Assembly: GCA_014801585.1 (NCBI GenBank)
Contig: JAAVDX010000021.1
Location: forward strand, 20,148 to 84,147
Source: Bacteroides sp.
GTDB lineage: Bacteria > Bacteroidota > Bacteroidia > Bacteroidales > Muribaculaceae
Direction: 5' to 3'
DNA: 64,000 nt
Shown here: positions 1-64,000 of the stretch, one piece after another
Layout: each line of letters opens with the position of its first letter
Position numbering within the stretch: the first letter of the stretch is position 1
Made by a program: the position numbers and the translations under genes
Notes under the pieces: model-generated
Told to the model about the DNA's origin: nothing
The model's database searches: none
The model's input: the letters and a program-made list of their open reading frames with translations, nothing else

Positions 1-1
1 A

Positions 2-253
2 ATGGAGGAACTGATAGTCGTGCTTGAAGGTATCGACGACATGACCTCGGCCAACGCTGAAAAGATCGTGCTCGACTGGATCGCATCTAAGGAATATCAT
101 CTCGGCAACGTGATGAATGCCTTCCGTCTGGCCGTAGTCGGTCAGTGTAAGGGTCCGCACATGTTTGATATTACCGAACTTATGCCCAAGTCGGAAGTAA
201 TCGCACGCATCCGTCGCGCTGTCGAGAATATTCCGGCTCCGGCGGCTGAGTGA
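2..253 (+). CDS. gltX: Glutamate--tRNA ligase, C-terminal end (5' truncated by window edge)
   Basis: Translation ...[37 protein letters not shown] is typical of the GltX C-terminus; the frame is open to the window edge. Confidence 0.85.
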
Positions 254-322
254 ATCCGGCCCTGTCAGCCGCTCGATGGCAGTACCCCCCGTTTCACGTC
301 CGTATACCCCCTTCTTTAGGAT

Positions 323-1591
323 ATGCTACTTTACGATCTCGGAATCTATCTCTATCGTCAGGGAATCCGAATTGCAGCCCATACATCCCGCCACGCCAAG
401 CCCCGACTTCTCAACGAGGGGCTCGGCGAGGTATGGGATCGTCTGCTCCCGCTGAAAAGCGGTGAAGGTCGCAATGTATGGATTCACGTCGCTTCATTGG
501 GAGAGTTTGAGCAGGGCCGACCCCTGATCGAACGTCTGAAGCGCGAACATCCCGAACTGCGCATCATTCTTACCTTCTTCTCCCCTTCCGGCTATGAGGT
601 AAGAAAGAATTACAAGGAGGCCGATATCGTGGCTTACCTCCCGATAGATACTCCGCGCAATGTCAGCAGATTTCTGGATATCGTCAGGCCTGAGATGGCA
701 ATCTTCGTGAAATATGAGTTCTGGCTCAATTATCTGAAGGAGTTACGCCGACGCGAGATTCCGACCTATCTCATCAGCGGCATTTTCCGCCCGGATCAAC
801 TCTTCTTCAAGTCGTATGGCGGTTTCTACCGCAATGCGCTCCGTACATTCCGCCGACTCTACGTGCAGGATGAACGCAGCCGCCGACTGCTTGACGGAAT
901 CGGCATTACTGACGTGACGGTCGCCGGCGACACTCGTTTCGACCGTGTGACCGATATTATGCGCGGAGTCAAACCCCATCGCATACTCGACCTCTTCTGT
1001 AAAGCTCCCGGCGATGAGCGTCTGACATTTCTCGCCGGCAGCTCCTGGCCGGAGGATGAGGCAGTCTACGCGGAATGGCTGAGGGAGTCAGGGGATTCAG
1101 TCAAAGGTGTGATTGCGCCGCATGAATTCGATGCCGAGCGTCTGAAGCGATTGCTCGGACTATTCGGAGATAAGGCTGTGCTGATGAGCGAGGCAGAAGG
1201 AAATCCTGAACTGTTGGAGGGGAAACAGGTTCTTATAATCGATTGTTTCGGGTTGCTTGCTTCGGCCTATTCCTATGCCGACATAGCCTATGTAGGAGGT
1301 GGATTCGGAGCCGGACTCCACAACATCAACGAAGCCGCCGTCTATGGCATACCGGTCTTTTACGGCCCGAACCATTCGAAATTCATCGAAGCGGAGGAGA
1401 TGAAAACGCAAGGGGGTGGCATTGCGATCAATTCCAAAGAGGAATTCCGCGAGAAAGCCGACCGACTCCTTGCCGACCCCTCCGAACGCAAGGCGCTCGG
1501 CCAACGCTCCGCAACCTACATCCGCTCCAAACTCGGAGCGACCGACATAATCTACTCCGACCTATTTGCGACCACTGCGAATATGAGATAG
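323..1591 (+). CDS. waaA: 3-deoxy-D-manno-octulosonic acid transferase
   Basis: 422 aa; KdtA motifs (WIHVASLGEFEQGRPLIERL, GIFRPDQLFF, AYVGGGFGAGLHNINEAAVYGIPVFYGPNH). Confidence 0.93.
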   Translation: MLLYDLGIYLYRQGIRIAAHTSRHAKPRLLNEGLGEVWDRLLPLKSGEGRNVWIHVASLGEFEQGRPLIERLKREHPELRIILTFFSPSGYEVRKNYKEADIVAYLPIDTPRNVSRFLDIVRPEMAIFVKYEFWLNYLKELRRREIPTYLISGIFRPDQLFFKSYGGFYRNALRTFRRLYVQDERSRRLLDGIGITDVTVAGDTRFDRVTDIMRGVKPHRILDLFCKAPGDERLTFLAGSSWPEDEAVYAEWLRESGDSVKGVIAPHEFDAERLKRLLGLFGDKAVLMSEAEGNPELLEGKQVLIIDCFGLLASAYSYADIAYVGGGFGAGLHNINEAAVYGIPVFYGPNHSKFIEAEEMKTQGGGIAINSKEEFREKADRLLADPSERKALGQRSATYIRSKLGATDIIYSDLFATTANMR

Positions 1592-1593
1592 AA

Positions 1594-1636
1594 TCTACCG
1601 CCTCTATTCTAAAACATAAGGATACAGGCGGTAGAT
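1594..1636 (+). terminator. Inverted-repeat terminator downstream of waaA (duplicated at 5646-5688)
   Basis: tctaccgcct...aggcggtaga inverted repeat directly after the waaA stop; the same element follows the C25 peptidase gene. Confidence 0.6.
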
Positions 1637-1638
1637 TA

Positions 1639-1726
1639 ATTATACACAAGGGTCAGAAAGTATTGAAACGTTAGACTCACATAATCCGTAAAAACTCAGA
1701 GAAATAATCGATTAATGGTATGACGG
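1639..1726 (+). pseudogene. 3'-end remnant of a BspA-like LRR gene (near-identical to 6844-6931)
   Basis: attatacacaagggtcagaaagtattgaaacgttagactcacataatccgt... matches the 3' end and downstream flank of the 5704-6879 gene with about one mismatch in 88 bases. Confidence 0.85.
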
Positions 1727-1985
1727 ATCTGATTTATTACCTTTTAATTTGCTTTTACAGATATTTTAAATTACATTTGCACTCGAAAAGTAGTGTCACT
1801 TATTCTTCACAATTCTGCACTCTTTTTTCATTATAATTTCTAACACCTCAACACCTCTGTATATTCGTAATGATTCCCATCTTATACAGTCTATTATACG
1901 GAGATTAATATTCCGTATTCTATTATACAGGATGGAGAAGTTGTATATAACAAGAAAATTATAAAACATTAATATTGCATCAATT

Positions 1986-3062
1986 ATGAGAACTCTAAAT
2001 TATGGCAGATGGATTCAATATGTTTCCGTTCTCATACTCCTATTTCTCGTGGAAATGCCTGTCGTTGCTGAGACTGTAGTCATTGAACATGAGGCGAGGG
2101 TGTTCCAACACGAAGGACTGACTTATAAAGTAATAGATCCTTATGCCAAACCTCTCAAGCTCGCCCTTATTGACGTAAGAGAGGATTTACGGGGTAATAT
2201 AGTAATTCCTGAAGAGTTATATATTACAACTACATTACGGCTTGACAAAGAACCCGTAAGAGCAATAGTTGTTAGAATCGCTGATAATTTCTTAGCCAAT
2301 TGGAATGAGAAAAATAAAAATGCTGAAGCAACTTTTCTTATCAAATTTGATTTACCCTCCACTGTGAGAAGTATTGGTGACAACGCATTCGCAAGTTGGG
2401 ATCGAGTGAATAGAATTATACTCAAAGAAGGATTAGAAAATATAGGAGCTTTCGCATTTAAGAATTCAGAGTTATGGGATATAACGATTCCGGAGTCTGT
2501 AATATACCTCGGATACGGATGCTTCCAGGACTCAAGAAATCTAAGAAAAATCATTCTCCCTTCAACTTTAAAAGCATTAGGCGGAAACGTTTTCTCATAT
2601 ACTATACTTGAGGATATTTATTGCTATGCTGCAACACCACCTATTGCCGACGAATCCGATTTCGGATTGGATGAATCTTTAAGTCTATATCTTCCCTTAG
2701 AAACCAAGCGGGTTGACTTCGCAAGGTGTAGAATTCACGTACCTGCGGAGTCGGTCGAACTCTACAAAAATGCTCCGGGATGGGAAATATTCTTCAATAT
2801 CGTTCCGCTTACTGATGAGGATATTCTTTCCTCAACGGAGAGAATTGAGGAGTCATTAGCTACCGCCGGCAATATTGACTATACGGTAAATGACGGGAAC
2901 CTAACCGTAGCAACTCATGCAGGAGATAAATTGACCGTATATGACACCAACGGAATTTGCTTGCAACAGGCATCTTTCGCTTCCGATGATACTTTCTCCT
3001 ACAAAGGCTCAGGCATAGTAATACTTTACGTCAACAATAACAGCGTAACAGTTGCCCTGTAA
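1986..3062 (+). CDS. BspA-like leucine-rich-repeat surface protein
   Basis: Signal-like N-terminus; LRR_5-type repeats (VRSIGDNAFASWDRVNRIILKEGLENIGAFAFKNS, ITIPESVIYLGYGCFQDS); C-terminus VYDTNGICLQQASF...GIVILYVNNNSVTVAL shared with the 14753-15808 paralogue. Confidence 0.8.
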   Translation: MRTLNYGRWIQYVSVLILLFLVEMPVVAETVVIEHEARVFQHEGLTYKVIDPYAKPLKLALIDVREDLRGNIVIPEELYITTTLRLDKEPVRAIVVRIADNFLANWNEKNKNAEATFLIKFDLPSTVRSIGDNAFASWDRVNRIILKEGLENIGAFAFKNSELWDITIPESVIYLGYGCFQDSRNLRKIILPSTLKALGGNVFSYTILEDIYCYAATPPIADESDFGLDESLSLYLPLETKRVDFARCRIHVPAESVELYKNAPGWEIFFNIVPLTDEDILSSTERIEESLATAGNIDYTVNDGNLTVATHAGDKLTVYDTNGICLQQASFASDDTFSYKGSGIVILYVNNNSVTVAL

Positions 3063-3245
3063 GATCATCTCAACAAGAAATGTAAAACCTTTCTAATTGA
3101 AGATATACTTCAAAGTTCACCATTTATATTAGATCATTCTCTATTTCTTCTATTTTTTTGGGATATTGTTTAAATTTTGTTTGGATAATCATATAATTTG
3201 ATTATCTTTGCATTCGATATCATTTTTTAACTAAACCTCATTTAT

Positions 3246-5636
3246 ATGAAACGCTTATTGTTCATCCTATTAATTTTGCCTTTCGTTGCGCTATGCTACG
3301 GGAAGGTAAAACACATGGGTTACAGTGAATCCGGAATTGTGATTGAATACGACTTTTCTGATTTCACTTCAACTCCGGATCCTGCAGATCCCAGTCTTTC
3401 ACACTTCATAGTTCAAGGATGCTCGATCATGAAAGGTGAGGGGCTACCTGCACTCCCATTCAAAGGGGAAAGTTTCGAAATTCCTAAGGGGATTACTCTT
3501 GGCGAAATCCAGATTGAGGAAATTACCGACACCATAATAGGCAAATGTGCGCCGGCTAGATTATTTTATTCAGACAGCGAACCTATTCCTACAACAAATG
3601 AAAATAATATTATTCCCTATGACGGAATATGGCCATCGACTTCGGCTTGTCTTGGAGAAACTGGGACATATAGAGACCGGCAGATAGGTAAAGTAATTAT
3701 CTATCCGGTTCGTTATGATTATAATAACGAAATGGCAGTAGTTAGTAAACGTCTTAAAATAACAATCCCTTTTATTAACTCTCCAGTCACATATAATTTA
3801 TCGGAAGATGAATCTGAACATTCTTTACCCAAAGATATGTTTTCCGCGTATTGTCCTCTAAATCTTCAAGTATCTAATGAAGTCACTCCAGTGGGTTCTG
3901 CTTATCAACCTCCGGTATTACTTCCAACTTTGATGATGGTTACACCTAAAAGATTTGAAGAACCTATAAGAACATTTGCTAAATGGAAACAGCGAATGGG
4001 GTACTCCGTATATATTGAAGTAGTATCTGACGAATCTAAACTTTTAGATCCTAATTATACCAAATCTCTTATTACAAACAGATACAAAACTGACAAGAAT
4101 CTCGAGTATGTACTTCTCGTGGGAGGTGGAGATATTATCCGGCCTTGTGAGGGGAAATATACCGTAAAGTTTGACAATGTTACAAATCCAAGAAAAGTTT
4201 ATACAGATTTTTATTTTTGTTGTATGGATGGAGATAATGACTTTACTCCAGATTTGGTAATTGGCAGATTCCCCGCTCATAATGTTGAGGATTTAAATGC
4301 TATGATTTCTAAAACCATGCACTATGAAAAGAATCCTCCCGTTTCATATCCCAATTTTTATCAAACAGGCATTCATATTGGCGAATGGGAGGACCAAGCA
4401 AAATCAACTGGTAAAGCTGGCTTCGAAAGACGTAATTTTATATGGACATCCGAATGGTTCCGTAACCAATTAATTACAAATTTTGGATTAGACGTAAAAA
4501 GACTATATTACAAATATTCCACGGCGACTCCTACTCATTACGCTAATGGAATCGGCCTTACACAAGATTTAAAGGATTACTTCTTAACTAATAATCTTAC
4601 CACCTCACAAATCAATGGCGCCATAAATACAGGGGCTCTTTATATCCTTGCAAGGTGCCACGGAGGTGTAAGCGTTTGGACTAACCTCGGATATAACGAG
4701 AATTACGTTCGAAATCTTATAAACTTAAACAGACTTTCATTTGTATATGCCGTCAATTGCAACTCTGGAATAATCTACAATCCTGAAATTAAAGCGGAAC
4801 AAAGTAGATACATAGATTATTCACTTTGTGAAGAATTCTTACGTAATAATCATGGTGGTGCGGTATGCGCGCTGGGTGCCAATGGGGAATCAGATAGTGA
4901 TTACAACGATTTCTTAGCAGCTGCAATCTTCAATGCCACCTATGTCAATAGTGCCTTAGGATTTGAAATACCCAATGCATTAGATTTTATGAATCAATTT
5001 GGCTTATTTTCTGAGTTCGGCAAAATATGTCAGGCGGCTATAGAAAATATGGTAGTTCAAGCGGACGGATATTCCGTAATTGGAAAGCGATTTGACCAAG
5101 CAAGGTATAATCGAGAATGCTATAATTGCTTGGGAGATCCCACTGTAAGATTCAATATATCTGCCCCAATTATAAAAGATGCGGAACATTTAAGAACAGA
5201 AAATAATGAGGCAAGATTAGATCCGCGCATGATAGTGGATGCAAGATTAGATCAATTAACCTTTGGTTATTCTAATCTTGCTTTATGGGGTCCTGAATTT
5301 CTTGGGAAGGATGCTGATGGCAATGAACGAGACTTGACCGGGTATTCTCTGATTGGTGATGGTTATGTTCCCATACTATTAGAAGAATATCAAGAATCTC
5401 ATTCATTATCAAAACCTATCATATCCTCAATTAAAGGAGATGATTCAAATATTTTTATTAACCTCACTGGACCAACAACAAATACCTACGTATGCTTATA
5501 TGACATATACGGGAATAGGGTTAATATAACTGAGGTTTCGAATGAATCTATGATAGTTCCCAAACCAAATGGGATGAGCATTATTACCCTTGAAAAGGAT
5601 GGAGTCATTTTAGACTCTGCTAAACTTCATAAATAA
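3246..5636 (+). CDS. Gingipain-like C25 family cysteine peptidase
   Basis: 796 aa; LMMVTPKRFEEPIRTFAKWKQRMGYSVYIEVV, EYVLLVGGGDIIRP, catalytic-type His (ILARCHGG) and Cys (VYAVNCNSGI); C-terminal Ig-like/sorting-type tail. Confidence 0.8.
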   Translation: MKRLLFILLILPFVALCYGKVKHMGYSESGIVIEYDFSDFTSTPDPADPSLSHFIVQGCSIMKGEGLPALPFKGESFEIPKGITLGEIQIEEITDTIIGKCAPARLFYSDSEPIPTTNENNIIPYDGIWPSTSACLGETGTYRDRQIGKVIIYPVRYDYNNEMAVVSKRLKITIPFINSPVTYNLSEDESEHSLPKDMFSAYCPLNLQVSNEVTPVGSAYQPPVLLPTLMMVTPKRFEEPIRTFAKWKQRMGYSVYIEVVSDESKLLDPNYTKSLITNRYKTDKNLEYVLLVGGGDIIRPCEGKYTVKFDNVTNPRKVYTDFYFCCMDGDNDFTPDLVIGRFPAHNVEDLNAMISKTMHYEKNPPVSYPNFYQTGIHIGEWEDQAKSTGKAGFERRNFIWTSEWFRNQLITNFGLDVKRLYYKYSTATPTHYANGIGLTQDLKDYFLTNNLTTSQINGAINTGALYILARCHGGVSVWTNLGYNENYVRNLINLNRLSFVYAVNCNSGIIYNPEIKAEQSRYIDYSLCEEFLRNNHGGAVCALGANGESDSDYNDFLAAAIFNATYVNSALGFEIPNALDFMNQFGLFSEFGKICQAAIENMVVQADGYSVIGKRFDQARYNRECYNCLGDPTVRFNISAPIIKDAEHLRTENNEARLDPRMIVDARLDQLTFGYSNLALWGPEFLGKDADGNERDLTGYSLIGDGYVPILLEEYQESHSLSKPIISSIKGDDSNIFINLTGPTTNTYVCLYDIYGNRVNITEVSNESMIVPKPNGMSIITLEKDGVILDSAKLHK

Positions 5637-5645
5637 AACTAATAA

Positions 5646-5688
5646 ATCTATCGCCTTTATTCTAAAACGCTTAGATAAAGGCGGTAGA
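5646..5688 (+). terminator. Inverted-repeat terminator (paralogous to 1594-1636)
   Basis: tctatcgccttt...aaaggcggtaga. Confidence 0.55.
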
Positions 5689-5703
5689 TTAAAATCAACA
5701 TAC

Positions 5704-6879
5704 ATGAAACAAAAATTATTTATAACACTTAGCATCCTTTGTTCCGCTATGGCTATTTATGCAGAGGAGAATAATAGCGACCGTACATGGTGGGATAAAG
5801 ACAATTGTCTGTTAGACGGGGAATGCTATTATATAGAAGAGGATGTAGTGTATGATCCTTGGACAAAAACGGAATATCGCCTCGATGACTGGATTGAATT
5901 TTATGGCGAGTACGGTGCAGGCATTAAGTATGGATTTCATATAGAGAACAAGGACAGATTGGAAGTCTCCATAACTGCACCTTTCGTAGCTCATGCCACT
6001 GAACCGGACAACTTTGTAGAGAAACATATTATTCTCCCGGATAGAGTTGAACATAATGGGAAAACCTATTCGGTAACAGCTATTCAGAATAGTCCTGCCT
6101 TTAGAGCAAACCGGATAGAACTGCCTTCTTCCATCAGATATATCAGTTCGAATAATTATTCCACTAATGAGGAAGATTCAGAATATTCCATATATGATAG
6201 ATGTAAGGCAGAGTTCATCTTTAACGAGGGTCTTGAGACAATTATGGATAACGTATTCTTCCGTGCGGATATTTCCTCGCTTAAATTACCGGGGTCATTG
6301 CGGTCGATTGGTAGCGATTTCGCGGGGAAATGTCGAAATCTTGAGTCTGTGGATTTTAACGAAGGCCTGATTTCTATCGGAGAAAATGCACTCTCAGACT
6401 GTCCGAGAATTACAGAAATAGATCTCCCTTCCACTCTGCTCACCTTAGGGCGCAACTCGTTCAATTCATGCGAAAACCTCGAAAAGCTCCATATCTCACG
6501 CTGGATTCGCAACCGCAACGGTTTTGAAGGAATTGCCAACAACTGTCCTAACATCAAAGAGATTGTCTACGACAGCAATACTCCCTATCCCGCCGTCAAC
6601 TCCTTCAATAAGGTCAATAAGGAGGAATGTACCCTCTACGTTCCCTATCGTCGCGGATATGTATATGCACAGACAGAAGGATGGAAGGAATTCAGAAATA
6701 TCGTAGAGATGGACGAACTTACCACTGCTCTACATCCTGCTGACGTAGCCCAAAATGCAAACTCAACTACAGATGAGGATGTCTATACGACCCTTGAAGG
6801 TATCCGCTATGAGGAATGGAACGAGATTCCTTCTAACACCATCATTATACACAAGGGTCAGAAAGTATTGAAACGTTAG
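5704..6879 (+). CDS. BspA-like leucine-rich-repeat surface protein
   Basis: Signal-like N-terminus; LRR_5 repeats (LRSIGSDFAGKCRNLESVDFNEGLISIGENALSDC...); tail NTIIIHKGQKVLKR resembling a type IX sorting-domain end. Confidence 0.8.
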   Translation: MKQKLFITLSILCSAMAIYAEENNSDRTWWDKDNCLLDGECYYIEEDVVYDPWTKTEYRLDDWIEFYGEYGAGIKYGFHIENKDRLEVSITAPFVAHATEPDNFVEKHIILPDRVEHNGKTYSVTAIQNSPAFRANRIELPSSIRYISSNNYSTNEEDSEYSIYDRCKAEFIFNEGLETIMDNVFFRADISSLKLPGSLRSIGSDFAGKCRNLESVDFNEGLISIGENALSDCPRITEIDLPSTLLTLGRNSFNSCENLEKLHISRWIRNRNGFEGIANNCPNIKEIVYDSNTPYPAVNSFNKVNKEECTLYVPYRRGYVYAQTEGWKEFRNIVEMDELTTALHPADVAQNANSTTDEDVYTTLEGIRYEEWNEIPSNTIIIHKGQKVLKR

Positions 6880-6987
6880 ACTCACATAATCCGTAAAAAC
6901 TCAGAGAAATAATCGATTAATGGTATAACGGCTATAGGGAGCCTACCGATTATGATCGGAATATTTGGAAACGCGGAGAAATTTTTG

Positions 6988-6995
6988 TAACTTTG
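6988..6995 (+). promoter_or_regulatory. Bacteroidetes-type -7 element (TAACTTTG) upstream of greA
   Basis: ttttTGTAACTTTGcattg fits the TAnnTTTG consensus. Confidence 0.6.
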
Positions 6996-7146
6996 CATTG
7001 TAGTTCTTAAGTAGACTATTAAAAGGTTTGAGATATGAAAGGGTCTCTTCCCGGATGCTCGCTGCATATGGGAAGGGGTTCCTTCTTTTTTAACCTCTTA
7101 TTAATTCTAACCGGTATTAATCCGATAATCAACAAAAATCATAACC

Positions 7147-7608
7147 ATGGCATACCTCACACAAGAAGGATACGACAAGAAAATGCAGGAACTCGCCGAA
7201 CTCGAGGCACAGCGTCCCGCCATCAAGGCTGCTATCGCTGAGGCACGCGACAAAGGCGACCTTTCCGAAAATGCTGAATACGATGCGGCCAAGGAAGCTC
7301 AGGGTCTTCTCGAAATGAAGATTGCCAAACTGAAGGAACTCGTAGCCAACGCACGCATCATCGACGACTCTCAGCTCAACACCGACGAAGTGCAGCTTCT
7401 CAATAAAGTGACTATCAAGAATCTCGCTAACGGAATGGTAGTGACCTACACTATCGTCACTGAGAGCGAGGCAAACTTCCGCGAGAACAAACTCGCATCG
7501 ACCACACCCATCGCAGCCGCTCTGATCGGTCATAAGGTGGGCGACGTAGTCACCTGTCAGGTGCCGGTCGGCGAGATGAAGTTTGAAATCATCAAGATCG
7601 AAATCTAA
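7147..7608 (+). CDS. greA: Transcription elongation factor GreA
   Basis: MAYLTQEGYDKKMQELAELEAQRPAIKAAIAEARDKGDLSENAEYDAAKEAQG... Confidence 0.96.
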   Translation: MAYLTQEGYDKKMQELAELEAQRPAIKAAIAEARDKGDLSENAEYDAAKEAQGLLEMKIAKLKELVANARIIDDSQLNTDEVQLLNKVTIKNLANGMVVTYTIVTESEANFRENKLASTTPIAAALIGHKVGDVVTCQVPVGEMKFEIIKIEI

Positions 7609-7621
7609 GGAGGCCGCAGAA

Positions 7622-8014
7622 ATGACTATTTTCTCAAAAATCATAGCCGGAGAGATCCCCTGCTATAAGATTGCTGAAAATGATAAATTCTTCGCATTTC
7701 TCGATATCAACCCGGTCAACTGGGGTCACACCCTGGTAGTGCCCAAGCAGGAGACCGATTATATCTTCGACCTCTCCGACGACGAAATCGGCGAGATGAT
7801 GAAGTTTGCGAAGAAAGTGGCCGTAGCGATTAAAGAAGCTATGCCCTGCCGCAAGGTCGGAATGGCCGTAATCGGCCTGGAAGTGCCCCACGCCCATATC
7901 CACCTCATCCCCCTCAAGCAGGAAGGCGACATGGACTTCTCCAAAAAGATCTCCGACCCCGACCCGGAAAAGATGAAGCAGATCGCCAAAGCAATCTCCG
8001 GTGCCGTAAAATGA
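7622..8014 (+). CDS. HIT family protein
   Basis: MTIFSKIIAGEIPCYKIAENDKFFAFLDINPVNWGHTLVVPK...VPHAHIHLIPL (HxHxH). Start chosen at ATG 7622 rather than the overlapping upstream ORF start. Confidence 0.93.
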   Translation: MTIFSKIIAGEIPCYKIAENDKFFAFLDINPVNWGHTLVVPKQETDYIFDLSDDEIGEMMKFAKKVAVAIKEAMPCRKVGMAVIGLEVPHAHIHLIPLKQEGDMDFSKKISDPDPEKMKQIAKAISGAVK

Positions 8015-8189
8015 CGTCGTAAAATTATTCTTGCATAATAAGTCAAGGACTTGCTCTTACCCTCCCTAAGGGACTCTGAGCGGGTCCTTAACTTATTTTA
8101 GGAAGGATGATAAGGATTTTGGAGGGCGGAATTTTGGGAAGTTGAATTTTTTCGCTATTTTTGTAGCTCAATCACTAAACGACTGCAAA

Positions 8190-8621
8190 ATGACAGTAAA
8201 TGAAGTTCAAGACGAGATCGTAGAGGAATTCTCCGAGCTCACCGATTGGATGGACCGATATGCCTACATCATCGATTTAGGCAATACGCTGCCGGAATTT
8301 CCGGAAACCGAAAAAACTCCTGCCAACCTCATCGAGGGTTGCCAGAGCCGAGTGTGGATCACGGCCAAAAAGGCCGACGACGGCCATATCGATTTCCACG
8401 CCGACTCCGACGCCATGATCGTGAAGGGTATCGTATCGCTGCTCCTCAAGGTGCTCGACCATCGCACTCCCGATGAGATCCTCGACGCCGACCTCTATTT
8501 CATCGACAAGATCGGACTCAGCAGCCATCTCTCCCCTACTCGCTCCAACGGGCTTGTAGCGATGGTAAAACAGATCCGCAACTACGCCCGGGCCTTCAAA
8601 GCCCTCGAAGCGGCAGGCTAA
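8190..8621 (+). CDS. sufE: SufE family protein (cysteine desulfuration)
   Basis: MTVNEVQDEIVEEFSELTDWMDRYAYIIDLGNTLPEFPETEKTPANLIEGCQSRVWI; promoter-like TATTTTTG just upstream. Confidence 0.9.
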   Translation: MTVNEVQDEIVEEFSELTDWMDRYAYIIDLGNTLPEFPETEKTPANLIEGCQSRVWITAKKADDGHIDFHADSDAMIVKGIVSLLLKVLDHRTPDEILDADLYFIDKIGLSSHLSPTRSNGLVAMVKQIRNYARAFKALEAAG

Positions 8622-8757
8622 GACAGCTTACGAAAAAAATCAGTGGACTGTTTCCATACACCCCCCACTTCCGGAGCTCCGCGTATTATCGGAGTTTCCC
8701 CGTGAATCGACCTTAACTCAATACCAACTAATTCTTTATCTCTAACACATCTAACGA

Positions 8758-10308
8758 ATGTTCAAAAATCAACCCAAAGGCCTTATTCCGGCCGCGTTGA
8801 GCAACATGGGTGAGCGCTTCGGCTACTACATCATGAACGCCGTGCTCGTGCTTTTCCTTTGCTCAAAATTCGGATTGAAAGAGGAGACTGCTACTATCGT
8901 CTACTCCTGTTTCTATGCCGGCATCTACGTGTTGTCACTTGTCGGCGGTCTGATCGCCGACCGTACTCAGAACTATAAGGGCACTATCATCTCAGGCCTC
9001 TTAGTGATGACTTTAGGCTATGTAGTGCTGGCAATTCCAATATTTGCCGACGGCAACAACACTGCGTGGCTCCTTACCCTCACTTGCTGCGCACTCTTCA
9101 TGATCGCATTCGGCAACGGTCTGTTCAAGGGAAATCTGCAAGCTCTTGTAGGTCAGCTCTACGACAATCCCAAATATGCTTCGCAGCGCGACTCCGGATT
9201 CCAGATCTTCTACGTCTTCATCAACATCGGCGGACTGATTGCCCCGTTCGTGGCTCCGATGCTCCGTTCATGGTGGCTTGAGGCTCACAACCTCCTCTAT
9301 AACGCTGATCTTCCGGCTCTCTGCCATCAGTATCTCAGCGTGACCGACAGCATGGTCGGCATGGAAAATATCAACAACCTCTATGCACTGGCAACTCAGG
9401 TAGGCCACTCAATGGACGCTACCACCAACGCTGCTGAAATCAGCGCATTCTGCTCGGAATATCTCAAGATCTTCAATGAAGGTATCCATTATTCCTTCAT
9501 TGCTTCCGTAGCGGCTATGCTGATCTCTCTCTGCATCTTTATCGCCACTAAGAAAGGTCTTCCCTCTCCCGCTAAAAAAGAAGCCGCAGAGACTGTCAAA
9601 TACACTGCCGAAGAAAAGCAGGCAATGGCAAAGGAAATCAAGCAACGCATGTACGCTCTCTTCGCAGTGCTGGGCATCGCTATCTTCTTCTGGTTCTCTT
9701 TCCATCAGAACGGCACTTCTCTCTCCCTTTTCGCCCGCGACTTCGTAAAGACCGATTCCATCGCGCCTGAAATCTGGCAGGCTCTCAACCCACTCTTCGT
9801 GATTCTGCTGACTCCGGTCATCATGTGGTTCTTTGCCTCTCTCGCACGTCGCGGTAAGGTCATTTCCACTCCCCGTAAGATCGCTATCGGTATGGGATTG
9901 GCGGCTATGGCCTACATATTCCTGACTGTAGTCTGCGCGATCGATATGTTCCCCTCCGGCGAAGAGTTCCGCAATATGCCTATTGAGGCCCGCGAGGCCG
10001 CGAAGACAGGACCGTGGGTACTGATCCTGCTCTACTTCTTCCTGACTGTAGCCGAACTGTTCATCTCTCCTCTCGGTCTCTCTTTCGTATCGAAAGTGGC
10101 TCCGAAACATCTTCAGGGTCTCTGTCAGGGTCTGTGGCTCGGCGCTACAGCCGTCGGCAACCTTCTCCTCTGGATCGGCCCGCTGATCTATAACGCTTGT
10201 CCCATCTGGGAGGCATGGGTGGTATTCGCCGCCGTATGTTTCATCTCTATGGGCGCAATGCTCGGAATGGTGAAATGGCTTGAACGCGTCACTGACGAAC
10301 CGCAATAA
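8758..10308 (+). CDS. POT-family peptide MFS transporter
   Basis: 516 aa polytopic; NMGERFGYYIMNAVLVLFLCSKFGL, GGLIADR, DSGFQIFYVFINIGGLIAP. Confidence 0.88.
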   Translation: MFKNQPKGLIPAALSNMGERFGYYIMNAVLVLFLCSKFGLKEETATIVYSCFYAGIYVLSLVGGLIADRTQNYKGTIISGLLVMTLGYVVLAIPIFADGNNTAWLLTLTCCALFMIAFGNGLFKGNLQALVGQLYDNPKYASQRDSGFQIFYVFINIGGLIAPFVAPMLRSWWLEAHNLLYNADLPALCHQYLSVTDSMVGMENINNLYALATQVGHSMDATTNAAEISAFCSEYLKIFNEGIHYSFIASVAAMLISLCIFIATKKGLPSPAKKEAAETVKYTAEEKQAMAKEIKQRMYALFAVLGIAIFFWFSFHQNGTSLSLFARDFVKTDSIAPEIWQALNPLFVILLTPVIMWFFASLARRGKVISTPRKIAIGMGLAAMAYIFLTVVCAIDMFPSGEEFRNMPIEAREAAKTGPWVLILLYFFLTVAELFISPLGLSFVSKVAPKHLQGLCQGLWLGATAVGNLLLWIGPLIYNACPIWEAWVVFAAVCFISMGAMLGMVKWLERVTDEPQ

Positions 10309-10336
10309 ATCCGCCTTAAACGCAAACACATTATAG

Positions 10337-10383
10337 ATTGTCGGCTATCGGAAGATGTTATTTTTTTACCGATAGCCGACAAT
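10337..10383 (+). terminator. Intergenic terminator hairpin, 15-bp arms
   Basis: attgtcggctatcgg ... ccgatagccgacaat. Confidence 0.7.
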
Positions 10384-10437
10384 TTCAACATTCTCTCATT
10401 GTGAAAAGTCTATAACTTCTTTCTCTTCTTGATAGAA

Positions 10438-11034
10438 ATGAACTGTAACGCTTTCCGATCCTACACCGGCGCGTCATTCGGCGTTGTGGTCGTATTGGCT
10501 ATGCTTGCATCCTGCACATCCGGACAATCCGAACATCATGACTCGGATTCCGCTACTGTCATCACGGAATTTCACGCCGATAATGATATCGCGATGAATG
10601 TACGCTCGATTATCGACGCTATCAATGTCGGCCAACCGCTTGACAGTGCTGACTATAACTATACCGGTATCCTGACCGATGGCAACGGCACTCCTCTATA
10701 CACCGACGTACAGGGGGCTCCCGGAATATGGGAAATCAAGGTGCTGACCGATAAATCGGCCGTTATCCGCAATATCTATCTCGGCGATCTGCTCCCCGAC
10801 GAACTCGTGCAATACGTTCTTGAAACTCTCGCGATAGAGGATATACCCCTCCTGCAGGCAGAAGACGGCAAAAAGGGTCTTGACAACATAGCGGTCTACA
10901 AATCAGGCGCTACCGACATCTTCATCGAACGCCAGACCGCAAAGGCCGCCAACGGAAGTGAAGGTCCTCTTCTCAAAATCATACTCCGCCGCACTGAGAT
11001 AGTTCCCCCCGATTCAATCAGCTCCTCCGAATAA
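10438..11034 (+). CDS. Hypothetical lipoprotein
   Basis: MNCNAFRSYTGASFGVVVVLAMLASCTSG lipobox-like; no family recognised. Confidence 0.6.
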   Translation: MNCNAFRSYTGASFGVVVVLAMLASCTSGQSEHHDSDSATVITEFHADNDIAMNVRSIIDAINVGQPLDSADYNYTGILTDGNGTPLYTDVQGAPGIWEIKVLTDKSAVIRNIYLGDLLPDELVQYVLETLAIEDIPLLQAEDGKKGLDNIAVYKSGATDIFIERQTAKAANGSEGPLLKIILRRTEIVPPDSISSSE

Positions 11035-11060
11035 CCGGAATCAGTGCCTGATCCAAAATA

Positions 11061-11100
11061 AACATCACCGCGAAAGATGACCATCTTTCGCGGTGATGTT
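11061..11100. terminator. Perfect 18-bp hairpin between convergent genes
   Basis: aacatcaccgcgaaagat-gacc-atctttcgcggtgatgtt. Confidence 0.85.
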
Positions 11101-11161
11101 TTCATACATGCAATTAATTTAGCAAAAATTATCAGATAACTCTTCAGGAGTGGTTATTGAC

Positions 11162-12169
11162 TCAAGGGCGGAAGACGTACCAGCGGGTTGGTTCGAAACG
11201 TGGCAGGGGGAGTAGCTGCACGTCGGCCTCGCGGTCGGAAAGAGTCTCCTGACCTCCTCCTATCTTTATTCCTCGCTCAAGCAATGCCTCGGAGATCGTA
11301 GACATCGCTTTCTCGGGGGTATTGTTATCCTTCGAAAGATGGCAAAGGAATATGTATTTCAGCGACGGATTCCATATCTCGCGCAGAAAAGCAGCCGTAG
11401 CCGTGTTGTCAAGATGACCATGCTCCGTCCGGATTCTTGCCTTCAGATATTCGGGATACGGACCGTTGAGCAACATCGACAGATCATAATTGGCCTCTAT
11501 CACAAGGTAGTTGGCGCGACTCATATAATAGTGCGCCCGCTCGGTTACGGCTCCCAGGTCGGTGGCAATTACAAAATTACGGTTGTCGTAATTGATCGAA
11601 AATCCCATATTGTCAGTGCCGTCGTGAGGCACGTCAAACGCCGTAATCTCAGCTCCCGCAAGCTTGAAAGGGATCTCCTTAAAGATCGGGATATGATAGT
11701 CTTTTATACGCTTCGATATGCCATGACGTCGCAGCAGACCGTTGAGGACGCGATTCGTGCAGAAAAGGCGCATGTGCTTGTGATTGCGCAGAAGGGTATA
11801 GGTATACTTCACATGGTCGGCATGATCATGCGTTAGCAATATACCCTTCACTTTTTCCCATCTGACTCCATTTGCCTGCAACTGCGTCTCGACGAAATCA
11901 GCCTTCACACCGGCATCCACCAGCAATCCGCCATGCTTCGTGCCGATATAGCAGCAGTTGCCGCTCGATCCGGAACCGAACGATATATAGTTGAACACTC
12001 TTGAGGCCGGATTATCAGTAGGATCGGTATCGGCCGGCCGACGGGAGGGCACGACACTGCCGGGCGACGCAACTCCCCTCACGGGCGGTTGCGCTGCAAC
12101 ATTGCTTGATTTAAATTCTTCAAACGGGATCTCCATCTGTCCCGAAAATTTTATTATAGGTCGACTCAT
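11162..12169 (-). CDS. MBL-fold metallo-hydrolase (YycJ/WalJ-like)
   Basis: SFGSGSSGNCCYIGTKHGGLLVDAG...GILLTHDHADHVKY...HGHLDN...LCHLSKDNNTPE; start MSRPIIKFSGQMEIPFEEF. Confidence 0.85.
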   Translation of the reverse strand: MSRPIIKFSGQMEIPFEEFKSSNVAAQPPVRGVASPGSVVPSRRPADTDPTDNPASRVFNYISFGSGSSGNCCYIGTKHGGLLVDAGVKADFVETQLQANGVRWEKVKGILLTHDHADHVKYTYTLLRNHKHMRLFCTNRVLNGLLRRHGISKRIKDYHIPIFKEIPFKLAGAEITAFDVPHDGTDNMGFSINYDNRNFVIATDLGAVTERAHYYMSRANYLVIEANYDLSMLLNGPYPEYLKARIRTEHGHLDNTATAAFLREIWNPSLKYIFLCHLSKDNNTPEKAMSTISEALLERGIKIGGGQETLSDREADVQLLPLPRFEPTRWYVFRP

Positions 12170-12170
12170 G

Positions 12171-12989
12171 TCAGTTGTTTCTTCTGTATTTTTTTGAATG
12201 TCGGGAGATGGCGGAGGTATGCCGCTTCGACTTCGTCTGCTGCACATCCTCTTTCCCTCCGGCATAAATCAGGAAGACCGCGGGACGCTTGTCAAGATTC
12301 AGTCCGTGGTCGGAAGCTCCTAACAAGCGGCGCCACTGCTGCGCGGTCAAAGTGCGGATATATTCTTTATCGGGGTCAGTAAGATCGCAAGCCACGCAGA
12401 TTCGCGTGGCATCCCCGAGGCGCTCCGCCATGAAGCGCAGCAGCGACATATTGCGGTAGGGGGTCTCGATAAAGATCTGAGTCATGGAATTGCGACGCGA
12501 TTCATTCTCCAGACGCTTCAGAGCGTCGGCTTTCTCAGAGTCCTCAATCGGCAGATAACCATGGAAGGCAAACCCCTGGCCATTGAAACCGGAGCCCATC
12601 ACAGCCATCAGTATGCTCGACGGACCCACCAACGGTCGGACTCTGAACCCCTCCTCCTGAGCAAGGGCTACGGGCAACGCACCCGGATCAGCCACAGCCG
12701 GACATCCGGCATCGCTCATCACTCCCATGCTTTCGCCGCGACGAAGCGGAGCAAGAAATTCCCCTACCGCAGCGAGATCCGTATGGCGGTTGAGTTCGAA
12801 AAAAGTAAGGGAATCGATATCAATCGACGAGTCGCAACGCTTAAGAAAGCGCCGTGCCTCCCGCAGATTCTCCACGATAAAATAGCGGAGTGAGGTTATA
12901 ATATCGATATTGCCGGCCGGGAGCACGGCAGAGTAAGGTGCGTCAGACATTCCTACCGGAATGAGATAAAGGGTCGCATTTTTGTCCAT
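12171..12989 (-). CDS. SAM-dependent methyltransferase (RsmI/tetrapyrrole methylase-like)
   Basis: LYLIPVGMSDA..., RRGESMGVMSDAGCPAVADPGA, VRPLVGPSSILMAVMGSGFNGQGFAFHGYLP, QIFIETPYRN. Confidence 0.85.
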   Translation of the reverse strand: MDKNATLYLIPVGMSDAPYSAVLPAGNIDIITSLRYFIVENLREARRFLKRCDSSIDIDSLTFFELNRHTDLAAVGEFLAPLRRGESMGVMSDAGCPAVADPGALPVALAQEEGFRVRPLVGPSSILMAVMGSGFNGQGFAFHGYLPIEDSEKADALKRLENESRRNSMTQIFIETPYRNMSLLRFMAERLGDATRICVACDLTDPDKEYIRTLTAQQWRRLLGASDHGLNLDKRPAVFLIYAGGKEDVQQTKSKRHTSAISRHSKKYRRNN

Positions 12990-13093
12990 ATCTTACAAAT
13001 ATACGGCTTTTTTAACGCAATTTCAAGAGCATACTCCATTTTTATCCTAAAATTTCGTAAATTTGCATTGTCTTATTAGCAATACCCTATGAA

Positions 13094-14539
13094 ATGATCC
13101 CCCTATCTGAAGATTTCATTGATTCTCTAAAGAATATTCCGTCGGTAGATCGGGCGGCTCTCGCGGCAGCCCTCGACACTCCTCCATCCGTAAGTATTCG
13201 ACGCAACCGCCGCAAGTCGGCAGTCTGCCCCGATGTGGCCACGACCGATGGGCTTACTACCGCTCCGGTCCCCTGGTGTGAAGAGGGGATCTATCTGAAT
13301 CCCCGGCCGGTCTTTACGCTCGATCCGATGCTGCACGGGGGAGCCTATTACGTGCAGGACGCCTCTTCCATGATCTATCAGCAGGTAGCCGACCGACTTT
13401 GCAGCGTCCTTGCCGAGGAGGGAATTTCCGAACATCCGCTCACTCTCGACTTCTGCGCTGCACCGGGCGGTAAGACTACTTCTCTTATCAATGCCCTCCC
13501 CGACGGATCTACGATCGTAGCCAACGAATTTGTGGCCGCGCGCGGAAAGATTTTGCGGGAGAATCTTGAGAAATGGGGCTATCCCAACGTCATCACTACC
13601 GGCTGCGACTCTTCCCGCTATGCGGCACTGCCCGAGATGTTCGACATCATAGCTATTGACGCACCCTGCTCCGGAGAAGGGATGATGAGAAAGGATGAAG
13701 ACGCACGCCGCCAATGGAGCAAGTCGCTCGTAGCCAACTGTGCCTCTCTCCAGCGCGAAATACTGTCGGATCTTGTCGGCACGCTCCGCCCCGGCGGTTT
13801 TCTCATCTACTCCACCTGTACTTTCAACACCTCCGAAGATGAGGAGAACTCTCTCTTTATCAGTGAGCAGCTCGGTCTGGAGCCGGTAGCCATAGATTCC
13901 CTGAATCTCTCGGGAATCGAAAAGGCCGGACGTGCAGTGCTGCCCGGTGTAGAGGGTCTGCGGTTTATGCCTCATCTTACTCAGGGAGAGGGATTATATA
14001 TCAGTGTGTTCCGACGTCCGATCGGATGTCATACCGAGCCCGAACCTCGGACACCCGGGAAGAAGAGTCGCAACAAAAACCGTTCTCAGAATCCCGAACT
14101 TACGGAGGCCATGAGGATGGAACTCAAGGGGTGGTTTGATCCAAAGATCTCACCTCGCTTCGAACTCTCCGACACCATGATTACGATGCTTCCCGAATCA
14201 GCAGCGGAAGTTGCTGATATGCTGCGTCGCTACGGAGTGAAGGTTACCGGCGCCGGATTGCCGGTGGCCGAGATTAAGGGTCGTATGCCGAAAGCGGAGG
14301 TAGTGCCCGATTCACGCCTTGCGCTCAATCAAGCCATGAATCCTACAGCCTTCCCCACAGCTCCCCTGAGCAAGGAGGACGCATTGCGCTTTCTCCGACG
14401 CGAATCATTTCCGCTCGATGGAAATATTCCAAAGGGTTATGTAATTGTAACTTATCAAGGCCTCCCGCTTGGGATAATGAAAAATCTGGGCAATCGTGCC
14501 AACAATCTTTTCCCTACCGCATGGAAAATCCGGCTTTAA
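13094..14539 (+). CDS. RsmF/NOP2-type rRNA cytosine-C5-methyltransferase
   Basis: YYVQDASSMIYQQV, LDFCAAPGGKTTSL, IAIDAPCSGEGMMRKDEDA, LIYSTCTFNTSEDEE; C-terminal PUA-like region. Confidence 0.92.
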   Translation: MIPLSEDFIDSLKNIPSVDRAALAAALDTPPSVSIRRNRRKSAVCPDVATTDGLTTAPVPWCEEGIYLNPRPVFTLDPMLHGGAYYVQDASSMIYQQVADRLCSVLAEEGISEHPLTLDFCAAPGGKTTSLINALPDGSTIVANEFVAARGKILRENLEKWGYPNVITTGCDSSRYAALPEMFDIIAIDAPCSGEGMMRKDEDARRQWSKSLVANCASLQREILSDLVGTLRPGGFLIYSTCTFNTSEDEENSLFISEQLGLEPVAIDSLNLSGIEKAGRAVLPGVEGLRFMPHLTQGEGLYISVFRRPIGCHTEPEPRTPGKKSRNKNRSQNPELTEAMRMELKGWFDPKISPRFELSDTMITMLPESAAEVADMLRRYGVKVTGAGLPVAEIKGRMPKAEVVPDSRLALNQAMNPTAFPTAPLSKEDALRFLRRESFPLDGNIPKGYVIVTYQGLPLGIMKNLGNRANNLFPTAWKIRL

Positions 14540-14752
14540 GAGCCTCCCCCAAAGCATCGCTTCGCTCGCTATTGCGGATTACGCCCCCGGAACTGCAGAC
14601 AGCTATTTTTCTAAGAACGTGACAATTATTAAACATTTATTTGGAATTAAAACTTTTTTAACCTATATTTGCACTTGAAACAGATATTCTTATTGTCACA
14701 ACACTTTAATACACGTTTCAAATTTATTATCAACACTTTTAATGACTAACTC

Positions 14753-15808
14753 ATGAAAGTAACTACATTATCAAAAAATTGGTTATTCCGAGCAGTGGCT
14801 CTAATGTTTGGAATAATCTGCTGCGGTTTCACTTATGCGGCCTCGGTTGAGATAGAGAATCCAAAAGTAAGTTATTACGTTGACTATGAGGGAATGACTT
14901 TCCAAGTGCTTAATGAAGCTACTGAACCTTTGCATCTTGAGCTCATAGAAGTAAGCGAAGATGTCAAGGGTGACGTTATTCTCCCTGACGAATTCATAAT
15001 GACATGGTGGGAAGGGAGTATATTCAAACCGATAAAAGCAGTTATTAAGAGAATTGCCGACAACGCATTTGAAAAAGGGTCCCCAAAACAAATCTCTATA
15101 CCTTCCTCAGTTAAGAGTATAGGTGCATATGCACTTGCTCACGCTCCGAATAAAGTCACTCTTAATAAAGGTTTGCAATATTTGGGATGCCGTGCATTTA
15201 TCGGATCATATATATCCTCAATTGATCTTCCCGAATCCCTAATGTATATAGACTATGGCTGTTTTATGCACTGCTCATATTTACGCCGTATCTATCTTCC
15301 ATCTACATTAAAGGCTTTTGCCGGGGCGACATTCAAATGGTGTATACATTTGGAAGATATCTATTGTGCTGCCTCGGTTCCTCCGGAAGCTGATGATTCA
15401 GATTTCGGCTTTGAACCTTTTGTGGGAACTCCGTACTGCCAACTGGAGACTAATCCAAATGTAAATAAATATTGCGTGATCCACGTACCGGAGGAATCTA
15501 TCGAACTATACAAGAACGCTCCGGGTTGGAAAAATTTTGTAACTTTTGTTCCTCTGACGGAAGCTGATATCATCGCATCCACTCAGCAGATAGAAGAGTC
15601 TGCTGCGACGCCGTCTCAAATAGACTATACGACCGACAATGGCCAACTACTCGTGACGGTCAAGCCCGGTGATAACGTAAGCGTATATGATACAAATGGC
15701 TTATGCCTGCAGAAAGCTTCTTACTCCGCACCTGATACTTTCTCTTTCAAAGGCTCGGGTATCGTGGTCTTACACGTCAACGGAAACAGCGTAAAAGTAG
15801 TTTTGTAA
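14753..15808 (+). CDS. BspA-like leucine-rich-repeat surface protein (paralogue of 1986-3062)
   Basis: LRR_5 repeats and the same C-terminal domain (VYDTNGLCLQKASYSAPDTFSFKGSGIVVLHVNGNSVKVVL). Confidence 0.8.
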   Translation: MKVTTLSKNWLFRAVALMFGIICCGFTYAASVEIENPKVSYYVDYEGMTFQVLNEATEPLHLELIEVSEDVKGDVILPDEFIMTWWEGSIFKPIKAVIKRIADNAFEKGSPKQISIPSSVKSIGAYALAHAPNKVTLNKGLQYLGCRAFIGSYISSIDLPESLMYIDYGCFMHCSYLRRIYLPSTLKAFAGATFKWCIHLEDIYCAASVPPEADDSDFGFEPFVGTPYCQLETNPNVNKYCVIHVPEESIELYKNAPGWKNFVTFVPLTEADIIASTQQIEESAATPSQIDYTTDNGQLLVTVKPGDNVSVYDTNGLCLQKASYSAPDTFSFKGSGIVVLHVNGNSVKVVL

Positions 15809-15870
15809 ACGAAACTGAGAGATTCATTCTACCCTTATCATCTAAAGAATGCGGTTGAAGAATCATCGAT

Positions 15871-15917
15871 AAATACAGGGATATGTCTTCAAATGGTGAA
15901 GACATATCCCCGTATTT
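15871..15917 (+). terminator. 20-bp imperfect hairpin downstream of LRR gene
   Basis: aaatacagggatatgtcttc ... gaagacatatccccgtattt (19/20). Confidence 0.75.
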
Positions 15918-15991
15918 ATGATATTCTGATTTTGAGAACTTTTCCAAAAATCAGCGCGTTATATTTGTGTAATTATAATTGTTATATCATT

Positions 15992-16210
15992 ATGTTGTTC
16001 ACGGTTAACGCTCAGGATGAGGCTTCTCGCGACGCTCTCCTGAATCATGTACAGTCTCAGTTTCCCAACGCTATGTGGAATCATGACCTTCAGACGGCCG
16101 ACGGCTGGCTGGAAGTCCACGGTATTCCGGAGAATGCCGAATCTGCCGCACAAGTTATCAAATCTATCGAAGAGACCGGCTTTAAGGGTGCCTGGGTAGA
16201 AAATTCCTGA
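15992..16210 (+). CDS. Small conserved-looking hypothetical protein (72 aa)
   Basis: MLFTVNAQDEASRDALLNHVQSQFPNAMWNHDLQTADGWLEVHGIPENAESAAQVIKSIEETGFKGAWVENS; TATATTTG promoter-like element upstream. Confidence 0.65.
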   Translation: MLFTVNAQDEASRDALLNHVQSQFPNAMWNHDLQTADGWLEVHGIPENAESAAQVIKSIEETGFKGAWVENS

Positions 16211-16228
16211 CCATTCCGACCCAAAGGT

Positions 16229-17287
16229 CTATTTCGATCGACCTTTGAGGTAGTGGTCGGCCACGATATAGCGGTCGGCTCCGGGGAGTGTGCTCATATA
16301 GTCTTCTTTCGGAAGGTCGGTGTATTTACGGCGCATTTTCCGGAAATCGGAGTGCGCCCTCAGAATAGCCTTCGCATCGCCCCATTGCCCTTTCAGAAGA
16401 AACATTCCGAATGCAAGCGTATCGGCAAGCCGCCGGAGAAAGAGCACTTTCCGCCCGCGCTTCCTCGGGAGATTCTTATGGAGCAGCAGGAGATTATTCC
16501 GGAAGTTCAGATAGGTTTTCTTCGGATTTCCCTTAGGCAGCGAGGCTCCTCCGACATGATACACCGTAGACGACATATCGGCCATCACCTTATATCCGGC
16601 CCCAATCATCCGGCAACACAAATCAATCTCTTCCATGTGGGCGAAAAAGTCGGCATCAAGTCCGCCAAGACGCAGATACACCTCTGTACGCACACACATA
16701 GCGGCTCCCGTAGCCCAAGCCACCTCTATGGGAGCCCCGTCATACTGCCCTCTATCTTCCTCTACCGAATCGAATACGCGCCCGCGACAATACGGATAGC
16801 CGAGCCTGTCGATATACCCTCCGGCCGCCCCGGCATATTCAAACATGTTTTTCTGCCGGTAGGAAAGTATCTTGGGCATTACCGCCCCTACCTCCGGGCG
16901 CTCTTCGAGCAGCTTGACAAGCGGGCGCGTCCACCCCTCCGTCACCTCCACATCACTATTGAGCAGAAGAGTGAAGGGATAGTCAGTCGTGCGGATAGCG
17001 ATGTTGTAACCCTCGGCAAAACCGTAATTTTGGCCGAGCTCCAGAATCTTCACCGCAGGGAAATGCGTCCTGACAAATTCCACGGAATCATCCGTCGAAC
17101 CGTTGTCGGCAACCCAAAGATCAGCATCCGGCGAGATAGTGTGTTTCACAGCCGCCGGCAGAAATTGTTCAAGCAGACTCCGGCCGTTCCAGTTAAGGAT
17201 GATTACGGCCAATTTCTTACGGTCGCTATTCAAATCGCTATTCAAATCGCTATTCTTGCCAACATTCATATCATCCGCTTTTTTCAT
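16229..17287 (-). CDS. Family 2 glycosyltransferase
   Basis: LAVIILNWNGRSLLEQFLPAAV...LWVADNGSTDDSVEFV...FTLLLNSDVEVTEGWTRPLV...FFAHMEEIDLCCRMI. Confidence 0.9.
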   Translation of the reverse strand: MKKADDMNVGKNSDLNSDLNSDRKKLAVIILNWNGRSLLEQFLPAAVKHTISPDADLWVADNGSTDDSVEFVRTHFPAVKILELGQNYGFAEGYNIAIRTTDYPFTLLLNSDVEVTEGWTRPLVKLLEERPEVGAVMPKILSYRQKNMFEYAGAAGGYIDRLGYPYCRGRVFDSVEEDRGQYDGAPIEVAWATGAAMCVRTEVYLRLGGLDADFFAHMEEIDLCCRMIGAGYKVMADMSSTVYHVGGASLPKGNPKKTYLNFRNNLLLLHKNLPRKRGRKVLFLRRLADTLAFGMFLLKGQWGDAKAILRAHSDFRKMRRKYTDLPKEDYMSTLPGADRYIVADHYLKGRSK

Positions 17288-18609
17288 ATTCTTTCCCCTA
17301 TCATAGTCTCTTCACGATCGGTATCGACAGCGGTTATCTTCACTTCTGTCACGCTGTTGAGCAATTCCTCATCAGCCGGAGCTACTACCCGAATGTAGTT
17401 ATCGGTCAGTCCCGACATAAGCGAGGGATCATCATGCAGAGTGTGTTCCCAAAGCACCCTTCTCTGCTGACCGATCATACCCTCCATATATTCACTGAGT
17501 TTCTTATCCGAAATATTCTGCAGCTCGCTGCCGCGACGATGGCGTTCTCCCGCCTCGACGCTTTCCGCCTGAAGTTTCAGAGCGGCCGTCCCGGGGCGCT
17601 CCGAGTAGGGGAAGACGTGAAGCCGCGTTATGGGCAACGACTCTACAAACTCTACCGATTTCCGCCACTCCTCCTGCGTCTCCCCCCTCGCACCGGCGAT
17701 GATATCCACTCCGATGAAAGCATCCGGAATCAGACTGCGTATAAGATCAATGCGCGACCGAAAAAGATCGGTGTCGTAGCGGCGGTTCATCAGCCTAAGC
17801 ACGGTATCCGACCCCGACTGCAACGGAATATGAAAAGAAGGCATGAAGGCGCGTGCCTCTGAAGCTATCCACCGGATTATCTCCGGAGTCAGCAGATTCG
17901 GTTCGATACTCGAAATGCGATAACGCTCAATCCCCTCTACTGCATCCAGAGCCTTGAGCAGGTCGAAGAAACTTTCACCCGTATCAAGACCGAAGCAACC
18001 GACGTTGACCCCCGTCAGCACAATCTCCTTGCCTCCCTGCTCCGCAACGTCCCGGGCCTGCGCTACAAGATCTGCGATACGCCCTGAGCGCGAACGCCCG
18101 CGAGCAAAGGGGATTGTGCAATATGTGCAGTAATAGTCGCATCCGTCCTGCACTTTCAGCCAGAATCGGGTACGGTCGCCACGCTCACACGAAGGCATAA
18201 AGGTAAGGATCTCGCGCGAACCTACAGTCTCCGTGATTTTCGTCCGTGAGGCTTCCCATTCATCAATGTATTGGGCTATACGCAGTTTCTCGTTGCTGCC
18301 GAGCACGATATCTACCCCTTCTATCGAAGCAGCCTCATCGGGCTTAAGCTGGGCGTAGCAACCGGTCACGACTATCGTAGCCTCCGGCCATTTCCTCACC
18401 AGGCGGCGTATCAGCGACCTGTCTTTCTTATCGGCCATTTCAGTCACTGAGCAGGTATTGACGACACAGATATCGGGCCTTTCATCGGGGCGCGCACGAC
18501 GAAAACCCTTATCGGCAAGAATCTTGCCGATTGTCGAAGTCTCGGCGAAATTCAGTTTGCAGCCGAGAGTGAAATAAGCCGCTTTGCGCGGAGTAAGATC
18601 TGGAGTCAT
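17284..18609 (-). CDS. mtaB: tRNA (N6-L-threonylcarbamoyladenosine(37)-C2)-methylthiotransferase
   Basis: MiaB-type radical SAM: AAYFTLGCKLNFAETS, VVNTCSVTEMADKK, KVQDGCDYYCTYCTIPFARGRSRS. Confidence 0.92.
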   Translation of the reverse strand: MTPDLTPRKAAYFTLGCKLNFAETSTIGKILADKGFRRARPDERPDICVVNTCSVTEMADKKDRSLIRRLVRKWPEATIVVTGCYAQLKPDEAASIEGVDIVLGSNEKLRIAQYIDEWEASRTKITETVGSREILTFMPSCERGDRTRFWLKVQDGCDYYCTYCTIPFARGRSRSGRIADLVAQARDVAEQGGKEIVLTGVNVGCFGLDTGESFFDLLKALDAVEGIERYRISSIEPNLLTPEIIRWIASEARAFMPSFHIPLQSGSDTVLRLMNRRYDTDLFRSRIDLIRSLIPDAFIGVDIIAGARGETQEEWRKSVEFVESLPITRLHVFPYSERPGTAALKLQAESVEAGERHRRGSELQNISDKKLSEYMEGMIGQQRRVLWEHTLHDDPSLMSGLTDNYIRVVAPADEELLNSVTEVKITAVDTDREETMIGERI

Positions 18610-18925
18610 TAACTTTATGAATTGACGGGCCGTAAGCCCGCAGCATTTATGATGAAATCGACCCTTATTCGAGGGTCAGAGAAGGAGATATCCCCCTGCA
18701 AGGGGGAATTTTCACCTAATTCTAATGCAAATTTACAAAAAAATCGCGAAAATATTGACAACGCCTTTTTTAAGTGTTATCTTTGCAGTCGAAGCTGTCG
18801 GCGACTTTTTCTCGTGAAAGCAATAGTCTTTCCGCAACTTCATCGCGAGGATATCCCATATCCTCCGCTCCGCGCGACTATCTCCGCAACTCAGAACCCC
18901 GGAATTCTTCCGCAATCTCTGACTG

Positions 18926-19804
18926 ATGAAAAAAGGTAAAGAAGTACAGATATCATATTGGGCCGCTCACGCCACGACGATCGTTTCCGTGACGTTAGTG
19001 CTCCTTATTCTCGGCATTATAGCCCTCATCACTTTAGGTGCCCGCAAAGAGACGGCGCGAATCCGCGAGAGTCTTGAAGTGAGCGTCATTATGGCCGACT
19101 CCGTAAGCAACGACGCCGCCCTCCGGCAGATGGCAGAGATGAAATCCCTCCCTTACTGCCGCAATCTCGCTCTGATATCCAAGGAGAAGGCTCTCGCTGA
19201 ATGGAAGGCCGAGACCGGCGAAGACCTTGAGGAACTCTTCGGAGTCAATCCCCTCTCGCCGGAAATCACATTCACAATGCCGGAGAAATATTCTTGTCAG
19301 GACTCGATCGCGATGATCGAGAAGCAATTGAGCGCTCTTCCGGGAGTGGAGGCCGTGGCCTCTCCGCAAGGGAGCATGATCGAATCCATGAATTCCAATA
19401 TCGCCCGCCTCGGAGCGATCCTCGGGGCAATCGCAATAGTGCTCCTGATCATCTCTTTCGTATTGATCAACAACACCGTACATCTCACTGTATATGCGCG
19501 GCGATTCACTATACACACAATGCAACTCGTCGGAGCCACCGACGGCTTTATCCGGCGCCCGGTAGTAGCCCGTAATTTCCTTGCAGGAGTCCTCGCCGGA
19601 CTCTTCGCTTCCGGCCTGCTCTGGATAGCAATCGGATTCGCTCCGAAAGCCGGATATGCCGAACTCGAACCGGCTTCGATGTGGCCCGTACTATCGCTGA
19701 TTTGCGGCGGACTGATTGTATTGGGCGGACTCCTGTGTGCTATCGCAGCCGCTATCGCCACTCAGCATTATCTCCGGAAAGATTACGACAAATTATTCCG
19801 CTGA
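18926..19804 (+). CDS. ftsX: Cell division protein FtsX
   Basis: 292 aa with FtsX topology; followed by DUF3098-uppP-truB-queA, a familiar Bacteroidetes gene order. Confidence 0.88.
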   Translation: MKKGKEVQISYWAAHATTIVSVTLVLLILGIIALITLGARKETARIRESLEVSVIMADSVSNDAALRQMAEMKSLPYCRNLALISKEKALAEWKAETGEDLEELFGVNPLSPEITFTMPEKYSCQDSIAMIEKQLSALPGVEAVASPQGSMIESMNSNIARLGAILGAIAIVLLIISFVLINNTVHLTVYARRFTIHTMQLVGATDGFIRRPVVARNFLAGVLAGLFASGLLWIAIGFAPKAGYAELEPASMWPVLSLICGGLIVLGGLLCAIAAAIATQHYLRKDYDKLFR

Positions 19805-19855
19805 TTATTCCGTCCCCGCTCACCCGGATTCAACCTCTTTATCTCAACGACTCAA

Positions 19856-20158
19856 ATGGAAAACAATACCCAACCAACTCATTCTGCTCCCCTCTCGAAG
19901 GAGCAGATTACTTCAAAAGATTCCAACCCTAACCCCAATCGTCTCTTCCCGAAAGCCAATCTGCTGATGATGCTCGGATGTCTCGCGCTTATCATCGTCG
20001 GGTTTCTGCTGATGACGGGAGGGTCGAGCAGCGTGGAAGAGGGTTTCAATCCCGATATATTCTCTACCCGGCGTATAGTCGTAGGGCCGACAATAGCCTT
20101 CCTCGGATTTCTCCTGATGGCCTTCGCGATAATTATCAATCCCAAGCGTAAAAAATAA
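19856..20158 (+). CDS. DUF3098 family membrane protein
   Basis: Small two-TM protein LFPKANLLMMLGCLALIIVGFLLMTGG...VVGPTIAFLGFLLMAFAIII, in the typical position between ftsX and uppP. Confidence 0.8.
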   Translation: MENNTQPTHSAPLSKEQITSKDSNPNPNRLFPKANLLMMLGCLALIIVGFLLMTGGSSSVEEGFNPDIFSTRRIVVGPTIAFLGFLLMAFAIIINPKRKK

Positions 20159-20171
20159 CTGACATTATAAT

Positions 20172-21017
20172 ATGGAATGGCTTGACGCTTTCATTCTCGG
20201 ACTCGTACAGGGCCTCGCTGAATATCTTCCGATATCCTCAAGCGGCCACCTCGAGATTTTCCGTGAAATACTCGGAATCAATATTCCCAAAGACGAGATT
20301 CTGCAATTCGATATAATGGTGCATGCCGCTACGGTCTGCTCTACAATCGTAATCCTTTGGCCGATGTTCCGCCGATTGTGTGCCAGTTTCTTCACATTCA
20401 AGCGCGATGCGGATTTTTGGTATGTCTGCAAGATTCTGCTTTCGTGTATCCCTGTCGGAATCGTCGGGGTCTTCTTCAAGGAGTATGTGGAATCTTTCTT
20501 CGGCGACGGACTTAAAGTAGTAGGCGTCTGCCTGCTCGTAACTGCCGCCCTGCTCGCTTTCGCTCACTACAGCGACCGACTTGCTTCGGGCCGCATGGCC
20601 AAGGCCTCGGCGGGCCATCCCATAACGTGGCTCGACGCTTTCATAATTGGGTGTGCTCAGGCAGTAGCCGTACTTCCGGGCCTCAGCCGCTCAGGCACTA
20701 CGATTGCTACCGGCATCCTGCTTGGCGACCGACGTGACGACGTCGCTCAGTTCTCTTTCCTCATGGTCATCATTCCGATTCTCGGCGAAGCACTCCTCGA
20801 CGTAAAGGATATGCTGGGAGAGACGGTCGCTCAGACCGCTCAGGCCGCAGAAGTCACCTGGATTACTCTTCTGATAGGCTTCGTGACGGCTTTCGTCGTG
20901 GGCTGCGCGGCTTGCAAATGGATGCTCGCCCTCGTCAAGAAAGGGAAGCTCGTATGGTTCTCAATATATTGTGTGGTAATGGCTATCATCTGCCTCCTCT
21001 GGCAGACTCCCGCGTGA
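20172..21017 (+). CDS. uppP: Undecaprenyl-diphosphatase
   Basis: LDAFILGLVQGLAEYLPISSSGHL...GCAQAVAVLPGLSRSGTTIATG. Confidence 0.95.
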   Translation: MEWLDAFILGLVQGLAEYLPISSSGHLEIFREILGINIPKDEILQFDIMVHAATVCSTIVILWPMFRRLCASFFTFKRDADFWYVCKILLSCIPVGIVGVFFKEYVESFFGDGLKVVGVCLLVTAALLAFAHYSDRLASGRMAKASAGHPITWLDAFIIGCAQAVAVLPGLSRSGTTIATGILLGDRRDDVAQFSFLMVIIPILGEALLDVKDMLGETVAQTAQAAEVTWITLLIGFVTAFVVGCAACKWMLALVKKGKLVWFSIYCVVMAIICLLWQTPA

Positions 21018-21150
21018 TAGGCTGATCATAAGGAGCCGACAACCGATATCACATCGACTGTCTGATAAAAGCGATCGTCGACAGAATCAGATAGTCTCTA
21101 TTATAATTATAGATTTCAATTTTAGAAATAATTCTTTAATATCTGATTAC

Positions 21151-21888
21151 ATGGATTTTGTAACCGGAGAAATTATAGGAATAGACAAGCCTCTGGGCTG
21201 GACCTCGTTTGATGCCGTAAAGCGTATTCGCGGTGCTATTCAGCGCCGGCTGGGCGTCAGGAAGTTCAAAGTGGGCCATGCCGGGACTCTCGACCCCTTG
21301 GCCACGGGCGTACTGATCGTATGCACCGGCCGGGCCACCCGCCGCATTGACCTTCTTCAGCAAGGCCGAAAGGAATATATCGCCACTATGCGTCTGGGCG
21401 CCACGACCCCGAGTTTCGACCTCGAAAAGGAAATAGATGCGACTTATCCTTACCAACACGTAAGCCGCGAGATGATTCTCGAGACTCTCCCGCAGTTTAC
21501 GGGCCACATCATGCAGGTGCCCCCGGTATTCTCGGCAGTAAAGGTAGATGGCAAACGCGCCTATCTCCATGCCCGCAAAGGGCATGACGTCGAACTGGTA
21601 GCCAAACCTCTTGAAATTGACGAGTTTGAACTGCTCGATTTCGATGGACGCGACATGACTCTGCGCATCGTATGCAGCAAAGGCACTTACATACGGGCGC
21701 TTGCACGCGACCTCGGGCAGGCTCTCCAATCGGGCGCACATCTCATCGCACTGCGCCGCACTGCCGTCGGACCGATTACGGAAGCCCAATGCCTCACAAT
21801 CGACGAAGCCGTCGCAACTATCGCAGAATGCGAACTGACCGGCGAGGCCGCAGAATTGGTAAAAGCCGACCCCCGGCCTGCAAACTGA
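21151..21888 (+). CDS. truB: tRNA pseudouridine(55) synthase
   Basis: IIGIDKPLGWTSFDAVKRIR...KVGHAGTLDPLATGVLIVCTGRATR. Confidence 0.95.
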   Translation: MDFVTGEIIGIDKPLGWTSFDAVKRIRGAIQRRLGVRKFKVGHAGTLDPLATGVLIVCTGRATRRIDLLQQGRKEYIATMRLGATTPSFDLEKEIDATYPYQHVSREMILETLPQFTGHIMQVPPVFSAVKVDGKRAYLHARKGHDVELVAKPLEIDEFELLDFDGRDMTLRIVCSKGTYIRALARDLGQALQSGAHLIALRRTAVGPITEAQCLTIDEAVATIAECELTGEAAELVKADPRPAN

Positions 21889-21986
21889 ATATGAAAAGTT
21901 CCCCCTTAACTGATTCATAATCGCAAATGACAGATTTCAACCCTCAATCATCCCCCTATACACCTCTCACTCCATTTTCTCTGAAT

Positions 21987-23039
21987 ATGAAATTATCCCA
22001 GTTTAAATTCAAGCTTCCTGATTCTCAGATTGCTCAATATCCTTCTGAAAACCGTGATGAATGTCGGCTGATGATCGTCGACGCCAAGACCGGCGACATC
22101 ACCCATCGCATATTCAAGGAGATTATCGATTATTTCGACGATGGCGACGTAATGGTCTTCAACGACACAAAGGTCTTCCCGGCACGTCTCTACGGCAATA
22201 AAGAGAAGACAGGCGCGCGAATCGAGGTGTTCCTGCTTCGCGAACTCAATGAGGAAAATAAATTCTGGGATGTGCTTGTGGAGCCGGCCCGGAAGATCCG
22301 CATCGGCAATAAGCTCTATTTCGGCGAAGATGATTCGATGGTGGCCGAGGTCATCGACAATACGACTTCCCGCGGACGCACACTACGCTTCCTCTATGAT
22401 GGTCCGCATGATGAATTCAAGGAGGCATTGTATGCCTTGGGCGAGACTCCGCTCCCCGAGTATATCACACGCCCGGCCGAACCCGAGGACGCAGTCCGCT
22501 ATCAGAACATTTTCGCTGAGAAGGAGGGGGCCGTAATGGCTCCGGCTGCCGGTCTGCATTTCAGCCGCGAGCTCATGAAACGCCTTGAAATCAAAGGCGT
22601 AGAGCGCGGATTCCTCACTCTCCATTGCGGCAAAGGCAACTTCCGCGATATCGACGTGGAGGATCTGACGAAGCATCGCATGGACAGCGAGGATATGGAG
22701 GTCGACGGCGATCTGGTCGACATCGTCAATGAAGCCAAGGACAACGGCAAGCATGTATGTGCCGTCGGAGCCAGCGTATTGCGCGGCATCGCCTCGTCAG
22801 TCTGCATGAACGGGCATATCATGCCCTATAAGGGATGGACCAACAAGTTTATCTTCCCTCCCTACGACTTCACCGTCTGCGACGCTCTGGTCACCAACTT
22901 CCATCTCCCCCTATCCACGATGCTGATGATGGTATGCGCATTCGGAGGCTACGAGAACATTATGAACGCCTACAGCGTTGCTCTTAAAGAGGGATATCAG
23001 TTTGGAGCCTACGGCGATGCAATGCTCATCCTCCGATAA
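21987..23039 (+). CDS. queA: S-adenosylmethionine:tRNA ribosyltransferase-isomerase
   Basis: [31 protein letters not shown]...[16 protein letters not shown]...[17 protein letters not shown]. Confidence 0.94.
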
Positions 23040-23149
23040 AAACTTTCTTCAAAAATGAGAAGGCGGGCTTCATTTTTGAAGCCTACACCCTCTAACTTCA
23101 ATTTTTTTTGTTAAATTTGCAATCTAATTCTAATAGAATTTATATAAAC

Positions 23150-24151
23150 ATGGTAGATTACAAAGAACTTGGTCTGGTAAACACCAAAGAAATGTTTGCC
23201 AAAGCCGTACACGGTGGCTATGCCATCCCGGCCTTCAACTTCAACAACATGGAGCAGCTTCAGGCTATCATCAAAGCCGCTGCCGACACAAAGTCTCCCG
23301 TTATTCTTCAGGTGTCGAAGGGTGCCCGCAACTATGCTAACCCCATCCTTCTCCGCTACATGGCACAGGGCGCTGTAGACTATGCCAAGTCTCTCGGCTG
23401 GGAACACCCCCAGATCGTACTTCACCTCGACCACGGTGACTCCTTCGAACTCTGCAAGGACTGCATCGACCACGGTTTCTCTTCCGTTATGATCGACGGT
23501 TCTCACCTCCCCTACGAGGAGAACGTAGAGCTCACTAAGAAGGTAGTTGACTACGCTCACAAGTATGACGTCACTGTAGAAGGCGAACTCGGTGTGCTCG
23601 CAGGTGTGGAAGACGAAGTAAGTTCAGACCATCACACATACACTGATCCCGAGGAGGTTATCGACTTCGTGACTCGCACAGGATGCGACTCTCTCGCTAT
23701 CTCTATCGGCACATCTCACGGTGCTTACAAGTTCACTCCCGAACAGTGCACCCGCGACCCGAAGACCGGTCGTCTCGTTCCCCCGCCTCTCGCATTCGAC
23801 GTGCTTGAGGCAGTTGAGGCTAAGCTCCCCGACTTCCCCATCGTACTCCACGGTTCTTCAAGCGTTCCTCAGGAATACGTTGACATCATCAACGCCAACG
23901 GTGGCAAGCTTCCCGACGCTATCGGTATCCCCGAAGAGGAACTCCGCAAAGCTGCGAAGATGGATGTCTGCAAGATCAACATCGACTCCGACAGCCGTCT
24001 CGCTATGACTGCCGCTGTCCGCAAGGTCTTCAACGATAAGCCCGCTGAGTTCGACCCCCGTAAATACCTCGGCCCGGCTCGCGACGAAATGGAAAAACTC
24101 TACAAGCACAAAATTCTCAACGTGCTCGGTTCTGAAGGTAAGGCTGAGTAA
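23150..24151 (+). CDS. Class II fructose-bisphosphate aldolase
   Basis: MVDYKELGLVNTKEMFAKAVHGGYAIPAFNFNNMEQLQAII...HLDHGDSFE...VEGELGVLAGVEDEV. Confidence 0.94.
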   Translation: MVDYKELGLVNTKEMFAKAVHGGYAIPAFNFNNMEQLQAIIKAAADTKSPVILQVSKGARNYANPILLRYMAQGAVDYAKSLGWEHPQIVLHLDHGDSFELCKDCIDHGFSSVMIDGSHLPYEENVELTKKVVDYAHKYDVTVEGELGVLAGVEDEVSSDHHTYTDPEEVIDFVTRTGCDSLAISIGTSHGAYKFTPEQCTRDPKTGRLVPPPLAFDVLEAVEAKLPDFPIVLHGSSSVPQEYVDIINANGGKLPDAIGIPEEELRKAAKMDVCKINIDSDSRLAMTAAVRKVFNDKPAEFDPRKYLGPARDEMEKLYKHKILNVLGSEGKAE

Positions 24152-24268
24152 TCATTGCCTCTACTGAAGTTCTTGTAACATAGAATTTTTTGTTCTCATA
24201 TTATGTAACTGAGGGATTGAGCGCCCGGGGTTGTCGCCCCTGCGCCCAATCCTTCTTTTTTCCTCATT

Positions 24269-25543
24269 ATGCGACTGCTGATTGTCATACCGCATTTCAT
24301 GATCGGGGGCGCACAGCGTCTCCTGAGCGATCTCGTGCCGCTGATGGCCCGGCGCGACGATCTTGACATCACTATAGCCCTCTATCAGAATCCGGAGGGA
24401 GCAATGATGCTGCATCCCATTCTGCGGAATCCTATGGTAAAAATCAGAGTCCTGAATATCCCTCTGAGCCATAAGGCATTTCTCAATCCCCTCATAAGAA
24501 GAAGAGCAATCAGCGGCCTGAGAGATTTAATGAAGGAAGCCGACGTCTGCCACGTCCATCTTTTCCCTGCCCTCTACGACGCGGCTTTAGCAGCCCGCGG
24601 ATTACCGGTCAGACTCATCTTCACTAATCACAATACGACCAACCGGCGCCGTCGCTATCCTCTCCTGCGCCCCCTGGAGCGACTGATCTATTCACGCTAC
24701 GATGCTCTTGCATGTATCTCTCCCGCTTCTGCCAGGTCGCTATCCGCGTGGCTCTCTCTCCATCCTACCGATGAACGCCTCAGCATAATCCCCAACGGTA
24801 TTAATTCCGACATTTTTAATTTCCACTCCCGAGCCAATGACTCTTTTGATTCCTCAGTCATTCCGCCGGATGACAATACGGATTTTCTGACTTCTTTTGC
24901 CATAGGCCCCGATCTCGACCGCCGACGCCGCATGGAAAGGGCCGGAATAAGAAATGAAGAGGAAGTGTTCGGACGTAAAGGCCATGCTGTGCTTATGATC
25001 TCTCGCTTTGTCGACAATAAAGATCAGGATTCTCTGATTCGCGCACTTTCTATTCTGAAGCACGACCCCGTATATGCCGATCTTATTCCGGCGGATACAT
25101 TCATAGTGTTTGTAGGCTCCGGTCCGCGAATAGAGATATGTCGCCGGTTAGCCCGAGAATATGGCGTCGCTGATGATGTCGCGTTTCTTGGCGACCGCCA
25201 CGACCTCCCGCGTCTCATAGCGGCAGCTTCCGTCGGTTGTCAGATTTCTCATTGGGAAGGGTTCGGATTGACGGCATGCGAGATAATGGCAGGCGAACTC
25301 CCGCTCATAGCAAGCAATGTCAGCGGGATGGGTGACCTCGTGAAGGAGGGTGCCTCACTCGTGGCGCCGGAGAATCCCGAAGAAATAGCCCGGGCTATCG
25401 CCGATATACTCGCTCCCGTATCTCCTGACGCTTTCAACGATCAGCTTCTCCGGCAGGCCGCCGGCCGACGTATTGCCGACCGCCACCATATACGTCACAC
25501 CCTCGAAAGATATATGGACCTCTACCATAAATTGACCAAATAA
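24269..25543 (+). CDS. Family 4 glycosyltransferase
   Basis: RLLIVIPHFMIGGAQRLLSDLV...IPNGINSDIF...SHWEGFGLTACEIMAGELPLIASNVSGMGDLV. Confidence 0.9.
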   Translation: MRLLIVIPHFMIGGAQRLLSDLVPLMARRDDLDITIALYQNPEGAMMLHPILRNPMVKIRVLNIPLSHKAFLNPLIRRRAISGLRDLMKEADVCHVHLFPALYDAALAARGLPVRLIFTNHNTTNRRRRYPLLRPLERLIYSRYDALACISPASARSLSAWLSLHPTDERLSIIPNGINSDIFNFHSRANDSFDSSVIPPDDNTDFLTSFAIGPDLDRRRRMERAGIRNEEEVFGRKGHAVLMISRFVDNKDQDSLIRALSILKHDPVYADLIPADTFIVFVGSGPRIEICRRLAREYGVADDVAFLGDRHDLPRLIAAASVGCQISHWEGFGLTACEIMAGELPLIASNVSGMGDLVKEGASLVAPENPEEIARAIADILAPVSPDAFNDQLLRQAAGRRIADRHHIRHTLERYMDLYHKLTK

Positions 25544-25690
25544 GCTCATCCAAGAATAAATACGGATGCATCTTTATCTGATACTCTAATTGCGAGAACT
25601 TTTAACACCTCTTACGTTTTGTCGGCTCATATTTTTTTCGTAAATTCGCATCAATATATAATCGAAACTTGGAGATAAACGGCTCTTAAT

Positions 25691-26140
25691 ATGAAGAAGG
25701 CAATATTCGATAGATTTTTCAGCCTTTTGGCTGTCGTGATGCTGATGGTTATGACCTCTGCAATAGTATCGTCATGCAGTAAGGACAATTCGATGGGACC
25801 GCTACGCGGACAATGGCAGCTTCTCTCCATTACGTATCCCGACGGAAAATCGGTTGAGCCTTCTCAGCCCCGACTCTACATCTCTTTCGATCAGAATCTG
25901 CTCCAACTGACATCGAGCGATGATCTCGAAGGATTCAACTCCCGCTATATAGGTCAGGTCACGGGTGAATCTCCCGACCTTACCTTCTCCTTCCCGGCTT
26001 ATACGGGCCAGGACAAATTGGACATCATCTCCCGCTGGGGAATAGAAAGCGACCCGGCTGTAGTGAAGGTCGAAAACATTTCAGGAAATTCCATGACTCT
26101 GAAAGTAGGGACCAATATCCTGTCGCTCAGAAAATTCTAA
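25691..26140 (+). CDS. Hypothetical lipoprotein (lipocalin-like)
   Basis: MKKAIFDRFFSLLAVVMLMVMTSAIVSSCSKDNSMGPLRGQWQLLSI; lipobox plus beta-rich body. Confidence 0.65.
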   Translation: MKKAIFDRFFSLLAVVMLMVMTSAIVSSCSKDNSMGPLRGQWQLLSITYPDGKSVEPSQPRLYISFDQNLLQLTSSDDLEGFNSRYIGQVTGESPDLTFSFPAYTGQDKLDIISRWGIESDPAVVKVENISGNSMTLKVGTNILSLRKF

Positions 26141-26262
26141 GAATACGTCTCTGAGATTTTACTTCTCATAAATATATCCGGGAATATTGCTCTTAGAGTA
26201 TATGACCGACTCTAAGTTTCTAAAGTTTCTACAAAAAATAAGGACTCAACGTACTAAGGAAA

Positions 26263-28824
26263 ATGCAACTTACCATAGGTGAAATTCGTTCGATTCTCGG
26301 CCTTTCCGACCCGGAATCCGCTCACGACGCTACCGGAGTTCCCCTTTCCGGAGAGCGTGACGGCTCACATGAGAATGATATAATCCGGAATCTGCTTACG
26401 GATTCCCGTTCGCTGCTCGAAGCCGACGCCACAATCTTTTTCGCAATCCCTACCTCCACCAACTCCGGCGTAAATTATATCCGCGATCTATATTCCCGCG
26501 GAGTAAGATATTTCGTCATCCCTGCCGGTCTCTCAGAGCAGCAGAAGAATACTCTTCGTTCCGACATGCCGGAAGCGGTAATGCTGGAAGTAGCCGATCC
26601 GGTAGAGGCGCTCCAGAAAATCGCGTCCCGACGTCAGGGCCTTGGAGGAGAGGTTGTCGCAATCACCGGTTCGAAAGGCAAAACCACGGTGAAAGAGTGG
26701 ATCTTCCAGTTGCTCGAACCGATTCGCGAGATTGCCCGTTCACCCCGAAGCTACAATTCGCAGATCGGAGTTCCGCTTTCGATGTGGGGAATCAACTCCG
26801 ATACCGACCTCACTCTGATCGAGGCCGGAGTGTCCCGCCATGGCGAGATGGAAAGCCTCGCGGAATGTATCCGCCCCGACAGCGTCATAATCACCGATAT
26901 CACCCGCGAACACGACGGGGGCTTTTCCTCTCATGAGGAAAAGGTAAAAGAGAAAGTCAGTCTTGCCGACGCTGCGAGTGTCAGCAAAATAGTCTATTGC
27001 GCCGACGACGCGGAGGTAGCTTCAGAAGTGGAGCGTATCAGCGACGGAAAGGAACTCATCAGCTGGAGCGATAAAGGCAATCCCGCCTCCCTGCTGATTA
27101 TATCGGCCGTAGCCGCCGGAAATTCAGCCACTGAGATTACCTATCGATGGACCGACGGAATCGGCGAGACCTCCGAGCATCGTCTGCGTATTCCGCTTAC
27201 CGAGCCGAATGACCTCCGAAATGCCTATCCCGTGCTTGCCTTTTTGCTCACTGAGGGCCTCTCCGACGAAATAATCCAGCGTCGCTTCGCTTGCCTGCAT
27301 CCGATCACGACACGCCTCAGTGTCAGCGACGGCGGACGCGGAGTCAACGTAGTCTACGACTCCTATACGTCGGATTTCACATCTCTGCTCCCCGCTGTCG
27401 ACTTCATCAAGCGCCGTCAGGTGCCGGGTCAGCGCGCAATCGTCATCATGAGCGACCTCCGCCATGAAGCCGGAGAAGAAGCCCGCGACTATCAGAAGAT
27501 TGCCGACCTTATCGAGTCGAGGAATATCGACCTCTTCGTAGGAGTAGGCGAACGCCTGCGCAGTCATGCTCATCTATTCCGTCAATCCGACCTTTTCTTC
27601 TCCGACACCGCCGAACTTCTTAAAGAGATCCGCACCAATCCCACGTCGGATGCCGTAGTGCTCCTGAAAGGTTCTCCCGAGTTCGATTTCGAGAGCGTAA
27701 AGGAGGTGCTCGAGGAACGCACCCATGAGACCCTTCTCGAAGTCAATCTCGACGCTATTATAAAGAATTACAATTATTTCAAGAGTCATCTCCCGGCCTC
27801 CACGGGCATGATTGCCATGGTAAAAGCCTCAGGCTACGGAGCCGGAAGCTATGAAATTGCCAAGACGCTTCAGGATGCCGGAGCAGCCTATCTGGCCGTA
27901 GCAGTGCTCGATGAGGGTATCGCCCTGCGCCATCGGGGCATTACGATGCCTATAATGGTGATGAATCCGCGTGTGGCCGACTATCGGGAGATGTTTGCCA
28001 ATCAGCTTCAGCCGGAGATTTATGCCGTGCAGATGCTTAAGGATGTAATCGCGCAGGCTGCCCGCTACGGTGTCACCGATTATCCGATTCATGTCAAACT
28101 CGACACCGGCATGCATCGCATGGGATTCGTAGAAGAGGAACTCCCCGAGGTGCTGGAGATTCTCTCCGGTCAGAACAATGTCAGAATCTCTTCCGTATTC
28201 TCTCATCTCGCCACTGCAGATTGCCCCGACATGGACGACTACACCGAGATGCAACTCGCCACGTTTGAACGTGCCTCCTCTTTTCTCCTCGATAATTGCG
28301 GCTATCATTTCAAGCGCCACATTCTGAATTCAGCCGGTATTCTGCGTTATCCGCAGTATCATTACGACATGGCACGTCTCGGAATCGGACTCTACGGAGT
28401 CAATACTCTTCCGCCGGATATGGAAGCCCCTCTTGCGGTAGTCTCCTCATTGAAGACCGTCATCATCAACCTTCGCGACTGGCCGGCCGGAGCCTCTATC
28501 GGCTACGCTCGCAAAGGGATGCTGAAACGCGACTCCCGGATAGCGACCATTCCGATAGGATATGCCGACGGCATGAGCCGACATTTCGGCAACGGCCGTA
28601 TCCACGTGCTGGTCAACGGTCGGGAAGCTCCCACAATCGGAAATATATGCATGGATGCCTGCATGATCGACGTGACGGGCATAGATTGCGAAATCGGCGA
28701 CAGCGTAGAGATTTTCGGTGAGACGGCACCCGTCAGTCGTCTGTCGGACGCTCTCGACACTATCCCTTACGAAATTCTGACCTCCGTCTCTCCCCGCGTA
28801 AAGCGCGTCTATTTCCGAGAGTAA
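26263..28824 (+). CDS. Bifunctional UDP-N-acetylmuramoyl-tripeptide:D-Ala-D-Ala ligase / alanine racemase (MurF-Alr fusion)
   Basis: N-half Mur ligase P-loop AITGSKGKTTVKEW; C-half Alr motifs LEVNLDAIIKNYNYFKSHL, MAMVKASGYGAGSYEIA, IGYARKG. Confidence 0.93.
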   Translation: MQLTIGEIRSILGLSDPESAHDATGVPLSGERDGSHENDIIRNLLTDSRSLLEADATIFFAIPTSTNSGVNYIRDLYSRGVRYFVIPAGLSEQQKNTLRSDMPEAVMLEVADPVEALQKIASRRQGLGGEVVAITGSKGKTTVKEWIFQLLEPIREIARSPRSYNSQIGVPLSMWGINSDTDLTLIEAGVSRHGEMESLAECIRPDSVIITDITREHDGGFSSHEEKVKEKVSLADAASVSKIVYCADDAEVASEVERISDGKELISWSDKGNPASLLIISAVAAGNSATEITYRWTDGIGETSEHRLRIPLTEPNDLRNAYPVLAFLLTEGLSDEIIQRRFACLHPITTRLSVSDGGRGVNVVYDSYTSDFTSLLPAVDFIKRRQVPGQRAIVIMSDLRHEAGEEARDYQKIADLIESRNIDLFVGVGERLRSHAHLFRQSDLFFSDTAELLKEIRTNPTSDAVVLLKGSPEFDFESVKEVLEERTHETLLEVNLDAIIKNYNYFKSHLPASTGMIAMVKASGYGAGSYEIAKTLQDAGAAYLAVAVLDEGIALRHRGITMPIMVMNPRVADYREMFANQLQPEIYAVQMLKDVIAQAARYGVTDYPIHVKLDTGMHRMGFVEEELPEVLEILSGQNNVRISSVFSHLATADCPDMDDYTEMQLATFERASSFLLDNCGYHFKRHILNSAGILRYPQYHYDMARLGIGLYGVNTLPPDMEAPLAVVSSLKTVIINLRDWPAGASIGYARKGMLKRDSRIATIPIGYADGMSRHFGNGRIHVLVNGREAPTIGNICMDACMIDVTGIDCEIGDSVEIFGETAPVSRLSDALDTIPYEILTSVSPRVKRVYFRE

Positions 28825-28873
28825 GCCCCGAGATTAATCATCTCCGAGTTCTCTCCGGACAATCTAAACTATA

Positions 28874-28915
28874 AAAAGAGAATTCCCGCGAAGTTTTTCG
28901 CGGGAATTCTCTTTT
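28874..28915. terminator. Perfect 19-bp hairpin between convergent murF-alr and rubrerythrin genes
   Basis: aaaagagaattcccgcgaa-gttt-ttcgcgggaattctctttt. Confidence 0.85.
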
Positions 28916-28936
28916 ATATATATCTGTAGGAAGATA

Positions 28937-29530
28937 TTATACGTTGTCTTCTGCAGGCATGAAGTGCTGATAGGGATGGTAACATGCCGGGCATTTCTCA
29001 GGAGGCGTGGTGCCTTCGTAAATGTAGCCGCATACGAGACACTGCCACTTGATGGGCTGGTCACGCTTCCAGACTGTCCCTGTCGCGATACGCTCCGACA
29101 TCTTATTGAAGCGGGCTTCGTGATGAGCCTCGATCGATGCGATAGCGAGGAAACGCGCTGCGATTTCATCAAAACCTTCGCTCTTTGCCACTTCGGCCGC
29201 CTTCTTATAAAGGTCAACACCTTCGCTCTGCTCCTCAGCCGCTGCGATCTTAAGATTCTCTACAGTGCTGCTGAGATTGCCGCTGTCTACGCCTACAGAT
29301 GCTTCACATACTCCGCCGTCGACGAGATATTTCAGGAAAATCTTGGCGTGATGGAGCTCATTGGCTGCAGTCTCATTGAAGATATTCGCATACTGGAAGT
29401 ACGATTCTTTCTGACACTGCTGTGCATAGTATGTATAGCGGGTTACTGCGGTAGATTCTACTACGTATGCCTGTGCGAGATAGCCTGCTGTCTTTGTGCC
29501 TTTAAGACTCTTTTGCTGTGTGTCTGCCAT
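28937..29530 (-). CDS. rbr: Rubrerythrin
   Basis: Ferritin-like ExxH helices plus C-terminal rubredoxin WQCLVCGYIYEGTTPPEKCPACYHP. Confidence 0.94.
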   Translation of the reverse strand: MADTQQKSLKGTKTAGYLAQAYVVESTAVTRYTYYAQQCQKESYFQYANIFNETAANELHHAKIFLKYLVDGGVCEASVGVDSGNLSSTVENLKIAAAEEQSEGVDLYKKAAEVAKSEGFDEIAARFLAIASIEAHHEARFNKMSERIATGTVWKRDQPIKWQCLVCGYIYEGTTPPEKCPACYHPYQHFMPAEDNV

Positions 29531-29710
29531 AATATAAAAAGTTTTTATAAGGTTATATTTATTTTTTTCTTTTTTTGTTGTAATTTCGCATCTGTAATGG
29601 GCCGCTGTTCTTTCAGCGACCGCAGACCGCCTTCCTGCGAACGGTCAGCCCCCGGAGCTCGCCCGGATTACATTTTATTAACACCCTTAGCGAAATAATT
29701 GTTTTAGGGA

Positions 29711-30436
29711 ATGATAACAAAAATTCACGGAATTGTACTTTCCGTCGTTAAGCATAACGACCGCAACAACATAGTGACTCTATATACTGCCGAGCGCGGA
29801 CGTGTGGCGTTTCTTTCCCCGACCTCTTCGGGTAAGAGCGGACGCATGCGCAATGCCCGTCTCTCCCCTCTGGCTCTGGTAGAATCGGAGGTAAATTTCC
29901 GCGAAAACCGCGACCTGCAGTATCTCGGCGCTATCTCTACCCCGCGTCCCTGGAAGAATCTCTATTTTGATCCTGCCAAAGCGCCGATCGTGATCTTTCT
30001 GTCGGAATTTCTCAGCAAACTCCTGCGCACTTCGGAAGCCGACTCTTCTACATGGAATTATCTGCTGTATGCCCTTACGGCACTTGACTCCAACTCGCAT
30101 ACTTGTGCCAATTTCCATCTCGCATTTCTACTGCGGATGTTGCCTATCGCCGGTATATCTCCCGATGATGCCGACTGGCAACCCGGTGATCTCTTCGACA
30201 TGCGTTCCGCTGAGTTCACTCCCGTCCATTCCGGCCACAGCGATATTCTGTCGCCTGACGAAACCCGTCTCATTCCCCTGCTGATGCGTATGAACTTCCG
30301 CAATATGCACCTCTACAGATTCAACATAGGTCAGCGCAGGCGTCTGCTCCGGCTCCTTATACATTACTATTCGCTCCATCTCCCCATTCCGACAGATCTG
30401 AAATCCCTCGACATCCTCGCCGAACTCTACGACTGA
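29711..30436 (+). CDS. recO: DNA repair protein RecO
   Basis: MITKIHGIVLSVVKHNDRNNIVTLYTAERGRVAFL...FRNMHLYRFNIGQRRRLLRLLIHYYSLHL. Confidence 0.88.
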   Translation: MITKIHGIVLSVVKHNDRNNIVTLYTAERGRVAFLSPTSSGKSGRMRNARLSPLALVESEVNFRENRDLQYLGAISTPRPWKNLYFDPAKAPIVIFLSEFLSKLLRTSEADSSTWNYLLYALTALDSNSHTCANFHLAFLLRMLPIAGISPDDADWQPGDLFDMRSAEFTPVHSGHSDILSPDETRLIPLLMRMNFRNMHLYRFNIGQRRRLLRLLIHYYSLHLPIPTDLKSLDILAELYD

Positions 30437-30559
30437 GCCGAAAAATCCCCCCGGGCAACAAGTAATCGGAAAACTTAAAAGTATAACGTGGCAAAAGGAC
30501 ACGGACAAGCACAGCAAATCAACACATAATATCTTATAAATCAGCTATAAAAAGAAAAA

Positions 30560-30668
30560 GATTAATTGTCATCACGACAACTAATCCTCTAACCTTAAAT
30601 CTAATACCATGAAAAACACATGCAAAATTAATACTTTTCCCAATAATCACCAAATTTTTCAGCGATAA
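30560..30668 (+). other. Hairpin + CTAACCTTAA leader-like element with micro-ORF MKNTCKINTFPNNHQIFQR (copy 1)
   Basis: Hairpin gattaattgtc-atcac-gacaactaatc, then ctctaaccttaaatctaataccATGAAAAACACA. Confidence 0.55.
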
Positions 30669-30874
30669 AATTATCTATCACTTAGCACTTTAACCATTTT
30701 TTAGACTTCCATTTTGAAAGCCTCCGACCCTATTTTCCTACATTATTCCTACCTATACTTTTCACTTGGCAACTTTCATCCCGTATCAACTTGACAAACA
30801 CCCCCTTTTCTCTTACTTTTTGCTAAATTAAAAAAATTTTTATCTTTTTTGAATCCGCTGCCCAAAAGAAAAAT

Positions 30875-30967
30875 GGCCGGTCTCTTTTCACAAAGAGGCC
30901 GGCCTAACCTTAATCTTAATTTAATACTATGAAAAACACATTGCTAAATTACTGCTATTTTTTCTAA
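30875..30967 (+). other. Hairpin + CTAACCTTAA leader-like element with micro-ORF MKNTLLNYCYFF (copy 2)
   Basis: Hairpin ggccggtctcttt-tcac-aaagaggccggcc, then taaccttaatcttaatttaatactATGAAAAACACA. Confidence 0.55.
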
Positions 30968-31107
30968 TACGCAAACTTTCTCCATTTTTTTTACATTTTT
31001 TAGCAGTAGAATCTATTTTTTATTCGGGATTTTTTCCGTCGCTTCATGAATATTCCAATCATTTTCATTAACTTTGGCTCCGGAAATTCTCCTAACCGAA
31101 TTTACTT

Positions 31108-32475
31108 ATGGAACTCCTTTATCATTATCTTTGGCATCATCGTATGCTCGGCCGCTCTTTTTCCGACCTCCGGGGCCACCGGATTGAGGTAATCTATCCC
31201 GGACGGCACAACGAGGATGCCGGTCCGGACTTTGCCAATGCCCGTCTGAGAATCGACGGGCGGGAATGGATCGGCAATGTTGAGATACATGTGAGGGCTT
31301 CCGATTGGTTCCGCCACGGCCATGACTCCGATCCGGCCTATGATAACGTTATCCTACATGTCGTGGCAATCGACGACACTCGCATCCTCCGCAAGAATAA
31401 TGAGGAAATTCCACAAATCACTGCCGCTCTCCCTCCAAACTTTCTTCTGACCTATGCCGCTCTGGCGCCTGATAATGCTAATTCCTCTCTTACCTCTGTC
31501 GACTCCCCCGACCGCAAAGCTATCGCCCGCAATCTGAATTCTGCCCGTTGCGCCTCCCGATTCGCCGACATCCCCCAACTCACCCGGAAGGACTGGCTCG
31601 AAACTCTGTCGGTAGAAAGGATCCACTTTAAGGCTCAGCGGCTTCTTGATTATAGCCGGAAGCTCGGCGGCGATTGGGAACAGGCCGTCTTCGTAATGCT
31701 GGCCCGCGGATTGGGGTTCGGCCTTAACGGCATCCCTTTCGAGATGCTTGCAATGAATCTCCCCCTGCGAATTGTCTATCATCATGCCGATAATCTCTTG
31801 CAGACCGAGGCCCTCATCTTCGGTCAGGCCGGAATGCTCGACGGCTCCAACCATATCTTTGACGAATATTACCGGCGCCTATGCATCGAATATGGGTTTC
31901 TCGCACGCAAATACGGATTGCACCCGATGAACGTTTCGCTATGGAAATATGCCCGTACGCGCCCGCAGAATTTCCCTCACCGACGGCTTGCAATCCTCGC
32001 CCGTGCCCTTTACGAAGGGATTCGCTTCTCTTCCTCTCTGGAGGAAGCGGCCGGAGATTATGAGGCCTTATTGCGACTTTTCTCCTGGAAAGCCGAGGGA
32101 TATTGGAGCAATCATTTTGATTTCGGCAGAGATCCCTCCGGGTCCGACCTTCCGCTCTCCCTCTCGCGTGGTAGCCGGAATCTTCTGATGATCAACGTGG
32201 CCGCACCTTTTTATATGGCCCACGCCCAACTCACGGGCGACCTCGAACGCGGTGAACGGGCTCTGGATCTTCTGCGTTCAATCCCGTCCGAAAAGAATTC
32301 AATAATTAAGTCGTGGGAACAGCTCGGCCTGACGTCTCCCGACGCCTTGCGCTCTCAGGCTCTCATCCATCTCCATGATGAATATTGCGTGAAAGGGCAA
32401 TGTCTGCAATGCCGATTCGGCCATTTTCTACTACGCAAAGAAGCTGCGACTCTCAGTTGTGCCACAGGAATCTGA
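31108..32475 (+). CDS. DUF2851 family protein
   Basis: MELLYHYLWHHRMLGRSFSDLRGHRIEVIYPGRHNEDAGPDFANARLRIDGREWIGNVEIHVRASDW. Confidence 0.85.
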   Translation: MELLYHYLWHHRMLGRSFSDLRGHRIEVIYPGRHNEDAGPDFANARLRIDGREWIGNVEIHVRASDWFRHGHDSDPAYDNVILHVVAIDDTRILRKNNEEIPQITAALPPNFLLTYAALAPDNANSSLTSVDSPDRKAIARNLNSARCASRFADIPQLTRKDWLETLSVERIHFKAQRLLDYSRKLGGDWEQAVFVMLARGLGFGLNGIPFEMLAMNLPLRIVYHHADNLLQTEALIFGQAGMLDGSNHIFDEYYRRLCIEYGFLARKYGLHPMNVSLWKYARTRPQNFPHRRLAILARALYEGIRFSSSLEEAAGDYEALLRLFSWKAEGYWSNHFDFGRDPSGSDLPLSLSRGSRNLLMINVAAPFYMAHAQLTGDLERGERALDLLRSIPSEKNSIIKSWEQLGLTSPDALRSQALIHLHDEYCVKGQCLQCRFGHFLLRKEAATLSCATGI

Positions 32476-32684
32476 GTCAGATACCGCCCTCGGATTCCAC
32501 CTCAAAATCAATAAATTCCGATTATTCCGAAAAATTTGTGGAAATTAAACATAACTTTTCGTAAGAAGTTTGTTAATTTTGTATCGAATTTGAAGCAAGT
32601 AGCGTCTACCCCGGCTCAAAGAGTAGCCGCCAACTGCCCGAAATGAATTAATAACCAATTCGATCAGAATATTTTATCTATATT

Positions 32685-33629
32685 ATGCCCTCACAACGCT
32701 CTCGCAAGCAACATAATCACCCTGCAGGTCAGGATCGCATCATTGCTCGCCGCAACGTCACCACCGAACCGATCGGACTGATGCAATTCGTCAGCGACAA
32801 CGTTGACAGCGCTCCGCGCAACGATATTAAGAAATGGTTGAAATTCGGCCATCTTATGATCAATGGCGTCGTCACCAAGCAGTTTGACGCCCCCGTAGAA
32901 CCCGGGCAATGGGTCGAACTCAATCTTACCCGCCCCTTCGTCGTGTTCAAAAACCCTCGGATGCAGTTGATATATGAAGACGACGATGTAATCGTAGTCA
33001 ATAAAGGCTACGGTCTCTTGTCCGTAGGCACAGGAAGCCAGAAAAAGGAAGAGACGGCTTATAATATTCTTAAGGAATACGTAAAGGATGTCGACTCCCG
33101 ACAGAAGATTTTCGTAGTCCATCGCCTTGACCGCGCCACGTCGGGGCTGATGATGTTCGCCAAATCTCCGGAAGCTCAGGAGGCCATGCAGCATAACTGG
33201 AACAATATGGTCCTGGAACGCAAGTATGTGGCCGTATTGGAAGGGAATGTCGAGCAGGACGAGGGGGTCATCAGAAGCTATCTGGGCGAAACCTCACAAT
33301 ATGAAGTATATTCCACTCAGGAGGCTGCCGAGGGACTGAAACTTGCCACCACCCGATATAAAGTCCTGTCCCGAGGATATGGCTATTCTCTCGTGGAGTT
33401 TTCGCTCGACACCGGCAGAAAGAATCAGATCCGTGTGCATGCCAAGGAGATCGGCCATCCTATCGTAGGCGACAGAAAGTATGGCGCAAAGGCAAGTCCC
33501 ATCAATCGGCTCGCTCTTCACGCCCGAACTCTGCGCTTTGCCCATCCCATCACTCGCCGCGATATGCGCTTTGAAACCCCCATACCGACTAAATTCCTCA
33601 AAATGGTCGGTGGCATCCGAAAAGCCTGA
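32685..33629 (+). CDS. RluA-family 23S rRNA pseudouridine synthase
   Basis: S4-like N-terminus; IYEDDDVIVVNKGYGLLSV...VHRLDRATSGLMMFAKS...GRKNQIRVHAKEIGHPIVGDRKYG. Confidence 0.92.
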   Translation: MPSQRSRKQHNHPAGQDRIIARRNVTTEPIGLMQFVSDNVDSAPRNDIKKWLKFGHLMINGVVTKQFDAPVEPGQWVELNLTRPFVVFKNPRMQLIYEDDDVIVVNKGYGLLSVGTGSQKKEETAYNILKEYVKDVDSRQKIFVVHRLDRATSGLMMFAKSPEAQEAMQHNWNNMVLERKYVAVLEGNVEQDEGVIRSYLGETSQYEVYSTQEAAEGLKLATTRYKVLSRGYGYSLVEFSLDTGRKNQIRVHAKEIGHPIVGDRKYGAKASPINRLALHARTLRFAHPITRRDMRFETPIPTKFLKMVGGIRKA

Positions 33630-33710
33630 TATCTTGTTTGCCGGGCAGCTCTTTCGACGACGTGTCTTAAGGACCGCCCGATGAATTCCAACTTATTTTA
33701 ATAGATACTT

Positions 33711-34595
33711 ATGAATATCGACACATCCGATTACTATCCGTGGGGACCCGACCGTAAACGCCCGGCCGAACAGGAGCAGCATCCCGAGCCGACTCTGACA
33801 TCCGCCCCGGTCGACGATGCGACGTCCGAGTCACCCCTATCCATAACCGAAGCGCCCGATGCTGCTCCCGAAGCGAGTCAGCAGGCGCATCCGGATCCGA
33901 CGGCCGCTAATTCGGCCACACCCTTAGGACTAAGCGAGAATGAACTTCCGGAGCAGGAGACTCCGCAGGCTCCCAAAGGATCTCTGACCAATCTGAGTCA
34001 TCTGTTGTCCTGGATTCTCTCCCCGGTCGTCACTCCTACGCTGGGAATCATCGCCGTGTTTCAGCTGTCGATGTATTCCTACGCTCCCGCCGCCACCAAA
34101 TGGCTGATAGTAGGAATCGTATTCTCGCTGACATGCGTGATCCCTTGCGCGGCGATATGGGGACTCACTAAATTCGGCGACGTCTCCGACATGGCTCTCA
34201 CCCGGCGCTCCGACCGCCTTATACCCTACATCATCACCGGAGCTTGCCTTCTCGCCTGCGGATACTATCTGACCCGAACAGGCCTTCCTCTATGGGTCGG
34301 CTACTTCTACATCGGGGCCGCCGCCGCTACACTGATCAATCTGCTCATCAATTTCAGATGGAAGATTTCGGCCCACGGAGCCGGCATCGGCGGCCTGATT
34401 GCCATGCTCATGATTCTCAACCGCTACGGTCTACCCTCCTACAATCTCTGGGGGTGGGTAGTAGCCGCCATAATAGCCGCCGGACTGCTCGGGGCTGCAA
34501 GAGTATGGCTCTGGCGACATACCCCAATGCAGACCATCTGCGGAGAATTAGTAGGATTCCTGGGAGTAATCCTGACCGAATCTTTCGTCAACTGA
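33711..34595 (+). CDS. Membrane protein (PAP2-like C-terminus) with low-complexity N-terminus
   Basis: First ~95 aa Pro/Ala/Glu rich, then ~6 hydrophobic segments (LSWILSPVVTPTLGIIAVFQLSMYS...). Confidence 0.6.
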   Translation: MNIDTSDYYPWGPDRKRPAEQEQHPEPTLTSAPVDDATSESPLSITEAPDAAPEASQQAHPDPTAANSATPLGLSENELPEQETPQAPKGSLTNLSHLLSWILSPVVTPTLGIIAVFQLSMYSYAPAATKWLIVGIVFSLTCVIPCAAIWGLTKFGDVSDMALTRRSDRLIPYIITGACLLACGYYLTRTGLPLWVGYFYIGAAAATLINLLINFRWKISAHGAGIGGLIAMLMILNRYGLPSYNLWGWVVAAIIAAGLLGAARVWLWRHTPMQTICGELVGFLGVILTESFVN

Positions 34596-34706
34596 TTCCT
34601 CTCTCATATCAACTTCTCCTCTCTCCAAAGAGTTAGCCCCGTATTCGTCAGGGCATGTTTCGCTTGCGAAACAAACTCCCCCCAACCAACCCAACCATCC
34701 CAAATC

Positions 34707-36362
34707 ATGAAATTCAACTACCATCGCCGCTCGTCTGCCGTCGTAGCAGTAGGCAACACCATCATAGGCGGAGAGTCACCCATCCGCGTGCAGTCGATGA
34801 CCAACACAAATACTCTCGACACCCCCGGCTCTGTAGCACAGATTTTACGAATCGCCGACAAAGGTGCCGATCTCGTACGTCTTACCACTCAGGGCACTCC
34901 CGAAGCTGAAAACATGCGCAACATCGAAGAGGGCATCCACGCCGAAGGTTGCAACGTGCCGCTCGTGGCCGATGTCCATTTCAATCCTAAAGCAGCCTTC
35001 GCCGCAGCCGCGACATGTGAGAAAGTACGCATCAACCCGGGCAACTTCGTCGACGCAGCCCGCACATTCCGTCGCCTTGAGTTCACTGATGCCGAATATG
35101 CCGAAGAGATCGAGAGAATCCGTGGAGCCTTCATTCCTTTCCTGGAGATATGTAAGGCTAATTCAACAGCTGTCCGACTCGGTGTCAATCATGGTTCTCT
35201 GTCGGATCGCATCATGAGCCGCTACGGCGACACTCCCGCCGGAATGGTGGAATCCGTAATGGAATATCTCCGCATTGCCCGCGAGGCCGACTTCAGCAAT
35301 ATCGTCATCTCGATTAAAGCTTCCAACGTTGTGGTGATGGTAGCCACGGTGCGCCTGCTTGTCAGTGAAATGGAACGCGAGGGGATGAATTTCCCCATCC
35401 ATCTGGGGGTCACTGAAGCCGGCGACGGTGAAGACGGCCGCGTCAAAAGTGCCGTCGGCATCGGCACTCTCCTCGCGGAAGGCACGGGCGACACTATTCG
35501 AGTGTCGCTATCGGAGGATCCTGAGAATGAGATTCCGGTAGCAATCGCTCTCAGAGATTACATCACCTCACGTGCCGGACACGCTCCTATTCCCCGGCCC
35601 GCAGAGATCGCGGATTTCCCTGCCCGTAAGTTAGCCTGCGACGTTGCCGGAATCGGGGGCTCTGCCCAATGGCCGCTCGTTATCGGTCATGACCTTCCGA
35701 TCCCTGACGCGGCAATCACTGTTGACGCTTCTTCCGACCCCGGCCAGATGACGGGAAAAGATTCCGTCCCTATTATTCTTACATCCGGCCATCAGAATCC
35801 CGTCGGCGAGATGCAGTCATGGATAGAGCGTTACATAGCGCAGGGAGGCCGGGCTCCTATTATTCTGAAGATGCGATATCCCGATGAGGATAAGGATATT
35901 ATACGCCTTAAGGCCTCCGCTGATTTAGGCGCTATGCTGCTCAACGGCTATGGCAATGCTCTCTTGCTCGACGCTCCGGTTCTGACTGCTGAGGAGCAAT
36001 CTTCTCTCCTGCTCTCTATCCTGCAGGCTGCCCGACTCCGTTTCAGCAAAACGGAATATATAGCCTGTCCGAGTTGTGGCCGCACCCTTTTCGATCTGCA
36101 GTCGGCTCTCGCGAAAGTAAAGGAAGCGACCTCCCACCTTACCGGACTGAAAATCGGAGTAATGGGCTGCATCGTCAACGGACCCGGTGAGATGGCCGAT
36201 GCCGATTACGGCTATGTCGGAGCCGGCCCGGGACGTGTCAGCCTATATAAGGGTAAAGAATTGAAACTCAAAAACCTCCCTACCGACGAAGCCCTTCCTG
36301 CCCTCATCAACCTCATCAAAGAGAATGGTGACTGGCAGGATGCACTAAATACCACAAATTAG
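34707..36362 (+). CDS. ispG: (E)-4-hydroxy-3-methylbut-2-enyl-diphosphate synthase
   Basis: GGESPIRVQSMTNTNTLDTPGSVAQI...PLVADVHFNPKAA...EYIACPSCGRTLFDLQ...GVMGCIVNGPGEMADADYGYVG. Confidence 0.95.
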   Translation: MKFNYHRRSSAVVAVGNTIIGGESPIRVQSMTNTNTLDTPGSVAQILRIADKGADLVRLTTQGTPEAENMRNIEEGIHAEGCNVPLVADVHFNPKAAFAAAATCEKVRINPGNFVDAARTFRRLEFTDAEYAEEIERIRGAFIPFLEICKANSTAVRLGVNHGSLSDRIMSRYGDTPAGMVESVMEYLRIAREADFSNIVISIKASNVVVMVATVRLLVSEMEREGMNFPIHLGVTEAGDGEDGRVKSAVGIGTLLAEGTGDTIRVSLSEDPENEIPVAIALRDYITSRAGHAPIPRPAEIADFPARKLACDVAGIGGSAQWPLVIGHDLPIPDAAITVDASSDPGQMTGKDSVPIILTSGHQNPVGEMQSWIERYIAQGGRAPIILKMRYPDEDKDIIRLKASADLGAMLLNGYGNALLLDAPVLTAEEQSSLLLSILQAARLRFSKTEYIACPSCGRTLFDLQSALAKVKEATSHLTGLKIGVMGCIVNGPGEMADADYGYVGAGPGRVSLYKGKELKLKNLPTDEALPALINLIKENGDWQDALNTTN

Positions 36363-36425
36363 TGGATTTTATAGCGGATTCGACAAATTTTCGCATAAAA
36401 TAGCGGAATAGTGAAAATTTATAGT

Positions 36426-36433
36426 TAACTTTG
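36426..36433 (+). promoter_or_regulatory. -7 element TAACTTTG upstream of the exopolysaccharide locus
   Basis: aaatttatagtTAACTTTGcgtttgcg, ~110 bp before the first EPS gene. Confidence 0.55.
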
Positions 36434-36546
36434 CGTTTGCGAATTGACTTTCAGAAACCGATAAGCTTCCCTCCGCGGATGCTTGTTCATGGCCCCCGGG
36501 AGTGACTTACCCCACGGTCGCGTTTCGTTCGATTCGTCAATGATAT

Positions 36547-37680
36547 ATGGACAACTGGCTGTTAAATAACATACTGACTTTCATCTTGACGATAATTGTT
36601 GTGGGTGGTCTCATCCCGCAAATCCTCATTATTGCCTATCAGAAGAAGTTGTTTGACAAGCATGACGAACGCAAAATCCATCTCGGATCCGTGCCACGCC
36701 TCGGAGGCGTATCATTCGTGCCGGGCATCATTTTCTCCGTTTTGCTCGTGCTGGGTATCGGCATTAAATGCAATGTTGCCGGAATCCAGGCGGTCATGCA
36801 GCAAGGCATGGTCGGACTCTTTTTTCTTTTCTGCTCCCTGATGCTCCTATTCCTCCTCGGTATCGCCGACGACCTGGTAGAGGTGCGATATCGTGCCAAA
36901 TTCCTCTTCCAGATAATTGCCGGAGCGCTCATCATCGGATCAGGAATATGGATCTCCAATCTCCACGGTTTCCTATGGATCGACCGGCTCCCGGATATTG
37001 TCGGATGGCTTCTCACCATCTTTATGATCGTATATATAATTAACGCTCTCAACCTTATCGATGGCATCGATGGATTGGCAGGCGGAATAGCATTTTTCAC
37101 TTTAGTCTATTTCGGCATGGCCTTCTACGATGCCTCTTATTATATATATTCGATGGTGGCATTCGCCGGCGCAGGAGGTCTGGTCCCCTTCATCTATTAT
37201 AATATCTTCGGAAAGGCAAGCAAGAACCAAAAGATATTTATGGGCGACACCGGTTCGCTCACTCTCGGAATGGTAATCGCCTTTCTTGCTGTCGAATTCA
37301 CGAATGTCTCCGAACGTGGCAATGTCTTTGCCGATGTCAATCCCATAATCGTTGGGCTCTCCCCGCTTATCATACCGCTTTTCGACCAGCTCAGAGTCTT
37401 CACCCATAGGGTATTGATGCGACGCAATCCCTTTATGCCCGATCGTTGCCATATCCACCACAAGCTCCTCTCGATCGGACTGAATGCCCGACAGACGCTT
37501 ATAGTACTCTTAGCTGCCGACCTGGGATTCATCATTCTCAATTGGGGTCTCTCGGAATTGCATGTGGATTCCACTTGGATAATTCTTGCCGATTTCGCAA
37601 TCTGGATTCTCGCAAATAAGTGCCTTACCCGACGCATACGCTCAATTGAAAAAGCCACAGGCAATACCCTCTACAATTAG
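36547..37680 (+). CDS. MraY/WecA-type undecaprenyl-phosphate sugar-1-phosphate transferase
   Basis: HDERKIHLGSVPRLGGVSF...LGIADDLVEVRYRAKF...INALNLIDGIDGLAGG...FMGDTGSLTLG. Confidence 0.92.
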   Translation: MDNWLLNNILTFILTIIVVGGLIPQILIIAYQKKLFDKHDERKIHLGSVPRLGGVSFVPGIIFSVLLVLGIGIKCNVAGIQAVMQQGMVGLFFLFCSLMLLFLLGIADDLVEVRYRAKFLFQIIAGALIIGSGIWISNLHGFLWIDRLPDIVGWLLTIFMIVYIINALNLIDGIDGLAGGIAFFTLVYFGMAFYDASYYIYSMVAFAGAGGLVPFIYYNIFGKASKNQKIFMGDTGSLTLGMVIAFLAVEFTNVSERGNVFADVNPIIVGLSPLIIPLFDQLRVFTHRVLMRRNPFMPDRCHIHHKLLSIGLNARQTLIVLLAADLGFIILNWGLSELHVDSTWIILADFAIWILANKCLTRRIRSIEKATGNTLYN

Positions 37681-37865
37681 CCTGATCCTAAAAATTAGGC
37701 TCTCTCTCCAATAAAATGCAGTAATAGACGTTACTAAATATGAATAATTACGAAGTTGGTCAAGCCGACCGCTTCATAATCTGATATACAACAATAACAA
37801 CACAAAATAGATATAAAGAGAGGAATCTTCCGTAAGATTCCGACTCTTTCTGACCTTTGACAGAT

Positions 37866-38717
37866 ATGAAGACTAAGAAACTTTCATGGATGGGACTCGC
37901 GATGATCGGTTGCGTCACCCTCCTCAGCAGTTGTAAAGTCCCCAAGGACGTAGCTTATTTTCAGGATATGGATCAGCAGATTGCTATCGAGGTGCAGGAG
38001 CGCCAGGCCATCAAGATCCGCCCCGACGATAAACTCCAGATCATCGTCACATCCAAGGATCCTCAGCTTGCAAGTCTGTTCAATCTCCCCGTCGTGACTA
38101 CCCGCATCGGACAGAACGCCAATGCCTATGGCACTACCACCGCTTTCGGCACTACAAATAACTCATCTGAAGGCCTGAGCAGCTATACCGTCACTCCTCA
38201 GGGGACTATCGATTTCCCCGTACTCGGCACTCTCCACGTGGCAGGCATGACCCGATATGAGCTCGCAGGTTTTATCAAGGGCGAAATTATCGGCCGCAAT
38301 CTCATCAAGGATCCCACAGTCACTGTCGAATATCTCAACACCGGCGTCAGCGTCCTCGGTGAAGTCAAGACTCCCGGACGCTTTACGTTTAATCGCGATG
38401 AAATCAGCGTGCTCGATGCTATCGCTATGGCCGGCGACCTTGAATTGAACGGCAAACGTGAGAATGTCCGTGTCATCCGCAAGGAAAATGGCAAGGCTCA
38501 GGTCTACGTAATGGACCTCACCGATGGCAAATCTCTCTACAATAACCCCGGTTTCTATCTTCAGCAGGACGACGTGGTATATGTAGAACCCAACGACACC
38601 CGCAAACGCCAGACTACTATCAACGGTACGACGACCCTTACCGCCGGCTTCTGGGTATCAATGTTCTCCGTATTCACTTCGACCGCCGTTCTCGTCGTGA
38701 ATCTCGTCAAGAAGTAA
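37866..38717 (+). CDS. Polysaccharide export outer-membrane lipoprotein (Wza-like)
   Basis: Lipobox TLLSSCKVPKDVAYFQDM; IRPDDKLQIIV...GTIDFPVLGTLHVAGMT...VSVLGEVKTPGRF. Confidence 0.92.
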   Translation: MKTKKLSWMGLAMIGCVTLLSSCKVPKDVAYFQDMDQQIAIEVQERQAIKIRPDDKLQIIVTSKDPQLASLFNLPVVTTRIGQNANAYGTTTAFGTTNNSSEGLSSYTVTPQGTIDFPVLGTLHVAGMTRYELAGFIKGEIIGRNLIKDPTVTVEYLNTGVSVLGEVKTPGRFTFNRDEISVLDAIAMAGDLELNGKRENVRVIRKENGKAQVYVMDLTDGKSLYNNPGFYLQQDDVVYVEPNDTRKRQTTINGTTTLTAGFWVSMFSVFTSTAVLVVNLVKK

Positions 38718-38783
38718 TCCGTGCGGATTACACTCCTACATTCCAATCCTATATAAACGTTATCAAAATTCAATCTCTGATTG

Positions 38784-41198
38784 ATGGAAAATCCTGCAAA
38801 TGTGACAACACCACTGACTGACGATAACGCTTTCTCCGTGAAAGCGTTTCTCTTCAGTTGCCTCGGCCATTGGAAGTGGTTTGTCTCTGCTCTAATAATA
38901 TTCATTGCTCTGGGGGTGCTTTTCCTCGTGCGCCAGCAACCGAAATACAGCCGCACGATGCAATTGCTCATTCAGGACTCGCAGTCGGGCGGCATTGCTG
39001 ATGTCAGCAATGCTTTCCGCGATTTCGGTCTCGGCGGCGGTGCCAACACGAATGTCTATAACGAACTCGTAAGCCTGAAATCTCCCGCTGTAATGCAGGA
39101 GGTCGTAAAGCGGCTTAATCTTACTGTCGACGTCTATGAGAAAAAATTGCCCCACAATAGCGTGCTCTATGGCAAGACTTCTCCTTTCGACCTGAAGAAT
39201 GAGACTCCGGGCACATTCGGTGGCATCGTGCTTAAACTCGAACTCCTTCCCGATGATTCTTTCGTCATCACGGAAGCTTCCGCCGTCCCGAAAGGCGACA
39301 CCAAGCGCATAAAGCACCCTAACTTGGCCATCAAAGGCAAGATCGGAGCCTCTCCCGTGAAAACTCCGGTCGGAACTTTCTCTTTCGCGAGCAACGGTCT
39401 CTACACCAATAATCGCGATGAGGCTCAGGAATACATCGTCACAATCGGTTCGGAACATTCCGCAATCGAGAAGTATATGAATAAACTGACGGGCGATCTT
39501 ACGGATTCCGATTCGGAAGTAATCGACCTCACTATGACCGACACGAATATCGAACGCGCTACCGACGTACTAAATACAATCGTGGAGGTCTACAATGAAT
39601 TCTGGGTGCGCGACAAGAACCGTATGGCGGTCGCAACTTCCGAATTTATCAATGATCGTCTGGCTATGCTCGTACGTGAACTCGGCGAAGTCGATTCCGA
39701 CATCGCCGAATATCAGTCGGCAAATCATATCCCTGATCTTGAAGCAAGCGCAAGAATGTATCTCGATCAGTCGGCAAGCGTCAGCAAGGGTATCATCGAA
39801 GCCAATAATCAGTTGGCTATGGTGAAGTATGTGAAGGAATACATCAATAATCCCGCTAATGCAAATAAGGTGGTGCCGGTGCTGACCGGTGTAGGTAATT
39901 CCGGGTTGGAACAGCTTGTTAAGGAATACAATACTCTGCTCCTTACCCGCGACAATCTTATCCAGAACTCCAGCCCGGAAAATCCGCTCGTCGAGTCTTA
40001 TACTCTTCAGGCCAACGGCATGAGGGAATCGCTGATTCGGTCAGTCAATTCCTACATCGGTTCGCTGGAGGCTAACCTCCGCAATCTCCAGTCGGCTCAG
40101 GGACAAAGCATGCAGGAATTGGCCTCAACTCCCAGTCAGGCAAAATATCTCGGCACCGTAAAGCGCGATCAGGCTATCAAGGAGCAACTCTATCTCTTCT
40201 TGCTGCAGAAGCGTGAGGAGAATGATCTCTCCCAAGCCTTTAATGCCTACAACACCCGCATAATCACTCCCCCCTTTGGATCCGATATGCCCGTGTCGCC
40301 TAAAAAGGTTTCAATTCTCGCCGTCGCTTTCATCCTCGGCCTGATGATTCCGGCATTCATTATCTATATCCTCGATAGCCTCGACAATAAGGTGCATAGC
40401 CGTAAGGATCTGGATAATCTCCCGATTCCCTTCACCGGCGAACTTCCTCAGATCGGCTCTAAGAAGCGTTTCCGCAAACTCTTCCAGTCGAAGAAGGCTA
40501 AGCAGAAGGAAATCGACACTCCGAAGCCTATCGTCGCCGAAGGGAAGCGCGACGTGCCCAATGAGGCGTTCCGCGTAGTGCGCTCCAATATCGACTTGAT
40601 GCTTGGGCGCAATGCTACTCATAACGTATTGATGGTCACTTCGTTCAATCCCGGTTCGGGTAAGTCTTTCGTGGCCTACAATCTCGGAGCTTCCTTCGCG
40701 CTTAAGAATAAGAAGGTTCTGCTTATCGACGGCGACCTCCGCCATGGATCGCTCTCCGGCTATATCGGCTCGCCGGGCAGAGGCCTCGCTTCTTATCTGA
40801 CGGGCAACACTGATGATGCCATGCGCATAGTCTATCCCGTGCCGGGCGTCGAAGGCCTGAATATCGTGCCCATCGGTAAGCGTCCGCCCAACCCCGCCGA
40901 ACTCCTTGAAGGCGATCGTTTCGGTGAGTTCCTCGACGCCGTTCGCGATCAGTTTGACATTATTATGGTCGATTGTCCTCCGGTCAATGTCGTTGTCGAC
41001 ACTCAGTTGCTCAATCGATACGCCGATGCCACTCTCTTCGTCGTACGCGCCGGTTTGCTCAACCGCTCTGCCATCAAGGATCTCACTCAGCTCTACCACG
41101 AAAAGAAACTTCGCCGCATGAGCATCATCCTCAACGGCACAGAAGAAGCCCACAGCAGTTATTACACTTATGGCAACTATCAGTCGCTTGAGGAATAA
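38784..41198 (+). CDS. Wzc-like polysaccharide co-polymerase / BY-kinase
   Basis: Wzz domain plus Walker A VTSFNPGSGKSFVAYNLG, LLIDGDLRHGSLS, IIMVDCPP; Tyr-containing tail SSYYTYGNYQ. Confidence 0.93.
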   Translation: MENPANVTTPLTDDNAFSVKAFLFSCLGHWKWFVSALIIFIALGVLFLVRQQPKYSRTMQLLIQDSQSGGIADVSNAFRDFGLGGGANTNVYNELVSLKSPAVMQEVVKRLNLTVDVYEKKLPHNSVLYGKTSPFDLKNETPGTFGGIVLKLELLPDDSFVITEASAVPKGDTKRIKHPNLAIKGKIGASPVKTPVGTFSFASNGLYTNNRDEAQEYIVTIGSEHSAIEKYMNKLTGDLTDSDSEVIDLTMTDTNIERATDVLNTIVEVYNEFWVRDKNRMAVATSEFINDRLAMLVRELGEVDSDIAEYQSANHIPDLEASARMYLDQSASVSKGIIEANNQLAMVKYVKEYINNPANANKVVPVLTGVGNSGLEQLVKEYNTLLLTRDNLIQNSSPENPLVESYTLQANGMRESLIRSVNSYIGSLEANLRNLQSAQGQSMQELASTPSQAKYLGTVKRDQAIKEQLYLFLLQKREENDLSQAFNAYNTRIITPPFGSDMPVSPKKVSILAVAFILGLMIPAFIIYILDSLDNKVHSRKDLDNLPIPFTGELPQIGSKKRFRKLFQSKKAKQKEIDTPKPIVAEGKRDVPNEAFRVVRSNIDLMLGRNATHNVLMVTSFNPGSGKSFVAYNLGASFALKNKKVLLIDGDLRHGSLSGYIGSPGRGLASYLTGNTDDAMRIVYPVPGVEGLNIVPIGKRPPNPAELLEGDRFGEFLDAVRDQFDIIMVDCPPVNVVVDTQLLNRYADATLFVVRAGLLNRSAIKDLTQLYHEKKLRRMSIILNGTEEAHSSYYTYGNYQSLEE

Positions 41199-41236
41199 CC
41201 GCCTATTCTTCTGATATTCAATTATAAGATTTAATA

Positions 41237-41265
41237 GGGAATCCGGAGTCCGTCTCCGGATTCCC
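41237..41265 (+). terminator. Hairpin between wzc-like and phosphatase genes
   Basis: gggaatccggag-tccgt-ctccggattccc. Confidence 0.65.
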
Positions 41266-41295
41266 CTCACCATTTAAAACTCATTACATCTATTT

Positions 41296-42027
41296 ATGGG
41301 ATTCTGGCCATTTAAAAAGAAAGTAGATACCCTGCGGGCTGCCGGCCTGCTCGATGGGTTTACCGATTGGCACTCTCACATTCTTCCGGGGGTCGACGAC
41401 GGAATTCCTGACATGGAAAAGTCGCTCGAAGTGCTGGCCGCCTATGAGGATTTAGGCGTGAAACGCGTATGGCTGACCCCTCATATCATGGAGGATTTCC
41501 CCAATGAAACGTCCTTCCTGCGCGAGCGTTTCAACGAGCTTTTGCTGGAATACAACGGAAATATCGAACTCCGACTCGCTTCCGAAAATATGCTCGATTC
41601 TCTCTTTGAAGACCGCCTCGAAAAGAATGACTTCCTCCCTATCGGCGACGAGGGCAATCACCTCCTTGTCGAGACCTCATATTTCTCTCCTCCTATGAAT
41701 TTCGATGAACTCATCGATGATATCAAGCATCTGGGATATTATCCCGTATTGGCTCATCCCGAGCGCTACCGCTATATGAAGGAGGAAGATTACGAGAAAC
41801 TTAAGCTTCGCGGTGTCTTGTTCCAGACTAATATGATGTCGCTCGTCGGAATGTATGGCGATACGGCCCGAAAGAAAGCGGAATGGATGCTAAAGAAAGG
41901 GATGATCAATCTTACAGGTAGTGATCTCCACCGACTCTCTGCCACGCAGCGAAATCTGGATGAATCTCCGCGCAACCGTGAATCGCTCGACCAGCTGCTC
42001 TCAGTGGCAAAAAATCCTGCCCTATGA
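41296..42027 (+). CDS. PHP-type tyrosine-protein phosphatase (CpsB/YwqE-like)
   Basis: DWHSHILPGVDDGIPDMEKSLEVLAAYEDLGVKRVWLTPHI...LAHPERYRYM...GSDLHRLS. Confidence 0.92.
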   Translation: MGFWPFKKKVDTLRAAGLLDGFTDWHSHILPGVDDGIPDMEKSLEVLAAYEDLGVKRVWLTPHIMEDFPNETSFLRERFNELLLEYNGNIELRLASENMLDSLFEDRLEKNDFLPIGDEGNHLLVETSYFSPPMNFDELIDDIKHLGYYPVLAHPERYRYMKEEDYEKLKLRGVLFQTNMMSLVGMYGDTARKKAEWMLKKGMINLTGSDLHRLSATQRNLDESPRNRESLDQLLSVAKNPAL

Positions 42028-43139
42028 CTAAAATTCTTGTGACCGGGTCGGCCGGTTTTATCGGAAGCAGATTGGCAGAGGTCCTTGCCGACGACAATTT
42101 TGAAGTGCTCGGCGTCGATAATCTCAATGACTATTACGATCCGGCTATTAAGTTGGCCAGATTGCAACGTTCGGGATTCGATAAGGCCGAACTTTCCTCC
42201 ATCCTCACCGGCACTCACGACATGCTCGTAAGCCGACGCTACCCCAATCTCGGATTCATCCGAATGGATATTCGAGATCCGGAGATGGAGCTGATCGCCA
42301 ATGAATTTGAGCCGGATATCATAGTGCATTTCGCCGCTCAGCCGGGCGTGAGATATTCTCAGTCGCATCCGGAGGAGTGTATCGACAACAACGTCCTCGG
42401 CTTCATGAAGATGATTGAGATTGCACGAAAGGCCGGTGTTCGACGCATGCTCTATGCTTCCAGCAGTTCAGTATATGGCGATCAGAGTCCGCATGCCTTC
42501 CGGGAGACCGACAGCGTGGATTCGCCGACCTCCGTCTATGCCGTCTCGAAGCGCACTAATGAAATGCTCGCGAAGGTCTATTCCGAGATGTATGGCATCC
42601 GGATGACGGCCATGCGTTTCTTCAGCGTCTACGGCGAATGGGGACGTCCTGATATGGCGCCTTATCTCTTCACCGACGCTCTACTGCATAATCGCCCGAT
42701 CACTCTATTCAACGGCGGACAGCTTAGCCGCGATTTCACTTATATTGATGATGTCGCTGAGTGTATCCACAGAATTATTACCCGTGGCGGAGGCGTATTC
42801 ACAACTATGCCGAGCCACGACACTGTCAACATCGGCCACGGATCGCCCACTCTGATGCTCGATTTCGTTGCCAAGATTGAGGAAATCACCGGTAAGAAGG
42901 CGCGACGCGTACTTCTCCCTATGCAGCACGGCGAAGTCCACGCCACTCTGGCCGACACTTCGAAGTTTCATATTCAGTACGGTTATTATCCTCGCACGAC
43001 TCTCGACACGGGGCTGCGACGTTTCATACGCTGGTTTATGGATTATCAGAATATTTCGGCTGATTCTGTGCGGCAATCCGACCCCTCGGCCGACTCGCTC
43101 CTCTCTTCCGAAGATGAGTCACTGTCATATCCGGCTTAA
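42024..43139 (+). CDS. NAD-dependent epimerase (UDP-glucuronate 4-epimerase-like)
   Basis: ILVTGSAGFIGSRLAEVL...VDNLNDYYDPAIKLARL...HFAAQPGVRYSQSHP...SSSSVYG; YxxxK as YAVSK. Confidence 0.9.
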   Translation: MTKILVTGSAGFIGSRLAEVLADDNFEVLGVDNLNDYYDPAIKLARLQRSGFDKAELSSILTGTHDMLVSRRYPNLGFIRMDIRDPEMELIANEFEPDIIVHFAAQPGVRYSQSHPEECIDNNVLGFMKMIEIARKAGVRRMLYASSSSVYGDQSPHAFRETDSVDSPTSVYAVSKRTNEMLAKVYSEMYGIRMTAMRFFSVYGEWGRPDMAPYLFTDALLHNRPITLFNGGQLSRDFTYIDDVAECIHRIITRGGGVFTTMPSHDTVNIGHGSPTLMLDFVAKIEEITGKKARRVLLPMQHGEVHATLADTSKFHIQYGYYPRTTLDTGLRRFIRWFMDYQNISADSVRQSDPSADSLLSSEDESLSYPA

Positions 43140-43276
43140 TCCGGCCGACAGTTCAATTTTTAATCCTCATACCCACGCAATTATAGATAAAATTTACTCC
43201 GATAATATTCTCTCTCTTTAGGAATCCGGCTCTCCCCTGAAGAGAGATATCAAGAAAATATTCCCAACTCGAAAAA

Positions 43277-44365
43277 ATGAAGACAGCTTTAATCACCGGT
43301 GTGACCGGCCAGGATGGTTCCTACCTTGCAGAACTATTGCTTGAAAAGGGTTACGACGTCCATGGAATTATCCGCAGATCGTCGACCGATTTCCGCGAAA
43401 GAATAGCTCATCTTGAGGGTCATAGCAATTTCCATCTACATTATGCCGACATGGCCGATTCGATGAGTCTGGTGAAGGTTGTGGGGAAGGTGCGGCCCGA
43501 TGAAATATATAATCTGGCTGCTCAGAGCCACGTCCAGGTAAGTTTCGACGTGCCGGAATATACTGCGAATACGGATGCAGTCGGAGTGCTCCGCATTCTG
43601 GAAGCTGTCCGCGCCGTCGGACTTGAAAATACATGTCGCATCTATCAGGCCTCTACCTCTGAACTCTACGGTAAGGTGGAGGAAGTCCCCCAGAATGAGG
43701 ATACTCCCTTCCATCCTTACAGTCCTTACGCAGTAGCCAAACTCTATGGCTATTGGATTATCAAGGAGTATCGCGAAGCCTACGGGATGTATTGCTGCTC
43801 CGGAATCCTCTTCAATCATGAGTCGGAGCGTCGCGGAGAGACGTTTGTCACCCGCAAGATTACTCTCGCCGCTGCCCGCATCGCTCAAGGGAAACAGGAC
43901 CGACTCTATCTGGGTAATCTCTCAAGTCTGCGCGACTGGGGATATGCAAAGGATTACGTGGAATGTATGTGGCTGATTCTCCAGCAACCCGAGCCGGAGG
44001 ATTATGTTATAGCCACCGGCGTGCAGCATAGCGTCCGCGAGTTTGCGACCCTCGCTTTCCATTATGCCGGAATAGAATTGCGCTGGGAGGGCGAAGGAGA
44101 GAATGAAAAAGGTATCGACCGCGCTACGGGTAAGGTAGTAGTAGAGGTCTCTCCCGATTTCTATCGACCCACCGACGTAGTCAATCTGCTCGGCGATCCC
44201 TCCAAGGCCCGGCAGAAATTGGGCTGGAATCCGATGAAGACGGATTTCGACAATCTCGTCCGCATCATGGTGGAAGCCGACATGGAAAAGGTGGCTCTCG
44301 AACGCGCCTCCGAACATGTAAAGACTAATCTAGTGGAATATCTCGAGAAGGGCATTGTGAAATAA
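43277..44365 (+). CDS. gmd: GDP-mannose 4,6-dehydratase
   Basis: [33 protein letters not shown]...[20 protein letters not shown]...[20 protein letters not shown]. Confidence 0.96.
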
Positions 44366-44438
44366 GTATTTTTTTAGAAGTCGTAGGTTTTAAAGTTAGT
44401 AAATAAGCTTAAGCAACGTCTTCAATACGTTCAGTCAA

Positions 44439-45389
44439 ATGGAAAAAGAAGCAAAGATATACGTAGCCGGCCATCGCGGTATGGTAGGCTCGGCCATCGT
44501 CAGAGAACTTGAGCGTCAGGGCTATCACAATATCGTCACCCGCACTCACTCCCAACTGGATCTGACGGATCAGAAGGCAGTTGAGGAGTTCTTCCGGCTG
44601 GAGAAACCGGAATATGTATTTCTGGCTGCCGCCAAAGTAGGTGGAATCGGGGCCAACTCCGCTGCTCCGGCTGATTTCATGTGGCAGAATATGACGCTGG
44701 AGATGAATGTCATTCATTCCGCATGGCAGAATGGCGTGAAGAAGCTGGAGTTCCTCGGCTCTTCCTGCATTTATCCCCGACTCGCTCCTCAGCCTATGCC
44801 GGAATCATGCCTGCTGACCTCTTCTCTTGAACAGACCAACGAGGCATATGCCCTCGCAAAAATCTCGGGTCTGAAATATTGCGAATATCTCAATCGCCAG
44901 TATGCCACTGACTATATATCCGTAATGCCGACCAATCTATATGGTCCCAACGATAATTATCATCCCGAACACAGCCATGTTCTTCCTGCTCTGATTCGCC
45001 GTTTCCATGAGGCTAAGGAGGCGGGAGCGGAGAGCGTCGTATGCTGGGGGGACGGCAGCCCGCTGCGTGAGTTCCTGTATGTGGACGACCTCGCTAATCT
45101 GTGCGTTTTCCTGATGAACAATTATTCGGGAAATGAGACCGTAAATGCCGGCACGGGTAAGGAACTTTCCATCAAGGAACTAACCAAACTCGTAGCTGCC
45201 ACTGTCGGTTTCAACGGCCGAATCGAGTGGGACACGTCACGTCCCAACGGTACCCCCAGAAAGCTCCTTGATGTCAGCAAAGCTACCCGGCTCGGCTGGA
45301 CCTACCGCACCGAACTCCCCGACGGCATCCGACTCGCCTACGAAGATTTCCTTTCCCATATCGACCGCGGCGACGTGCGCCTGCGCTAA
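44439..45389 (+). CDS. fcl: GDP-L-fucose synthase
   Basis: KIYVAGHRGMVGSAIVRELERQGY...LGSSCIYPRLAPQPMPE...PTNLYGPNDNYHPEHSHVLPALIRRF. Confidence 0.95.
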   Translation: MEKEAKIYVAGHRGMVGSAIVRELERQGYHNIVTRTHSQLDLTDQKAVEEFFRLEKPEYVFLAAAKVGGIGANSAAPADFMWQNMTLEMNVIHSAWQNGVKKLEFLGSSCIYPRLAPQPMPESCLLTSSLEQTNEAYALAKISGLKYCEYLNRQYATDYISVMPTNLYGPNDNYHPEHSHVLPALIRRFHEAKEAGAESVVCWGDGSPLREFLYVDDLANLCVFLMNNYSGNETVNAGTGKELSIKELTKLVAATVGFNGRIEWDTSRPNGTPRKLLDVSKATRLGWTYRTELPDGIRLAYEDFLSHIDRGDVRLR

Positions 45390-45411
45390 CCTCTGCCGCT
45401 TCCCTTTCGGG

Positions 45412-47025
45412 ATGGAGATAATGACTCAGACCAACTCAAAAAGAGATTCTCCCGAACGCCGGATCGGCCAGCGCGCCTTTTCGGGCGTCGTGTGGAGTAT
45501 GGTCGATCGGGGTGCCTCTCAGATTGTCGCTTTTTTGGCAACGGTCCTAATGGCCCGTATGCTGACTCCCGGTGATTATGGTCTGATCGGCTTGTTGCTC
45601 ATTTTTGTTGAAGTCGGTGAGGCGCTCGCCGCCGCCGGAGTCACTCAGGCTTTAGTGGCCGGAGGAATGAAGAATCCGGCTGAAGAGAAAATCGCTCTCT
45701 CAATTAATCTTGCAATAGGTTTTGTCATCTACGCATTGCTTTGGATGGTCGCTCCTCTGATTGCTGACTTTTACACCGAACCGCAATTGATTCCTCTCGC
45801 AAGAATGGTAGGATGGTGCGTCCCCCTGAGAGCCTGCTGTTGTCTGAGCGAAGCCCGGTTGATGCATTCGCTGCAATATCGACGTCGTGCCGTAGCAATC
45901 CTCTTCGCTTTGACCGGATCCGGAATTATAGGAGTAAGCGCGGCCGCCGCCGGATCGGGAGTTACGGCAATCGCGCTTTACATGGTGGCTCAGTCCGCCC
46001 TCACTCTCATCTGTCTCTCTATTGCCTCCACCTGTATCTCCACGGCTGATGATTCGGTTCAACCTTCTCCCCGGACGAAGTCGTCATCTGTCGCGCAGGT
46101 TGACGACCATGCAGATCAAGCTTCCCAAGATAGTTGCGCCCGATTCTCAAATACGACCGGAATCATCCGCCGGTTGAGCCATTACGGACTCCGTCTGACC
46201 GCCGCCCGGCTGGCCGACGTAGCCTGCAATAACTCTTTTCTGATATTGATCGGCCGATTGTTTCCGGTAGCCGATGTCGGTCTCTTTACCCGCGCACGCC
46301 AGTTCGCATCAGTCCCTTCGATAAGCATGAGTGAGGTCGTGAAGCGCGTTTCTTATCCTATCCTCTGCCGTTATGCCGATATGCCCCGTCTTCAACTCAG
46401 ATATGCTATGAGAATGTCTACTCTGACAATGGCGGTAGCAATGCCGGCAATGCTTACTTTAGCGTTGCTCTCCTCGCCGATTGTAGATCTTGTGCTCGGT
46501 CAGAAATGGATGGCCGTTGCTCCTCTGATGACGTGGCTCTGTCTGGGAATGATGTGGACCCCCCTCGACGGTATCAACCTCACCCTGATTCTCGCTTCCG
46601 GGCGCGTCGGCGATATCGTAAAAATCGAACTCATACGCAAGATTATTCCCCTTATAGGTCTGCTTGCCACCTTTAGATTCGGACTGACGGCTATCTGCAT
46701 CGGCTTCGCCCTCTCCGGGCTTTTGGCAATGCTGGCGACAGCCCTATATGCTTTCTATCCGGATTGGAAGTCGGGCAGAGTAGCTGAGGATAAGGAGTCG
46801 GCACGGAAACAGAGTCTCCTTACTTCGTCGAAAATATCGGTAGCCGCTCTGGCGGCAGCCTTATTCGCACGATTAGGAATCACCGCTATCCCGCTTTCTC
46901 CGGCATGGCTTCAGCTATTGGTCGGATTATCTCTGGCAATCGGATCTTATCTCCTGCTGATCCGTCTGTTCAGAATCGATGAATTGGCAGAAATCACCCG
47001 CCGACTCAGATTCTTCTTTCGTTAA
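45412..47025 (+). CDS. Lipopolysaccharide/EPS flippase (Wzx-like, MOP superfamily)
   Basis: AFSGVVWSMVDRGASQIVAFLATVLMARMLTPGDYGLIGLLLIF...; start moved to 45412, downstream of the fcl stop. Confidence 0.87.
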   Translation: MEIMTQTNSKRDSPERRIGQRAFSGVVWSMVDRGASQIVAFLATVLMARMLTPGDYGLIGLLLIFVEVGEALAAAGVTQALVAGGMKNPAEEKIALSINLAIGFVIYALLWMVAPLIADFYTEPQLIPLARMVGWCVPLRACCCLSEARLMHSLQYRRRAVAILFALTGSGIIGVSAAAAGSGVTAIALYMVAQSALTLICLSIASTCISTADDSVQPSPRTKSSSVAQVDDHADQASQDSCARFSNTTGIIRRLSHYGLRLTAARLADVACNNSFLILIGRLFPVADVGLFTRARQFASVPSISMSEVVKRVSYPILCRYADMPRLQLRYAMRMSTLTMAVAMPAMLTLALLSSPIVDLVLGQKWMAVAPLMTWLCLGMMWTPLDGINLTLILASGRVGDIVKIELIRKIIPLIGLLATFRFGLTAICIGFALSGLLAMLATALYAFYPDWKSGRVAEDKESARKQSLLTSSKISVAALAAALFARLGITAIPLSPAWLQLLVGLSLAIGSYLLLIRLFRIDELAEITRRLRFFFR

Positions 47026-47052
47026 TCTCCCGTTAATCCACGCGATATCATT

Positions 47053-49371
47053 ATGAAGATTCTGCATGTCTATCCCCGACTCCTTCGCGGAGGCGTCGAG
47101 AAGGTGATCGAGAATATCATAAGATTCTCTGATCCGGAGCAGTGTAGCTATGAGATTCTAACTCAGGAGGAGGGGAATAATGAGGCGACTTTCAGGCAGC
47201 TTGGCATAAAAATCCGATGTATCCCCTATTCCGGTGATGACGCCGCTTATCGTCGTGATCTCCACCGTCTGTTTGCGGCTGAAAAGTATGACGCCGTCCA
47301 TTGTCATGGTCATAGGGAGATGTCGCTGGTCAATATTGAAGCCCGGCAGGCCGGAGTGCCGGTAAGAATTGCTCATTGCCATAGTGCGCATCAGGATGTC
47401 AGCGGACCGAAGAAATGGTTCCGGATTTTGAAGTTCCGTCGCCATGCCCGCGGAGCCACGGATCTGATCGGTTGCTCGAAAGATGCTCTCAACTGGATGT
47501 TCCCGTTTGCAGGGGCAAGAGGACAGATTATCACTAATGGGATCGACTGTTCTCGCTTCGCTTTTTCAGCCTCGACCCGCACTGAAGTCAGAAAGGAAGC
47601 AGGTATCCCGGACTCGGCCTCAGTCGTTATTACCGTCGCGCGCGTATCGCCGGAGAAAAACCACCGATTGATCATAGAGATGGCACGCCGAAGCAGCCAC
47701 GTGCCCGATCGGTTGTTTGTTGTAGTAGGCGATGGCCCCCTTCTCCCTTCGCTGAGAAAGGAAGTAGCACGGCTCGGACTGAAAAATATACTCTTCCCGG
47801 GAGCATGTTCGGATCCGGAGCGCTGGCTCTGCGCAGCCGACATTTTTATCTTCCCGTCATCTTTTGAAGGTCATCCTCTCGCTCCCATGGAGGCACAGAT
47901 ATCCGGATTGCCGGTCGTTGTCAGCAGGGCCATCCCTTCTGAGACCGAAATGAAGTCGGGTCTCCTGTTTAGAGTCGGCAGTCTTGACGCTGATGATTGG
48001 CTGGCGGAAATCATGAAGATTGAGGCCTCGTTAAATCATTCCGTAGAGAGTCGCTACCAAAGAAGCCGCGACGCCTTGAATCTTAACACTGACAAGGATG
48101 TGACAGCTACCACCCGACGCTTCTTCGAACTCTATTCACCGCCCCGTATTCTGTTCTGCCACGTCACCTCCCCGAAGGGTGTGACGGGAGGCGAACGTTA
48201 TGATGCTCTGTTTGCCCGGAGCATGAAGCATCATGCAGAAGGACGTATCGGTGAATATATCATTGCTCCGAAGGAGTCATGTCCCCCCTCCGGAAAAAAT
48301 ATCTCGGCAAAGGTGTCACTCCCTTTCGCCACGCTTCTCCGCAATCTGACTAAGGCATTCCGACCTCTGAAAGCGCATAAGGATATCCGCAATCTGCTTC
48401 GACGTTATCGCCGCATAGGTGTCAAGCCTCCAGTAATGATATTCAACACCTCCAAGTGTCTGTATTTTCTCCCGGCTCTTTTGCTTCTCCGACGCAGCGG
48501 TATCATTACGGCCGGAATCACCCATCATCCCCTCTTTATTCAGATGAAGGGATGCCGGCGCATTGGCTATAAAGCAGCCGAACTTTCATTCATCCGAAGA
48601 CTCGACTTCTGTATCGCGCCCTCGCAGTTCACTCGCGACTTGCTCATGAAGAATATCCCCGGAAGGGAGGTGACGCTTATCCCAATCCCGTTCGAAAAGC
48701 GACATTTTGGTGAGGTAAAAAGGCTGAATCCCAACTTTTTTATTGAAAATGATATTAATTCTGCAATAAATCGGGATTTGATTGCAGAAGAATGGAAAAA
48801 AATAGGTAAATTTGCAAAAGAGAAGACGGAGTTGCTCTTCATCGCTACCATCGAACCGCGAAAAGGGCTCGACTACCTCCTCTCGGCCATGACTATACTC
48901 AACCGAAATAATGTCAGGACACGGCTGACAGTGGCCGGAAAGGTCATTGATGAAGCCTATGCCCTGAAGTTACGTTCTGAAGCCCTCAGTGCCGGTCTCG
49001 ACGTAGATTGGCTTGGATATGTAGATGAAGAACGCAAAATGTCGCTTTTCAGGGAAGCCGATATCTTCGTGCTCCCTTCTGAAGCCGAAGGCTTCGGGAT
49101 TGTGCTTGTAGAAGCTATGATGGCTGCTACTCCCGTCGTATCATTCCGCAACAGCGGAATGATCTATGTCATCGGTCCCGATGACGATCGCGGTCTCACT
49201 GCCACCGACGGCAATCCGGAAGATCTCGCCGAAGCAATCACCCGTTTCATCAAAGATCCCGATCTGCGATATGAGAAAGTCAGTGCCGCATTGGATTGGA
49301 CTCAGTCGCTCCCTTCTCCCATAGACTTTGACCGAGATATTAAGATTTTATGTGGCCATATATTGCAATAG
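47053..49371 (+). CDS. Double-domain GT4 glycosyltransferase (two GT-B modules fused)
   Basis: 772 aa; module 1 LHVYPRLLRGGVEKVIENII...FPSSFEGHPLAPMEAQISGLPVVVS; module 2 ...LLFIATIEPRKGLDYLLSAM...VLPSEAEGFGIVLVEAMMAATPVV. Confidence 0.88.
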   Translation: MKILHVYPRLLRGGVEKVIENIIRFSDPEQCSYEILTQEEGNNEATFRQLGIKIRCIPYSGDDAAYRRDLHRLFAAEKYDAVHCHGHREMSLVNIEARQAGVPVRIAHCHSAHQDVSGPKKWFRILKFRRHARGATDLIGCSKDALNWMFPFAGARGQIITNGIDCSRFAFSASTRTEVRKEAGIPDSASVVITVARVSPEKNHRLIIEMARRSSHVPDRLFVVVGDGPLLPSLRKEVARLGLKNILFPGACSDPERWLCAADIFIFPSSFEGHPLAPMEAQISGLPVVVSRAIPSETEMKSGLLFRVGSLDADDWLAEIMKIEASLNHSVESRYQRSRDALNLNTDKDVTATTRRFFELYSPPRILFCHVTSPKGVTGGERYDALFARSMKHHAEGRIGEYIIAPKESCPPSGKNISAKVSLPFATLLRNLTKAFRPLKAHKDIRNLLRRYRRIGVKPPVMIFNTSKCLYFLPALLLLRRSGIITAGITHHPLFIQMKGCRRIGYKAAELSFIRRLDFCIAPSQFTRDLLMKNIPGREVTLIPIPFEKRHFGEVKRLNPNFFIENDINSAINRDLIAEEWKKIGKFAKEKTELLFIATIEPRKGLDYLLSAMTILNRNNVRTRLTVAGKVIDEAYALKLRSEALSAGLDVDWLGYVDEERKMSLFREADIFVLPSEAEGFGIVLVEAMMAATPVVSFRNSGMIYVIGPDDDRGLTATDGNPEDLAEAITRFIKDPDLRYEKVSAALDWTQSLPSPIDFDRDIKILCGHILQ

Positions 49372-50906
49372 GTTTAGCTGTGGTCGCCGGGATCATTTTC
49401 CATGATCTCCGGTCGGCTATGTCTGTTGCATCCCATAATTCCAAAGGCTTACAGAATTCTCTCACATCTCTTAATTTCTCCGAATCAGGCAAGCATGGCA
49501 AAGCCTGGGACGTTCTGTTCTATGTTATCATGGTAGCTCTTATCCTGATGGCCGGACTGCGCTATCGGATCGGCATGGATACTATCGTTTTGCAATCCGT
49601 TGCCGATACTGTCCCCGATCTCAAGGATCTCAGCCTTGAGGATCTGTCTCGCGATAATCACGGGCGCTTTATACCCGTCTATTCCCTCCTGAAAGCTATC
49701 GGCGTCGGCTTTTGGCCGTGGTTTCTGCTGTGTGCGCTCCTGCTCAACGGATTGTTCGCAGTCTGCGTAGCCCGCTATACCCCTTATCGCTTTACGGCAA
49801 TCGGTTTTTATCTCGCATATTCCTACCTGACTCTGAATTTCGAGACAATGCTTGCCGGCGTAGCGGCAGGAGCCTTGCTCTGGGCAATCCCGGATCTCTA
49901 TGAACGGAAGGTCGGGAGATTCTATCTGAAACTGGCGAGTGGAGCGATCTTCCATCTCTCCATACTTTTATTATTCTGGCTCCCGGCTCTCGGTAGCCGA
50001 CGAGTGAGAAATATTCTGACTGATTGGAAATGGATCGCTGTCCTTGCTCCGCTCGGAATTATGGCAGGCATCGCAGTACGCCTGACATTCCCATTCCTGA
50101 TCCGCATCTGCGACCATATGCCGCTTCTCCCCTCTCTGGGGTTCTCCGGTTCCTGCGCCCTCCCCTACGCCGACCTGATGCTCGCTCCGGAAAATCTTAA
50201 CTGGAAGGGATATGCGGGGGTGGGCTTCCGCACTGTCATAGTGCCCCTTCTGGCAGCATGGCTCTTGATGCGTGGCAATCGCAGCAGTGCCACTCTGCAA
50301 TCCTCAGAGGCAACTCTGCAATCTCCGGCTACCGTCAATTTCATTCCCGATTACGTCAGCCGCTGCCATGAGCGATATGACTCAGGAAATTTCAACCTCT
50401 TCATGGCTTCCCTACTTGTCGTAATCGCTTTGCTGGAAATAGTGAGATTTGAGGTGACGGGATTCAGCAGAATTACCCTGTTGTTATGGCCGATAGGATG
50501 CATTGCCTTATCGCGGACGCTTGGTTTCGTGAAAGGCTACCGCGAAATCGGAATCTGGTCGATGGCCTCATTGTCCGCCCTTTTTCTTTGCGTCAAGGGG
50601 TTCGCCACCCCTATCGAACTGACCGGCGAGCAAAGTCGGCTCGAACTTTATATCCCCTATGCTGATTGTATATCAAAAGGGGTATGCTATCGGCGCGAAT
50701 GGCTCGCTTACGAACATATCCGTAAAAAACTCAATAATGACTATGAAGTCGATCCGGTCTATGACTTCGGATTCGAACTTCAACCCGGTCAACATGAAAT
50801 TGCATCAGTATTTCATCCTGATTGCTTTCATGAACATATGGAGCGCATCCGCCTGCAGAAGTCTGGGTCGGATTCAATAGCTCCCGTGATACCTATGAAA
50901 TTATGA
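49350..50906 (+). CDS. EpsG/Wzy-type polysaccharide polymerase
   Basis: Polytopic; LMAGLRYRIGMDTIVL...GRFIPVYSLLKAIGVGFWPWFLLCALLLNGLFAVCVARYT. Confidence 0.8.
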   Translation: MWPYIAIGLAVVAGIIFHDLRSAMSVASHNSKGLQNSLTSLNFSESGKHGKAWDVLFYVIMVALILMAGLRYRIGMDTIVLQSVADTVPDLKDLSLEDLSRDNHGRFIPVYSLLKAIGVGFWPWFLLCALLLNGLFAVCVARYTPYRFTAIGFYLAYSYLTLNFETMLAGVAAGALLWAIPDLYERKVGRFYLKLASGAIFHLSILLLFWLPALGSRRVRNILTDWKWIAVLAPLGIMAGIAVRLTFPFLIRICDHMPLLPSLGFSGSCALPYADLMLAPENLNWKGYAGVGFRTVIVPLLAAWLLMRGNRSSATLQSSEATLQSPATVNFIPDYVSRCHERYDSGNFNLFMASLLVVIALLEIVRFEVTGFSRITLLLWPIGCIALSRTLGFVKGYREIGIWSMASLSALFLCVKGFATPIELTGEQSRLELYIPYADCISKGVCYRREWLAYEHIRKKLNNDYEVDPVYDFGFELQPGQHEIASVFHPDCFHEHMERIRLQKSGSDSIAPVIPMKL

Positions 50907-52174
50907 TACCTGCAAATTCTCGATTTATTAACCTTCTGAAGCAGATTCTCCACCCTCGGGAGAATGATTCTTCCCGGCGTGGCAAGACGTTGCTGATCGT
51001 TGTCAGCGACGATCGCTTCTTCATGTCGCATCGGCTCGATATCGGTCGGGCTGCCGTGAAGAGCGGATGGAGAGTTATTGTAGCCGCCGGTGAAAACGGC
51101 TGCCGCGATGCTATCCTTTCGGAAGGAATGGAATATGAAGCTCTCCCTGACCCCACGCAGGGTGCCGGTCCGTTCGCAGCTTTACGCTCTCTGAACATTC
51201 TTTCCGGCCTCTTGCGACGTAATCCTGATTGCATCCTCCATCTCGTCGGAGTGAAGATGATGATGCTGGGCAACATGGCTGCCGGATTCGTCGGCCATAA
51301 GGGTGCAATCGTAAATGCTGTCAGCGGGTTGGGAATATCTTTCCAGAAAACTGACTCTATAAAGGCTCGTACCTTGGCCGGCGTCCTGCGTCTGCTATGG
51401 CCGCGCAAAAAGGTTCATACTACAATCTTTCAGAATCGCGAAGATGAGCAGTTGCTCAGGCATTATGGGGTTCTGACCAATGATGAGGATATTGAATTTA
51501 TCAAGGGGTCGGGGGTCGATCTTTCCAATTTTGGTCATAGGCAGTCTCTCCGCACTCTCTCCGACGGACGCCTGCGAGTGATTTTCAGTGGCAGAATGTT
51601 GCGCAGCAAGGGCGTGACTGATCTGATTGAAGCCGCCGAAATGCTGCGCCGCAAATGGGGCCGGCGGGCTCAGTTCCTCCTCTGTGGCGCCACTCATCAC
51701 AATCCGGATTCTCTGACGGCCGACGAATTATCCCGTTTGTGCGACGGCAAGTATATCCGTTGGGCCGGACATTGCAGCAATATGCCGCAATTACTCGCCT
51801 CTTCACGAATTATGGCTTTCCCGAGTTATTATCGGGAAGGACTCCCGAAATCGCTGATTGAGGCATCTGCAGTCGGACTCCCGATCATAACCTGCGACAG
51901 CGTCGGATGTCGCGACACTATCGACGGCAATGGCGTTCTCGTAGAGCCCCGCAATCCCCGGCAGTTGGCTGATGAAATCGATCGTCTGCTCGGCAATGAG
52001 GAGCTGTGTGAAGAGATGGGACGTCGCTCAAGAGCCTTGGCTGAAAGAGATTATGATCTGAAAGAGGTAGTACGCTGCCATATGGAAATTTATAATAGGC
52101 TTTACGTCGCCCTCGAATCCCATCATTCTGTCATGGCCGATCAATCCCTGCAATGTGCCTCGATGTCTGTATAA
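50903..52174 (+). CDS. Family 4 glycosyltransferase
   Basis: VVSDDRFFMSHRLDIGRAAVKSGWRVIVAAG...KGSGVDLSNF...FPSYYREGLPKSLIEASAVGLPIITCDSVGCRDTI. Confidence 0.92.
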   Translation: MIPANSRFINLLKQILHPRENDSSRRGKTLLIVVSDDRFFMSHRLDIGRAAVKSGWRVIVAAGENGCRDAILSEGMEYEALPDPTQGAGPFAALRSLNILSGLLRRNPDCILHLVGVKMMMLGNMAAGFVGHKGAIVNAVSGLGISFQKTDSIKARTLAGVLRLLWPRKKVHTTIFQNREDEQLLRHYGVLTNDEDIEFIKGSGVDLSNFGHRQSLRTLSDGRLRVIFSGRMLRSKGVTDLIEAAEMLRRKWGRRAQFLLCGATHHNPDSLTADELSRLCDGKYIRWAGHCSNMPQLLASSRIMAFPSYYREGLPKSLIEASAVGLPIITCDSVGCRDTIDGNGVLVEPRNPRQLADEIDRLLGNEELCEEMGRRSRALAERDYDLKEVVRCHMEIYNRLYVALESHHSVMADQSLQCASMSV

Positions 52175-52953
52175 TCGCCTACCGAAAGGCCGGATTGGAG
52201 CGTATTGCGGCCGCTGCCCATCCCCGGATTCCGGGAGTAAGATATGTCGTAGCATGGCAGTATGCCGACGACTCTCCGGAAGATGTGCCCTCTGCCCTTT
52301 CAGGTCGCGATGATGTCGTGATTATACCTAACACTACACGCGGTGGAGGTGCCAATCGTCAGGTCGCTCTTGACAATGCAGTGGCTCCGCTGATCCTTTT
52401 GAGCGACGACGATGTGGAATATCTCGAAGAGGATATATTAAGGCTCCTGCAAACATTCCACGACCATCCGGAATGTGCTTTTCTACTGATGAAATGCCGA
52501 TCTGTCGCTTATCCGCGCGAATATCCCGACTATGAGTTTCGTGCCGATCAAGCGCCGAAAGGCTACTTTGTCGGAGGCCCCGAAATCGCATTCCGCCGCG
52601 AAGCCATTATAGAGAAGAAGATATGCTTCAATCCCCTCTTCGGAAGAGGGGCGAAATTCTGTGCCGGTGAAGATGCACTGTTCGTAGATAGAATGATAAA
52701 GAGCGGACTGTGCGGACGATTCATCCCCCAATTCATCTGCAGCCACGAGGCAGAATCCACAGGTATCAGAGAACTAACCTCACCCGATTTCATACGCGCC
52801 AAAGGCGCAATGTTCTGCCACATCCATCCAAAGTCATGGCCCGCAAGAATGATAACCCATGCCCTCCGACTTAGCAAGTCCCTCCCCGCCTCAATCAAAT
52901 ACATACGCCACTGGCTGAAAGGAGTAAAAGACCTCCACCTCTCCACCCATTAA
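52153..52953 (+). CDS. Family 2 glycosyltransferase
   Basis: MCLDVCIIAYRKAGLERIAAAAHP...LLSDDDVEYLEEDI...GRGAKFCAGEDALFVDRMI. Confidence 0.85.
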   Translation: MCLDVCIIAYRKAGLERIAAAAHPRIPGVRYVVAWQYADDSPEDVPSALSGRDDVVIIPNTTRGGGANRQVALDNAVAPLILLSDDDVEYLEEDILRLLQTFHDHPECAFLLMKCRSVAYPREYPDYEFRADQAPKGYFVGGPEIAFRREAIIEKKICFNPLFGRGAKFCAGEDALFVDRMIKSGLCGRFIPQFICSHEAESTGIRELTSPDFIRAKGAMFCHIHPKSWPARMITHALRLSKSLPASIKYIRHWLKGVKDLHLSTH

Positions 52954-52986
52954 TTCCCCCGAATTAATCTCCCCCAATAACCCACA

Positions 52987-53104
52987 CCGACGACATCTTC
53001 ATCGAGAACCCCTGACCACGAAGCATAGTTCAGTGAAGCGCCTAACCGACGACATCCTCATCGAGCGCCCCTGACCTCGAAGCATAGTTCAGTGAAGCGC
53101 CTAA
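52987..53104. repeat. Tandem duplication, two copies of a 59-bp unit
   Basis: ccgacgacatcYtcatcgagMRcccctgaccWcgaagcatagttcagtgaagcgcctaa at 52987-53045 and 53046-53104. Confidence 0.9.
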
Positions 53105-53245
53105 CAGGCGCGGCCCAAATCCTACCCGTAAATGAAAAGACCCCGGTCCACAAGAAATACTATATTTTAGGAGATACTTATTATATTTTTTTCTTACCTT
53201 TGTAGCGCAACAGCAGTATTCAGAAATCTGCATGCCCTCTAATAT

Positions 53246-53941
53246 ATGATTGAAATAAGCAATATCTATAAACGTTTTGGCGATCTGGAAGTGCTCCGCG
53301 ACGTTTCGCTTAGCGTCGGGCGCGGCGAGATTGTAGCAATTGTCGGACCCTCCGGTGCCGGCAAGACGACTCTCCTGCAGATCGCAGGCTCACTCGACAC
53401 CCCCGACTCTGGTTCCGTCACTTACGACGGACAAGATATTACCTCAATGAAAGAGAAGGCGCTTGCCGCTTTCCGCAATCGAAATATCGGTTTCATTTTC
53501 CAGTTCCACGAATTGCTCCCCGAATTTTCCGCACGCGAGAATGTAGCTATCCCCGCCATGATTGCCGGCGATTCGCGGAAAGTTGCACTCCGCAAAGCAG
53601 ATGAACTTCTCGAAATGCTCGGCCTCACCGACCGTCTTCATCACCGTCCGGCAGAACTCTCCGGCGGTGAAAATCAACGCGTCGCAATTGCACGTGCCCT
53701 CGTCAATAATCCACGCATCGTGCTCGCCGACGAACCAACCGGTTCGCTCGACTCCCGCAACCGTGAGGAGATTCATGCCATCATCTCCGATCTCTGCGAG
53801 CGACGCGGACACACATTCCTCATCGTTACACATGATTCCTCCCTCGCTTCAATCGCACACCGGGTCGTAGAAATGAGCGACGGACAAATCGTCGGTATAT
53901 CTTCCCCCCGCATATCTTCACCCGACGCAATAAATACTTAA
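53246..53941 (+). CDS. lolD: ABC transporter ATP-binding protein (LolD-like)
   Basis: IVAIVGPSGAGKTTLLQIAGSLD...LSGGENQRVAIARALVNNPRIVLADEPTGSLD. Confidence 0.9.
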   Translation: MIEISNIYKRFGDLEVLRDVSLSVGRGEIVAIVGPSGAGKTTLLQIAGSLDTPDSGSVTYDGQDITSMKEKALAAFRNRNIGFIFQFHELLPEFSARENVAIPAMIAGDSRKVALRKADELLEMLGLTDRLHHRPAELSGGENQRVAIARALVNNPRIVLADEPTGSLDSRNREEIHAIISDLCERRGHTFLIVTHDSSLASIAHRVVEMSDGQIVGISSPRISSPDAINT

Positions 53942-54102
53942 TTTAACATCTTTCTCCGAAGTTTCCACTACTTCATTTGCATATTGCAATTTTTTTAGTT
54001 AAATTCGCAATGCAAACCTCCCCTGCGGCTTTCTTTGCGCTCGCCGCCGCGGAGACGCAACAACATAGTAGAAATAATAAAAATCCAAATAACTACACTA
54101 CA

Positions 54103-54405
54103 ATGGCAAACGAAAACAAGCCCCAGAACGGCAACCAGCTCCAGATTCAGCTCCGTCCCGAAATGGCCGACGGTAAATACTCCAACCTCGCTATGATCGG
54201 CCACGGCCCCAATGAATTCATTATCGACTTCATCTTCGCTGCTCCCGGTATGCCGCAGGCTCCCGTTGTTAGCCGCATGATCATGAGCCCCGAAAATGCA
54301 AAGCAGCTCATGTATGCTCTGACCGACAACATTCAGAAATACGAAGCGCAGTTCGGCGAAATCAAACCCCGCACTCCCCGCAACGGCCAGATCGGCAACA
54401 ACTAA
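54103..54405 (+). CDS. DUF3467 family protein
   Basis: MANENKPQNGNQLQIQLRPEMADGKYSNLAMIGHGPNEFIIDFIFAAPGMPQAPVVSRMIMSPENAKQLMYAL. Confidence 0.88.
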   Translation: MANENKPQNGNQLQIQLRPEMADGKYSNLAMIGHGPNEFIIDFIFAAPGMPQAPVVSRMIMSPENAKQLMYALTDNIQKYEAQFGEIKPRTPRNGQIGNN

Positions 54406-54501
54406 TCTCTAACCGAATTACCTACCATCTAACCCCGGCCATTGGGCAAGACGAAATATTATGTCATGCCGGAGGCCGGGGTTGCACATTTATTTTATCC
54501 C

Positions 54502-55974
54502 ATGGGCAATCTATCAATCTATAACACCCTCACCCGCACTAAGCAACCGTTCAAACCGATCCATGAAGGACACGTAGGTATGTACGTCTGCGGTCCGACT
54601 GTCTATGGCGATGCTCACCTCGGACATGCTCGCCCGGCAATCACTTTCGATATCCTTTTCAGATATCTCTCGCAGCAGGGCTACAAAGTGCGTTACGTTC
54701 GCAACATCACTGATGTCGGACATCTCGAACACGACGCCGATGAAGGCGAAGATAAAATCGCGAAAAAAGCGCGCCTTGAGCAGCTCGAACCTATGGAGGT
54801 CGTACAATATTATCTCAACCGCTACCACCACGACATGGAAGCCCTCAACGTGCTCCCCCCAAGCATCGAGCCCCACGCATCCGGACATATCATCGAACAG
54901 ATCGAATATATCAAGAAGATTCTTGATGCAGGCTATGCCTATGAATCCCAAGGAAGCGTCTATTTCGACGTGGAGAAATACAACCGCGACCACAACTACG
55001 GCAAGCTCTCAGGACGAAATATCGATGAACTCTACAACACTACCCGCAACCTCGACGGTCAGTCGGAAAAACGAAATCCTATGGATTTCGCCCTCTGGAA
55101 GAAAGCCGCACCGGAGCATATAATGCACTGGCCCTCCCCCTGGAGTGAAGGTTTCCCGGGCTGGCATCTGGAATGTTCTACTATGGGCACCAAGTATCTT
55201 GGCGAGACGTTCGACATCCACGGTGGAGGCATGGACCTCATGTTCCCCCATCACGAATGTGAAATCGCCCAGAGCGTTGCCGCACAAGGACATGAAGCAG
55301 TGAAATATTGGATGCACAACAATATGATCACTATCAACGGCAAGAAGATGGGTAAGTCTTACAACAACTTCATTACCCTCGAACAGTTCTTCAAGGGCGA
55401 TCATCCTCTACTGACTCAGCCCTACTCCCCGATGGTGATCCGATTCTTCATCCTGCAGGCTCAGTATCGTTCTACTGTCGATTTCTCCAACGAAGCACTC
55501 CAAGCCTCCGAAAAGGCGCTTGAGAAGATGCTCGATATCTATCGTCGGCTCCAGACCCTCAAACCGTCCGAAAAGAGCAGTGTGGAAGTCCCCGACTTCA
55601 TGGAGAAATGCTACGAGGCGATGGATGATGACCTCAACACTCCCATGGTAATTGCCCACCTCTTTGAGGCCGGCAAACTCATCAATCAGGCTACTGACGG
55701 ACTCATCACTCTCAGTCAGGACGATATCGATCGTCTGAAAGAGACTTTCAATATCTTCCTCATCGACATTCTCGGAATCCGGGCCGGCGAATCGGAAGCA
55801 GCGTCCGACGGCAATACCGAAGCCTACGCCGGAGCCGTCGACCTCCTGATGGAGATACGTGCCAACGCCAAAGCCTCCAAAGACTGGACCACCTCCGACC
55901 TCATCCGCGACCGTCTGGCCGCCCTCGGCTTCGACGTCAAAGATACCAAGAACGGCGTAGAGTGGAAACTCTAA
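54502..55974 (+). CDS. cysS: Cysteine--tRNA ligase
   Basis: [25 protein letters not shown]...[37 protein letters not shown]...KMGKSYNNF. Confidence 0.96.
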
Positions 55975-56122
55975 CCCTTCCCCCACCGACCAATAAAGGA
56001 ATCTATCCCCAAAAGTCGGTCCCACTGTCTTAGACAAAAAATCCGATCCTATCCAAACGAAAACCCGATTCTGATTATACAAAAAATCCGAACGAATAAT
56101 TGCACGGATAGAAAAAATTTAG

Positions 56123-56130
56123 TAACTTTG
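56123..56130 (+). promoter_or_regulatory. -7 element TAACTTTG upstream of tRNA-Gly
   Basis: gaaaaaatttagTAACTTTGcaatcgcatc. Confidence 0.65.
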
Positions 56131-56193
56131 CAATCGCATCCGAGGGTTTATCCCACCATCGGAAAAGCCATTCGGATGCGATTGATTACCAAT

Positions 56194-56266
56194 GCGATAG
56201 TAGCTCAGTTGGTAGAGCATTAGCTTCCCAAGCTAAGGGTCGCGGGTTCGAGCCCCGTTTATCGCT
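56194..56266 (+). tRNA. tRNA-Gly (anticodon CCC)
   Basis: Cloverleaf: gcgatag acceptor / ttatcgc; anticodon stem ttagc-TTCCCAA-gctaa; T-arm gcggg-ttcgagc-cccgt. Confidence 0.93.
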
Positions 56267-56278
56267 CCCCAATACTCG

Positions 56279-56310
56279 CCTGTCAATCAACCGATTGACA
56301 GGCTTTTTTT
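56279..56310 (+). terminator. Intrinsic terminator after tRNA-Gly
   Basis: cctgtcaatc-aacc-gattgacagg then cttttttt. Confidence 0.85.
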
Positions 56311-56421
56311 CTAACCCCCACCTTTAACATTGCAGAAGAACCACAATACCACGAAAAAAACTCACCGCCCAACAACCATACCAACGAACTCATTATAGCG
56401 ACGAACAACCACGCTGACGAA

Positions 56422-56499
56422 CACGGTAAAGACCTGCCGGTCTTTACCGTGCACGTAGCTCCCGCTTCGCGGGAGACATCCGGTCGCCTTAGGGCGACC
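56422..56499. repeat. Three consecutive strong hairpins
   Basis: cacggtaaagacc-tgcc-ggtctttaccgtg; ctcccgc-ttc-gcgggag; ggtcgcc-ttag-ggcgacc. Confidence 0.8.
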
Positions 56500-56531
56500 T
56501 AACTTTCACTTACAATAAAAGAACTAAAATA

Positions 56532-57041
56532 TCACTCACCATCCGAAAAGACAACCTTTCCCGAATGAGAATTTATAATTTTGACCGATTGATATACCGC
56601 CGGATCTCCTTTAAATGTCATACTGAACTGCCTCAGGATACTATCCGAACCTCTGGCCACACCGTGGATAACCATATCATCTCTACCATCCATCATTCTG
56701 GAATCAAACTCCCCGAAGAGATACGACGGACAGATCTCATAACCGAGGCCCTCGAGAACTCGCCCGGCTAACCTATACGACGGGAGCGCCGCTATCGAAT
56801 CCAAATCATGGTCAATACACGCAACTATTTCATCAGCGCTAACATCGCTGGCCGCAGACCCTGACCCAGCCTCCTCTTTAGAATCATCTATAAATGGATA
56901 AACCAAAAGGGCGATAATTCCGAGTACAAGCACAACTGCCTTCACGGTATCCCTCTTCTCCCAAAGGTAAGAGATAATCAAAATTATCACCAACGCTCCA
57001 GCGCTTATTGGTGTGCCGAACATTATCCACAACATATTCAT
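56532..57041 (-). CDS. Hypothetical two-TM protein (paralogue A)
   Basis: Shares DxxSxDEIxAxIDxDxDSIAALPSYRLAGRxLxxLGYxIxPSYLF...VYQSVxIINxxSGxVVFSD with 58097-58603; start placed at MNMLW because TAACTTTG lies just upstream in 57071-57078. Confidence 0.65.
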   Translation of the reverse strand: MNMLWIMFGTPISAGALVIILIISYLWEKRDTVKAVVLVLGIIALLVYPFIDDSKEEAGSGSAASDVSADEIVACIDHDLDSIAALPSYRLAGRVLEGLGYEICPSYLFGEFDSRMMDGRDDMVIHGVARGSDSILRQFSMTFKGDPAVYQSVKIINSHSGKVVFSDGE

Positions 57042-57070
57042 CTCTCCGATATTAAAAAGGTTGTCCAGTA

Positions 57071-57078
57071 CAAAGTTA
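57071..57078 (-). promoter_or_regulatory. -7 element TAACTTTG upstream of paralogue A
   Basis: Reverse complement cttaactttgtactggacaacctttttaatatcggagagATGAATATG. Confidence 0.5.
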
Positions 57079-57099
57079 AGAAATTCATCCGACCCATGC

Positions 57100-57310
57100 A
57101 AACTTCCGCCGAATCAACCCTATTACGAACCCCAATCTCAAAAGGGCCCTTCCAATAAGAGCACTCTTCCAACAGTACCATACATCCCCCACCGAGTTAA
57201 TCCTTGGATAACCGGCCCGCTAACAGAGATAATCCTTAGACTACCAAACCACCCACCGAGATAATCCTGACCTATCCAATCCCCACCGAGTTAATCCTTG
57301 GACAGCCAAC
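57100..57310 (-). repeat. Degenerate ~30-32 bp tandem repeats, minus-strand core GGATTAACTCGGTGGG
   Basis: Minus-strand units ggattaactcggtgggg.., ggattatctcggtgggtgg.., ggattatctctgttagcggg.., ggattaactcggtggggg... Confidence 0.75.
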
Positions 57311-57824
57311 TCGCCGCGTAGCGGTGATATACATTAGGCCCGTATCGATGGACGCAAAGCGTCCATCGGTGCGGGTATCCCCCACGATCAATAAATATAC
57401 CAGGAGCCCTGCGTCAGCACGGGCTACCCCCTAAAGAACAATAATCGACGAAGGAACATTACGGACCTAAACCGTAGTAACCAATTCACAGACTCTGAAT
57501 ATAATAACAGTATTAACGTGCGGAGCGAAGCAAAGCACAACTCAGCGCCCTCAGCGTCATCGTCAGCATAATCCACGTTCGGCTAACCCTCTGCGAGCCC
57601 TCTGCACCTCTGCGTGAGATCACCATGCACAAGAAAATTAAAGCCCATCTAACCGACTAATTTATACCCAATTCCTCTCCCATCCCAAAACTTAGTCAAA
57701 ATTTAAGCGGTAATTCCCTCACCCCCCATATTAACTTTGCAGAAAAAAACAGCAAGATTATGGGAAAACTTTACTTTTAACTCCAACTCCCCCACACCCA
57801 ATACAATCTCCACATTCGCCGGAT

Positions 57825-58049
57825 CTAAATCTTATCCGCTGCAGAGTGAATGCGATCGGCGATATCATGCAAAGCGTTGCGGAGTGTCTCCTTTTGCGCT
57901 TCCGTCAGTTCGCAGGGCTTTCCATTGCCGTCATATCCTTTCAGACGCTGATATAACCATGATGGACTAAAGCCAAAGTAATCAGTCGAAATCTTGCCCC
58001 ACTTCACAAACATTAATATCTCATCAAAGATTTCATAATATTTTTTCAT
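57825..58049 (-). CDS. Small hypothetical protein (DUF5053-like)
   Basis: MKKYYEIFDEILMFVKWGKISTDYFGFSPSWLYQRLKGYDGNGKPCELTEAQKETLRNALHDIADRIHSAADKI; DUF assignment from memory of the WLYxRLxGYDxNGKP motif. Confidence 0.65.
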   Translation of the reverse strand: MKKYYEIFDEILMFVKWGKISTDYFGFSPSWLYQRLKGYDGNGKPCELTEAQKETLRNALHDIADRIHSAADKI

Positions 58050-58096
58050 ATCTAATGGAATTAATCCCCTTCCTTTCGAGAGGAAAACTAAAAATT

Positions 58097-58603
58097 TCAC
58101 TTACTATCTGAGAAGACAACATATCCGGATTGAGTATTTATGATATTGACCGATTGATAAACCGGCGGATCTCCCACGAAGGTCATACTGAATCGTCGCG
58201 CTACGCTGTCGGCATCTCTGGCCACTCCACAGATAACCATATCATCTCTGTCCTCCATCATTCGGAAATCAATCTTCCGGAAGAGATATGACGGATATAT
58301 CTGATAGCCGAGACTATCGAGAATCCTCCCGGCCAACCTATACGACGGGAGCGCCGCTATCGAATCCATGTCACGGTCGATATTCGCAATTATTTCATCC
58401 ACACTCTTATCGCTGACCGGAGGACCTGATACGTCCGCCGACCGGGAATCATCCTCGCATTGCACGGCGATAAGAGCAATGATGAATATCAGAACGAGCA
58501 ATATCACCAATCCGGGTTTCTTCTTCCACAATAAAGCGATCAGAAGCACAAGGAATCCTATTGTGGAGCCCGGGCCGGCGCCGATTATCAGTAGCAGGTT
58601 CAT
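58097..58603 (-). CDS. Hypothetical two-TM protein (paralogue B)
   Basis: Paralogue of 56532-57041; promoter-like TAAATTTG upstream on the minus strand. Confidence 0.65.
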   Translation of the reverse strand: MNLLLIIGAGPGSTIGFLVLLIALLWKKKPGLVILLVLIFIIALIAVQCEDDSRSADVSGPPVSDKSVDEIIANIDRDMDSIAALPSYRLAGRILDSLGYQIYPSYLFRKIDFRMMEDRDDMVICGVARDADSVARRFSMTFVGDPPVYQSVNIINTQSGYVVFSDSK

Positions 58604-58896
58604 ATCTCAGAGGTGTAAAGATGGTTGTCTGATACAAATTTAGCAAATCCGGCTGATTCCGACAAATTTTTATTCGTGGTCGGCGGTATCTCTGTCAAAG
58701 ATGTTGTGCTTACCGAAAACGACGGTGAGCGCAACAAAGTACTCATATATTCCCCCGGTGGTTCATTCGAAACCGGTCGATCGTAAGCATACGCTGAAGC
58801 ACGTATTGCACAATATGGCAAATTTCAACTCGATAAACGACCCGGTAATATCTTGTAGACATGATTTCTCAGCTTTAAGATGATGACGGCGCGATT

Positions 58897-58975
58897 TATA
58901 AAGAAACTATTCGCCTTCTCCAAAATGGAAATGATGACTGGTTCCGAACTATTAGCCGACAGGTTATTATGATAC
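58897..58975 (+). pseudogene. 3' remnant of a RhuM-like gene
   Basis: aagaaactattcgccttctccaaaatggaaatgatgactggttccgaacta matches aagaaactgttcgccttctcaaagatggaagtgatgaccggttcggaactt at 60031-60080. Confidence 0.8.
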
Positions 58976-59004
58976 ACTTCAATATTTTAAGTAGCACTTG
59001 AAAA

Positions 59005-59133
59005 TAAGAAATACTTTATTTTTAGGAGATTTTGAGATGGATTTAAATTATAGATGAAGGAGTTTAGCGAGCTAAACGACTGATATCTATAATTTAAAGA
59101 CGCTCAAAAGATTCAAAAAGAAAGTGTTTCTTA
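59005..59133. mobile_element. Nested-palindrome MITE-like element
   Basis: Nested arms taagaaatacttt/aaagtgtttctta, ttttgag/ctcaaaa, tttaaattatagat/atctataatttaaa, gtttagc/gctaaac; flanked by agcacttgaaaat and agcacttgataat. Confidence 0.6.
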
Positions 59134-59229
59134 GAGCACTTGATAATATAAACTTATTTTAAAGAGATACTTAAGATGATTTCAGTGACAAGAATGTAGA
59201 ATCTTGGAAATTTTGACTAATTTTGCAGC

Positions 59230-60096
59230 ATGAAGAAGAATCAAGCTAACGAAATAATAATGTATCAGCCGGATGATACCTTGACTCTTGATGTAAGAGT
59301 AGAGGATGAGTCAGTGTGGCTGAACAGGAATCAGATTGCTGAATTGTTTGGACGTGATGTTAAAACTATTGGTAAACATATTAATAATGCCTTAAGAGAG
59401 GAGTTGGAAGGCATCCCAGTTGTCGCAAAATTTGCGACAACTGCAGCCGATGGGAAAACTTATCAGGTGGAACATTATAATTTGGAGATGATTACATCAA
59501 TAGGTTATCGGGTAAAGTCATCACGGGGAATTCAATTCAGAGTATGGGCAAATAAGGTTCTTAAAGATTATCTTCTTCGTGGTTATTCCATTAATCAGCG
59601 TTTGATGCAGCTTGAAGATAGAATAGACAGGCGTTTGTCGGAGCACGACCGTCATCTGCTCCAATTTGATGAAAAGGTGGATTTCTTTGTGCGCACTTCT
59701 CTCCAACCTAAGGAGGGAGTCTTTTTCAACGGACAGATTTTCGATGCCTATGCTTTGATTGCCGATTTGATACGTCAGGCTAATAAGAGGATTGTGGTTA
59801 TCGACAATTATATTGATGATTCGGTACTGGTGCAGCTATCCAAACGTCAGCCCGGTGTGATAGTTGATATCTATGATGGACAGATCTCAAAACAATTGCG
59901 TCAGGATGTTGAGAAACATAATGAGCAGTATCCCGGTGTAACTCTTCATAAATATGCAAAGGCTCACGATCGCTTTCTGATAATCGATGAAGATGTTTAC
60001 CATATCGGAGCATCTCTAAAAGACCTCGGCAAGAAACTGTTCGCCTTCTCAAAGATGGAAGTGATGACCGGTTCGGAACTTTTATCAGGCTTATAA
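59230..60096 (+). CDS. RhuM-family protein with PLD-like C-terminal domain
   Basis: VWLNRNQIAELFGRDVKTIGKHINNALREEL...SIGYRVKSSRGIQFRVWANKVLKDYLLRGYSIN; C-terminal KRIVVIDNYIDDSVL...AHDRFLIIDEDVYHIGASLKDLGKKLFAFSKM. Confidence 0.82.
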   Translation: MKKNQANEIIMYQPDDTLTLDVRVEDESVWLNRNQIAELFGRDVKTIGKHINNALREELEGIPVVAKFATTAADGKTYQVEHYNLEMITSIGYRVKSSRGIQFRVWANKVLKDYLLRGYSINQRLMQLEDRIDRRLSEHDRHLLQFDEKVDFFVRTSLQPKEGVFFNGQIFDAYALIADLIRQANKRIVVIDNYIDDSVLVQLSKRQPGVIVDIYDGQISKQLRQDVEKHNEQYPGVTLHKYAKAHDRFLIIDEDVYHIGASLKDLGKKLFAFSKMEVMTGSELLSGL

Positions 60097-60272
60097 TAAT
60101 CAAATTGATGTTTTAGCGTCATTTTATCGCTTAATCGTAAGCATACGCTGAAGTACGTATTGCACAATATGGCAAAATAACACGAAGAAGTCCGAACGTT
60201 GGAGATTGGCGCCCGTGGAAAGTAGTTGATCAATATGTTGCGCACGGTGGAGAGGACGGGGATGGGGAGCAC

Positions 60273-60783
60273 GGTGATCTCACGCAGAGGTGCAGAGGGC
60301 TCGCTGAGGATTGAGGAACGGAGGGTTATGCTGACGATGACGCTGAGGGTGCTGAGTTGTGCTTTGCTTCGCTCCGCACGTTAATACTGTTATTATATTC
60401 AGATACTGTTATTGTATCCCGGGTTGGAGGATTGGTTACTACGGTGTAGGGTCGGTGATTGTTCTTTCGTGGATTATTGGCTTTTCAGTCGATTATTGTT
60501 CTTTAGGGGGTAGCCCGTGCTGACGCAGGGCTCCTGATATATTTATTGATCGTGGAGGGATACCCGCACCGATGGCCGCTTTGGGTCCATCAATACGGGT
60601 CTAATGTATATCACCGCTACGCGGCGGGTTGGTTGTCAAAGGATTTACTCGGTGGGGGATGTATGGTACTGTTGGAAGAGCGCTCTTATTGGAAGGATCC
60701 TTTTGAGATTGGGGTTTGTAATAGGGTTGATTCGGCGGAAGTTTGCATGGGTCGGATTAATTTCTTATCTTTATACTGGACAA
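60273..60783 (+). repeat. Right arm of the large inverted repeat (left part; interrupted by IS)
   Basis: ggtgatctcacgcagaggtgcagagggctcg... pairs with 57624 downward. Confidence 0.85.
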
Positions 60784-62093
60784 CACTACTGTCCACTAAA
60801 AATGGACGGGGTTAAAAATTAAATAAATTCGGTTCACAAGAACCATAGAGAACATTGACATTTTTGAAATTCGATTTGTCGAAGAGGTCTCTCAGATGAG
60901 TCTTGTCTGTAAGCGATATCCCAAGAATCTGAAGTACTTCATAGATGCTTCGCTCCAGTTTCATATCGTGCTGAACTATTGCTACAAGACAATAAGTAAT
61001 TATGGCACAATATATTTGAATCCGCACAGCATTTTCGGACGGACCCCAGAATTTCTTGATTCTAAGATGCTGCTTGATCCATTTGAAGAACAATTCCACA
61101 CTCCATCGGTTGCGGTAGAGGTCAGCAATGGTCTCAGCAGAAGCCGACAGGTTATTTGTGAGGATGATGTATCTTGTACCATCTTCCGGGTCTATACAGA
61201 TTACTTTCCGGAGTTTTTCGGGATAATCCTTTGAGCTTTTATAGACCGTAAAGTAACCGATGCAGTCGGAAACAACATTCTCAGGAAGCCTGCGTTTCCA
61301 GGTCTCGGGCTTGAATCTAACATTGGTTTTGGCTCGCACCACAAAGAACGCCTCAATGCGGTTGATGGTGTAGAGATTCTCAAAATCATTGTAGCCACGA
61401 TCAAAAATATAGTGAGCTCCTTTCTCGTATGGAATCTCAGGCATTGCCTTTGAATCGTGGAGTTTAGCAGGGGTAATATGCACGAATGCAGGGACTTGTG
61501 CCTCCACATCGTAAAGAGTGTGCATCTTGATGCCGCCCTTATGCTTACGGAATTTTGCCCATTCAAATACCGAAAGGCAGAGATCGATGGTTGTGGAATC
61601 AAAGGCATAGACGTGGCCGTCCAGCTCGAAGATTTTCTAGATTCTGCGCTTACGTGCCTCCGAAATCATGAAGAACGCAAACTCTTCGAATATGCGGTAG
61701 TCACGTTGTTCGTTGGCTTTGCTAAGATTGCTCCTCGTTACAGATTTTCCAATCCCGAGATGATAGAGTTTCCCGGCATGGGCTTCCATTGCAACGATGA
61801 GGTCACGCAGGCTCTCACGATTGGAGAGTTGGCCAAACATCAGCGTAAGTAGTTGATTCCAACAAGTATAGCTTTTCACATACTTGTCACCATTATACTT
61901 ACGTACCAAATAATTGAAGTGATTACGATCCGAGAACTGGACTAATTGGGCGAAAACGTATTTGTCTTTATTCATAATGGTCTGATTCTGACCGCAAAGA
62001 TAAAATCAAATCCGTTGACTCCAAATTTCTTCACAACAAATTGAATTTCAAAAATTTCAAAGAACTCTTATGATTTTTTAGTGGACACTAATG
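60784..62093 (-). mobile_element. IS4-family-like insertion sequence, ~1310 bp
   Basis: Terminal inverted repeats CACTACTGTCCACTAAAAA / CATTAGTGTCCACTAAAAA (17/19); flanking direct repeat ACTGGACAA (60775-60783, 62094-62102). Confidence 0.88.
60812..61975 (-). pseudogene. DDE transposase (IS4-like, DUF4372-type N-terminus) interrupted by an in-frame TAG
   Basis: ORFs 61637-61975 and 60812-61525 share one frame; across the TAG (61637-61639) it reads ...ISEARKRRI*KIFELDGHVYAFDSTTIDLCLSVFEWAKFRKHKGGIKMHTLYDVEAQ... Confidence 0.85.
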
Positions 62094-62099
62094 ACTGGA

Positions 62100-62215
62100 C
62101 AACCTTTTTAATATCGGAGAGATGAATATGTTGTGGATAATAATAATAAGCACACCAATAAGCTTGGGAGCGTTGGTGATAATTTTGATTATCGCATACC
62201 TTTAGGGGAAGAGGC
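62100..62215 (+). pseudogene. 5' remnant of a third paralogue of the 56532-57041 gene
   Basis: aatatcggagagatgaatatgttgtggata...gtgataattttgattatcgcatacctttag = NIGEMNMLWIIIISTPISLGALVIILIIAYL*. Confidence 0.85.
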
Positions 62216-62323
62216 ATATTGTGACAAAATTAAAATGTGCCTTAGCATTTCACCATTTATAGATGCCAAAGAAAAATTCACAATAAATAAATTAGATTAC
62301 TAACTTATATCAAATATTTTTTG

Positions 62324-62331
62324 TATCTTTG
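62324..62331 (+). promoter_or_regulatory. -7 element TATCTTTG upstream of ncRNA candidate
   Basis: aatattttttgTATCTTTGcagtcgcagacc. Confidence 0.55.
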
Positions 62332-62335
62332 CAGT

Positions 62336-62660
62336 CGCAGACCGCATCACAGAAGCCCCGGTCTGGGGTTAAGAGAGGTGGGATGCAACGACATAATATA
62401 AAGCGTTTACTAGGCGCTTGATTCTTGACTATCGGGAATTCTCGCAAAATTCACATTGGAGTCAAGGATGAAGCAACGGTAGATGCCCGTGGATATGTAT
62501 ATACCTGTATTTAGCACGAACTCCTGGAGGAGTTATGGCTGAATACTATAATCACATATTCAAGCGTGGGCTTCTGCGTTGCCGTCCAACTCCAATAGGC
62601 AATGCGAGAAGCCTCCGATAGTAGGACGAGCAACGGTAACAGGCACTCACGCTTTTTTTG
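62336..62660 (+). ncRNA. Candidate structured ncRNA (~320 nt), family not recognised
   Basis: Promoter-like start, several stable stems (cagaccg/cggtctg; aagcgtt/ggcgctt; attcttgact/agtcaaggat; ggcttct-gcgttgcc/ggcaatgcgagaagcc) and a closing aagcgtg/cacgctt stem followed by a T-run; no convincing ORF. Confidence 0.5.
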
Positions 62661-62708
62661 TAACTGCTCGAATTTGGAGAAGCCTATAGAGCAATCTGAC
62701 ACTTGCTT

Positions 62709-63265
62709 ATGTCACGAGGGCTAACGTATAATGTAGACATCGTAATGTGCATTGACTGCACAGGCAGTATGGGCGACCTGCTTGACACCGTCAAAAAAAT
62801 GCGCTCAAATTCTATTCTGACCTCAAAACGCGTTGCGATGCTAAGGGAAAAGAAATTTCAGACCTCCGCATTCGCGTAATTGGATTCCGAGATTTGGGTT
62901 ATGATAAGGAAAATGCCATTGTCGACAGTGGCTTCTTGTCTATACCTGAGCAAGAAGAAGAGTTCAAGTCGCTCGTAAACTCTTTTATTCCTTCGGGAGG
63001 TGGACCAGAACCAGAGTCGGGTCTTGAAGCTCTTGCAATGGCAATAAATTCTGACTGGACAAAGGGAGGCGACAAGCGTCGTCACGTTATCGTTGTGTGG
63101 TCTGACGCGTCTACCCATACCCCTGAAGAATGTGGAAGAGAAAATCCCCTCTACCCAACAGAAGCCCCTGCCAATCTTGACGAATTAACTGATTGGTCGG
63201 ATTCCTGTTGCTTTGAGGGAGTCGATCAGGCGCTAACCCGCCCCATGCCACAGTACCACATTTAG
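62709..63265 (+). pseudogene. vWA-domain protein, frameshifted at an A7 tract and apparently 3'-truncated
   Basis: MSRGLTYNVDIVMCIDCTGSMGDLLDTVKK (MIDAS DxTGSM), then the other frame NALKFYSDLKTRCDAKGKEISDLRIRVIGFRDLGYDKENAIVDSGFLSIPEQEEEFKSLVNSFIPSGGGPEPESGLEALAMAINSDWTKGGDKRRHVIVVWSDASTH. Confidence 0.82.
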
Positions 63266-63437
63266 CCGATTACAATCTCGGGAAATAGCTTATTTTAACT
63301 ATATTTTAATAAATTACACTCCCACAATCCACAATAAGTTATGAAGCGTAAAATTGAACCAAATCGAACCACGCAAGACTCTAAACTTACTTTCCAATTG
63401 AGTAAATTTGCGAACCCTAATAATAAAAACTAACAAC

Positions 63438-63851
63438 ATGAATAAAACTCTTAAAGATGCTCAACTGCTTATTAAAGCTTACAACGATGAGTATCACACA
63501 GAATTTGAACCAATGCAAAAGTATGATCTTTTTCCTGAAAATGATGAAACGTATGGTTTTAAGCAGCAATGGCCCGGAAACGGTAAAGCCGGTGTTTATC
63601 TGATCTTAGACAAAGATCAACAAGTGATTTATGTAGGCCAGACCTCTTCATTTGGCAGCCGCTTCTATCAGTATTTTAAACCGGCGGGAGATCTATGTAT
63701 CATTCGCTCATCCTTTTGGGAAGGCGCTCCTCGCTATATAGTCGCAATCCCCGTACCGAATCAAGACAAAAAATACGAACGGCTCTCCCTCGAGGAATAT
63801 CTTATCGAAAAACTTAATCCGATAGATAATACCAGAGGAAAAACAAATTGA
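63438..63851 (+). CDS. Orphan GIY-YIG nuclease-like protein
   Basis: GKAGVYLILDKDQQVIYVGQTSSFGSRFYQYF...LSLEEYLIEKLNPIDN fits the GIY-YIG core with R and E positions; TAAATTTG promoter-like element upstream. Confidence 0.72.
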   Translation: MNKTLKDAQLLIKAYNDEYHTEFEPMQKYDLFPENDETYGFKQQWPGNGKAGVYLILDKDQQVIYVGQTSSFGSRFYQYFKPAGDLCIIRSSFWEGAPRYIVAIPVPNQDKKYERLSLEEYLIEKLNPIDNTRGKTN

Positions 63852-64000
63852 GTACATAAGGAAGTTATTTAAACTTATTTTTTTATTAAGATTTTGTCAG
63901 GTTTTTGAGTGGATTTTTCTTCATGAAGAAGGAACGATGCGGGCATCGTGACTGATGAATGAAGGAAAATACGCCAAAAAGATGACGGAAGATTAATAAA

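What the first reader, a model, noticed from the sequence alone, without database searches (positions are those of the whole stretch)
62324..62660. Candidate ~320-nt structured ncRNA with its own promoter and terminator-like end
TATCTTTG (62324-62331) starts a region with no plausible ORF but many stems: cagaccg/cggtctg, aagcgtt/ggcgctt, a long-range attcttgact/agtcaaggat enclosing cgggaattctcg, aactcc/ggagtt, and a ~15-bp ggcttct-gcgttgcc/ggcaatgcgagaagcc stem. The outer aagcgtg (62562-62568) pairs with cacgctt (62648-62654), which leads directly into a T-run. GCAACGGTA appears twice (62473-62481, 62630-62638). This density of pairing is not explained by the neighbouring genes. It sits just before a vWA gene, so a regulatory or structural RNA tied to that accessory module is possible. 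I could not match it to tmRNA, RNase P RNA, SRP RNA or group II intron domain V features.
Basis: partly seen in the sequence, partly recalled or inferred. Interest (0 to 1): 0.7.

Follow-up and report, generated by a model that had tools for sequence, protein, structure and literature searches.

The report
New Bacteroidales switch-like leader RNA
The stretch is a real, very strongly folded RNA of about 325 bases from a family not found in Rfam, repeated up to about 19 times per genome across gut Bacteroidales, nearly always just ahead of a surface, secreted or defence gene, and built so that the same strands can pair in two different ways, which suggests a built-in on/off switch.

Summary
Window 62324-62659 encodes a highly structured RNA (fold z -7.6) with no Rfam 15 match. 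Relatives occur in most genomes of the window's family and in 30 of 247 Bacteroidales genomes, up to 19 copies per genome. Across about 290 copies the RNA starts at a TAnnTTTG promoter box (257/287), ends in a GC stem plus U-run (94%), and is followed about 60 nt later by a same-strand gene (240 same, 10 opposite) that has no promoter of its own (4/270). Genes behind it are BspA-type LRR, fimbrial, capsule UpxY, RiPP, type III methylase, LytTR and others; vWA is just one. It is therefore most likely a 5' leader, not an RNA tied to vWA. Two pairing sets each have over 95% support yet use the same strands: a long rod and a set of local hairpins ending in the terminator stem. Rod-only helices are hypervariable but stay complementary. 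Best reading: a new leader family acting as a rod/terminator attenuation switch. Family and leader position are shown computationally. The switch, its trigger and any transcript are inferred, not shown.

The parts
62324..62331 (+). Promoter -7 box TATCTTTG (TAnnTTTG)
   Evidence: Present in 257 of 287 copies within 160 nt upstream of the core; 24.3 expected in shuffles
62338..62390 (+). 5' domain: CAGACCG/CGGTCTG with overlapping CCCC/GGGG hairpin (pseudoknot-like); transcript start inferred a few nt upstream
   Evidence: Conserved in own-family alignment A1; more variable or shortened in other families
62401..62419 (+). H0 hairpin AAGCG(T)/(G)CGCTT; AAGCGT 62401-62406 alternatively pairs with ACGCTT 62649-62654 (outer rod helix P1)
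   Evidence: H0 inner pairs 97-100% and P1 inner pairs 99-100% paired in 121 copies; in the 296-copy alignment the 3' partner pairs with both strands in 89-99%
62422..62469 (+). Domain 1: stem S1 TTCTTGAC/GTCAAGGAT around guide-like segment 1 (ACTATCGG 62428-62435), apical loop TTCTCGCA 62439-62446, segment 2 (ATTGGAGT 62455-62462)
   Evidence: S1 covariation (24:66, 26:64, 27:63 among best partners); segment 1 with segment 1': 97-99% paired with all four Watson-Crick types in 121 copies
62473..62488 (+). GCAACGGTAGATGCCC: rod partner of GGGCTTCTGCGTTGC (62568-62582)
   Evidence: Columns 73-76 with 174-177: 99-100% paired (same pairs)
62490..62561 (+). Middle apical hairpin, variable sequence
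   Evidence: Covarying pairs in RNAalifold consensus
62562..62659 (+). Domain 2 and terminator: T-stem AAGCGTG/CACGCTT, S3 GTTGCCGTCC/GGACGAGCAAC (62578-62587/62624-62634), segment 2' ACTCCAAT 62589-62596, apical loop' TGCGAGAA 62603-62610, segment 1' CCGATAGT 62615-62622, T7 62653-62659
   Evidence: S3 97.5% paired, 5 of 10 pairs with compensatory changes; T-run of at least 4 in 94% of copies
62666..62692 (+). Small post-terminator hairpin GCTC...GAGC just before the start codon
   Evidence: Aligned small hairpin in most copies (by eye); not tested statistically
62709..63265 (+). Downstream vWA gene, frameshifted and shortened (pseudogene)
   Evidence: Intact 226-aa homologues L004, L025; window reading frames
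63438..63851 (+). GIY-YIG domain gene, next in the same direction; a similar protein directly follows another copy (L040)
   Evidence: Pfam PF01541 E 3e-9; L040 context

Best explanation
This is one copy of an apparently undescribed family of Bacteroidales leader RNAs. It is transcribed from its own TAnnTTTG promoter and forms the 5' end of the transcript of the gene behind it. The RNA has two mutually exclusive folds. In the local fold each half closes on itself, and the 3' half makes a GC-rich stem (AAGCGTG/CACGCTT) directly before a U-run, an intrinsic terminator. In the rod fold the 5' half pairs along its length with the 3' half, which takes apart the T-stem, S1 and S3 and leaves only a 6-bp outer helix before the U-run. 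The choice made while the RNA is being transcribed would set whether polymerase stops (releasing a ~325-nt RNA) or reads into the surface, secreted or defence gene. Shown computationally: family, promoter and terminator layout, leader position, both pairing sets. Inferred: transcription, which fold is ON, the trigger, and any role of the released RNA.
For: Fold z -7.56. Homologues in 114 of 199 relatives, 30 of 247 order-level genomes, up to 19 copies per genome. Rod: 96.9% paired, 0/500 shuffles, slides 36-45%; segment 1 and segment 2 pairs and one apical-loop pair pass a tree-based null, E 1e-8 to 0.03. Local fold: 95.8% paired, S3 with 5 compensatory pairs. Both partners kept by shared positions: 97-99% for GUUGC (174-177), 89-99% for the terminator strand (244-247); at column 177 all 11 departing copies still pair with both. 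Leader: 240 same strand vs 10 opposite, median 61 nt, upstream gene direction random 96/85; promoter box before the RNA 257/287 but in the gap 4/270 and inside the core 14/316. First downstream genes are signal-like in 63% vs 23% of background ORFs.
Against: No transcript data. The rod is predicted about 16 kcal/mol more stable than the local fold (preferred in 79 of 81 copies), so the switch must be kinetic or driven by a ligand or protein, and none is known. Both folds keep a stem before the U-run, so ON and OFF are not clear-cut. The tool's terminator scan finds none, because it only allows loops of 3-8 nt. The S3 upper helix and apical loops have one partner yet are fairly conserved (0.59-0.61 bits), so dual pairing does not explain all conservation. 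A single kissing (paranemic-like) fold could satisfy most pairs at once.
Confidence: 0.5

Rival explanations
1. A stand-alone regulatory RNA: the terminated ~325-nt transcript is the product and acts in trans on other RNAs or proteins; the gene behind it is incidental or read through at low level.
For: Own promoter box and terminator-like end. Segment sequences are copy-specific, as in antisense control systems. 30 of 270 copies have no same-strand gene near.
Against: 240 of 270 copies sit a median 61 nt before a same-strand gene with no promoter of its own. No sign that copies in one genome avoid sharing a code: segment 1 identical in 4/482 pairs within genomes vs 41/5083 between.
Confidence: 0.2
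2. One paranemic or kissing fold, intramolecular or dimeric: the two local domains stay closed by S1/S3 and the small stems A1/A2, and join through segment 1/1', the apical loops and segment 2/2'. The RNA is a structural or assembly module like the ornate RNAs, not a two-state switch.
For: Inter-domain helices (about 6-8 bp each) alternate with intra-domain stems; A1, A2 and apical pairs all include best-partner covariation. Natural RNA-only multimers with kissing loops exist (PMC12286853).
Against: GCAAC 62473 and GCAAC 62630 both track GUUGC, and P1 and the T-stem share a strand; these cannot coexist. No 3D or sizing data.
Confidence: 0.15
3. A protein- or polymerase-binding leader, for example for processive antitermination by a NusG paralogue, in which the fold is a fixed landing platform.
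For: Conserved internal loops beyond pairing needs; UpxY antiterminator genes are themselves behind some copies; a second conserved hairpin follows the terminator.
Against: No protein partner tested; two exclusive pairing sets are unnecessary for a fixed platform.
Confidence: 0.1
4. A DNA-level element (recombination site or mobile cassette end) whose inverted repeats merely look like RNA structure.
For: Near-identical RNA cores precede unrelated genes; one copy is split by an integrative element.
Against: Promoter box fixed on one strand, strict strand bias to the downstream gene, G-U pairs accepted; no plasmid or phage-collection hits.
Confidence: 0.04

Closest known systems
Transcription attenuators and riboswitches with terminator/antiterminator folds (as a class)
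   Same: 5' leader position, two exclusive folds, GC stem plus U-run, many different genes under one leader type
   Different: About 325 nt, nearly end-to-end strand exchange between two halves, no ligand or leader peptide identified, up to 19 copies per genome, no Rfam match
OLE, ROOL and GOLLD ornate RNAs (PMC12286853)
   Same: Large, ornate, covarying loop-loop contacts
   Different: Those are larger and form multimers seen by cryo-EM; this one is shorter, leader-located and multi-copy; no Rfam match to them
EAR/put/LoaP-type antitermination leaders (from knowledge; UpxY genes seen here)
   Same: Structured leader before surface polysaccharide and other accessory operons
   Different: No sequence or family match; has its own terminator at the 3' end and a two-state design
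IS110 bridge RNA (from knowledge)
   Same: Two internal loops each with a left and a right variable segment
   Different: The loops are complementary to each other, both vary, and no IS110 recombinase was seen among the genes behind it, which are unrelated cargo
Plasmid antisense control RNAs (ColE1/IncFII type, from knowledge)
   Same: Conserved frame with rapidly changing, complementary loops
   Different: Both partners lie in one transcript; no within-genome avoidance of shared codes

Membership tests
Any Rfam 15 family | Covariance-model score at or above gathering threshold | tested here: not met
   Whole window, permissive scan of 62000-63000 (best E 5), 15 distant loci and 7 loci of named species: only tRNA and FopS hits, none on the RNA
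tmRNA / RNase P / SRP RNA / group II intron | Rfam or ARAGORN match on this RNA | tested here: not met
   the alpha_tmRNA line is 7.7 bits against a 50-bit cut-off, E 5
Transcription attenuator leader | Promoter upstream and same-strand gene downstream without its own promoter | tested here: met
   257/287 vs 4/270; 240 same strand vs 10 opposite
Transcription attenuator leader | Terminator stem plus U-run competing with an alternative fold | tested here: met
   By sequence only: T-stem and P1 share the 3' strand, both partners kept in 89-99% of copies; T-run in 94%
Transcription attenuator leader | Condition-dependent read-through | not testable with these tools
   No RNA-seq, Term-seq or reporter data
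Riboswitch | Small-molecule ligand bound by a conserved aptamer | not testable with these tools
   Conserved loops exist; downstream genes share no pathway
IS110 bridge RNA | Adjacent IS110 recombinase and donor/target loops matching DNA | tested here: not met
   No recombinase among the 25 commonest Pfam families of 125 downstream proteins; loops complement each other. Matches of the loops to target DNA were not searched
OLE/ROOL/GOLLD multimer RNAs | RNA-only multimer | not testable with these tools
   Needs native gels or cryo-EM

The most novel reading that the evidence does not exclude
A natural RNA in which two hairpin domains join by alternating intra- and inter-domain half-turns (a paranemic-like contact), with a copy-specific, self-complementary three-part code, used as a bistable and possibly heritable ON/OFF switch for surface, capsule and methylase genes, that is, RNA-based phase variation across Bacteroidales.
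Probability: 0.12. Interest if true: 0.93.

Novelty: new variant of a known kind. Interest (0 to 1): 0.72.

Why it matters
If right, a common and so far unnamed RNA family controls many of the genes that gut Bacteroidales show to host, phage and neighbours: adhesins, fimbriae, capsule starters, modified peptides, type III methylases. It would add an RNA layer to what is mostly explained by invertible promoters, and it offers an unusually clean natural case of two exclusive pairings both visible by covariation. The exact 25-base core is present in isolates such as Bacteroides acidifaciens, B. rodentium and Paraprevotella clara, so it can be tested now.

Tried and rejected
Known family: rejected by four Rfam scans. 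vWA-specific RNA: rejected by contexts. Bridge-RNA guide model: dropped because both loops vary together and complement each other. Orthogonal-code model (copies in one genome avoid sharing codes): tested by permutation, no avoidance. Hypermutation of the code: not general. Among 13 pairs with homologous downstream DNA, about half keep the code exactly (two of these at only 80-81% downstream identity), while L011/L013 (98% identical genes, identical middle hairpin) differ at both code segments. Plasmid and phage collections: no match; one viral-contig pattern hit was not followed. The code columns for segment 2 were misplaced in the 296-copy alignment (low pairing there is an indexing artefact); segment 2 pairing is taken. 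The covariation null is my own approximation of a tree-based test, not R-scape. Literature searches found no description, but subscription papers and supplements were not searchable.

Full report
What was checked. The region was read, folded and scanned against Rfam. The 331-nt transcript region folds far better than shuffles (z -7.56). Neither gathering-threshold nor permissive Rfam scans give a family, nor do scans of distant homologues.

A family. BLASTN with the RNA finds two paralogues in the same genome and matches in 114 of 199 related genomes. A sequence-profile model finds 7 copies in the window's own incomplete genome and up to 19 elsewhere, and 30 of 247 well-assembled Bacteroidales genomes are positive, across some 15 families. 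An exact 25-base core occurs in at least 118 stretches of genome contigs, including Bacteroides acidifaciens, B. rodentium, Paraprevotella clara, P. xylaniphila, Xylanibacter rodentium, Hallella mizrahii, Prevotella lacticifex and Phocaeicola oris. That the window's own family is Muribaculaceae is inferred, not tested.

Position. In 270 usable copies the next gene is on the same strand in 240 and opposite in 10, with a median gap of 61 nt; the upstream gene points either way (96/85). The TAnnTTTG box (the Bacteroides -7 motif, from established knowledge; PMC7366714 describes a -7/-33 promoter in B. thetaiotaomicron) precedes 257 of 287 copies, against 24 expected, but lies in the gap before the start codon in only 4 of 270 and inside the core in 14 of 316. 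A T-run of four or more ends 94%. So the gene behind most likely depends on the RNA's own promoter. The gap is short, so lack of a box there is expected in part by length alone.

Genes. Of 125 non-redundant downstream proteins, 11 are BspA-type LRR proteins, 4 DNA methylases of type III systems, 2 UpxY/NusG antiterminators, 2 LytTR, 2 Cys-rich radical-SAM target peptides, with DUF3575 (fimbrial operon with Mfa2), PEGA, T9SS-tail and others. 63% of first genes have a signal-like N-terminus against 23% of background ORFs by a crude rule. In the window the gene is a frameshifted vWA. These are classes often expressed variably, but no shared pathway points to a ligand.

Two pairing sets. Rod: outer AAGCGT/ACGCTT, segment 1/1', TTCTCGCA/TGCGAGAA, segment 2/2', GCAAC/GUUGC and GUAGAUGCCC/GGGCUUCUGC. 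On 28 sequences 96.9% of cells pair, 18 of 46 pairs show two-sided changes, none of 500 shuffles matches the pairing or covariation score, and slid versions drop to 36-45%. On 121 copies the five core pairs of segment 1 are 97-99% paired, most with all four Watson-Crick types, and eight pairs pass a tree-based null. Local: H0, S1, A1, T-stem, S3, A2, 95.8% paired on 28 sequences with five compensatory pairs in S3. The same strands serve both sets: across about 290 copies, shared positions pair with both partners in about 86-99% for most columns (lowest 73% at column 61); where GUUGC departs from consensus at column 177, all 11 departures pair with both. Rod-only segment columns carry 1.76 bits of entropy, dual-partner columns 0.41, as expected if dual pairing freezes sequence; S3-upper and the apical loops are conserved for other reasons.

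Hypervariable code. Among copies over 97% identical elsewhere, the middle hairpin is 80% identical but segment 1 only 43% and segment 2 50%. Orthologous loci often keep the code exactly, while L011/L013 switched both segments with the gene 98% and the middle hairpin 100% identical. The same code appears before unrelated genes in other genomes. I found no avoidance of shared codes within genomes, so an orthogonality role is not supported.

Energetics. With the pairs enforced, the rod is on average 16 kcal/mol more stable than the local fold and preferred in 79 of 81 copies; this ignores pseudoknots. The local fold would have to win kinetically as the RNA is made, or through a partner.

Reading. 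The most economical model is a leader that chooses between a terminator-forming local fold and a rod. The steps shown are the family, the layout and both pairings. The steps inferred are transcription, termination efficiency, which fold permits expression, and the signal.

Noticed in passing
L062 (G075:C9:40000-57000) 7418-7635 and 13233-13417: A phage/ICE-like element with a tyrosine integrase (PF00589), a G2P-like Rep protein and an AlpA-type HTH sits inside a copy of the RNA, splitting it at GTAGATGCCCGTGGTTAT with a short duplicated core: the RNA gene seems to serve as an attachment site.
   Followed up: partly
window 62666-62692; L006-L032 downstream of the terminator: A second small hairpin (for example GCCAACGAGAGGATGACCGCGGC) lies between terminator and start codon in most copies, in a few sequence classes; it may act on translation start or be a pause or protein site.
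   Followed up: no
L011 and L013: Orthologous Cys-rich RiPP/radical-SAM loci, 98% identical, whose RNA code segments at two sites about 150 nt apart were both replaced in a matched way while the sequence between is unchanged.
   Followed up: partly
window 62709-63265: vWA gene behind the RNA is frameshifted and truncated relative to 226-aa homologues (L004, L025), which are followed by a PP2C-like gene missing here.
   Followed up: partly
window 60812-61975 (-): Broken transposase-like remnant (two ORFs, 237 and 112 aa, family not scanned) directly upstream of the RNA region.
   Followed up: no
window 56532-57101 (-), 58097-58603 (-), 62090-62230 (+): Two paralogous membrane-protein-like genes and a third fragment of the same family just upstream of the RNA, suggesting local duplication.
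   Followed up: no
window 30552-30619 (-): Rfam match to BTncRNA_FopS, a Bacteroidetes paralogous sRNA family.
   Followed up: no
L320 near 540 (IMGVR_UViG_3300021319_000137): One copy of the RNA core in an 85-kb contig of the viral collection; host flank or prophage not decided.
   Followed up: no
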